IMG/VR virus record: IMGVR_UViG_3300044701_000575
Coordinates: 1-24,642 of that record
Source: a virus
Length of the DNA stretch: 24,642 bases
Strand: one strand, 5' to 3'
Under the pieces are notes generated by a model. The model searched no databases. It was given only the letters and a program-made list of their open reading frames with translations, and was not told where the DNA came from. Shown here in pieces: positions 1 through 24,642 of the stretch. Each line of letters opens with the position of its first letter. The stretch's first letter is position 1. A program made the translations under genes and the position numbers.

Positions 1-3
1 CCA

Positions 4-405
4 TTAGTGGTAGTTATTCTCCTTAAAGAATTTCCAAGCCCGACAGGGGGTATGATACCTGTGAAAGATATACTCTAACCCTCTGTCGATTTGCTTGGTT
101 GCGGGGGTGTTTGGGTCAAGCCCCAGTATTTGCGGGATACCGCCAGCATTTCTACCCATGACTTTTATTTTGTTGTATGCTTTGGGATTCCATGCTGACT
201 CTTTACCCCACAATCTACTGAGGCATGCCATTTGTTTGTCACGCCAGACAGATAGTCTGTCGAAGGCGTAACCTTTGCTATCCTCTTTAGTCCATACCTT
301 TTGGGTATGATACTTATGTGGTTGAGTTAGGGGCTCAACAATCACAATCGTAAAGATAGCAGTAAAGATTGCTGCTACTGTTAGTCTACTAAAATACTTT
401 GCCAT
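4..405 (-). CDS. Membrane-anchored lytic transglycosylase-like protein
   Basis: Predicted peptidoglycan-cleaving enzyme of 133 aa. Residues 8-23 form a hydrophobic helix (signal anchor or SAR-type signal), followed by a polar linker and a short lysozyme-fold domain. The core shows LWGKESAWNPKA with probable catalytic Glu69, then GGIPQ at 88-92, the pattern of actinobacterial SLT-type transglycosylases (ES.WNP...G.PQ). Cys61 and Cys121 flank the domain and could form a disulfide, as expected of an exported enzyme. A strong AAGGAG Shine-Dalgarno lies 7 nt before the ATG. The start overlaps the end of the WhiB-like gene by 25 nt, so the two are co-transcribed. It could serve in lysis or in local wall opening during entry; no holin is visible nearby. 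The domain is short compared with full transglycosylases, so function is inferred. Confidence 0.72.
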   Translation of the reverse strand: MAKYFSRLTVAAIFTAIFTIVIVEPLTQPHKYHTQKVWTKEDSKGYAFDRLSVWRDKQMACLSRLWGKESAWNPKAYNKIKVMGRNAGGIPQILGLDPNTPATKQIDRGLEYIFHRYHTPCRAWKFFKENNYH

Positions 406-722
406 GTTCTCACTCCTTCTGCGAACACAATAGCGTCGCTACGGATAGTACGATTAGTGTCTATGCCAGCGGTAAGTATTCTATCACCGGCTAGCATACC
501 ACCCCATATACCATGCTCTATATTCTCGGGCTTCATACCCTCAACTAAACACTCTGCTTTGATGGGGCAATCATTACAGATACTAATTGCTAGCATAGCT
601 CTGCTCGCAACTAGTTTGCGCTTAGCATTAGTAGGTCTACCTGCTGGTTGCTCAGGAAACCATAAGTCAGGGTTGGGGTGCGTAGCACACCGCCCTCTAG
701 AAGCGTAGAACTTGGCAGACAT
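381..722 (-). CDS. WhiB-like iron-sulfur transcriptional regulator
   Basis: 113 aa with the WhiB signature: four cysteines at C12, C49, C52 and C58 (C..CxxCx5C), expected to bind a [4Fe-4S] cluster, followed by the GIWGG turn at 71-75 that in the family contacts the host sigma factor. Tryptophan and proline just after C12 (DLWFP) are also typical. The C-terminal part (78-113) lacks the arginine/lysine-rich DNA-binding tail of many WhiB proteins and is mixed in charge, so it may act through protein contacts or as a dominant-negative. Known precedent: mycobacteriophage TM4 WhiB interferes with host WhiB2 and septation. A Shine-Dalgarno AGAGGA precedes the ATG by about 7 nt. It sits between two unknown genes and the lytic enzyme in the leftward operon. 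Confidence 0.9.
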   Translation of the reverse strand: MSAKFYASRGRCATHPNPDLWFPEQPAGRPTNAKRKLVASRAMLAISICNDCPIKAECLVEGMKPENIEHGIWGGMLAGDRILTAGIDTNRTIRSDAIVFAEGVRTWQSILVD

Positions 723-726
723 TTAG

Positions 727-969
727 TTATCCTCTATTCATAGTAGGTTTATAGATAGGATGTACAGTTACAATACCTGATAGCAAGTCAGCCCAGTCAA
801 GGGCTTCATCTAAGGTATCGAACGCACCATAAAATGCGGAGCGTTTAGCGGTGTCGTCAGGGAATACGATAACAACGTAACCTGCCACCAGCATACCTGC
901 TAGTGGCTCGGCTACGGCGATACGATTACGCTGAGAAGATGACGTCGGTGTATCCGTCGAGTCTGTCAT
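727..969 (-). CDS. Hypothetical protein, 80 aa
   Basis: No family recognised. The protein starts with a Thr/Ser-rich, probably disordered stretch, then a short alpha/beta segment (VVIVFPDD, residues about 32-39, and an amphipathic helix DTLDEALDWADLL). The annotated start overlaps the end of the upstream 85-aa gene by 44 nt, which is long. An in-frame ATG near residue 26 is an alternative, but it has a poorly spaced ribosome site. The upstream AAGGGAC favours the longer form weakly. Its stop lies 5 nt before the WhiB-like start, so it is probably translated together with it. Confidence 0.6.
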   Translation of the reverse strand: MTDSTDTPTSSSQRNRIAVAEPLAGMLVAGYVVIVFPDDTAKRSAFYGAFDTLDEALDWADLLSGIVTVHPIYKPTMNRG

Positions 970-1183
970 GATTTGTGATTAGTCCCTTCTTGCCGTTAAG
1001 GTGTAGGTACTTGCCGTCGCCTAGTGATACCCACATAGACTTAGGCTTGAAGCGTAGTTGGTCTGCTTGTGCTTTGAGAATTGTACCACGTGGGTGGTAG
1101 TCCTGCTCATCTGCTTTGCTCTCTAGTAGATATGCGATATCACGTAGTTCATCTGCTAGGCTAATTAGTGCTGTGTTTGTCAT
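926..1183 (-). CDS. Hypothetical protein, 85 aa
   Basis: No family recognised. The N-terminal half is helical (SLADELRDIAYLLESKADEQ) and the C-terminal half reads as short beta strands (MWVSLGDGKYLHLNGKKGLI). It is soluble, with no cysteines or membrane segment. An AGAGAG ribosome site stands about 6 nt before the ATG. It lies 24 nt downstream of the amidotransferase gene in the same leftward operon and overlaps the following gene. Function cannot be assigned. Confidence 0.6.
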   Translation of the reverse strand: MTNTALISLADELRDIAYLLESKADEQDYHPRGTILKAQADQLRFKPKSMWVSLGDGKYLHLNGKKGLITNHDRLDGYTDVIFSA

Positions 1184-1207
1184 GGGTTTCTCTCTCTAGT
1201 TGGTTGG

Positions 1208-2122
1208 TTAAAATGGTACTGCTTCCTGCTTATCTTTATTATACACTCTTACCCAATGGTTGTCAAAGTCGTTGCTTTGTCTGGGATATACACGGGCAGA
1301 GTATGGGGTGTAGCACATACAGTCTTGCCATGTGCTCATACATGACATACACGTGTCACAGTATTGGCATACTTCTGCTGACAAGTCTACGTCAATGAGT
1401 GCTTCACAACTAGGACACATATCTATGACTACCTCTTGGTCGTTAGCGAGCAGCAACTCATTGTAATAAGTCTGCTCGGCATCATAGTCTGAGTCCGTGT
1501 ATGATTTGGTGGTGGTAGTGGTGGGTGTATAGGTTGTCTTGTATGTAGATGTGTACGTTGTACGCTTGTGGCTACTGTTAGACCACCATACACCATGCTC
1601 GTCCCATGTACCTAGATGTTCGTTGATTAGGTACAGTTGGTACTGTGCTTTTGGATTAGTCGTGAGTACCGCTATCTTATTACCGGTAGCCCACGCTTCT
1701 ATCATGCGGTAGATATTGGTATCCTCTAAAGCAAGGACACCGCCGAGTCTAGGTAAAGTATCCTCGGCAAAGACACGCGTATCGCTACGCTTGTCATGCT
1801 TGTCGATAAAGGTATCTAGTACACCATTGTGTGCTAGTACTGTATCGGTATCGTCACCCACTTGGAACGGGTGACAGTTAGCCTCATTTTTTACACCATG
1901 CGTAGCATAGCGGGCATGCCAGATAGCATAGCCGTGAGGATTTTGTTGGCGCATGTGGATAAACTTAGACACGGCTTTGCGAGCAGACATGGTACGATAA
2001 CGGAAAATCTTGCCGTCAATTACCATAGCGAACCCGTAGCCGTGTGGATTAGCACACGCGCCGGCTGTAAGTTCCTCTCTCTTTGGTATAGAGTTAGGCT
2101 TACAGACAACTAATAGACACAT
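1208..2122 (-). CDS. Class II (Ntn-hydrolase) glutamine amidotransferase with C-terminal zinc ribbon
   Basis: 304 aa. The start is set at the ATG of MCLLVVC, because class II amidotransferases need Cys2 as the N-terminal nucleophile after Met removal. This ATG also has a TTAGGGGGTG ribosome site and removes a 62-nt overlap with the upstream gene that a longer ORF would create. Family motifs seen: NPHGYGF (25-31), HARYATHG (69-76), HNG (98-100) and SDT (113-115). The family releases ammonia from glutamine and passes it to a partner synthetase. A Thr-rich linker (about 188-208) leads to a Cys-rich tail with C236/C239, C252/C255, C258/C261 and C268/C270, probably binding zinc. The gene directly upstream, 11 nt away, is a predicted amidoligase, the expected ammonia acceptor. 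Substrate unknown. Confidence 0.85.
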   Translation of the reverse strand: MCLLVVCKPNSIPKREELTAGACANPHGYGFAMVIDGKIFRYRTMSARKAVSKFIHMRQQNPHGYAIWHARYATHGVKNEANCHPFQVGDDTDTVLAHNGVLDTFIDKHDKRSDTRVFAEDTLPRLGGVLALEDTNIYRMIEAWATGNKIAVLTTNPKAQYQLYLINEHLGTWDEHGVWWSNSSHKRTTYTSTYKTTYTPTTTTTKSYTDSDYDAEQTYYNELLLANDQEVVIDMCPSCEALIDVDLSAEVCQYCDTCMSCMSTWQDCMCYTPYSARVYPRQSNDFDNHWVRVYNKDKQEAVPF

Positions 2123-2126
2123 ACAA

Positions 2127-2137
2127 CACCCCCTAAG
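2127..2137 (-). promoter_or_regulatory. CTTAGGGGGTG element, ribosome site of the amidotransferase
   Basis: The 11-mer CTTAGGGGGTG lies just upstream of the MCLLVV start codon and decides the start at 2122. It resembles an extended Shine-Dalgarno (TAAGGAGGTGAT with one wobble position). The identical 11-mer precedes two other genes of this operon. Confidence 0.65.
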
Positions 2138-3356
2138 CGTTGAGTAGTGGTCGGTTATCAAGGTTAGTGCTAGGCACTTTTGCCATACGCACATATAAGT
2201 TGGGGTATAAGCCGTTGTTGCTGGCTACCCAGTCGGCGAACCACTCCCAACTAAGCATGCCTAACTTAACGTCAGACACGCTCAAGTCGCGTGTGTACTC
2301 GACCGCAGCGTGAGTAAGTTCAAGGGCAGACATAACACCCTCTCGCTTCATGTTGCCTCTAAAGAAGCGCAACTCTAGTGTGTGTTCATTGTTGGTATTA
2401 ACCGCGCTATATCTCTCGTTGGCTTGAAACCCATTAGGTCTGACTTTGTGGCGTACTGTAAAGCGTGGTATGCCATAGTCATCATGTAGGTACACGTCAT
2501 TGAAGGTAGCATAGCGGTTAGCCTTACGACCCCCTAGTTTAGACATCTCTCTAGGGTTTTGATAAATCATGCGGATAAATCTGTGGATATGTGCGCCAGA
2601 CTTGAACGCGTTGCGAGATACATGGACATGTAGCCCACAACTATTGGTATCCCATGAGCGTGCTTCGTACTTGTCGCGCAACTGCTCAATGGTATCCCAT
2701 AAATCTTTGGCATGCTCATAGGCATACAAGGTATGCGGGTGAGTCACTAACTCAAAGCCGCGCCCGTTGATACTGCCGTCATGCTTAAGGTATGCCGTGC
2801 GTGTGTCTGATAGTATGCGGGTACTCTCTACTGCTTGAGCATACTCAGAGCCGGTGATGCGGTTGAGTTCCATTTCCAACTCGAACCCCATAAACAAGCC
2901 GTGCTTATCTATGCCGTGAAACTCTGGGTCTGGCTTGTAGCGATAGTCTTGAACTAACTCGTTAGTAAAACCGCCGTCACAAGTATAGCAATTCTCATCA
3001 GAGTCGTAATACTCGTCACAGTCCTCGCAAAAGTTTGCGCTATGCTCTAAGCAATATTCGCACCAAGTATAGTCACCTACGCGGGCATTACTGTATCGCC
3101 TAGCGTTGATGTGCTCGTCACACCTATCGCAGTAAAAACTGTCGTTTTCGTAGCATGCTTGACACCAACTCTCGCCGGATACTGTGTACCAATCGTCATT
3201 ACTCATGCCGATATTGTCACAATGCTCACAAGTACAGATACAGTCAGAGCATACCCACGCCTCATAGTGCGTGAGGTACATGTTGTCCTCTGTATCCTCG
3301 TTGTGGCACGACTGACAGGATACCATATCCTCTGTCGTGTCCTCGTTGTCTATCAT
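2133..3356 (-). CDS. Amidoligase-family (glutamine-synthetase-like) enzyme with N-terminal zinc-ribbon array
   Basis: 407 aa from the ATG at 3356; a GTG two codons earlier abuts the ribosome site TTAGGGGGTG and is unlikely. The first ~130 residues hold eight CxxC pairs (C14/17, 36/39, 43/46, 65/68, 76/79, 99/102, 110/113, 123/126), read here as four zinc ribbons in tandem. The rest matches the predicted amidoligase superfamily (COOH-NH2 ligases with glutamine-synthetase-like fold): GFELEMEL at 157-164, KHDGSI then GFELVTHP at about 191-207, CGLHVHVSR at 240-248, and an AVN..HTLELRFFRG segment near 315-335. Family enzymes are predicted to form amide bonds using ATP. The next gene is a glutamine amidotransferase that could supply ammonia. 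The fold is a motif-based call; substrate is unknown. Confidence 0.8.
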   Translation of the reverse strand: MIDNEDTTEDMVSCQSCHNEDTEDNMYLTHYEAWVCSDCICTCEHCDNIGMSNDDWYTVSGESWCQACYENDSFYCDRCDEHINARRYSNARVGDYTWCEYCLEHSANFCEDCDEYYDSDENCYTCDGGFTNELVQDYRYKPDPEFHGIDKHGLFMGFELEMELNRITGSEYAQAVESTRILSDTRTAYLKHDGSINGRGFELVTHPHTLYAYEHAKDLWDTIEQLRDKYEARSWDTNSCGLHVHVSRNAFKSGAHIHRFIRMIYQNPREMSKLGGRKANRYATFNDVYLHDDYGIPRFTVRHKVRPNGFQANERYSAVNTNNEHTLELRFFRGNMKREGVMSALELTHAAVEYTRDLSVSDVKLGMLSWEWFADWVASNNGLYPNLYVRMAKVPSTNLDNRPLLNA

Positions 3357-3359
3357 AAT

Positions 3360-3370
3360 CACCCCCTAAG
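3360..3370 (-). promoter_or_regulatory. CTTAGGGGGTG element, ribosome site of the amidoligase
   Basis: Second copy of the CTTAGGGGGTG 11-mer, followed by ATT and the ATG at 3356. The run TTAGGGGGTGATT resembles TAAGGAGGTGATC, the full anti-Shine-Dalgarno complement. It supports the ATG at 3356 over the GTG at 3362. Confidence 0.65.
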
Positions 3371-3386
3371 TGATTTTGTTAGTCGT

Positions 3387-3415
3387 ATTATACTAAGTTA
3401 ATCCTCATCTGTCCA
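3387..3415 (-). promoter_or_regulatory. Sigma70-type promoter for the amidoligase/amidotransferase genes
   Basis: Minus-strand TGGACA (3410-3415), 17-nt spacer, TATAAT (3387-3392). Predicted transcription would start about 20-25 nt before the amidoligase start codon, leaving a short leader carrying the TTAGGGGGTG ribosome site. The -35 box and spacer lie inside the end of the 31-codon ORF upstream. Confidence 0.7.
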
Positions 3416-3493
3416 GTCATCATAGATGTTATCATCTACAAAGTCGCACAGTTTTGTGTGTTTTTCGTCACAGATTTCGCAAGTCGTACTCAC
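3398..3493 (-). CDS. CxxC mini-protein, 31 aa
   Basis: Small ORF beginning with GTG, whose start overlaps the stop of the upstream 66-aa gene in a GTGA arrangement, the usual mark of translational coupling. The protein has CEIC near the N-terminus and a third Cys at residue 16, then a very acidic tail (about half Asp/Glu in the last 15 residues). It resembles half of one of the zinc ribbons in the amidoligase just downstream. It may be a tiny zinc-binding protein or the remains of a longer one. The amidoligase promoter lies within its 3' end. Coding status rests on the overlap and the CxxC, so confidence is moderate. Confidence 0.45.
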   Translation of the reverse strand: MSTTCEICDEKHTKLCDFVDDNIYDDWTDED

Positions 3494-3690
3494 ACGCTCG
3501 CCTTGTTGTCAAGTCGGGTCTGTGCTTGGTCTATCATCATGTTGGAAATCTTATCGCGTAGGTTATCCACGAACTGTTGGAGTCCGGTGAAACCCTGTGT
3601 CTTGAGTCTTGCCGACTCGTTGCGTAGGCTAGTGCGTAGCGTGTCTAGTTCGCTAGGCGTTAGCACTATCAGATAGTCACCATTACTCAT
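3490..3690 (-). CDS. Hypothetical protein, 66 aa
   Basis: No family recognised. After a short strand (DYLIVLTP) the protein is predicted helical throughout (SELDTLRTSLRNESARLKTQ and FVDNLRDKISNMMIDQAQTRLDN), which suggests a small helical bundle or coiled-coil dimer. The ATG follows directly on a TATACT box of a consensus-like promoter, while a TTAGGGGGTG ribosome-type element lies further upstream. Its stop overlaps the start of the 31-aa CxxC ORF by 4 nt. Confidence 0.6.
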   Translation of the reverse strand: MSNGDYLIVLTPSELDTLRTSLRNESARLKTQGFTGLQQFVDNLRDKISNMMIDQAQTRLDNKASV

Positions 3691-3719
3691 AGTATATCAC
3701 ACCCCCTAAGGCGTGTCAA
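3691..3719 (-). promoter_or_regulatory. Sigma70-type promoter abutting a start codon
   Basis: Minus-strand TTGACA (3714-3719), 17-nt spacer, TATACT (3691-3696). The -10 box touches the ATG of the 66-aa gene (3690), so transcription from it would begin inside that codon region. The spacer contains the CTTAGGGGGTG element (3700-3710). Either the promoter drives only downstream genes, or the box is fortuitous and the element is used as a ribosome site on a longer transcript. Confidence 0.55.
3700..3710 (-). promoter_or_regulatory. CTTAGGGGGTG element, third copy
   Basis: Third identical copy of the 11-mer, here within the spacer between a TTGACA and a TATACT box and 9 nt before the ATG of the 66-aa gene. 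It may act as a ribosome site or as an operator. Confidence 0.5.
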
Positions 3720-3736
3720 GTGCGGTATTTCCGCGT

Positions 3737-3782
3737 GTCGCGCTAGGGTCTTGAACCCTCGCACCCGTTAGGTGTGCGCGAC
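3737..3782 (-). other. tRNA-like structured element lacking D and anticodon arms
   Basis: Read on the minus strand, a perfect 7-bp closing stem (GTCGCGC with GCGCGAC) encloses a CACC/GGTG hairpin and a T-arm-like hairpin AGGG-TTCAAGA-CCCT with a canonical seven-base T loop. Five bases lie between the T loop and the 3' closing strand, as in a tRNA T stem (4 paired plus one G-A mismatch). Only 15 nt replace the D and anticodon regions, so it is not a normal tRNA. It lies between the 54-aa gene and the promoter of the 66-aa gene, and a further small hairpin (3722-3734) follows. It could be a degenerate tRNA, a processing or stability element, or a chance multibranch fold. Confidence 0.4.
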
Positions 3783-3789
3783 TTACTAT

Positions 3790-3954
3790 CTAGTGCCCTT
3801 GTAGTCCTGCTAGGCGTGTCTGCTTGTTGGCGGGTCGTAGGTCTGCCCGTGCTAGGCGTACCTTCTGCCCAAAAATCTCTCGCTTGTCCTGCCTATCTAG
3901 AGCGCGGTTAAGTCGCTCATAGTGGGCAAGTATTTCGTCTAGTCGTGTCGCCAC
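3790..3954 (-). CDS. Hypothetical basic helical protein, 54 aa
   Basis: Short ORF starting with GTG, preceded by an AGGGGG ribosome site 6 nt away. The product is Arg/Lys-rich and predicted almost wholly helical (TRLDEILAHYERLNRALDRQ then KVRLARADLR), ending LQGH. It lies 12 nt downstream of the 109-aa gene and in the same direction, so it is probably co-transcribed. No family recognised; the charge suggests nucleic-acid binding or a small coiled coil. Confidence 0.6.
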   Translation of the reverse strand: MATRLDEILAHYERLNRALDRQDKREIFGQKVRLARADLRPANKQTRLAGLQGH

Positions 3955-3966
3955 GGCTACCCCCTA

Positions 3967-4296
3967 TTACTTGTCGTGGATATTGAACCCTTGCGCTATC
4001 GGTTGAGCGTTAGCGCGGAGTTGTGCTAGTATAGCATTTTCTTGTGCCTCTGTCAAGTCGGGTTTAATCGTACGCTCGCCAGACATAACAACCTTGTAGG
4101 TGCGCTTGTGTAGGCGTACTACTTGCCCATGAACAAGCGGTGCTACTGTGCGTGTGTTGCCATGCTTGTCGGTGATAGTCACCGGTGAGCATACAGCACC
4201 CGTTAAGTTTAGGTTGCGCTTACCCCACGGGCGACTAGCCCGTATTGTAGGCGGTGTCATTACGATACTACCCGACCCATGATAAACACGGGTCAC
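3967..4296 (-). CDS. Hypothetical protein, 109 aa
   Basis: First gene of the leftward operon. It starts with GTG behind GGGAGAAGG (4-nt spacing) and a near-consensus promoter. The middle reads as beta strands with basic residues (GAVCSPVTITDKHGNTRTVAPLVHGQVVRLHKRTYKVVM), which may be a small barrel. A helical tail follows (LTEAQENAILAQLRANAQ). No family recognised. Position next to the promoter array suggests an early gene. Confidence 0.65.
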   Translation of the reverse strand: MTRVYHGSGSIVMTPPTIRASRPWGKRNLNLTGAVCSPVTITDKHGNTRTVAPLVHGQVVRLHKRTYKVVMSGERTIKPDLTEAQENAILAQLRANAQPIAQGFNIHDK

Positions 4297-4329
4297 TTTA
4301 CCTTCTCCCTTCTCTAACTTGTTGAGCCA

Positions 4330-4358
4330 ATTCTAGCATGTCTAACCTTGCTTGTCAA
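4330..4358 (-). promoter_or_regulatory. Sigma70-type promoter P1 (leftward operon)
   Basis: Minus-strand TTGACA (4353-4358), exact 17-nt spacer, TAGAAT (4330-4335). It lies about 35 nt before the GTG of the 109-aa gene, so it is the proximal promoter of the leftward genes. Confidence 0.8.
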
Positions 4359-4484
4359 GTAGGCGAGGGTTTCGGCGTGTCGGTCAATTTCGGCGTAATA
4401 CTCACGGGCGACCCGTTGCTACTAAGTATCTAATCGCGGAAATCAAAACCTATTTCCAAAACCCTCTATTTACTTGTTGCGCCT

Positions 4485-4512
4485 ATTCTAGCAGATTTCT
4501 TGAACTTGTCAA
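4485..4512 (-). promoter_or_regulatory. Sigma70-type promoter P2
   Basis: Minus-strand TTGACA (4507-4512), 16-nt spacer, TAGAAT (4485-4490). No convincing gene lies between it and P1, so a transcript from it would carry a ~190-nt leader or encode a small RNA. Confidence 0.65.
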
Positions 4513-4571
4513 GTCCTGCCTATTTCGGCGTGTCTTGTTTATCCTTGTCGGATAACTTGATGACGGGAAGA

Positions 4572-4600
4572 ATACTACACCATAACCCTAAGCGTGTCAA
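4572..4600 (-). promoter_or_regulatory. Sigma70-type promoter P3
   Basis: Minus-strand TTGACA (4595-4600), 17-nt spacer, TAGTAT (4572-4577). The spacer begins CGCTTAGGG, shared with the promoter at 3691-3719 (CGCCTTAGGG), suggesting a duplicated or co-regulated promoter. Confidence 0.6.
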
Positions 4601-4646
4601 GTTTCCCCCACGCTCAAAAATTGTGAATTAGGTCACACAGAAAACT

Positions 4647-4662
4647 CTCAGGAAACTCCCAG
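4647..4662. repeat. CTCAG box pair, 11-bp step
   Basis: CTCAG at 4647 and the variant CCCAG at 4658, 11 bp apart with the same GGAAACT filler seen in the larger array at 4878-4954. The pair lies just downstream of the P4 start point, where a bound protein could block transcription. Confidence 0.6.
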
Positions 4663-4675
4663 AATTAGGGCGGGC

Positions 4676-4704
4676 ATTATACCATGAAACCCGCAACTTG
4701 TCAA
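4676..4704 (-). promoter_or_regulatory. Perfect-consensus sigma70-type promoter P4
   Basis: Minus-strand TTGACA (4699-4704), 17-nt spacer, TATAAT (4676-4681), an exact match to the bacterial consensus and the strongest promoter in the window. It is the outermost of four leftward promoters; CTCAG boxes lie at its predicted early transcribed region. Confidence 0.85.
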
Positions 4705-4877
4705 GCACCTAGCAATTACGGAGTGTCTAGACATAACCGACACAATAGACCAATAGGGCAAAACGGACACCCACCGGAAACCTATCGAACACTTGTACTA
4801 ATCGGACATAAGGGGCAAATACTTTTATTTAGGGTATAGGGGGCGATTTATAACAAGTCGGGCAGATAGTCAGTACC

Positions 4878-4954
4878 CTCAGAAATCTCTCAGATAACAC
4901 TCAGATAACCCTCAGGAAACTCTAATACTCAGGAAACTCTCAGGTAATTCTCAG
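4878..4954. repeat. Iteron-like array of CTCAG boxes at 11-bp period
   Basis: Seven CTCAG boxes start at 4878, 4889, 4900, 4911, 4928, 4939 and 4950. All steps are 11 bp except one of 17 bp. Fillers are similar (ATAACA, ATAACC, GAAACT, GTAATT). About one helical turn per unit means sites on one face of the DNA, as in iterons bound by replication initiators or in cooperative operator arrays. It lies in non-coding DNA between the leftward promoters and the AT-rich block. Confidence 0.75.
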
Positions 4955-4984
4955 TTTGACCCCACGCCTATTAAACTGCTGTGC

Positions 4985-5034
4985 CCCGGCCGTGGTAGTC
5001 TCACCCTAAAATTTTCTGTTATAAGTAGGCCGGG
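4985..5034. repeat. Inverted repeat CCCGGCC...GGCCGGG
   Basis: Seven-base arms at 4985-4991 and 5028-5034 separated by 36 nt that include an AAAATTTT palindrome. It could form a long-looped stem in RNA or be a dyad binding site. No gene is visible between 4297 and 5273. Confidence 0.4.
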
Positions 5035-5089
5035 TATATAAAATTCGGACAAATCAGGACATTATACCCTGAAAATATAAATATATTAC

Positions 5090-5124
5090 GGAAACCTGTT
5101 CGGTTTCCAGATTTGAACAGGTTT
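5090..5124 (+). promoter_or_regulatory. Pair of mutually exclusive hairpins, attenuator- or terminator-like
   Basis: GGAAACC (5090-5096) pairs with GGTTTCC (5102-5108) with a 5-nt loop. Alternatively AAACCTGTTC (5092-5101) pairs with GAACAGGTTT (5115-5124), a perfect 10-bp stem followed by T-rich DNA. The two share bases, so only one can form. This is the layout of an attenuator, or of a bidirectional terminator, upstream of the terminase operon. Confidence 0.5.
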
Positions 5125-5216
5125 TCTATATATGTAATAATAATTCCATATATAGAGCGAGCTTCGCTCTACGGCTCGCTCGCTTATATAATATTATATA
5201 TAATATATAATATATA
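5125..5216. other. AT-rich block around a competing GC hairpin; candidate unwinding or promoter region
   Basis: Nearly pure A/T sequence (repeated TATAAT- and ATATAT-like runs at 5125-5153 and 5185-5216) flanks a GC-rich core. In the core AGAGCGA (5154-5160) pairs with TCGCTCT (5164-5170), or GAGCGAGC (5155-5162) pairs with GCTCGCTC (5174-5181). Such DNA melts easily. It may be a DNA-unwinding element of an origin, given the nearby iterons, or contain late promoters for the structural genes; no clear -35 box was found on the plus strand. Confidence 0.45.
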
Positions 5217-5228
5217 TGGGGATGTACT

Positions 5229-5246
5229 GCCCGTTATCTGACGGGC
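5229..5246 (+). promoter_or_regulatory. Hairpin upstream of the terminase ribosome site
   Basis: GCCCGT (5229-5234), 6-nt loop, ACGGGC (5241-5246), followed by GTTATT. It ends about 28 nt before the terminase ATG. There is no long T run, so a leader hairpin is as likely as a weak terminator. Confidence 0.4.
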
Positions 5247-5273
5247 GTTATTACTGTGATTTTAAGGGGTATA

Positions 5274-7142
5274 ATGGGACGCAAACCAGGCAAGGTAGAT
5301 ATACCTATGGCCGAGGCTAAGGAGCGGGTGCTCCAGCAGCTGAGCCAGGGGGCTACCATTACCGGTGCCATGGCATCCGTGAATCGTAACGAAGTTACCT
5401 TCCGGCAATGGTCCCTGAAGGACCCAGAATTTAAACAACGAGCCGATACCGCCCGCCTAGAAGGCAAGGGCGTCAAGGCTGACTTGAAGAACCTAAAGGA
5501 TATCTCCTTTGAGGAGTTCTCTGAGCAGTTCCTAGACACCAAGCTCTTTGACCATCACAAGGATTGGGTCGACTTGATTGAGGGGCGCGAGCCCCGCTGG
5601 ATGCATCCGGCTATGGTGTACGAGCCAGGGGCGGCCAACCGCGTCCTGATTAACGTACCACCCGAGCACGCTAAGTCCACAGTCATCACGATTAACTACG
5701 TGACCTACCGACTAGCTGTAAATCCAAATGTACGCATCATTGTAGTCTCTAAGACCCAGGGCATGGCCCGCAAGTTCTTGAGCGCAATCAAGACCCGACT
5801 TTCCCACCCAAACTGGATTAAGCTCCAGACGGCCTTCGGCCCGAATGGTGGATATAAGGCAGATTCACAGACGTGGTCTGCCGATATGATTTACCTCGGC
5901 TCTGGCCGAGATTCAGGAGAGAAGGACCCAACGGTTCAGGCTCTCGGTTTTGGTAGCCAAATCTATGGCGCTCGCGCCGATTTGATTATCCTCGACGATG
6001 TTGTGATGAACTCAAACGCCCATGAATGGGAGAAGCAAATTGAATGGCTTCAGAAAGAAGTCATCACACGCTTAGGACGACACGGGAAACTACTAATCGT
6101 AGGGACCCGTGTTGCTCCGGTAGATTTATATAAAATGATTCGGGACGGTCAGCAATGGACCGGTGGCAAATCTCCGTTTACCTACTTTGCCCAACCAGCT
6201 GTATTGGAATTTGATGAGAAACCTAAGAATTGGAAAACCCTTTGGCCGTGGACGGACAGGCCCGAAGGTGAGAAAGATGAAGCAAATGAACAAGGACTAT
6301 ACCCCAAATGGGACGGGGGAGCTCTCTTCACTAGACGAAGCGAAGTGGCGCCTTCTGTCTGGGCAATGGTATATCAACAAGAAGACGTCGTCGAAGACGC
6401 AATCTTTCCGCCAGCAGCAGTTGCAGGATGTGTCAACAGTATGCGAAAGCGCGGACCGCTTAAGCCAGGTGCTCCGGGTCATCCCAAGAATTTAGAATCA
6501 ACCTATACGGTTATTGGTCTAGACCCTGCGATGACGGGGAACACGGCAGCGGTGGTCTTGACATATAACCGTGCTGATAGCATGATTTATATTTTAGATG
6601 CTATCAACATGACTGACCCAACACCTATGAAGATTCGTGCCCTGATTGAAGAATGGGTACCAAAGTACAAGCCTCAGGAATTACGAATTGAAATCAACGC
6701 ACACCAGAAAGCATACGCACTCGACGATGAACTACGAGGCTGGCTCTCGATGTACGGCTGTCAGCTTAACTCTCACTTCACTGGTAAGAATAAGTGGGAT
6801 ACTAGCTTCGGTGTGGCTTCTATGGCAGGTCTTTTTGGCACTCTTAGAGATGGAAGATTCCAAGACAACAACATAATTGAACTGCCTTCTAACGAAGGTA
6901 GTGAGGGACTTAAGGCTCTTGTTCAGCAACTAATCACTTGGAAGCCTGACACAAGAAACGCAACAGACTGCGTGATGGCTTTATGGTTCGCAGTGATTCG
7001 TGTACGCGAGCTAATGCAACAGAGTTCCCAGTCAGCCAAATGGATGCAAAACCGTTGGGCTACTAGAGCACAAACAGAGAGACGATTCTCGATTAACTTA
7101 GATGAAGCTATTGCTGAGCAATGGCAACAAACTTACGGATAG
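5274..7142 (+). CDS. terL: Terminase large subunit with N-terminal helix-turn-helix
   Basis: 622 aa, the DNA-packaging motor. The start is the ATG at 5274 behind AAGGGG (4-nt spacing); an in-frame GTG at 5256 has no ribosome site. ATPase domain: Walker A-like PPEHAKST (129-136), Walker B LIILDD (237-242), coupling motif VGT (276-278). Nuclease domain: acidic residues D417 in VIGLDPAMTG, E473 in RIEIN and D565 in TDCVMALWF, the expected metal-binding triad. Residues ~14-58 look like the helix-turn-helix of small terminase subunits (GATITGAMASVN..VTFRQW...DPEF), and no separate small subunit gene precedes it, so recognition and motor functions may be fused. It opens the structural operon, 7 nt before the portal gene. 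Confidence 0.93.
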   Translation: MGRKPGKVDIPMAEAKERVLQQLSQGATITGAMASVNRNEVTFRQWSLKDPEFKQRADTARLEGKGVKADLKNLKDISFEEFSEQFLDTKLFDHHKDWVDLIEGREPRWMHPAMVYEPGAANRVLINVPPEHAKSTVITINYVTYRLAVNPNVRIIVVSKTQGMARKFLSAIKTRLSHPNWIKLQTAFGPNGGYKADSQTWSADMIYLGSGRDSGEKDPTVQALGFGSQIYGARADLIILDDVVMNSNAHEWEKQIEWLQKEVITRLGRHGKLLIVGTRVAPVDLYKMIRDGQQWTGGKSPFTYFAQPAVLEFDEKPKNWKTLWPWTDRPEGEKDEANEQGLYPKWDGGALFTRRSEVAPSVWAMVYQQEDVVEDAIFPPAAVAGCVNSMRKRGPLKPGAPGHPKNLESTYTVIGLDPAMTGNTAAVVLTYNRADSMIYILDAINMTDPTPMKIRALIEEWVPKYKPQELRIEINAHQKAYALDDELRGWLSMYGCQLNSHFTGKNKWDTSFGVASMAGLFGTLRDGRFQDNNIIELPSNEGSEGLKALVQQLITWKPDTRNATDCVMALWFAVIRVRELMQQSSQSAKWMQNRWATRAQTERRFSINLDEAIAEQWQQTYG

Positions 7143-7149
7143 GAACTAA

Positions 7150-8871
7150 ATGTTATCTATTGAACAGATTGCAGCGCGAGTTGACTCGCTACGCTTTCGT
7201 AATGCAGACAGGGACGCACGCAACCTTGACGTCCTTGCTGTCCGTAAAGGCCAGATTGCTAGCGTATATCCTGACTTCTTTCCAGATGGAGTAGATGCCA
7301 ATGTCGTTGCGAATTTTATTGACATTGTTGCTAGAGACTTATCTGAAGTTATGGCACCTCTGCCGGCCGTCAACTGCTCCGCAGCAAACCAAACGAGCGA
7401 CCGTGCTCGCGCTTTTGCTGATAAGCGTACTCGCATTGCTAGTAATTATTTTGCTCACTCTGACCTATCCGTTCAGATGTATTCGGGAGCGGACTGGTAT
7501 CTAACCTACGGCTTCTTGCCATTTGTTGTTGAGTTAGATGCAGAAGCTAAGCTACCTCGTATTCGCCTAGAAAACCCAGTGGGTGCTTACCCAGAGTTCG
7601 ACCGCTATGGTCGTTGCATCGCATTTGCGAAGCGTTATCAATTAACGCTAGGCGAACTTGTTGCTCAGTTCCCTGAATATGAGCGTTCCTTACTTGGTGG
7701 ACTTGGATACAAGCAGGACCTAAACTCTTTGATTGAGATGGTTCGCTACTATGACAAAGACCAATCAGTAATTTATTTACCAGATAAGAACAACCTTGTA
7801 TTGTCAACTGTCAAGAATCCTCTTGGTAAGATGATGATTGTTGTAGCACGTAAGCCATCTATCGATGGTGAGATGCGTGGACAGTTCGATGATATCCTAG
7901 GTATTCAGTTGCTACGCAACCGCTTCGCGTTGCTTGCAATGGAAGCTGCAGAGAAATCTGTACAGTCTCCAATCGTACTGCCTCAGGATGTGCAAGAGCT
8001 ACAGCTTGGTGGAGATGCGGTTATCCGTACATCAAACCCAACAGGTGTACGTCGTGTAGAACTTACAATACCACAAGGTGCATTTACAGAACAAACACTT
8101 CTTAATCAAGAACTACGCGTTGGTGCTCGCTATCCAGAGAGCCGTACAGGTAACGTCAACGCATCGATTGTCACGGGTCAGGGCGTTCAGGCTCTCATGG
8201 GTGCATTCGATACCCAGGTCAAATCCGCACAGGCAATCTTCGCCAGCGCCCTCCGTGATACAATCCAAATCTGTTTTGAAGTTGATGAAAAGATTTTCCC
8301 AGCAGAGAAGACCATTCGTGGTGTAGATGCTGGAGCTCCATACGAAATCACCTATAACCCTAAAAAGGACATTAAGGGTGACTATAGCGCTGATGTACGT
8401 TATGGTATGCTTGCAGGCTTAAACCCAGCACAGGGTCTTATCTTCATGCTACAAGCACTTGGTGGTAAACTTATCTCCAAGGATATGGCTATGCGTGAAT
8501 TACCGTTCAGCGTAAACGTTAGCCAAGAAGTTGAGAAGATTGAAATTGAAGATATGCGTGCTGCTTTGCTTACAGCTTTGCAACAGTACACACAGGCTAT
8601 TCCAACAATTGCATCACAAGGCGGAGACGCTAGCCAGATTGTTGCTAAGATTGCACAGGTGATTAAAGCTCGACAAAAGGGACAAGCAATCGAAGATGCT
8701 ATTGAAGAAATCTTTGTGCCTGAACAACAGGTTCCTCCTGCTGGTGCCCCAATGGTTGAGCAACCGTCCCCTGCTCCCGGCGCATTGGCAGGAGGCGCTC
8801 TTCCTCCAGAAGGTGGAGCACCAGATGTGATGAGCTTACTATCAAGCTTAACCGGCGGAGCTCAGCTTTAA
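7150..8871 (+). CDS. Portal protein
   Basis: 573 aa, predicted to form the ring at the capsid vertex through which DNA passes. The assignment rests on position directly after the terminase, length, and portal-like segments: the N-terminal region with NVVANFIDIVARDLSEVMAP (about 50-69), an alpha/beta wing region, the aromatic segment ADWYLTYGFLPFVVELD, and a long helical stem and crown rich in Glu/Gln. The last ~50 residues are Pro/Ala/Gly-rich (PPAGAPMVEQPSPAPGA) and probably disordered. A ribosome site AGGAAC precedes the ATG. Confidence 0.85.
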   Translation: MLSIEQIAARVDSLRFRNADRDARNLDVLAVRKGQIASVYPDFFPDGVDANVVANFIDIVARDLSEVMAPLPAVNCSAANQTSDRARAFADKRTRIASNYFAHSDLSVQMYSGADWYLTYGFLPFVVELDAEAKLPRIRLENPVGAYPEFDRYGRCIAFAKRYQLTLGELVAQFPEYERSLLGGLGYKQDLNSLIEMVRYYDKDQSVIYLPDKNNLVLSTVKNPLGKMMIVVARKPSIDGEMRGQFDDILGIQLLRNRFALLAMEAAEKSVQSPIVLPQDVQELQLGGDAVIRTSNPTGVRRVELTIPQGAFTEQTLLNQELRVGARYPESRTGNVNASIVTGQGVQALMGAFDTQVKSAQAIFASALRDTIQICFEVDEKIFPAEKTIRGVDAGAPYEITYNPKKDIKGDYSADVRYGMLAGLNPAQGLIFMLQALGGKLISKDMAMRELPFSVNVSQEVEKIEIEDMRAALLTALQQYTQAIPTIASQGGDASQIVAKIAQVIKARQKGQAIEDAIEEIFVPEQQVPPAGAPMVEQPSPAPGALAGGALPPEGGAPDVMSLLSSLTGGAQL

Positions 8872-8911
8872 TAAGTACCTAAGTATTCAATAAAACGATA
8901 TAGGAGGAACG

Positions 8912-9172
8912 ATGCCTCAGCAACGCAAAAAAGCTTCGAAGGCTAAGCCTCAAGCAAAGCGCAGAAGGACTACTAAAGAACCAGTATTAGTTAAAATTGA
9001 TTTCTGGGCTATTGCTGCTAAAGAAGTTTATGATGCTTGCGTACGTGCTGGATTTGATGAAGGAACAGCTATGGCATTTGCAATGGACCGTTCCAGCTAT
9101 CCTGATTGGATAGTTGACCCGAAAGACCCAATTAAAAATCCATTAGATGATTTTGAAGAGGATGAGGAATAA
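8912..9172 (+). CDS. Small protein with basic N-terminus and acidic C-terminus, 86 aa
   Basis: Preceded by a perfect AGGAGG ribosome site. The first ~22 residues are Lys/Arg-rich (KKASKAKPQAKRRR), the middle is a compact helical segment (FWAIAAKEVYDACVRAGFDEGTAMAFAMD), and the end is acidic (DDFEEDEE). The bipolar charge suggests a linker or DNA-contacting head protein. It sits between portal and the probable internal proteins; the next gene begins at its stop (TAATG). No family recognised. Confidence 0.7.
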   Translation: MPQQRKKASKAKPQAKRRRTTKEPVLVKIDFWAIAAKEVYDACVRAGFDEGTAMAFAMDRSSYPDWIVDPKDPIKNPLDDFEEDEE

Positions 9173-9687
9173 TGGCAGTTGAAAATCGTGGTGGCTTCAG
9201 GCCAACAGCTCCTCAGAATAATCCGATGAGTGTTTCACCTATGGGTGGTAATGGTCAATCTGGCAGTTCTGCTGCAAAGAAGACAGCTAAAGCACAACAG
9301 CTTCGCATGTCAGGATTACCTACCGGAGAGAATCGAGCTCTGTCGCAACAGATTGTTGCAGGTGGTGGAGTTAAGACTACTGCCCCAGCTGTTGCTAGCG
9401 CTGGTATGCCTAGAACTTCAGCTATAAGTTTAGGACGTGGTGCACCAGTAACTCCAATTACAGCGCCTACAGCGCTACCAGAAGAGCCAATTCAGGCTGG
9501 CACAACATTACCTGGTGGCCCCGGCCCTGAAGCTTTAACGCTTCCACCACAGCCTGAGGGTGACAAAATGTTTAATTCATCCATTCAAGCATATGCACAA
9601 CCATTAGAATATATCGTGAGCTTACCTACCACATCACAGGAGACGCGTGACGTAATTGCTCTATTGTTGCGCCAGACTGCTCAATGA
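9172..9687 (+). CDS. Disordered Pro/Ala/Gly-rich protein, 171 aa
   Basis: Largely low-complexity (Pro, Ala, Gly, Thr, Ser) with no cysteines and no membrane segment. Only the last ~40 residues look folded (FNSSIQAYAQPLEYIVSLP then a helix ETRDVIALLLRQTAQ). The gene is coupled at both ends, by TAATG at the start and ATGA at the stop. Probably a virion accessory or assembly factor for the large protein that follows; no function can be named. Confidence 0.65.
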   Translation: MAVENRGGFRPTAPQNNPMSVSPMGGNGQSGSSAAKKTAKAQQLRMSGLPTGENRALSQQIVAGGGVKTTAPAVASAGMPRTSAISLGRGAPVTPITAPTALPEEPIQAGTTLPGGPGPEALTLPPQPEGDKMFNSSIQAYAQPLEYIVSLPTTSQETRDVIALLLRQTAQ

Positions 9688-12600
9688 GTGTATGGGATAA
9701 TGTTGGAAGATTTGCTAAAGGTGCAACCGACTGGGTTAAAGATGTCGGCCTAGCAGCCATAGCACCTTATAAGTTTATCTGGGATGTCGGCACTGCGCCG
9801 TACAATGACAGAGAAGAATTCAATGGTGTTGCTAATACCTTGCGTCAGGCTAGCTTAGACTTCGGTAAAAATCTTGGTCGACCAGTTGGTGGACTAGTTG
9901 CTGGTATCTATCAGACCAACAAGAACATTATTTGGGAGCCTCTTACTGCTTTAGCTTTGGCTGGCGAAGAAGTATCTCTTGGTACACAAACAAAAGAAGA
10001 GAACATTGCAGGCTGGAAGAAAGCTTGGGAAGCTCGTAACGATGTTTCTCTTGGTCAAGCATACGCAGAGATGCTGCCATGGAGCTATGGATGGAAGCAG
10101 TATGCTAAGTTAACTGGCACTGAAGAAAATCTTCCATTAATACTTAAAGAAGACTTTGATATTTTCGACGCAGAGCAACGCCAAAAAGGATTTAAAGATT
10201 CGCTTTATGGTGGTGTTATGTCTGGAACACTTGACTTTTGGAAGCAAGTAGGACTTGACGTATCACTAATCGGCGGTAAAGGTGTACAAGCACTACGTAC
10301 GCCTGATGACCCAATTGAGGCAATCAAGGGAATCGATGAAGCTTTAGCTGGCAAGAACAATAAATACTCTAAGATGGGTGAAGATTTTGCTGCTAACTCA
10401 GATTTGTGGGCACAGAAGCACCCTTGGGTACAAGCTGGTAATAATATTGGCGTATCGTCCTACCTACTAGGACAAGCTAGCACAAAAGAAGAAGCTCTTT
10501 ATACAATGAAAGCTCTTCTTGGCGATTCAAGTTCCGTAGAAAAGCTAGATGCTATGAAGCGTCCAGATATTGCTGAGCCTATCAGTATTGCAAATGGACA
10601 ACTTACACGCAGTGAGCTAAAGACTTTACTTCGTGATGAAAGAGTTCTAGGAAGAACACAAGATGAAGACATGCTTCCGCTGTCTTACTTGAGAACTCCA
10701 GAAGAAATCGCAGCGGATACCGAGTTCCTTCGCATCTATGCTCAGCATGACAAGTACATCGCAGCCCTAATGGGCGTATCAGAAGTTGCACCAATGACTG
10801 AAGGTGTAGCAACTGGGCTATCTCAGCGCTTCAACCGAGAGATTGCTACTGCTCGTACAGCCGGACTAGTTGACGAAGCTATAATTGAACCTACGATGGA
10901 GATTTATCAGCCTACCCCATTCCATCGTATGTACTACAAAGTATCTACTCTTGGCAAAGAAACTCCTTCAGGTCTTGCAAATCTTAATGAGGGTGACTCA
11001 ATCAAGGAAGTTACAGCAACTCTTAATAGATTAGTTGACAAAGAACTTGTTGGCTCTGATGTAGCAGCATCTTTCCTATCTCGCTATGGTGCAGCAATAT
11101 CACCTGAAGCTAAGTTTGATATATTAGTAGCTTTAGAAGAGGCCGGCTTTGCCGCTATTGGTAAGAAGCACGGCTTAACTGTTGATGAAGTAAAGACTTT
11201 GTTGAACCATCACCAGGCACTAAAGAATGGCTTCTTGAGAGAGATGAAAGAAGTCGGCTATGTCTACGACAGCATCACCGATACCAACATAAAGGCTGCT
11301 TTGTTTGAATCACAGACAGCCAACTTCTACCCTATTGCTGACTTTGATTTAATCGATAGAGTAATCAGCTCTAATAAAGGTGCATTCAAGACTCTACACG
11401 AAATCTATGGTAGCAGCATCCAAGCACTGGAGGCTGTTAACGACCTATGGAAAGCTTCTGTACTTCTACGTGTTGGTTACCCTGTACGTAACGCCCTAGA
11501 TTCACAGCTACGTATTATGTCTGTATTCGGCGCCATGACTACCATGCGCCATATGGGCAAGGGCATGCAGAACCTAGTTGAGAATAAGTACAATCAGGGT
11601 GCTCGTTTAATCGATAACATTGGCAACTACCGTAAAGGCTTGAAGCCGTCATCTTATGGTGAGATTAAAGCCAGCATGCAAAAAGCTGGAGCTGAGATGG
11701 CCGAGCATGAAGCTAATATTAAGAAGATTTCAAAGCAGCTAGAGAAGTCACCAGATGACCCAGACTTAACTGCACAGCTTGTAGCTGAAAAGGTTAAGTA
11801 TGACGCTAAGGCTGCAGTATATCAGACTAATAGTGACTCTTTGACAGCTCTAGAAAAAGCAAAGTTAAAGACACAAAAGAAGACTCTTGGACAAGAGGAC
11901 TTCAAGTTATCGTCTATGTATGAGAGCCCAGATGGCTCACAGTTTACTGTACATGGTAGCTTTGGTGGCCCACTGGGCGACATGTTCCGCACCTTGAACT
12001 CATCTGAGCGTGTAATGTCACGCATACTAGATGACTATGCTAACATTTATGGTGCTAAGTTTGCATCTGGTACCCGTGGCAAGATTACTCCTGATATGGA
12101 TAACTACTACAAGGAATGGTCAGATGCTATTAATAAAGCATTTGGAAACTCTGCTGTAGTTAAGCAGCTACTCATACCCGGCGAAGATGTGACTTCTGTG
12201 GCAAGATGGCTAGAGACTACAGATGATGGACGTAAACTACGTGCACGCCTAGGATTATCTAGAGAAGAATCTCTGGAGTATGTAGCTACAGTAAAGAGCT
12301 TTATGGATAACTACATGCCATCAGGCAGTGGTATATCAGATGAGTTAGCTAAGGCTGGAGCTGTAACCCCTCAGTTCCTACGCGAGGCTATCAAAGACCC
12401 AGCTAAACTACCTACAGTTCATGGTTTCCTACTTGAGGAGAACATTAACCGCAAGGGTGCTAACTGGACTAAGCGTGCTATCAATAAGGCATTTAAGATT
12501 ATTGGCTCAATGCCTGAAGATGCCTGGGCACGTAACCCATTGTTTGATGAGATTTACCGCCGCTCCGCACAGAAACGTTTTGCCACATATGAGTTCTTAA

Positions 12601-14282
12601 ATAAGAAGAGCTTTACAGCTGACGAGTTCCGTGAGATTCAAAAGAATATTGAAGCTGGTGCGAGAGCTGATGCCCTAAAGGGAGTAAAGGAAATCCTTTA
12701 TAACGTAGAGCGTCGCACAAGTTTAGCGCAAGCTTTACGCTTTATTGCCCCATTCTTCTCTGCACAAGAGAACTCTATTAAGACTTGGCTAAAGATTGCT
12801 AGTGAAAAGCCTTATATCTTCACCCGTGCAGCTGCACTATGGTATGCTCCTAACAGCGCAGGACTTATTACAGATGAAGAAGGCAATCCAGTACCACCAT
12901 ATACAACCCTAGATGGTAATGAAACTATATGGTTGCAGGTTCCTGAATCAATGAAGAAGCTACCGCTTATTGGCGAAGGCTTAAAGAGCATGGAACAAGT
13001 CGGTATTAGTAAGCGCTCTATCGACGTAGTCTTTATGGGCAATCCATTCAGTCTAGGTGTTGGACCTTACTTTGCATTGCCTGCTTCTTATCTAATCAAG
13101 ATGGCACCTGATACAGATGCCGTATTAAGTTGGGCATTCCCATATGGACCAGATACCTCAGTTCAACAGTTCCTTCCTACATGGTTACGCCGTCAGGTAG
13201 AACGCGCTCAGGGTATGGATAGCCCTGCGTATGCTAGATTGTTTGCTACAATCTGGCTGACCGAACAGCAGAAGGCTAAAGAAAACGGCACTCCATTCAA
13301 GAGTGACAAAGAAATCAAGAAGATGACTGATGCTCTGTACAATACACGTACATGGGCTAACTTGATTCTTCCATTTGCCCCTCAGTTCCAGAGTCCATAC
13401 CGTATCTACATTGAGAAGTACCGTCAGTATAACGACAAGTATGGCGTACAAGCTGACCAGAAATTCATGGAAGATTACCCTGAATTCTTTAGCTTTGCTA
13501 TTTCTCTATCAGAGAATAGAACTGGTTCCGCAGCAACAATGACAGATGTTAAGAATGCTCAGCGCTATGCAGACTTGATTTCAGAAGTTAAAGACTTAAA
13601 TCCTTCTTTGGTAGGTTTAATTACTCGCGGTTCCAAGAAGTCAGCATTCTCACCTACCGCATATTGGTGGCAAGAAGAGACAGCTATATCTCCAGGAACT
13701 TCAGAGAGATTCCGTGGCGCAGTTGACCCCAAGGAAGCTATTCAGCGTAATCAGGCCCGTGAAGGTTGGGTAAAGTTCCGCAGGATTCAAAGCTATATCG
13801 ATGTAGAATTACGTCGTCGCAAGCTATCATCATTAGATGCTGCAGGAGCTTCTGATTTGAAAGCGTTAAAGACTGCCACAGTTCAAGCCCTGGCTAGCAA
13901 GATTAATCCTGTAACTGGTAAGCCTACAGGTGAGCCAAGCGCTTGGTATATAGATTATCTAGACAGAGATGGCACAAAGACTACCCGATTTGTACAGGGA
14001 CTACAAAAGATTGTCAGCAATCCTACATTCATGGAGGACAATGCTGATAGTGGTACTTGGAAATCTGTAATTGCGTATCTTAATATGCGTGGCTTTGTAG
14101 CTTCAAGACTAGCTCTACGTAATTCTAAAGATATCAACGCTAGAGAAAATGCTGATTTAAAGATACTAATGTCTGCAGTAGCTCTTCGCCTAAAGGGCGA
14201 GGATATAGGGTTTTCGGACCTATATGATAGATATTTAGACCAGGACCCTATATACGATAAATACCTAGGAGTTGGCAAGTAA
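9684..14282 (+). CDS. Very large putative internal virion / DNA-ejection protein, 1532 aa
   Basis: The largest gene here, taking nearly a fifth of the window. The protein is mostly helical, without signal peptide or obvious catalytic motif. Recognisable segments: a hydrophobic, Gly-rich N-terminus (GLAAIAPYKFIWDVG; GGLVAGIY), a central DLWKASVLLRVGYPVRN region (~590-606), a charged coiled-coil-like stretch (~670-740), and a C-terminal half with FIAPFFSAQENSIKTW and further aromatic, partly hydrophobic segments. Large helical proteins near the portal often reside inside capsids and are ejected with DNA (T7 gp16-like, or 'polyvalent' proteins). That role is inferred from size, composition and neighbours. 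It is ATGA-coupled to the gene before and TAATG-coupled to the one after. Confidence 0.7.
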   Translation: MSVWDNVGRFAKGATDWVKDVGLAAIAPYKFIWDVGTAPYNDREEFNGVANTLRQASLDFGKNLGRPVGGLVAGIYQTNKNIIWEPLTALALAGEEVSLGTQTKEENIAGWKKAWEARNDVSLGQAYAEMLPWSYGWKQYAKLTGTEENLPLILKEDFDIFDAEQRQKGFKDSLYGGVMSGTLDFWKQVGLDVSLIGGKGVQALRTPDDPIEAIKGIDEALAGKNNKYSKMGEDFAANSDLWAQKHPWVQAGNNIGVSSYLLGQASTKEEALYTMKALLGDSSSVEKLDAMKRPDIAEPISIANGQLTRSELKTLLRDERVLGRTQDEDMLPLSYLRTPEEIAADTEFLRIYAQHDKYIAALMGVSEVAPMTEGVATGLSQRFNREIATARTAGLVDEAIIEPTMEIYQPTPFHRMYYKVSTLGKETPSGLANLNEGDSIKEVTATLNRLVDKELVGSDVAASFLSRYGAAISPEAKFDILVALEEAGFAAIGKKHGLTVDEVKTLLNHHQALKNGFLREMKEVGYVYDSITDTNIKAALFESQTANFYPIADFDLIDRVISSNKGAFKTLHEIYGSSIQALEAVNDLWKASVLLRVGYPVRNALDSQLRIMSVFGAMTTMRHMGKGMQNLVENKYNQGARLIDNIGNYRKGLKPSSYGEIKASMQKAGAEMAEHEANIKKISKQLEKSPDDPDLTAQLVAEKVKYDAKAAVYQTNSDSLTALEKAKLKTQKKTLGQEDFKLSSMYESPDGSQFTVHGSFGGPLGDMFRTLNSSERVMSRILDDYANIYGAKFASGTRGKITPDMDNYYKEWSDAINKAFGNSAVVKQLLIPGEDVTSVARWLETTDDGRKLRARLGLSREESLEYVATVKSFMDNYMPSGSGISDELAKAGAVTPQFLREAIKDPAKLPTVHGFLLEENINRKGANWTKRAINKAFKIIGSMPEDAWARNPLFDEIYRRSAQKRFATYEFLNKKSFTADEFREIQKNIEAGARADALKGVKEILYNVERRTSLAQALRFIAPFFSAQENSIKTWLKIASEKPYIFTRAAALWYAPNSAGLITDEEGNPVPPYTTLDGNETIWLQVPESMKKLPLIGEGLKSMEQVGISKRSIDVVFMGNPFSLGVGPYFALPASYLIKMAPDTDAVLSWAFPYGPDTSVQQFLPTWLRRQVERAQGMDSPAYARLFATIWLTEQQKAKENGTPFKSDKEIKKMTDALYNTRTWANLILPFAPQFQSPYRIYIEKYRQYNDKYGVQADQKFMEDYPEFFSFAISLSENRTGSAATMTDVKNAQRYADLISEVKDLNPSLVGLITRGSKKSAFSPTAYWWQEETAISPGTSERFRGAVDPKEAIQRNQAREGWVKFRRIQSYIDVELRRRKLSSLDAAGASDLKALKTATVQALASKINPVTGKPTGEPSAWYIDYLDRDGTKTTRFVQGLQKIVSNPTFMEDNADSGTWKSVIAYLNMRGFVASRLALRNSKDINARENADLKILMSAVALRLKGEDIGFSDLYDRYLDQDPIYDKYLGVGK

Positions 14283-15100
14283 TGGATGAGGCAGCTATAC
14301 AAGCATTTATGCAAGCTATGGGTGTTACAAGAGACCAGGCTATTGCCGCACTCAGCGCAGCATACGCCATGGGTGGCGGCACGGGAAGCGCAAATGTTTA
14401 CCTAGGCGAGAAGGTAACCAAGAAAGGCAAGAAGGCTCCAGCTAGAACGATGGCCCCTGGTGCTTCTGATGTAGCAGGTATGGGCGGACAAGCTAAAATT
14501 GTAGAAGTTAATACTAAACCTAAAGAAGATATCTATAGTGAGTTTTGGTCAAACCCGGGCACTCAGAATCAGGTAATGACCTATCTCCAACTTATGGGCC
14601 GTGCCAATGCTGGCAAGCCAGGTGCTTATGAAGTATGGAAAGATATCGTAGACCAAGCAGCTGAAATCTACAGAGGTGGCAGTGGGCCAAAGATTACCCC
14701 ATACGAACTTCTTAATATGTCAATGCAGGGCGCATCAGCTACTGACAATATTCCACAGCGTCAGATTCGTGAGTATGACAAAGGAACTCTTTCTGAAATT
14801 GCACAAGCTTTTGCTATCAAGAACAGAGGCAAGAAGCTAGATGATGCAGAGCTCCAAGAAGCCCTAGACATGGCTGATAAGATTATTCAAAAGGGTGTAC
14901 TTACAAAGACTGAACAAGTCCGTAACCCAAAGACTGGTAAGTTAGAGAATGTATCTAAGACTACCGGTGGATTTAGCCAAGAGAAGTTTGAGTCTATGCT
15001 TGGCAAGAAGTTTGAAGAAGAGACTCCAGAGCTAGTAGAACGTCGTAAAGCATTCGAAGGCCTTGACCTATTCCAGAAGATTATGGCAGGTGGAATTTAA
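14282..15100 (+). CDS. Putative internal virion protein, 272 aa
   Basis: No family recognised. A helical N-terminus (AIQAFMQAMGVTRDQAIAALSAAY) leads through a Gly/Lys-rich linker to a helical domain with NPGTQNQVMTYLQLMGRANAG and a C-terminal part rich in Lys and Glu. The gene overlaps its neighbours by one nucleotide on each side (TAATG), so it belongs with the large protein upstream and the 317-aa protein downstream as a unit. Confidence 0.65.
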   Translation: MDEAAIQAFMQAMGVTRDQAIAALSAAYAMGGGTGSANVYLGEKVTKKGKKAPARTMAPGASDVAGMGGQAKIVEVNTKPKEDIYSEFWSNPGTQNQVMTYLQLMGRANAGKPGAYEVWKDIVDQAAEIYRGGSGPKITPYELLNMSMQGASATDNIPQRQIREYDKGTLSEIAQAFAIKNRGKKLDDAELQEALDMADKIIQKGVLTKTEQVRNPKTGKLENVSKTTGGFSQEKFESMLGKKFEEETPELVERRKAFEGLDLFQKIMAGGI

Positions 15101-16053
15101 TGGCATTCCCAATTACCACAGGTAGTCAGGTTGATAGTAGCGGTGAAGGTGTTACAGTAAACATAACTGGACCAAGCACTGCTGACGTATTAAAAGCTGC
15201 CGCTTTATCAAACCCTGATATCGCAGCTCAAGTTCAAATGCTTCAGGCTCTAGCCACTCTAGGCGACAGCAAACTAGAAGAAGCTTGGAGACTATGGGAA
15301 GCTGGCGATATCGACGGCATGCGTGCTGCGATTCTTGCAAGCAATTTCTATAAGAACAACAATGCCACAGCCCGTGCTAGAATCATGGCTGAACAGTCTC
15401 AACCTGGCGCTTATCTAGATGCTCTAAACAAGTATAAACTAGAGACACGTAAGAGCCTTGTATCCTCTGGCTTAAAGATGGATGCCAAGTTATTTGATGG
15501 CTTAGCTAAGATAGCCTATAATTCAGGTATGGATGAGAATCAGCTTAAGCTACTGATTGTTAATTCTAATCTAGTTACTGGCTACGGCGGAGCAGTCCTT
15601 GGTGATACCTCGGCACTTAAGTCCTATGCCAACTCTTTTGGAGTTGGTCAGTATCTAGACAATAAGTATTGGGCCCAGAAGTCACAGGACCTATTCCTCG
15701 GCAATACCACAACTGAAGATATTCAGGATGAAGTACGCAATATTGCAGCTAGCGCTTTCCCAGGATATGCTGAACAAATTAAAGCTGGAGTTGCAATTGA
15801 CTCTTTAGCTTCAGCATACAAGGGAGCTATCGCCTCGGTACTTGAGGTTGACCCAGACTCTATTACATACCAAGACCCGAGACTTCGTGCTGCATTACAA
15901 AACGTGGGTCCAGATGGTAAGCCTGCAGTTAAACCACTATGGCAGTTCGAGCGTGAGCTTCGTATGACTCCTGAGTGGGAGAAAACTAACAACGCTAGAA
16001 CTACTATTGATAATCTTTCTTATAAGGTTATGAGTGATTGGGGTCTTATTTAA
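15100..16053 (+). CDS. Putative internal virion protein, 317 aa
   Basis: All-helical, soluble protein. Noteworthy segments are ILASNFYKNNNATARAR (about residues 79-95), LKLLIVNSNLVTGYGGAVLG in the middle, and a C-terminal motif LRMTPEWEKTNNAR...MSDWGLI, a 'TPxWxxTxxAR ... GL' ending that I associate with actinophage virion proteins from memory. No catalytic motif seen. Start and stop are both TAATG overlaps. Role inferred from position between the 1532-aa and 558-aa proteins. Confidence 0.65.
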   Translation: MAFPITTGSQVDSSGEGVTVNITGPSTADVLKAAALSNPDIAAQVQMLQALATLGDSKLEEAWRLWEAGDIDGMRAAILASNFYKNNNATARARIMAEQSQPGAYLDALNKYKLETRKSLVSSGLKMDAKLFDGLAKIAYNSGMDENQLKLLIVNSNLVTGYGGAVLGDTSALKSYANSFGVGQYLDNKYWAQKSQDLFLGNTTTEDIQDEVRNIAASAFPGYAEQIKAGVAIDSLASAYKGAIASVLEVDPDSITYQDPRLRAALQNVGPDGKPAVKPLWQFERELRMTPEWEKTNNARTTIDNLSYKVMSDWGLI

Positions 16054-17729
16054 TGAGAATCGTAGGCAGACCCGGCGACATAATGCTAGATAGCGACGCC
16101 GAAACAGGTGCTGGAACACGTAGTGGTTCTGAGTTAGACCCTAGTAGAATGACGGCTAGAGAAAGAGCCGCTCTTCGCAGAAGAACTGCTGCTGAAACCG
16201 CAGCTACAAAAGCAAGAACAAATCAAGCATTATCAGCTGCTGAAAATGCAGTAAATGAAATTAAAGCAACTGTAGGCAGTGGTGCTGCATTTAACGCAGC
16301 AGCAGCCGAAGCCGCAAAAGAAGCAGAAAATGCTTTACGTGTAGCTGAAGAGCAAGCAAAGAATGCTGAGATTGGGGAAAGTTTAGCTCAGTCAGAAGTT
16401 GATAGAGCTGCAGTAGAAGCCAGACTAAAGGCAGCACAAGAGGCTGCAGAAAAAGCAGCAGCGGAAGCTGCAGCAAAATTAGCAGCGCAAGAAGCTGCCG
16501 CAAAAGCAGCAGCGGAAAAAGCTGCAGCAGAAGCAGCGGCGGCTAAAGCTGCTGCAGATAAAGCATTAGCTGATGCAAGAGCAGCAGCAGAAAAAGCAGC
16601 TGCAGATGCAGCAAAAGCTAGCGCAGATGCTAGGGCGGCAGCAGACAGAGCGTTAGCTGAAGCAAATGCTAGAGCAGAAGCAGCACAGAAAGCAGCACAG
16701 GAAGCAGCAGCAAATGCTGCAGCCCAAGCTCAAGCAGCACAAAATATAGCTACAGCTGCTGCAGCCAATGCTAACATAAACGTAGCTGGCAATGTTCCCA
16801 CAACCGTACCAGGTCCATTTGCAACTGTTATAGGACAGCCTACTGCAGCTGATGTGGCTGTCAAGATGTATACTGAACAACAGGCTGCTGCAGAAAAAGC
16901 ATTGAACATGCAGCGTGAGTCAGTCATCGCAACCCTGACAGATAGATTTAATAAGTACAACTTACAAGGTTTGATTCCTACCATCACTCGCCTAGCGAGA
17001 GAGGGTGCTACAGAGTCAACAATTACATTAGCCTTGCAAGAAACAGATGACTATAGGCGTCGCTTTGCTGCTAATCAAGAGAGAATGAAAAAGGGTTTAC
17101 AGGTTCTCAGCCCTGCTGATTACTTAAACCTAGAAGATAGTTATCGACAAACATTACGAGCATATGGCTTGAATCAGTTCGATACAGATGCCTATGTCTC
17201 TCAGTTTATTAGTAACGACATGTCACCATCTGAGCTATCTCAGCGTGTGGCCACAGCTGTACAAAGAGTACAGAATGCTGACCCAGCTATTACCAAGACT
17301 CTTCGTGACTTCTATGGTATTGGGCAGAATGACCTAGTAGCATATGTCCTTGACCCGAACCAACAGTTCCAGAGGATTGAGCGTCAGGTAGCAGCAGCTG
17401 AGATTGGTGCTGCAGGTAAGCTACAGGGAATTGATGTAGGAGCTCCAGTTGCTGAACAGCTTGCTGCACAGGGTATTACCCAGGCTCAGGCACAAAAGGG
17501 TTATGCAACAATTGCTGACATCCTACCCACAGCTGATAAACTATCTTCAATCTATGGAGATACGATGGAGACTTACGGCTTGAAAGAAGCAGAGCAGGAA
17601 GTATTTAATACCCTTGCATCAGCTCAACGTAAGCGTCAGAGACTAACTCAAAGAGAACTTGCTGAGTTCTCAGGAGCTTCTGGTACAGCCAGAGGCTCAT
17701 TAGGCAGCCAAGTAGGCGGCCAATTCTAG
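16053..17729 (+). CDS. Ala-rich coiled-coil virion protein, 558 aa
   Basis: The start is the ATG in TAATG at 16053; an upstream TTG has no support. Residues ~45-240 form a very long Ala/Glu/Lys/Asp helix (AAEKAAAEAAAK-type repeats), predicted to be an extended coiled coil of roughly 30 nm if continuous. After a short linker (VPTTVPGP) comes a folded C-terminal domain (~255-558) with helical repeats such as SELSQRVATAVQRVQNADP and DLVAYVLDPNQQFQRIERQV. Its length and coiled coil would suit a tail-length ruler or an ejectosome tube component. Its place before the scaffold gene is unusual for a tape measure. Function is inference. Confidence 0.65.
   Translation: MRIVGRPGDIMLDSDAETGAGTRSGSELDPSRMTARERAALRRRTAAETAATKARTNQALSAAENAVNEIKATVGSGAAFNAAAAEAAKEAENALRVAEEQAKNAEIGESLAQSEVDRAAVEARLKAAQEAAEKAAAEAAAKLAAQEAAAKAAAEKAAAEAAAAKAAADKALADARAAAEKAAADAAKASADARAAADRALAEANARAEAAQKAAQEAAANAAAQAQAAQNIATAAAANANINVAGNVPTTVPGPFATVIGQPTAADVAVKMYTEQQAAAEKALNMQRESVIATLTDRFNKYNLQGLIPTITRLAREGATESTITLALQETDDYRRRFAANQERMKKGLQVLSPADYLNLEDSYRQTLRAYGLNQFDTDAYVSQFISNDMSPSELSQRVATAVQRVQNADPAITKTLRDFYGIGQNDLVAYVLDPNQQFQRIERQVAAAEIGAAGKLQGIDVGAPVAEQLAAQGITQAQAQKGYATIADILPTADKLSSIYGDTMETYGLKEAEQEVFNTLASAQRKRQRLTQRELAEFSGASGTARGSLGSQVGGQF
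16290..16770 (+). repeat. Low-complexity gcagca-type coding repeat in the coiled-coil protein
   Basis: Runs of GCA/GCT/GAA/AAA codons encoding the long Ala/Glu/Lys helix of the 558-aa protein. It is the source of many spurious reading frames on the other strand. Confidence 0.65.
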
Positions 17730-17771
17730 AATCCTGAGCGGACCGGTCGGCCCCGCCAGCGTAATAGACCG

Positions 17772-17793
17772 ATAGTAGGAGCCATACTATTTT
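17772..17793 (+). terminator. Weak terminator-like hairpin before the scaffold gene
   Basis: ATAGTA (17772-17777), 7-nt loop, TACTAT (17785-17790) followed by a short T run. The stem is AT-rich and short, so termination would be partial at most. The surrounding 17730-17847 gap also has a GC-rich stretch (GGACCGGTCGGCCC) and no gene; a separate promoter for scaffold and capsid could lie here but none matches consensus. Confidence 0.3.
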
Positions 17794-17847
17794 CCCCGAA
17801 TAGCTATGAGGCCTGCGAACTAACAACGAATAGAAAGGGTGGTTGCT

Positions 17848-18318
17848 ATGAGCAACAACTACTGGGACGACGAAGACGATGACCTAGATAACGAGCCTCA
17901 GCTCGATGGAAGTGACTTGTTAAAGAAGTTACGCAAAGCCAAGAGAGCAGATGAAAAACGTATCAAAGAACTCACAGAGCAGCTTGAGACATTTACCAAG
18001 TCGCAGCGTGAGCAGATTGTCAAGAATGTCCTAGCAAAAAAGGGTGTCAACGAAAAAGCTGCACGCCTTGTAATGAAGGACTTGGATGAAGTTAACGAGG
18101 AGACAGTATCGCACTGGCTCGATGATAACGCAGACTTGTTCGGACTCAAGGTAGCTGACGAAGCACCAGTAAGTCAACAGGACCTTGCACGGCTACGCCA
18201 GCAAGATTTCCTAACACAAGGTGCACTGACACCTGATAGAGGATTAGATTTAGACCAACGTCTGAATCAGGCAGGTTCTGCTGAAGAACTATTGTCAATC
18301 CTTCAATCACAACAATAA
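17848..18318 (+). CDS. Capsid scaffolding protein
   Basis: 156 aa from the ATG at 17848, which stands 8 nt behind AAAGGG; an in-frame GTG at 17839 overlaps that ribosome site. The protein is acidic at its N-terminus (DDEDDDLDNE), then a charged coiled coil (LLKKLRKAKRADEKRIKELTEQLE), and a short helical C-terminus (SAEELLSILQSQQ), the usual composition of phage scaffolds. It lies immediately before the major capsid gene, the standard order. It would guide procapsid assembly and then leave or be degraded. Confidence 0.82.
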   Translation: MSNNYWDDEDDDLDNEPQLDGSDLLKKLRKAKRADEKRIKELTEQLETFTKSQREQIVKNVLAKKGVNEKAARLVMKDLDEVNEETVSHWLDDNADLFGLKVADEAPVSQQDLARLRQQDFLTQGALTPDRGLDLDQRLNQAGSAEELLSILQSQQ

Positions 18319-18347
18319 TCCGTTCATAGTCAAGGAGACTAAAACTA

Positions 18348-19550
18348 ATGTCAAACCAATATACGTCAACCGCGAGCACCTCGCTCGGCGGTTCCGTTGG
18401 TGGCGCAGGTCTCGTACAGAAGGCGTATGACCGTCTTCTCGAGTTCGCTCTCCGTTCAGAACCACTAATTCGTTCTGTCGCAGATAAGCGTCCTGCCCGT
18501 CAAGCTATCCCAGGCCAGACCGTTGTACTACAGAAGTACGTCGATTTGGACCAGGTAACTGGTACACTAACAGAGACAACTGACCCAGATGCAGTTTCTC
18601 TATCAACACCTACAACTGTAACCGTAACTCTAAACGAGTACGGAAATGCAGTTCTAGTAACCCGTGCACTTGAGTTGTTCTCACTTGCAGATGTAGACCC
18701 AGCTATTGCAAACATCATTGCTTACAACCTAGCTGACTCCATCGATGCAGTTGCTATGACAACTCTTCGCTCCGGTTCAAACAACATCTTTGCTGGAAAC
18801 GCAACTGCTGTTGCTAACGTAGATGCTGCTGATACAATCGATTCAGCTGACATCCGTCGCGCTGTTGCTAAGCTACGCGCTAACAAGGCCAAGGCTCGCC
18901 GTGGCTCACTATACTGGACAGGTATCCACCCAGAAGTTTCACACGACCTTCGTGCAGAAACCGGAAACATGGGCTGGAACTTCGTACATGCACAAACATC
19001 TCCAGCTGCAGACAAGATTTGGGCAGGAGAAATCGGAGATTACGAAGGCGCATTCTTCGTAGAGTCACCACGTTTGTACAATGCTAAGTCAGGTGCAGAC
19101 CAGACTCCTCTTGCTACAACCGCTGTAACCGTTGCTGGTACATCAGCTGGCTTCACCTTCGGTGTTGCTTCAACTGCTGTTATCGCAACCCGTGCTGAGG
19201 TTGGCGACAAGATTGCTGGAACTGGTATCGCTTCAGGTGCTAAGATTACTGCAATCTCCACCTCTGGCTCAACCACAACCTTCACTGTAGATACAGCTAA
19301 CACCGGTGCAGTTACTGCAACCACAACTGTAACTGTAACTCCAGTAACTCGTGTATTCGACACAATCGTGTGCGGTGCTCAGGCTATGGCAGAAGCCGTT
19401 GCTGAAGAGCCACACATCGTTATCGGTAACGTAACTGACAAGTTGATGCGCTTCCGCCCAATGGGCTGGTACGGCGTACTAGGCTTCGCAGTTTACCGCG
19501 ACGAGGCATTGTATCGCATCACCTCTGGTTCCTCAATCGCTGCTCTCTAG
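18348..19550 (+). CDS. Major capsid protein with inserted beta-rich segment
   Basis: 400 aa, HK97-fold shell protein by inference. Residues ~24-140 resemble the N4-gp56-like capsid family: RLLEFALRSEPLIRSVADKR, GQTVVLQKYVDLD, then LNEYGNAVLVTRALELFS and NLADSIDAVAMTTL. The gene follows the scaffold, has an AAGGAG ribosome site, and uses a limited codon set, in keeping with high expression. Residues ~250-343 are a Thr/Val/Ala/Gly-rich beta segment between the canonical EGAFFVESPRLY and the FDTIVCGAQAMAEAVAEEPH region; it reads like an Ig-like or bacterial surface beta domain inserted in the capsid fold and probably projects from the shell. Confidence 0.87.
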   Translation: MSNQYTSTASTSLGGSVGGAGLVQKAYDRLLEFALRSEPLIRSVADKRPARQAIPGQTVVLQKYVDLDQVTGTLTETTDPDAVSLSTPTTVTVTLNEYGNAVLVTRALELFSLADVDPAIANIIAYNLADSIDAVAMTTLRSGSNNIFAGNATAVANVDAADTIDSADIRRAVAKLRANKAKARRGSLYWTGIHPEVSHDLRAETGNMGWNFVHAQTSPAADKIWAGEIGDYEGAFFVESPRLYNAKSGADQTPLATTAVTVAGTSAGFTFGVASTAVIATRAEVGDKIAGTGIASGAKITAISTSGSTTTFTVDTANTGAVTATTTVTVTPVTRVFDTIVCGAQAMAEAVAEEPHIVIGNVTDKLMRFRPMGWYGVLGFAVYRDEALYRITSGSSIAAL

Positions 19551-19565
19551 TTGATTGACTCTGCG

Positions 19566-19594
19566 GGGTAGGCCTTGAAACCTACCCTTCGGGG
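19566..19594 (+). terminator. Hairpin downstream of the capsid gene
   Basis: GGGTAGG (19566-19572), 8-nt loop, CCTACCC (19581-19587). An alternative stem uses CCC (19585-19587) with the following TTC-GGGG. There is no T tract. It may stabilise the 3' end of the capsid mRNA or attenuate downstream expression. Confidence 0.45.
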
Positions 19595-19616
19595 TGAGTT
19601 CACTAGAAAGGGACTT

Positions 19617-19889
19617 ATGACAACCTGGTTATTTAAAACCCCAACCGTAGAGGAAGGGCCTGCTGGTGAGCACCGTTTGTTTTACTTCTATAAAATTGAC
19701 AGAGGTATTACAATTGTACAAAAGCCTACCGGAGGATATGCACAGATTCGCTATCCTGTAGATGACGACTTGGATTTTTATCCAGCTGTATATCGTGGTG
19801 GATATTCATACGAAGTGGATGACGCAACCCGTGAGGCACTTATCAACGGTAACGTCGGAGTTACAACGGAGAACTTTACAGCACTATGA
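19617..19889 (+). CDS. Hypothetical small structural protein, 90 aa
   Basis: Start at the ATG (19617) behind AAAGGG, 4 nt away; a TTG 42 nt upstream lies inside a hairpin and is unlikely. The protein is predicted beta-rich with many aromatic residues (HRLFYFYKIDRGITIV, YAQIRYPVDDDLDFYPAVYRGGYSYEV). Location directly after the capsid gene suggests a decoration or head-completion protein. No family recognised. Its stop overlaps the next start (ATGA). Confidence 0.65.
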   Translation: MTTWLFKTPTVEEGPAGEHRLFYFYKIDRGITIVQKPTGGYAQIRYPVDDDLDFYPAVYRGGYSYEVDDATREALINGNVGVTTENFTAL

Positions 19890-20197
19890 AACATTGGGAA
19901 TATCATCCTGAGCCGGTGGACGGCTGCTTTGGGTGTAAAGGCCTAAGCATACAGATGAACGCAGGAGACGCTGACAGTCGGAAACAGATGCCGAACAAAG
20001 CGTTCAACAAAGAATTGGATGCCTACAAAGAGGCTAGAGCCCAAGGCATTCAGCCTTCTGGAACTTCAATGAAGAAGATTCAGGAAGCAGTAAAAGCTAG
20101 TGAGACATTAGGTCGGCCATATGATGCCGGTAAGATGCCACCAGCTAAAGCAATCAACAAACAATCAGCAGCGGTAATGAAAGAACTAGGAGTATAA
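19886..20197 (+). CDS. Small head-region protein with PxxxCFGCK motif, 103 aa
   Basis: ATGA-coupled to the previous gene. The N-terminus has HPEPVDGCFGCKGLSIQ, a CxxC motif with flanking His that I recall as common to small proteins near capsid genes of actinophages. The rest is basic and helical (NKELDAYKEARAQGIQPSGTS then KKIQEAVKASETLG). Could bind zinc and sit in the capsid or neck. Exact role unknown. Confidence 0.7.
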   Translation: MKHWEYHPEPVDGCFGCKGLSIQMNAGDADSRKQMPNKAFNKELDAYKEARAQGIQPSGTSMKKIQEAVKASETLGRPYDAGKMPPAKAINKQSAAVMKELGV

Positions 20198-20198
20198 T

Positions 20199-20336
20199 AT
20201 GCCAAAGGTAGGAAAGAAAGAATTCCCATACACAGCTAAGGGCAAGAAGATGGCTAAGGCTGAAGAGATGAAAATGATGAAGAAGAAGGCACCAGCTAAG
20301 AAGGCAGCCATGAAGAAGATGGGTAAGAAGAAGTAA
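20199..20336 (+). CDS. Protamine-like Lys-rich peptide, 45 aa
   Basis: The ATG lies 1 nt after the previous stop. 18 of 45 residues are lysine, with almost no acidic residues apart from three Glu. It begins MPKVGKKEFPYTAKGKK, a start I recall from small proteins of uncultured marine and freshwater phages, and ends in a histone-H1-like run (KKAPAKKAAMKKMGKKK). Likely binds DNA or neutralises it within the capsid, or is an assembly peptide. It is the first of a run of basic small genes. Confidence 0.65.
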   Translation: MPKVGKKEFPYTAKGKKMAKAEEMKMMKKKAPAKKAAMKKMGKKK

Positions 20337-20338
20337 TC

Positions 20339-20557
20339 ATGGCCAAAAGAGATGACAATTACTTCGGTAATTTATTCAAAGAAGGCGGCCAGTTTGTCAA
20401 TGCTTGGCGTAAGTCATTTGATGCTGACGCAGCAGTAGGTCCTGGTGCTAATCAAAGAGCAGTAGCTGCTCGTAAGAAGCAACAGGCAGAACAAGGCCAA
20501 TTCCTAGGAGCTCTACTACAAGGTAGACGCTACAATAAAAAGGGCAAGCAGAAATGA
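20339..20557 (+). CDS. Small basic protein, 72 aa
   Basis: The N-terminal half has aromatic and amphipathic segments (DDNYFGNLFKEGGQFVNAWRKSF); the C-terminal half is rich in Arg, Lys, Gln and Ala and probably helical (NQRAVAARKKQQAEQGQFLGALLQG), ending in a basic tail. No family recognised. It overlaps the next gene by 4 nt (ATGA) and belongs to the basic-protein run. Confidence 0.62.
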   Translation: MAKRDDNYFGNLFKEGGQFVNAWRKSFDADAAVGPGANQRAVAARKKQQAEQGQFLGALLQGRRYNKKGKQK

Positions 20558-20736
20558 AAAAGACTGCTAAGCAAAAGAAAGTTTCTAAAGTAATGCGTGA
20601 GTTCAAAGCTGGCACATTACATGCAGGCAAGGACCCGAAGGGTCCAAAGAAAGCCAAGGTAGTAAAGAACCGCAAGCAGGCTATTGCCATTGCTCTGTCT
20701 CAGGCAGGTATGGCTCGTAAGAAGAAGGGCAAGTAA
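20554..20736 (+). CDS. Small basic protein, DUF6496-like, 60 aa
   Basis: Arg/Lys-rich protein with the segment KVMREFKAGTLHAG and then KNRKQAIAIALSQAG, which I recognise from memory as the DUF6496 family pattern (VMREFK.G.L..G ... KQAIAIALS.A). Function of the family is unknown to me. Coupled to the previous gene by ATGA and followed immediately by the next ATG. Strongly positive charge suggests nucleic-acid contact. Confidence 0.7.
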   Translation: MKKTAKQKKVSKVMREFKAGTLHAGKDPKGPKKAKVVKNRKQAIAIALSQAGMARKKKGK

Positions 20737-21015
20737 ATGGCAACAGTAAGAAAGCGCCCAACTGTAGCAAGCAAGACACAGCCACAGAATATATACAATG
20801 CATTCTCCGAGTGGGCAACTCAGCAGGCTAAGTCTGGTAATGCTGCACGCATGGGAGCTAAACAAATTAAAGCAGAGAATGATGGAGCGAAACTACGTGG
20901 TAAAACTCCAAAGGTAGTAAAAGTAGATAGCAATCCAGTCAAGGCTGGAGTAACCCGCATTGGCCGCATGTCAGGCGGCGGTGCAGGTGGTATGTTCGGA
21001 ATCAAGAACCGATAA
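20737..21015 (+). CDS. Small basic protein, 92 aa
   Basis: The ATG follows the previous stop directly. A short helical region (QNIYNAFSEWATQQAKSGNAARMGAKQIKAEND) is followed by basic, Gly-rich sequence ending SGGGAGGMFGIKNR. No family recognised. It overlaps the next gene start by one nucleotide (TAATG). Confidence 0.62.
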   Translation: MATVRKRPTVASKTQPQNIYNAFSEWATQQAKSGNAARMGAKQIKAENDGAKLRGKTPKVVKVDSNPVKAGVTRIGRMSGGGAGGMFGIKNR

Positions 21016-21164
21016 TGTCGTCAGGTAAGGGCAAGGCGCATCATGGTTTTAACCCAGTTCAGATTAAAAATGGATATGTGGTGCGCCTTCGCAAAGACGG
21101 TAGAATTCAAAAGGTACTAGGAAAGTATGGTGAGTATGGAAAAGAAAGCGGACCCAAGGCTTAA
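21015..21164 (+). CDS. Small basic protein, 49 aa
   Basis: Short ORF coupled by TAATG. The product (MSSGKGKAHHGFNPVQIKN..., then GYVVRLRKDGRIQKVLGKYG) reads as a basic two- or three-stranded beta hairpin. Conservation of the coupling and the amino-acid composition like its neighbours support it as real. It overlaps the following gene by up to 38 nt in another frame. No family recognised. Confidence 0.58.
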   Translation: MSSGKGKAHHGFNPVQIKNGYVVRLRKDGRIQKVLGKYGEYGKESGPKA

Positions 21165-21426
21165 GAGAGCCGGTGTTTCAGGTTTCAATAAACCTAAGCG
21201 CACTCCTAATCACCCGACCAAGTCACATGTAGTTGTGGCTAAAGTAGGGGACAAAGTAAAGACTATTCGTTTCGGTGAGCAAGGCGCTAAGACTGCTGGT
21301 GCTCCTAAAGCTGGAGAGTCTGACAGAATGAAAAAGAAGCGTGCATCATTTAAGGCACGCCATTCAAAGAACATTGCTAAAGGAAAGATGTCAGCCGCTT
21401 ATTGGGCTGACAAGGTAAAGTGGTAA
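21127..21426 (+). CDS. Small basic protein of a phage-widespread family, 99 aa
   Basis: Start at 21127 (AGGA 4 nt before); an ATG three codons later at 21136 is possible. The body reads FNKPKRTPNHPTKSHVVVAK, then KTIRFGEQGAKTAG, then ASFKARHSKNIAKGKMSAAY. I recall this combination from a conserved small protein in many environmental phage genomes; the function is not known to me. It resembles a small beta-rich domain followed by a basic helix. TAATG coupling at its end joins it to the next gene. Confidence 0.72.
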   Translation: MVSMEKKADPRLKRAGVSGFNKPKRTPNHPTKSHVVVAKVGDKVKTIRFGEQGAKTAGAPKAGESDRMKKKRASFKARHSKNIAKGKMSAAYWADKVKW

Positions 21427-21821
21427 TGGCATACACCAATCCTGAACTTCGTGAGCGAATCAAAAAGAAAGTTATGGCCAGTAGCAAGGGCGGTAAGCCC
21501 GGGCAATGGTCAGCTCGCAAGGCACAACTTGTAGCGCAAGAATACAAGAAAGCTGGTGGTGGTTACTCTGGAAGTAAGACTAGCAAACAAAAATCTTTAA
21601 GCAAGTGGACTAAGGAAGACTGGGGTACCAAGTCAGGTAAACCTAGCACCCAAGGCGACAAAGCCACAGGGGAAAGATATCTTCCCAAGAAAGCACGTGA
21701 GAAGTTGTCAGCTTCTGAATACGCTAAGACATCAGCAAAGAAGCGCGAAGACTTACGCAAGGGTAAGCAGTTCTCTAAGCAACCTAAATCAATAGCAAAG
21801 AAAACTTCGAGGTATAGATAA
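21426..21821 (+). CDS. Small basic protein, DUF5872-like, 131 aa
   Basis: The start is the ATG in TAATG at 21426. Sequence elements GGKPGQWSARKAQLVAQEYKK, GGGYSG, KSLSKWTKEDWGTKSG and ERYLPKKAREKLSASE match my memory of the DUF5872 family, which occurs in phages, bacteria and large eukaryotic viruses and has no assigned role known to me. The protein is strongly basic throughout, with a Lys/Ser-rich tail. Last of the basic-protein run. Another TAATG-type overlap leads to the next gene. Confidence 0.7.
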   Translation: MAYTNPELRERIKKKVMASSKGGKPGQWSARKAQLVAQEYKKAGGGYSGSKTSKQKSLSKWTKEDWGTKSGKPSTQGDKATGERYLPKKAREKLSASEYAKTSAKKREDLRKGKQFSKQPKSIAKKTSRYR

Positions 21822-22096
21822 TGGCAACAGGCACAGCAGGTAGTTCATTTACTAGCGAGCTTAATCGCTTAGCTAATGGTGGCACTTATCCATCTATTCT
21901 AAATTACGTAGCACCTACTAAGGCTGCAAACGTTTATGCAGGAACTACAGGCTTAGCCTTGATTGCTGCCTTGAATAAAAAAGCAGATGCCAATCGTCAG
22001 CCGAACAACTATAAAGCTCTTGGCGGAATCTGTAATGAACTTGCAGGAACAACGAACTTATCACCGACTGACGCTTTAAGGAGCATTAACCTGTGA
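21821..22096 (+). CDS. Hypothetical small structural protein, 91 aa
   Basis: Not basic like its upstream neighbours. Contains FTSELNRLANGGTYPSI and a helical middle (AANVYAGTTGLALIAALNKKADA), ending in a loop-rich segment with ICNELAGTTNLSPTDALRSI. Coupled by TAATG to the previous gene and by a 4-nt GTGA overlap to the connector-like gene that follows, so it may be a neck or head-completion protein. No family recognised. Confidence 0.62.
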   Translation: MATGTAGSSFTSELNRLANGGTYPSILNYVAPTKAANVYAGTTGLALIAALNKKADANRQPNNYKALGGICNELAGTTNLSPTDALRSINL

Positions 22097-23025
22097 CAAC
22101 ACTTAGTGAAATGATTGATGAGACATTAGTTAATCTCTCAGGCTATACCTATCAACAAGATAGAAGTACTTATCTTACTGCTCCAGTTACCACATTAACT
22201 TCTCCTAGCTCCTCTCCGACAGTGCTAAGCCTAGGCTCTACTCAAGACTTAGGCAAAGGTGTAATTGAAGTTGACGAGGAGCTTATGTGGGTATCCTCCT
22301 TCGACCGTGTTAGCAATACAGCCACCATCGCGCCTTATGGCCGTGGCTATCTAGGCTCTCAAGCTGCTACACATATTGGCGATACCAAAGTTACCATCTC
22401 CCCAATTTTCCCACGCTATGTAGTTAAGCGTGCCATCAACGACACTATCCGTGCCATGGGCACACAGCTTATGGTTATTGGTCAAACAACATTTGTGTTC
22501 AACCCATCTGTCACAACTTACGAACTAACTGACAGCAATGGCAACCCACTTAATATTGAAAACATTCTAACCATGTCATGGCAGGACATTGGTCCTAGCC
22601 AGGAATGGATTAATGTACGTCGCTGGACATTTGATTCTAAGGCAGACACGGGCACCTGGGGTGCCGGAGCTCAAACAGTTACAATTGGTGATTACATCAC
22701 AGCTGGGCGTACAGTCAAGGTTAACTATGTAGTACAGCCACAGGCCATGTCAAACAGCACAGATGTGTTTACCACCACAACAGGGTACTCTGAGACCGCT
22801 CGTGATGTTGTAATCCTGGGCGCAGCATACCGACTATTGACTTACCTAGACCCAGCTCGTGCATCTCAAATCAGCCCACAGGCAGATGAGATTGATGCTA
22901 AGCGCTCCTTTGGCTCTGCCAACTCCGCTGCTCGTCAAATATTCGCACTTTATCAACAAAGACTTAAAGAAGAAATATCAGCCTTCCAGGGTCAATTCCC
23001 AACCCGAGTTCACTACAGCCGATAG
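22093..23025 (+). CDS. Putative head-tail connector / tail adaptor protein
   Basis: 310 aa, GTG start overlapping the previous stop (GTGA). The N-terminal helix (TTLSEMIDETLVNLSGY) is followed by a beta-rich segment with VIEVDEELMWVSSFD and GRGYLGSQAATHIGD, then IFPRYVVKRAINDTIRAMGTQ, then a beta sandwich-like part with RTVKVNYVVQPQAM. The C-terminal helices DVVILGAAYRLLTYLDPARA and SAARQIFALYQQRLKEEISAFQ resemble adaptor or tail-tube-interface proteins that join portal and tail. Position between head genes and tail fibre supports this. Not a catalytic protein by any motif seen. Confidence 0.6.
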   Translation: MTTLSEMIDETLVNLSGYTYQQDRSTYLTAPVTTLTSPSSSPTVLSLGSTQDLGKGVIEVDEELMWVSSFDRVSNTATIAPYGRGYLGSQAATHIGDTKVTISPIFPRYVVKRAINDTIRAMGTQLMVIGQTTFVFNPSVTTYELTDSNGNPLNIENILTMSWQDIGPSQEWINVRRWTFDSKADTGTWGAGAQTVTIGDYITAGRTVKVNYVVQPQAMSNSTDVFTTTTGYSETARDVVILGAAYRLLTYLDPARASQISPQADEIDAKRSFGSANSAARQIFALYQQRLKEEISAFQGQFPTRVHYSR

Positions 23026-23033
23026 GAACATAA

Positions 23034-24642
23034 ATGACAACACGCCAATACTCGTCCCGTAGCCAGCAGAGTACGCTGACTGGAACAATTACATCAGGTG
23101 CAACCTCGATGACAGTTGTTTCAGGAACAACTCTTCTAGGCGGTGTGACAATCCCAGCTGGTCGTACCTTTACATTGGTTATTGACCCAGACACAGCTCT
23201 TGAAGAAATTGTAGATGCCACGGCGGTAGCCACTAATACCTTTACAGTCACCCGCGCAATTGATGGCTCATCAGCACAGGAACATTCAGCCGGTGCGGTA
23301 GTGCGTCACATGGCTATTGGTCGTGACTTCCGTGATGCTAACCTACATGCCGAGGCTTCTGCCTACTACAATGATGGTAGTGGTACAGGCCACACAATGC
23401 ATGGCATTAGCTCTGGCGAAGGTGATGTAGTTGGTACAGCTAAGACACAAACTCTGACCAATAAGACTCTTACCAGCCCAACAATTTCTAATCCAACCTT
23501 TACCGGCACTCCTAGTGCCGAGGCAAGCATTGTCTTTGAAGGCTCTACCGCTGATGCTCACGAGACTACCCTGACTGTAGTTGACCCAACACAGGACAAT
23601 ACAATCACCCTGCCTAACACAACAGGTACCGTAGTCCTTGATTCAGCAACCCAAACCCTGACTAATAAAACCTTGACAAGCCCTGTAATATCAGGTTCAC
23701 CAGTAATCACAGGTCTGTCTAGCGCAGGTATGATTTCATCCTCTGCTACCCCTAAGGATTACGTAGATAGCATCCTAGGCTCAGCAACGGCTGCAGCAAC
23801 CTCAGCAGCATCGGCTGCTACAAGTGCTGCCTCTGCCGCTACAAGTGCCTCTAGCGCGGCTACAAGCGCTTCTAACGCCCTAACTAGCGCCAACAGTGCA
23901 TCTGCCTCAGCCACAGCAGCAGCCACCTCTGCAACCTCTGCAGCGGCTTCTGCGACAGCAGCGGCAACCAGCGCCACAAGCGCTGCAGCATCTGCTACTA
24001 CGGCTGCTAACTCTGCTACCGCAGCAGCAACATCTGCATCTTCGGCTAGCACCTCAGCATCCTCAGCCTTAACATCGGCTAACTCAGCAAGCACTTCAGC
24101 AACTAGCGCATCTAACTCAGCGACTGCTTCGGCTACCTCAGCCAGTGCTGCTGCTACCAGCGCTACTTCTGCTGCAGCCAGTGCAACTGCTGCTGCTACC
24201 TCAGCGACTTCAGCATCTGCTAGCGCTACTGCTGCTGCAACTAGCGCAACAAGCGCTGCTGCTTCAGCAACTGCTGCATCTACAAGTGCAACTAATGCTG
24301 CAACCAGTGCTACATCCGCAGCCGCATCAGCGACTGCTGCTGCTACATCTGCTTCAAGTGCTGCGGTATCTGAAACAAATGCGGCAACGTCAGCATCAAG
24401 TGCAGCAACTTCAGCATCATCTGCTTTAACTAGCGCTAACAGCGCCAGCACTTCGGCAGCATCTGCATTAACTTCTGCTAATAGTGCTGCTGCTTCATTT
24501 GACTCCTTTGATGACAGATACCTAGGACCAAAGGCTTCTGCCCCAACTGTAGACAATGATGGCAATCCGCTAACAAGCGGAGTGCTGTACTACAACACCA
24601 CAAGCGGTGTTATGTTTGTATACAACGGCAACACAAGTGCTT
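23034..24642 (+). CDS. Tail fibre protein, 5' part (cut by window end)
   Basis: Open from the ATG at 23034 (TAGGAAC ribosome site) to the last base, 536 codons. The N-terminal ~100 residues are a beta domain (TITSGATSMTVVSGTTLLGG ... VTRAIDGSSAQEHSAG) likely attaching to the tail. Then come two copies of TQTLTNKTLTSP, a motif common in phage fibres. From about residue 248 to 487 lies a low-complexity Ala/Ser/Thr array with seven-residue periodicity (AATSAAS), as in trimeric fibre shafts, including VSETNAATS known from lambda Stf-like proteins. The end begins a distal domain (DDRYLGPKASAPTVDNDGNP ... LYYNTTSGVMFVYNG). Receptor-binding region lies beyond the window. Confidence 0.85.
   Translation, partial: MTTRQYSSRSQQSTLTGTITSGATSMTVVSGTTLLGGVTIPAGRTFTLVIDPDTALEEIVDATAVATNTFTVTRAIDGSSAQEHSAGAVVRHMAIGRDFRDANLHAEASAYYNDGSGTGHTMHGISSGEGDVVGTAKTQTLTNKTLTSPTISNPTFTGTPSAEASIVFEGSTADAHETTLTVVDPTQDNTITLPNTTGTVVLDSATQTLTNKTLTSPVISGSPVITGLSSAGMISSSATPKDYVDSILGSATAAATSAASAATSAASAATSASSAATSASNALTSANSASASATAAATSATSAAASATAAATSATSAAASATTAANSATAAATSASSASTSASSALTSANSASTSATSASNSATASATSASAAATSATSAAASATAAATSATSASASATAAATSATSAAASATAASTSATNAATSATSAAASATAAATSASSAAVSETNAATSASSAATSASSALTSANSASTSAASALTSANSAAASFDSFDDRYLGPKASAPTVDNDGNPLTSGVLYYNTTSGVMFVYNGNTSA
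23775..24495 (+). repeat. Low-complexity Ala/Ser/Thr coding repeat of the fibre shaft
   Basis: DNA made almost wholly of GCN, TCN/AGY and ACN codons (gctgct, acaagc, tctgcagc and similar), giving seven-residue repeats in the tail fibre. Such tracts recombine and expand or contract easily. The reverse strand is also open as an Ala-rich frame, which is a by-product. Confidence 0.75.

Follow-up and report, generated by a model that had tools for sequence, protein, structure and literature searches.

A 24,642-base stretch of viral DNA (IMG/VR record IMGVR_UViG_3300044701_000575, positions 1 to 24,642; hereafter the window) carries a row of short CTCAG boxes, spaced at about one helical turn, at the point where its leftward and rightward genes diverge. 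Which protein might read these boxes: a replication initiator, a switch protein of the phage, or a regulator supplied by the host? The window is apparently a fragment of a freshwater actinophage of ~40 kb, as suggested by its WhiB gene and by relatives that measure 39-40 kb at full length. Its terminase shares 78% identity with that of LanE43-AprE7 and LanE43-AprF5, the two cultured phages of Ca. Planktophila (PMC10202952).

The box array and its control region

The array sits between leftward genes (WhiB, GATase-like and amidoligase-like) and rightward late genes headed by terL. The features to which we refer are the following:

1208-2194, minus strand: glutamine-amidotransferase (GATase)-like gene, leftward, beside the array
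2133-3362, minus strand: amidoligase-like gene, leftward, beside the array
4622-4637, plus strand: CRP-type palindrome TGTGAATTAGGTCACA, abutting the outpost; the sole perfect match in the window
4636-4668, plus strand: outpost, with CACAG at 4636, CTCAG at 4647 and CCCAG at 4658, in 11-bp steps
4676-4704, minus strand: P4 promoter, a perfect sigma-70-type promoter (TTGACA-17-TATAAT, 12/12 consensus matches)
4878-4965, plus strand: main array, seven CTCAG boxes at 4878, 4889, 4900, 4911, 4928, 4939 and 4950
4955-5023, plus strand: rigid late module, with TTTGAC at 4955, TATTAAA at 4969-4975, TCTCACCC at 4999-5006 and TTTTCTGTTATA at 5012-5023
5089-5247, plus strand: terL leader; it contains alternative inverted repeats and, at 5228-5247 before terL, a hairpin like an intrinsic terminator
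5256-7142, plus strand: terL, with which the late genes downstream of the array begin (phrog_38, E 9e-67)

A preliminary description of this locus reported seven CTCAG boxes at 4878-4954, in 11-bp steps with one 17-bp exception, and all seven are exact matches at those positions. The repeating unit of the main array is TCTCAGg followed by 4 bp, with a period of 11 bp (steps of 11, 11, 11, 17, 11 and 11). It is the arrangement of the boxes that is unusual, and not the frequency of the word, because CTCAG occurs 66 times in the whole 24,642-base window against 65.4 expected. When the 1.9-kb non-coding region was shuffled 200 times with its dinucleotide composition kept, neither four boxes running at 11 bp nor seven boxes per 80 bp ever appeared (0/200); the best results were a run of three and a cluster of four.

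The 17-bp step rotates the last three boxes by about a quarter to a third of a helical turn from the first four, and the main array is therefore made of two same-face blocks, one of four boxes and one of three. From the same-face spacing, cooperative binding of one protein had been proposed; the repeat geometry still suggests such binding, but on two blocks and not on a single same-face array. Similarly, the outpost, described as two boxes at 4647-4662, does exist, but it comprises three boxes, beginning with CACAG at 4636. It occupies the region in which the P4 transcript would begin, its boxes starting ~14 bp past the P4 -10 element on the downstream side. From the outpost CTCAG to the first box of the main array the distance is 231 bp, or 22.0 turns at 10.5 bp per turn, a whole-turn distance that would fit looping between the outpost and the main array and that may also have arisen by chance.

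The main array lies directly upstream of the rigid late module, whose elements (TTTGA...TTAAA...TCACCC...TTTCTGTTATA) keep a gap-free, constant spacing in nearly all relatives, array-less ones included. The module at 4955-5023 is probably the late promoter region, and it may be a late promoter recognized by the phage sigma factor that relatives are reported to have. Since the module is also found in array-less relatives, the array would modulate it and not be required for it.

Further elements crowd the same region. Six near-consensus leftward TTGACA promoters lie within 1 kb (3691-4704, minus strand), five of which score 11 or 12 of 12. A further position of interest, after the CRP-type palindrome, is ~4787, and relatives also carry CGAAC-N4-GTTCG palindromes, like actinobacterial LexA sites. 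The control region may be a collecting point for the sites of several host regulators. On the late side, the terL leader (5080-5247) contains two sets of inverted repeats, AACCTGTTC/GGTTT/GAACAGGTT and GAGCGAGC/TTCGCTC/GCTCGCTC, the repeats of a set being mutually exclusive. With the terminator-like hairpin that follows, they could provide attenuation or antitermination; no Rfam match was found for this leader.

Boxes and regulators in the inferred host

The array consists of direct half-sites with an 11-bp period, each a 7-bp motif plus a 4-bp spacer, which is the layout of a PhoP-type (OmpR/PhoB) operator. A search of 21 phage records revealed no OmpR-type DNA-binding domain, and the ligand is therefore probably not a phage copy of that family. 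A two-unit pattern search of bacterial genomes led to Planosporangium, in which the boxes occupy the gap between a response-regulator/kinase operon and a gene that diverges from it. Across 61 Micromonosporaceae genomes, three-box CTCAG arrays were found at 13 sites, versus one for the reversed pattern, and several of these arrays precede OmpR/PhoP-type regulator genes (Planosporangium; loci L462, L466 and L467). The phylum-wide three-box search returned about as many matches as its reversed control and is by itself no evidence. Matches in Gardnerella were discarded, as they belong to a dispersed repeat whose left flank does not vary. Several contigs of a Paceibacterota bin (L306, L308 and L310) carry CTCAG-N-AAACT arrays with an 11-bp period.

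The candidate host order is actinobacterial, with genomes of mostly 1.0-1.9 Mb, a GC content of 41-48% in most sampled loci, and rhodopsin; from these traits we infer that it is Ca. Nanopelagicales. A PhoP-type response regulator was present in 153 of the 201 genomes of this order. One array stands directly before the regulator gene, which is followed by a histidine kinase gene, and CTCAG-N6-CNCAG at exactly 11 bp was found in 49 of 50 promoters of the regulator gene, other spacings giving counts of 0-3. The phage boxes thus have the half-site and the spacing seen in the promoter of this host regulator gene. The preliminary description had proposed, as one of its readings, a repressor array next to P4, and the arrays probably do serve promoter control there. 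The host promoters usually hold two boxes, followed by a -10 element after 7 or 10 bp. No consistent -10 distance was found after the phage arrays, where this 7/10-bp geometry is not regularly repeated, and activation at the classical distance is therefore unsupported.

The boxes could also be bound by another host regulator of the OmpR family whose site overlaps that of the PhoP-type one. Planosporangium and a relative have the array before a less similar regulator (L312/L466), and related regulators can therefore share the box. Within the inferred host order, however, it is at the PhoP-type gene that the box is conserved, and we regard binding by such a second regulator as improbable.

To score the window with host information only, we built a weight matrix from 48 host promoter sites and zero phage sequence. 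The seven best matches in the window (4938, 4646, 4927, 4899, 4888, 4877 and 4635; 26.8 to 14.4 bits) all belong to the array and the outpost, the outpost scoring 24.4 at 4646 and 14.4 at 4635, and the eighth best match reached just 10.2 bits. Shuffled windows contained a mean of 0.33 matches above 12, with a maximum of 3.

The closest PDB match of the host regulator is PhoP of M. tuberculosis, with 62% identity over 227 residues. The crystal structure of the latter shows a tandem dimer on TCACAGC-N4-TCACAGC with a strict 4-bp spacer, and the protein binds three and four repeats cooperatively, with higher affinity (PMC4832192). The operator in this structure (5ED4) and the phage array share 11-bp tandem half-sites composed of a 7-bp motif and a 4-bp spacer, and the regulator gene itself bears boxes. 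The phage array differs in having TCTCAGg in place of TCACAGC, in its seven to ten boxes, and in residing in a phage. Its half-site is thus not identical to the M. tuberculosis consensus, departing from it at position 3 and usually at position 7, and the host promoters share this departure. The mismatch would weaken an assignment to M. tuberculosis PhoP itself, and not one to the PhoP-type regulator of the host. In the recognition helix, the Asn that contacts four bases in M. tuberculosis PhoP is replaced by Gly in the host regulator, and a Ser by Thr. These changes could account for the altered half-site, and given the Asn-to-Gly replacement the fine specificity of the M. tuberculosis protein is not transferable.

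Conservation among relatives and competing readings

We found 80 relatives by terL and scored 57 upstream regions with the host-derived matrix. Scoring sites were present upstream of terL in 35 of the 57, whereas none of 476 control windows taken from these loci scored. The arrays of the relatives lie ~300-500 bp upstream of terL; their copy number and flanks vary, and their position is kept. The preliminary description had named loss of the period in close relatives with conserved flanking DNA as an outcome that would speak against the array, and the period was instead retained through these changes in copy number and flanks. Where complete genomes were examined, CTCAG pairs were confined to this place, and in some relatives the arrays are reversed and face the leftward genes. 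The array is absent here from E7 and F5, the two cultured Planktophila phages of the wider family, a point against an operator for a host regulator.

The same comparison bears on the proposal that the repeats are iterons of a replication origin beside an AT-rich unwinding element, an architecture that the preliminary description had also read into this region. The direct repeats do adjoin an AT-rich block, and the cumulative GC-skew minimum lies near 5 kb. However, the sign of the skew tracks gene orientation and is unchanged in array-less genomes, and no scoring site was found at this place in 22 of the 57 relatives. Neither the presence of the box in all close relatives nor a site-dependent skew switch, as an iteron origin would show, was observed, and the boxes match those in the promoter of a transcription factor gene of the inferred host. 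We consider an origin at this array highly improbable. Iterons of 11 bp are also known from the parC-type partition centromere of plasmid R1; such a centromere would have parM/parR-type genes beside it, and the neighbors identified here encode terminase, amidoligase, GATase and WhiB.

A phage-encoded early-to-late switch protein, acting as a repressor or an activator and sharing the host's box, would be expected to have sites next to the strong leftward promoter and also next to the late module, and the arrays are so placed. The arrays also track the phage gene set, being present in 16 of 16 loci with GATase/amidoligase genes versus 1 of 11 without them (Fisher p ~1e-6, a value inflated by shared ancestry). 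We nevertheless give this reading little credence: the 21 records contain no OmpR-type domain, inspection by eye revealed no obvious DNA-binding protein among the clade-specific families, the host regulator's own promoter has the identical box and spacing, and CTCAGGAAACT arrays occur in other phage groups as well. The p4 protein of phi29 illustrates a switch of this type; it is phage-encoded, binds inverted repeats, represses early promoters and controls the late promoter from intervening sites. A single protein with sites between early and late promoters is also what we propose here, except that the ligand is probably the host's.

The array might also act as a sink, in which ten sites per replicated phage genome titrate the host regulator and mute the host response. 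Its boxes outnumber those in the host promoters examined, and copy number differs among relatives while position stays constant, both of which a sink would accommodate. A sink would not, however, need a fixed place beside promoters and the late module, and many relatives carry just 3-4 boxes; we find this explanation unlikely.

A predicted operator for a host PhoP-type regulator

Taking the motif comparisons together, we think it likely that the CTCAG boxes serve as operators to which a host protein binds cooperatively, namely the PhoP-type response regulator (OmpR/PhoB family) encoded by freshwater Ca. Nanopelagicales, the inferred host order. Each box would represent one 7-bp half-site, TCTCAGg, with its 4-bp spacer, and the regulator would line up in head-to-tail stacks along four and then three boxes of the main array, and along the three boxes of the outpost. 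After phage entry, the phosphorylated host regulator would bind the array cooperatively. From the outpost it would block the strong leftward P4 just past its start, and from the main array it would determine how active the neighboring late module before terL is, and tune the late leader. The early/late control region of the phage would in this way respond to whatever signal the host kinase senses. As to the direction of the effect on the late genes, either activation or repression would be a guess.

More tentatively, it is possible that in phages of these very abundant freshwater actinobacteria the central early/late region is under the control of a conserved host two-component regulator, that lytic timing follows the signal of the host kinase, and that array length tunes the threshold, or titrates the regulator, between phage lineages. 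If this is true, the core infection programme, and not accessory metabolism alone, would read host physiology via up to about ten boxes. The array would also provide a testable binding motif for the PhoP-type regulator of Ca. Nanopelagicales, which are dominant and hard-to-grow lake bacteria, and shared regulatory sites would offer a route for linking metagenomic phages to their hosts.

Cyanophage Pho boxes, as in P-SSM2 pstS and in S-PM2d genes, are used by the host PhoB (PMC10976474); they are phage-borne sites for a host two-component response regulator, as the array proposed here would be. Those boxes belong to single genes (auxiliary metabolic, hypothetical and replication genes) and to phosphate limitation, whereas here a large array lies in the divergent early/late region of an actinophage, before terL, and a PhoP-type regulator is predicted. 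Host two-component regulators that drive individual cyanophage genes are known, and the present locus would be a variant with an array at the early/late control point. The cyanophage study found box prediction alone to be unreliable for phage Pho boxes (PMC10976474).

Other actinobacterial sites can be compared with the array. The PHO box bound by Streptomyces PhoP, composed of GTTCACC direct repeats, has the identical 11-bp geometry and another half-site, and GTTCACC-type PHO boxes were not seen in the window. The MprA box consists of 8-bp repeats with 3-bp spacing. A site for Streptomyces CutR was rejected, the CutR motif being TAWATAAA (PMC12802291). Among the relatives, GTTCAYC-type 11-bp repeats, which resemble actinobacterial PHO boxes in the minus-strand reading, occur in the control region of L004, L016, L018, L033 and L102, and in L004 and L102 they share the register of the CTCAG boxes.

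Searches of viral contigs with a four-box pattern and with TGAAC returned many matches that were unrelated simple repeats, and only matches whose unit or context agreed were used. Four TGAAC boxes at 11-bp steps are present in at least 120 stretches of viral contigs (L172-L251), many of which have the unit GTTGAACGNNC.
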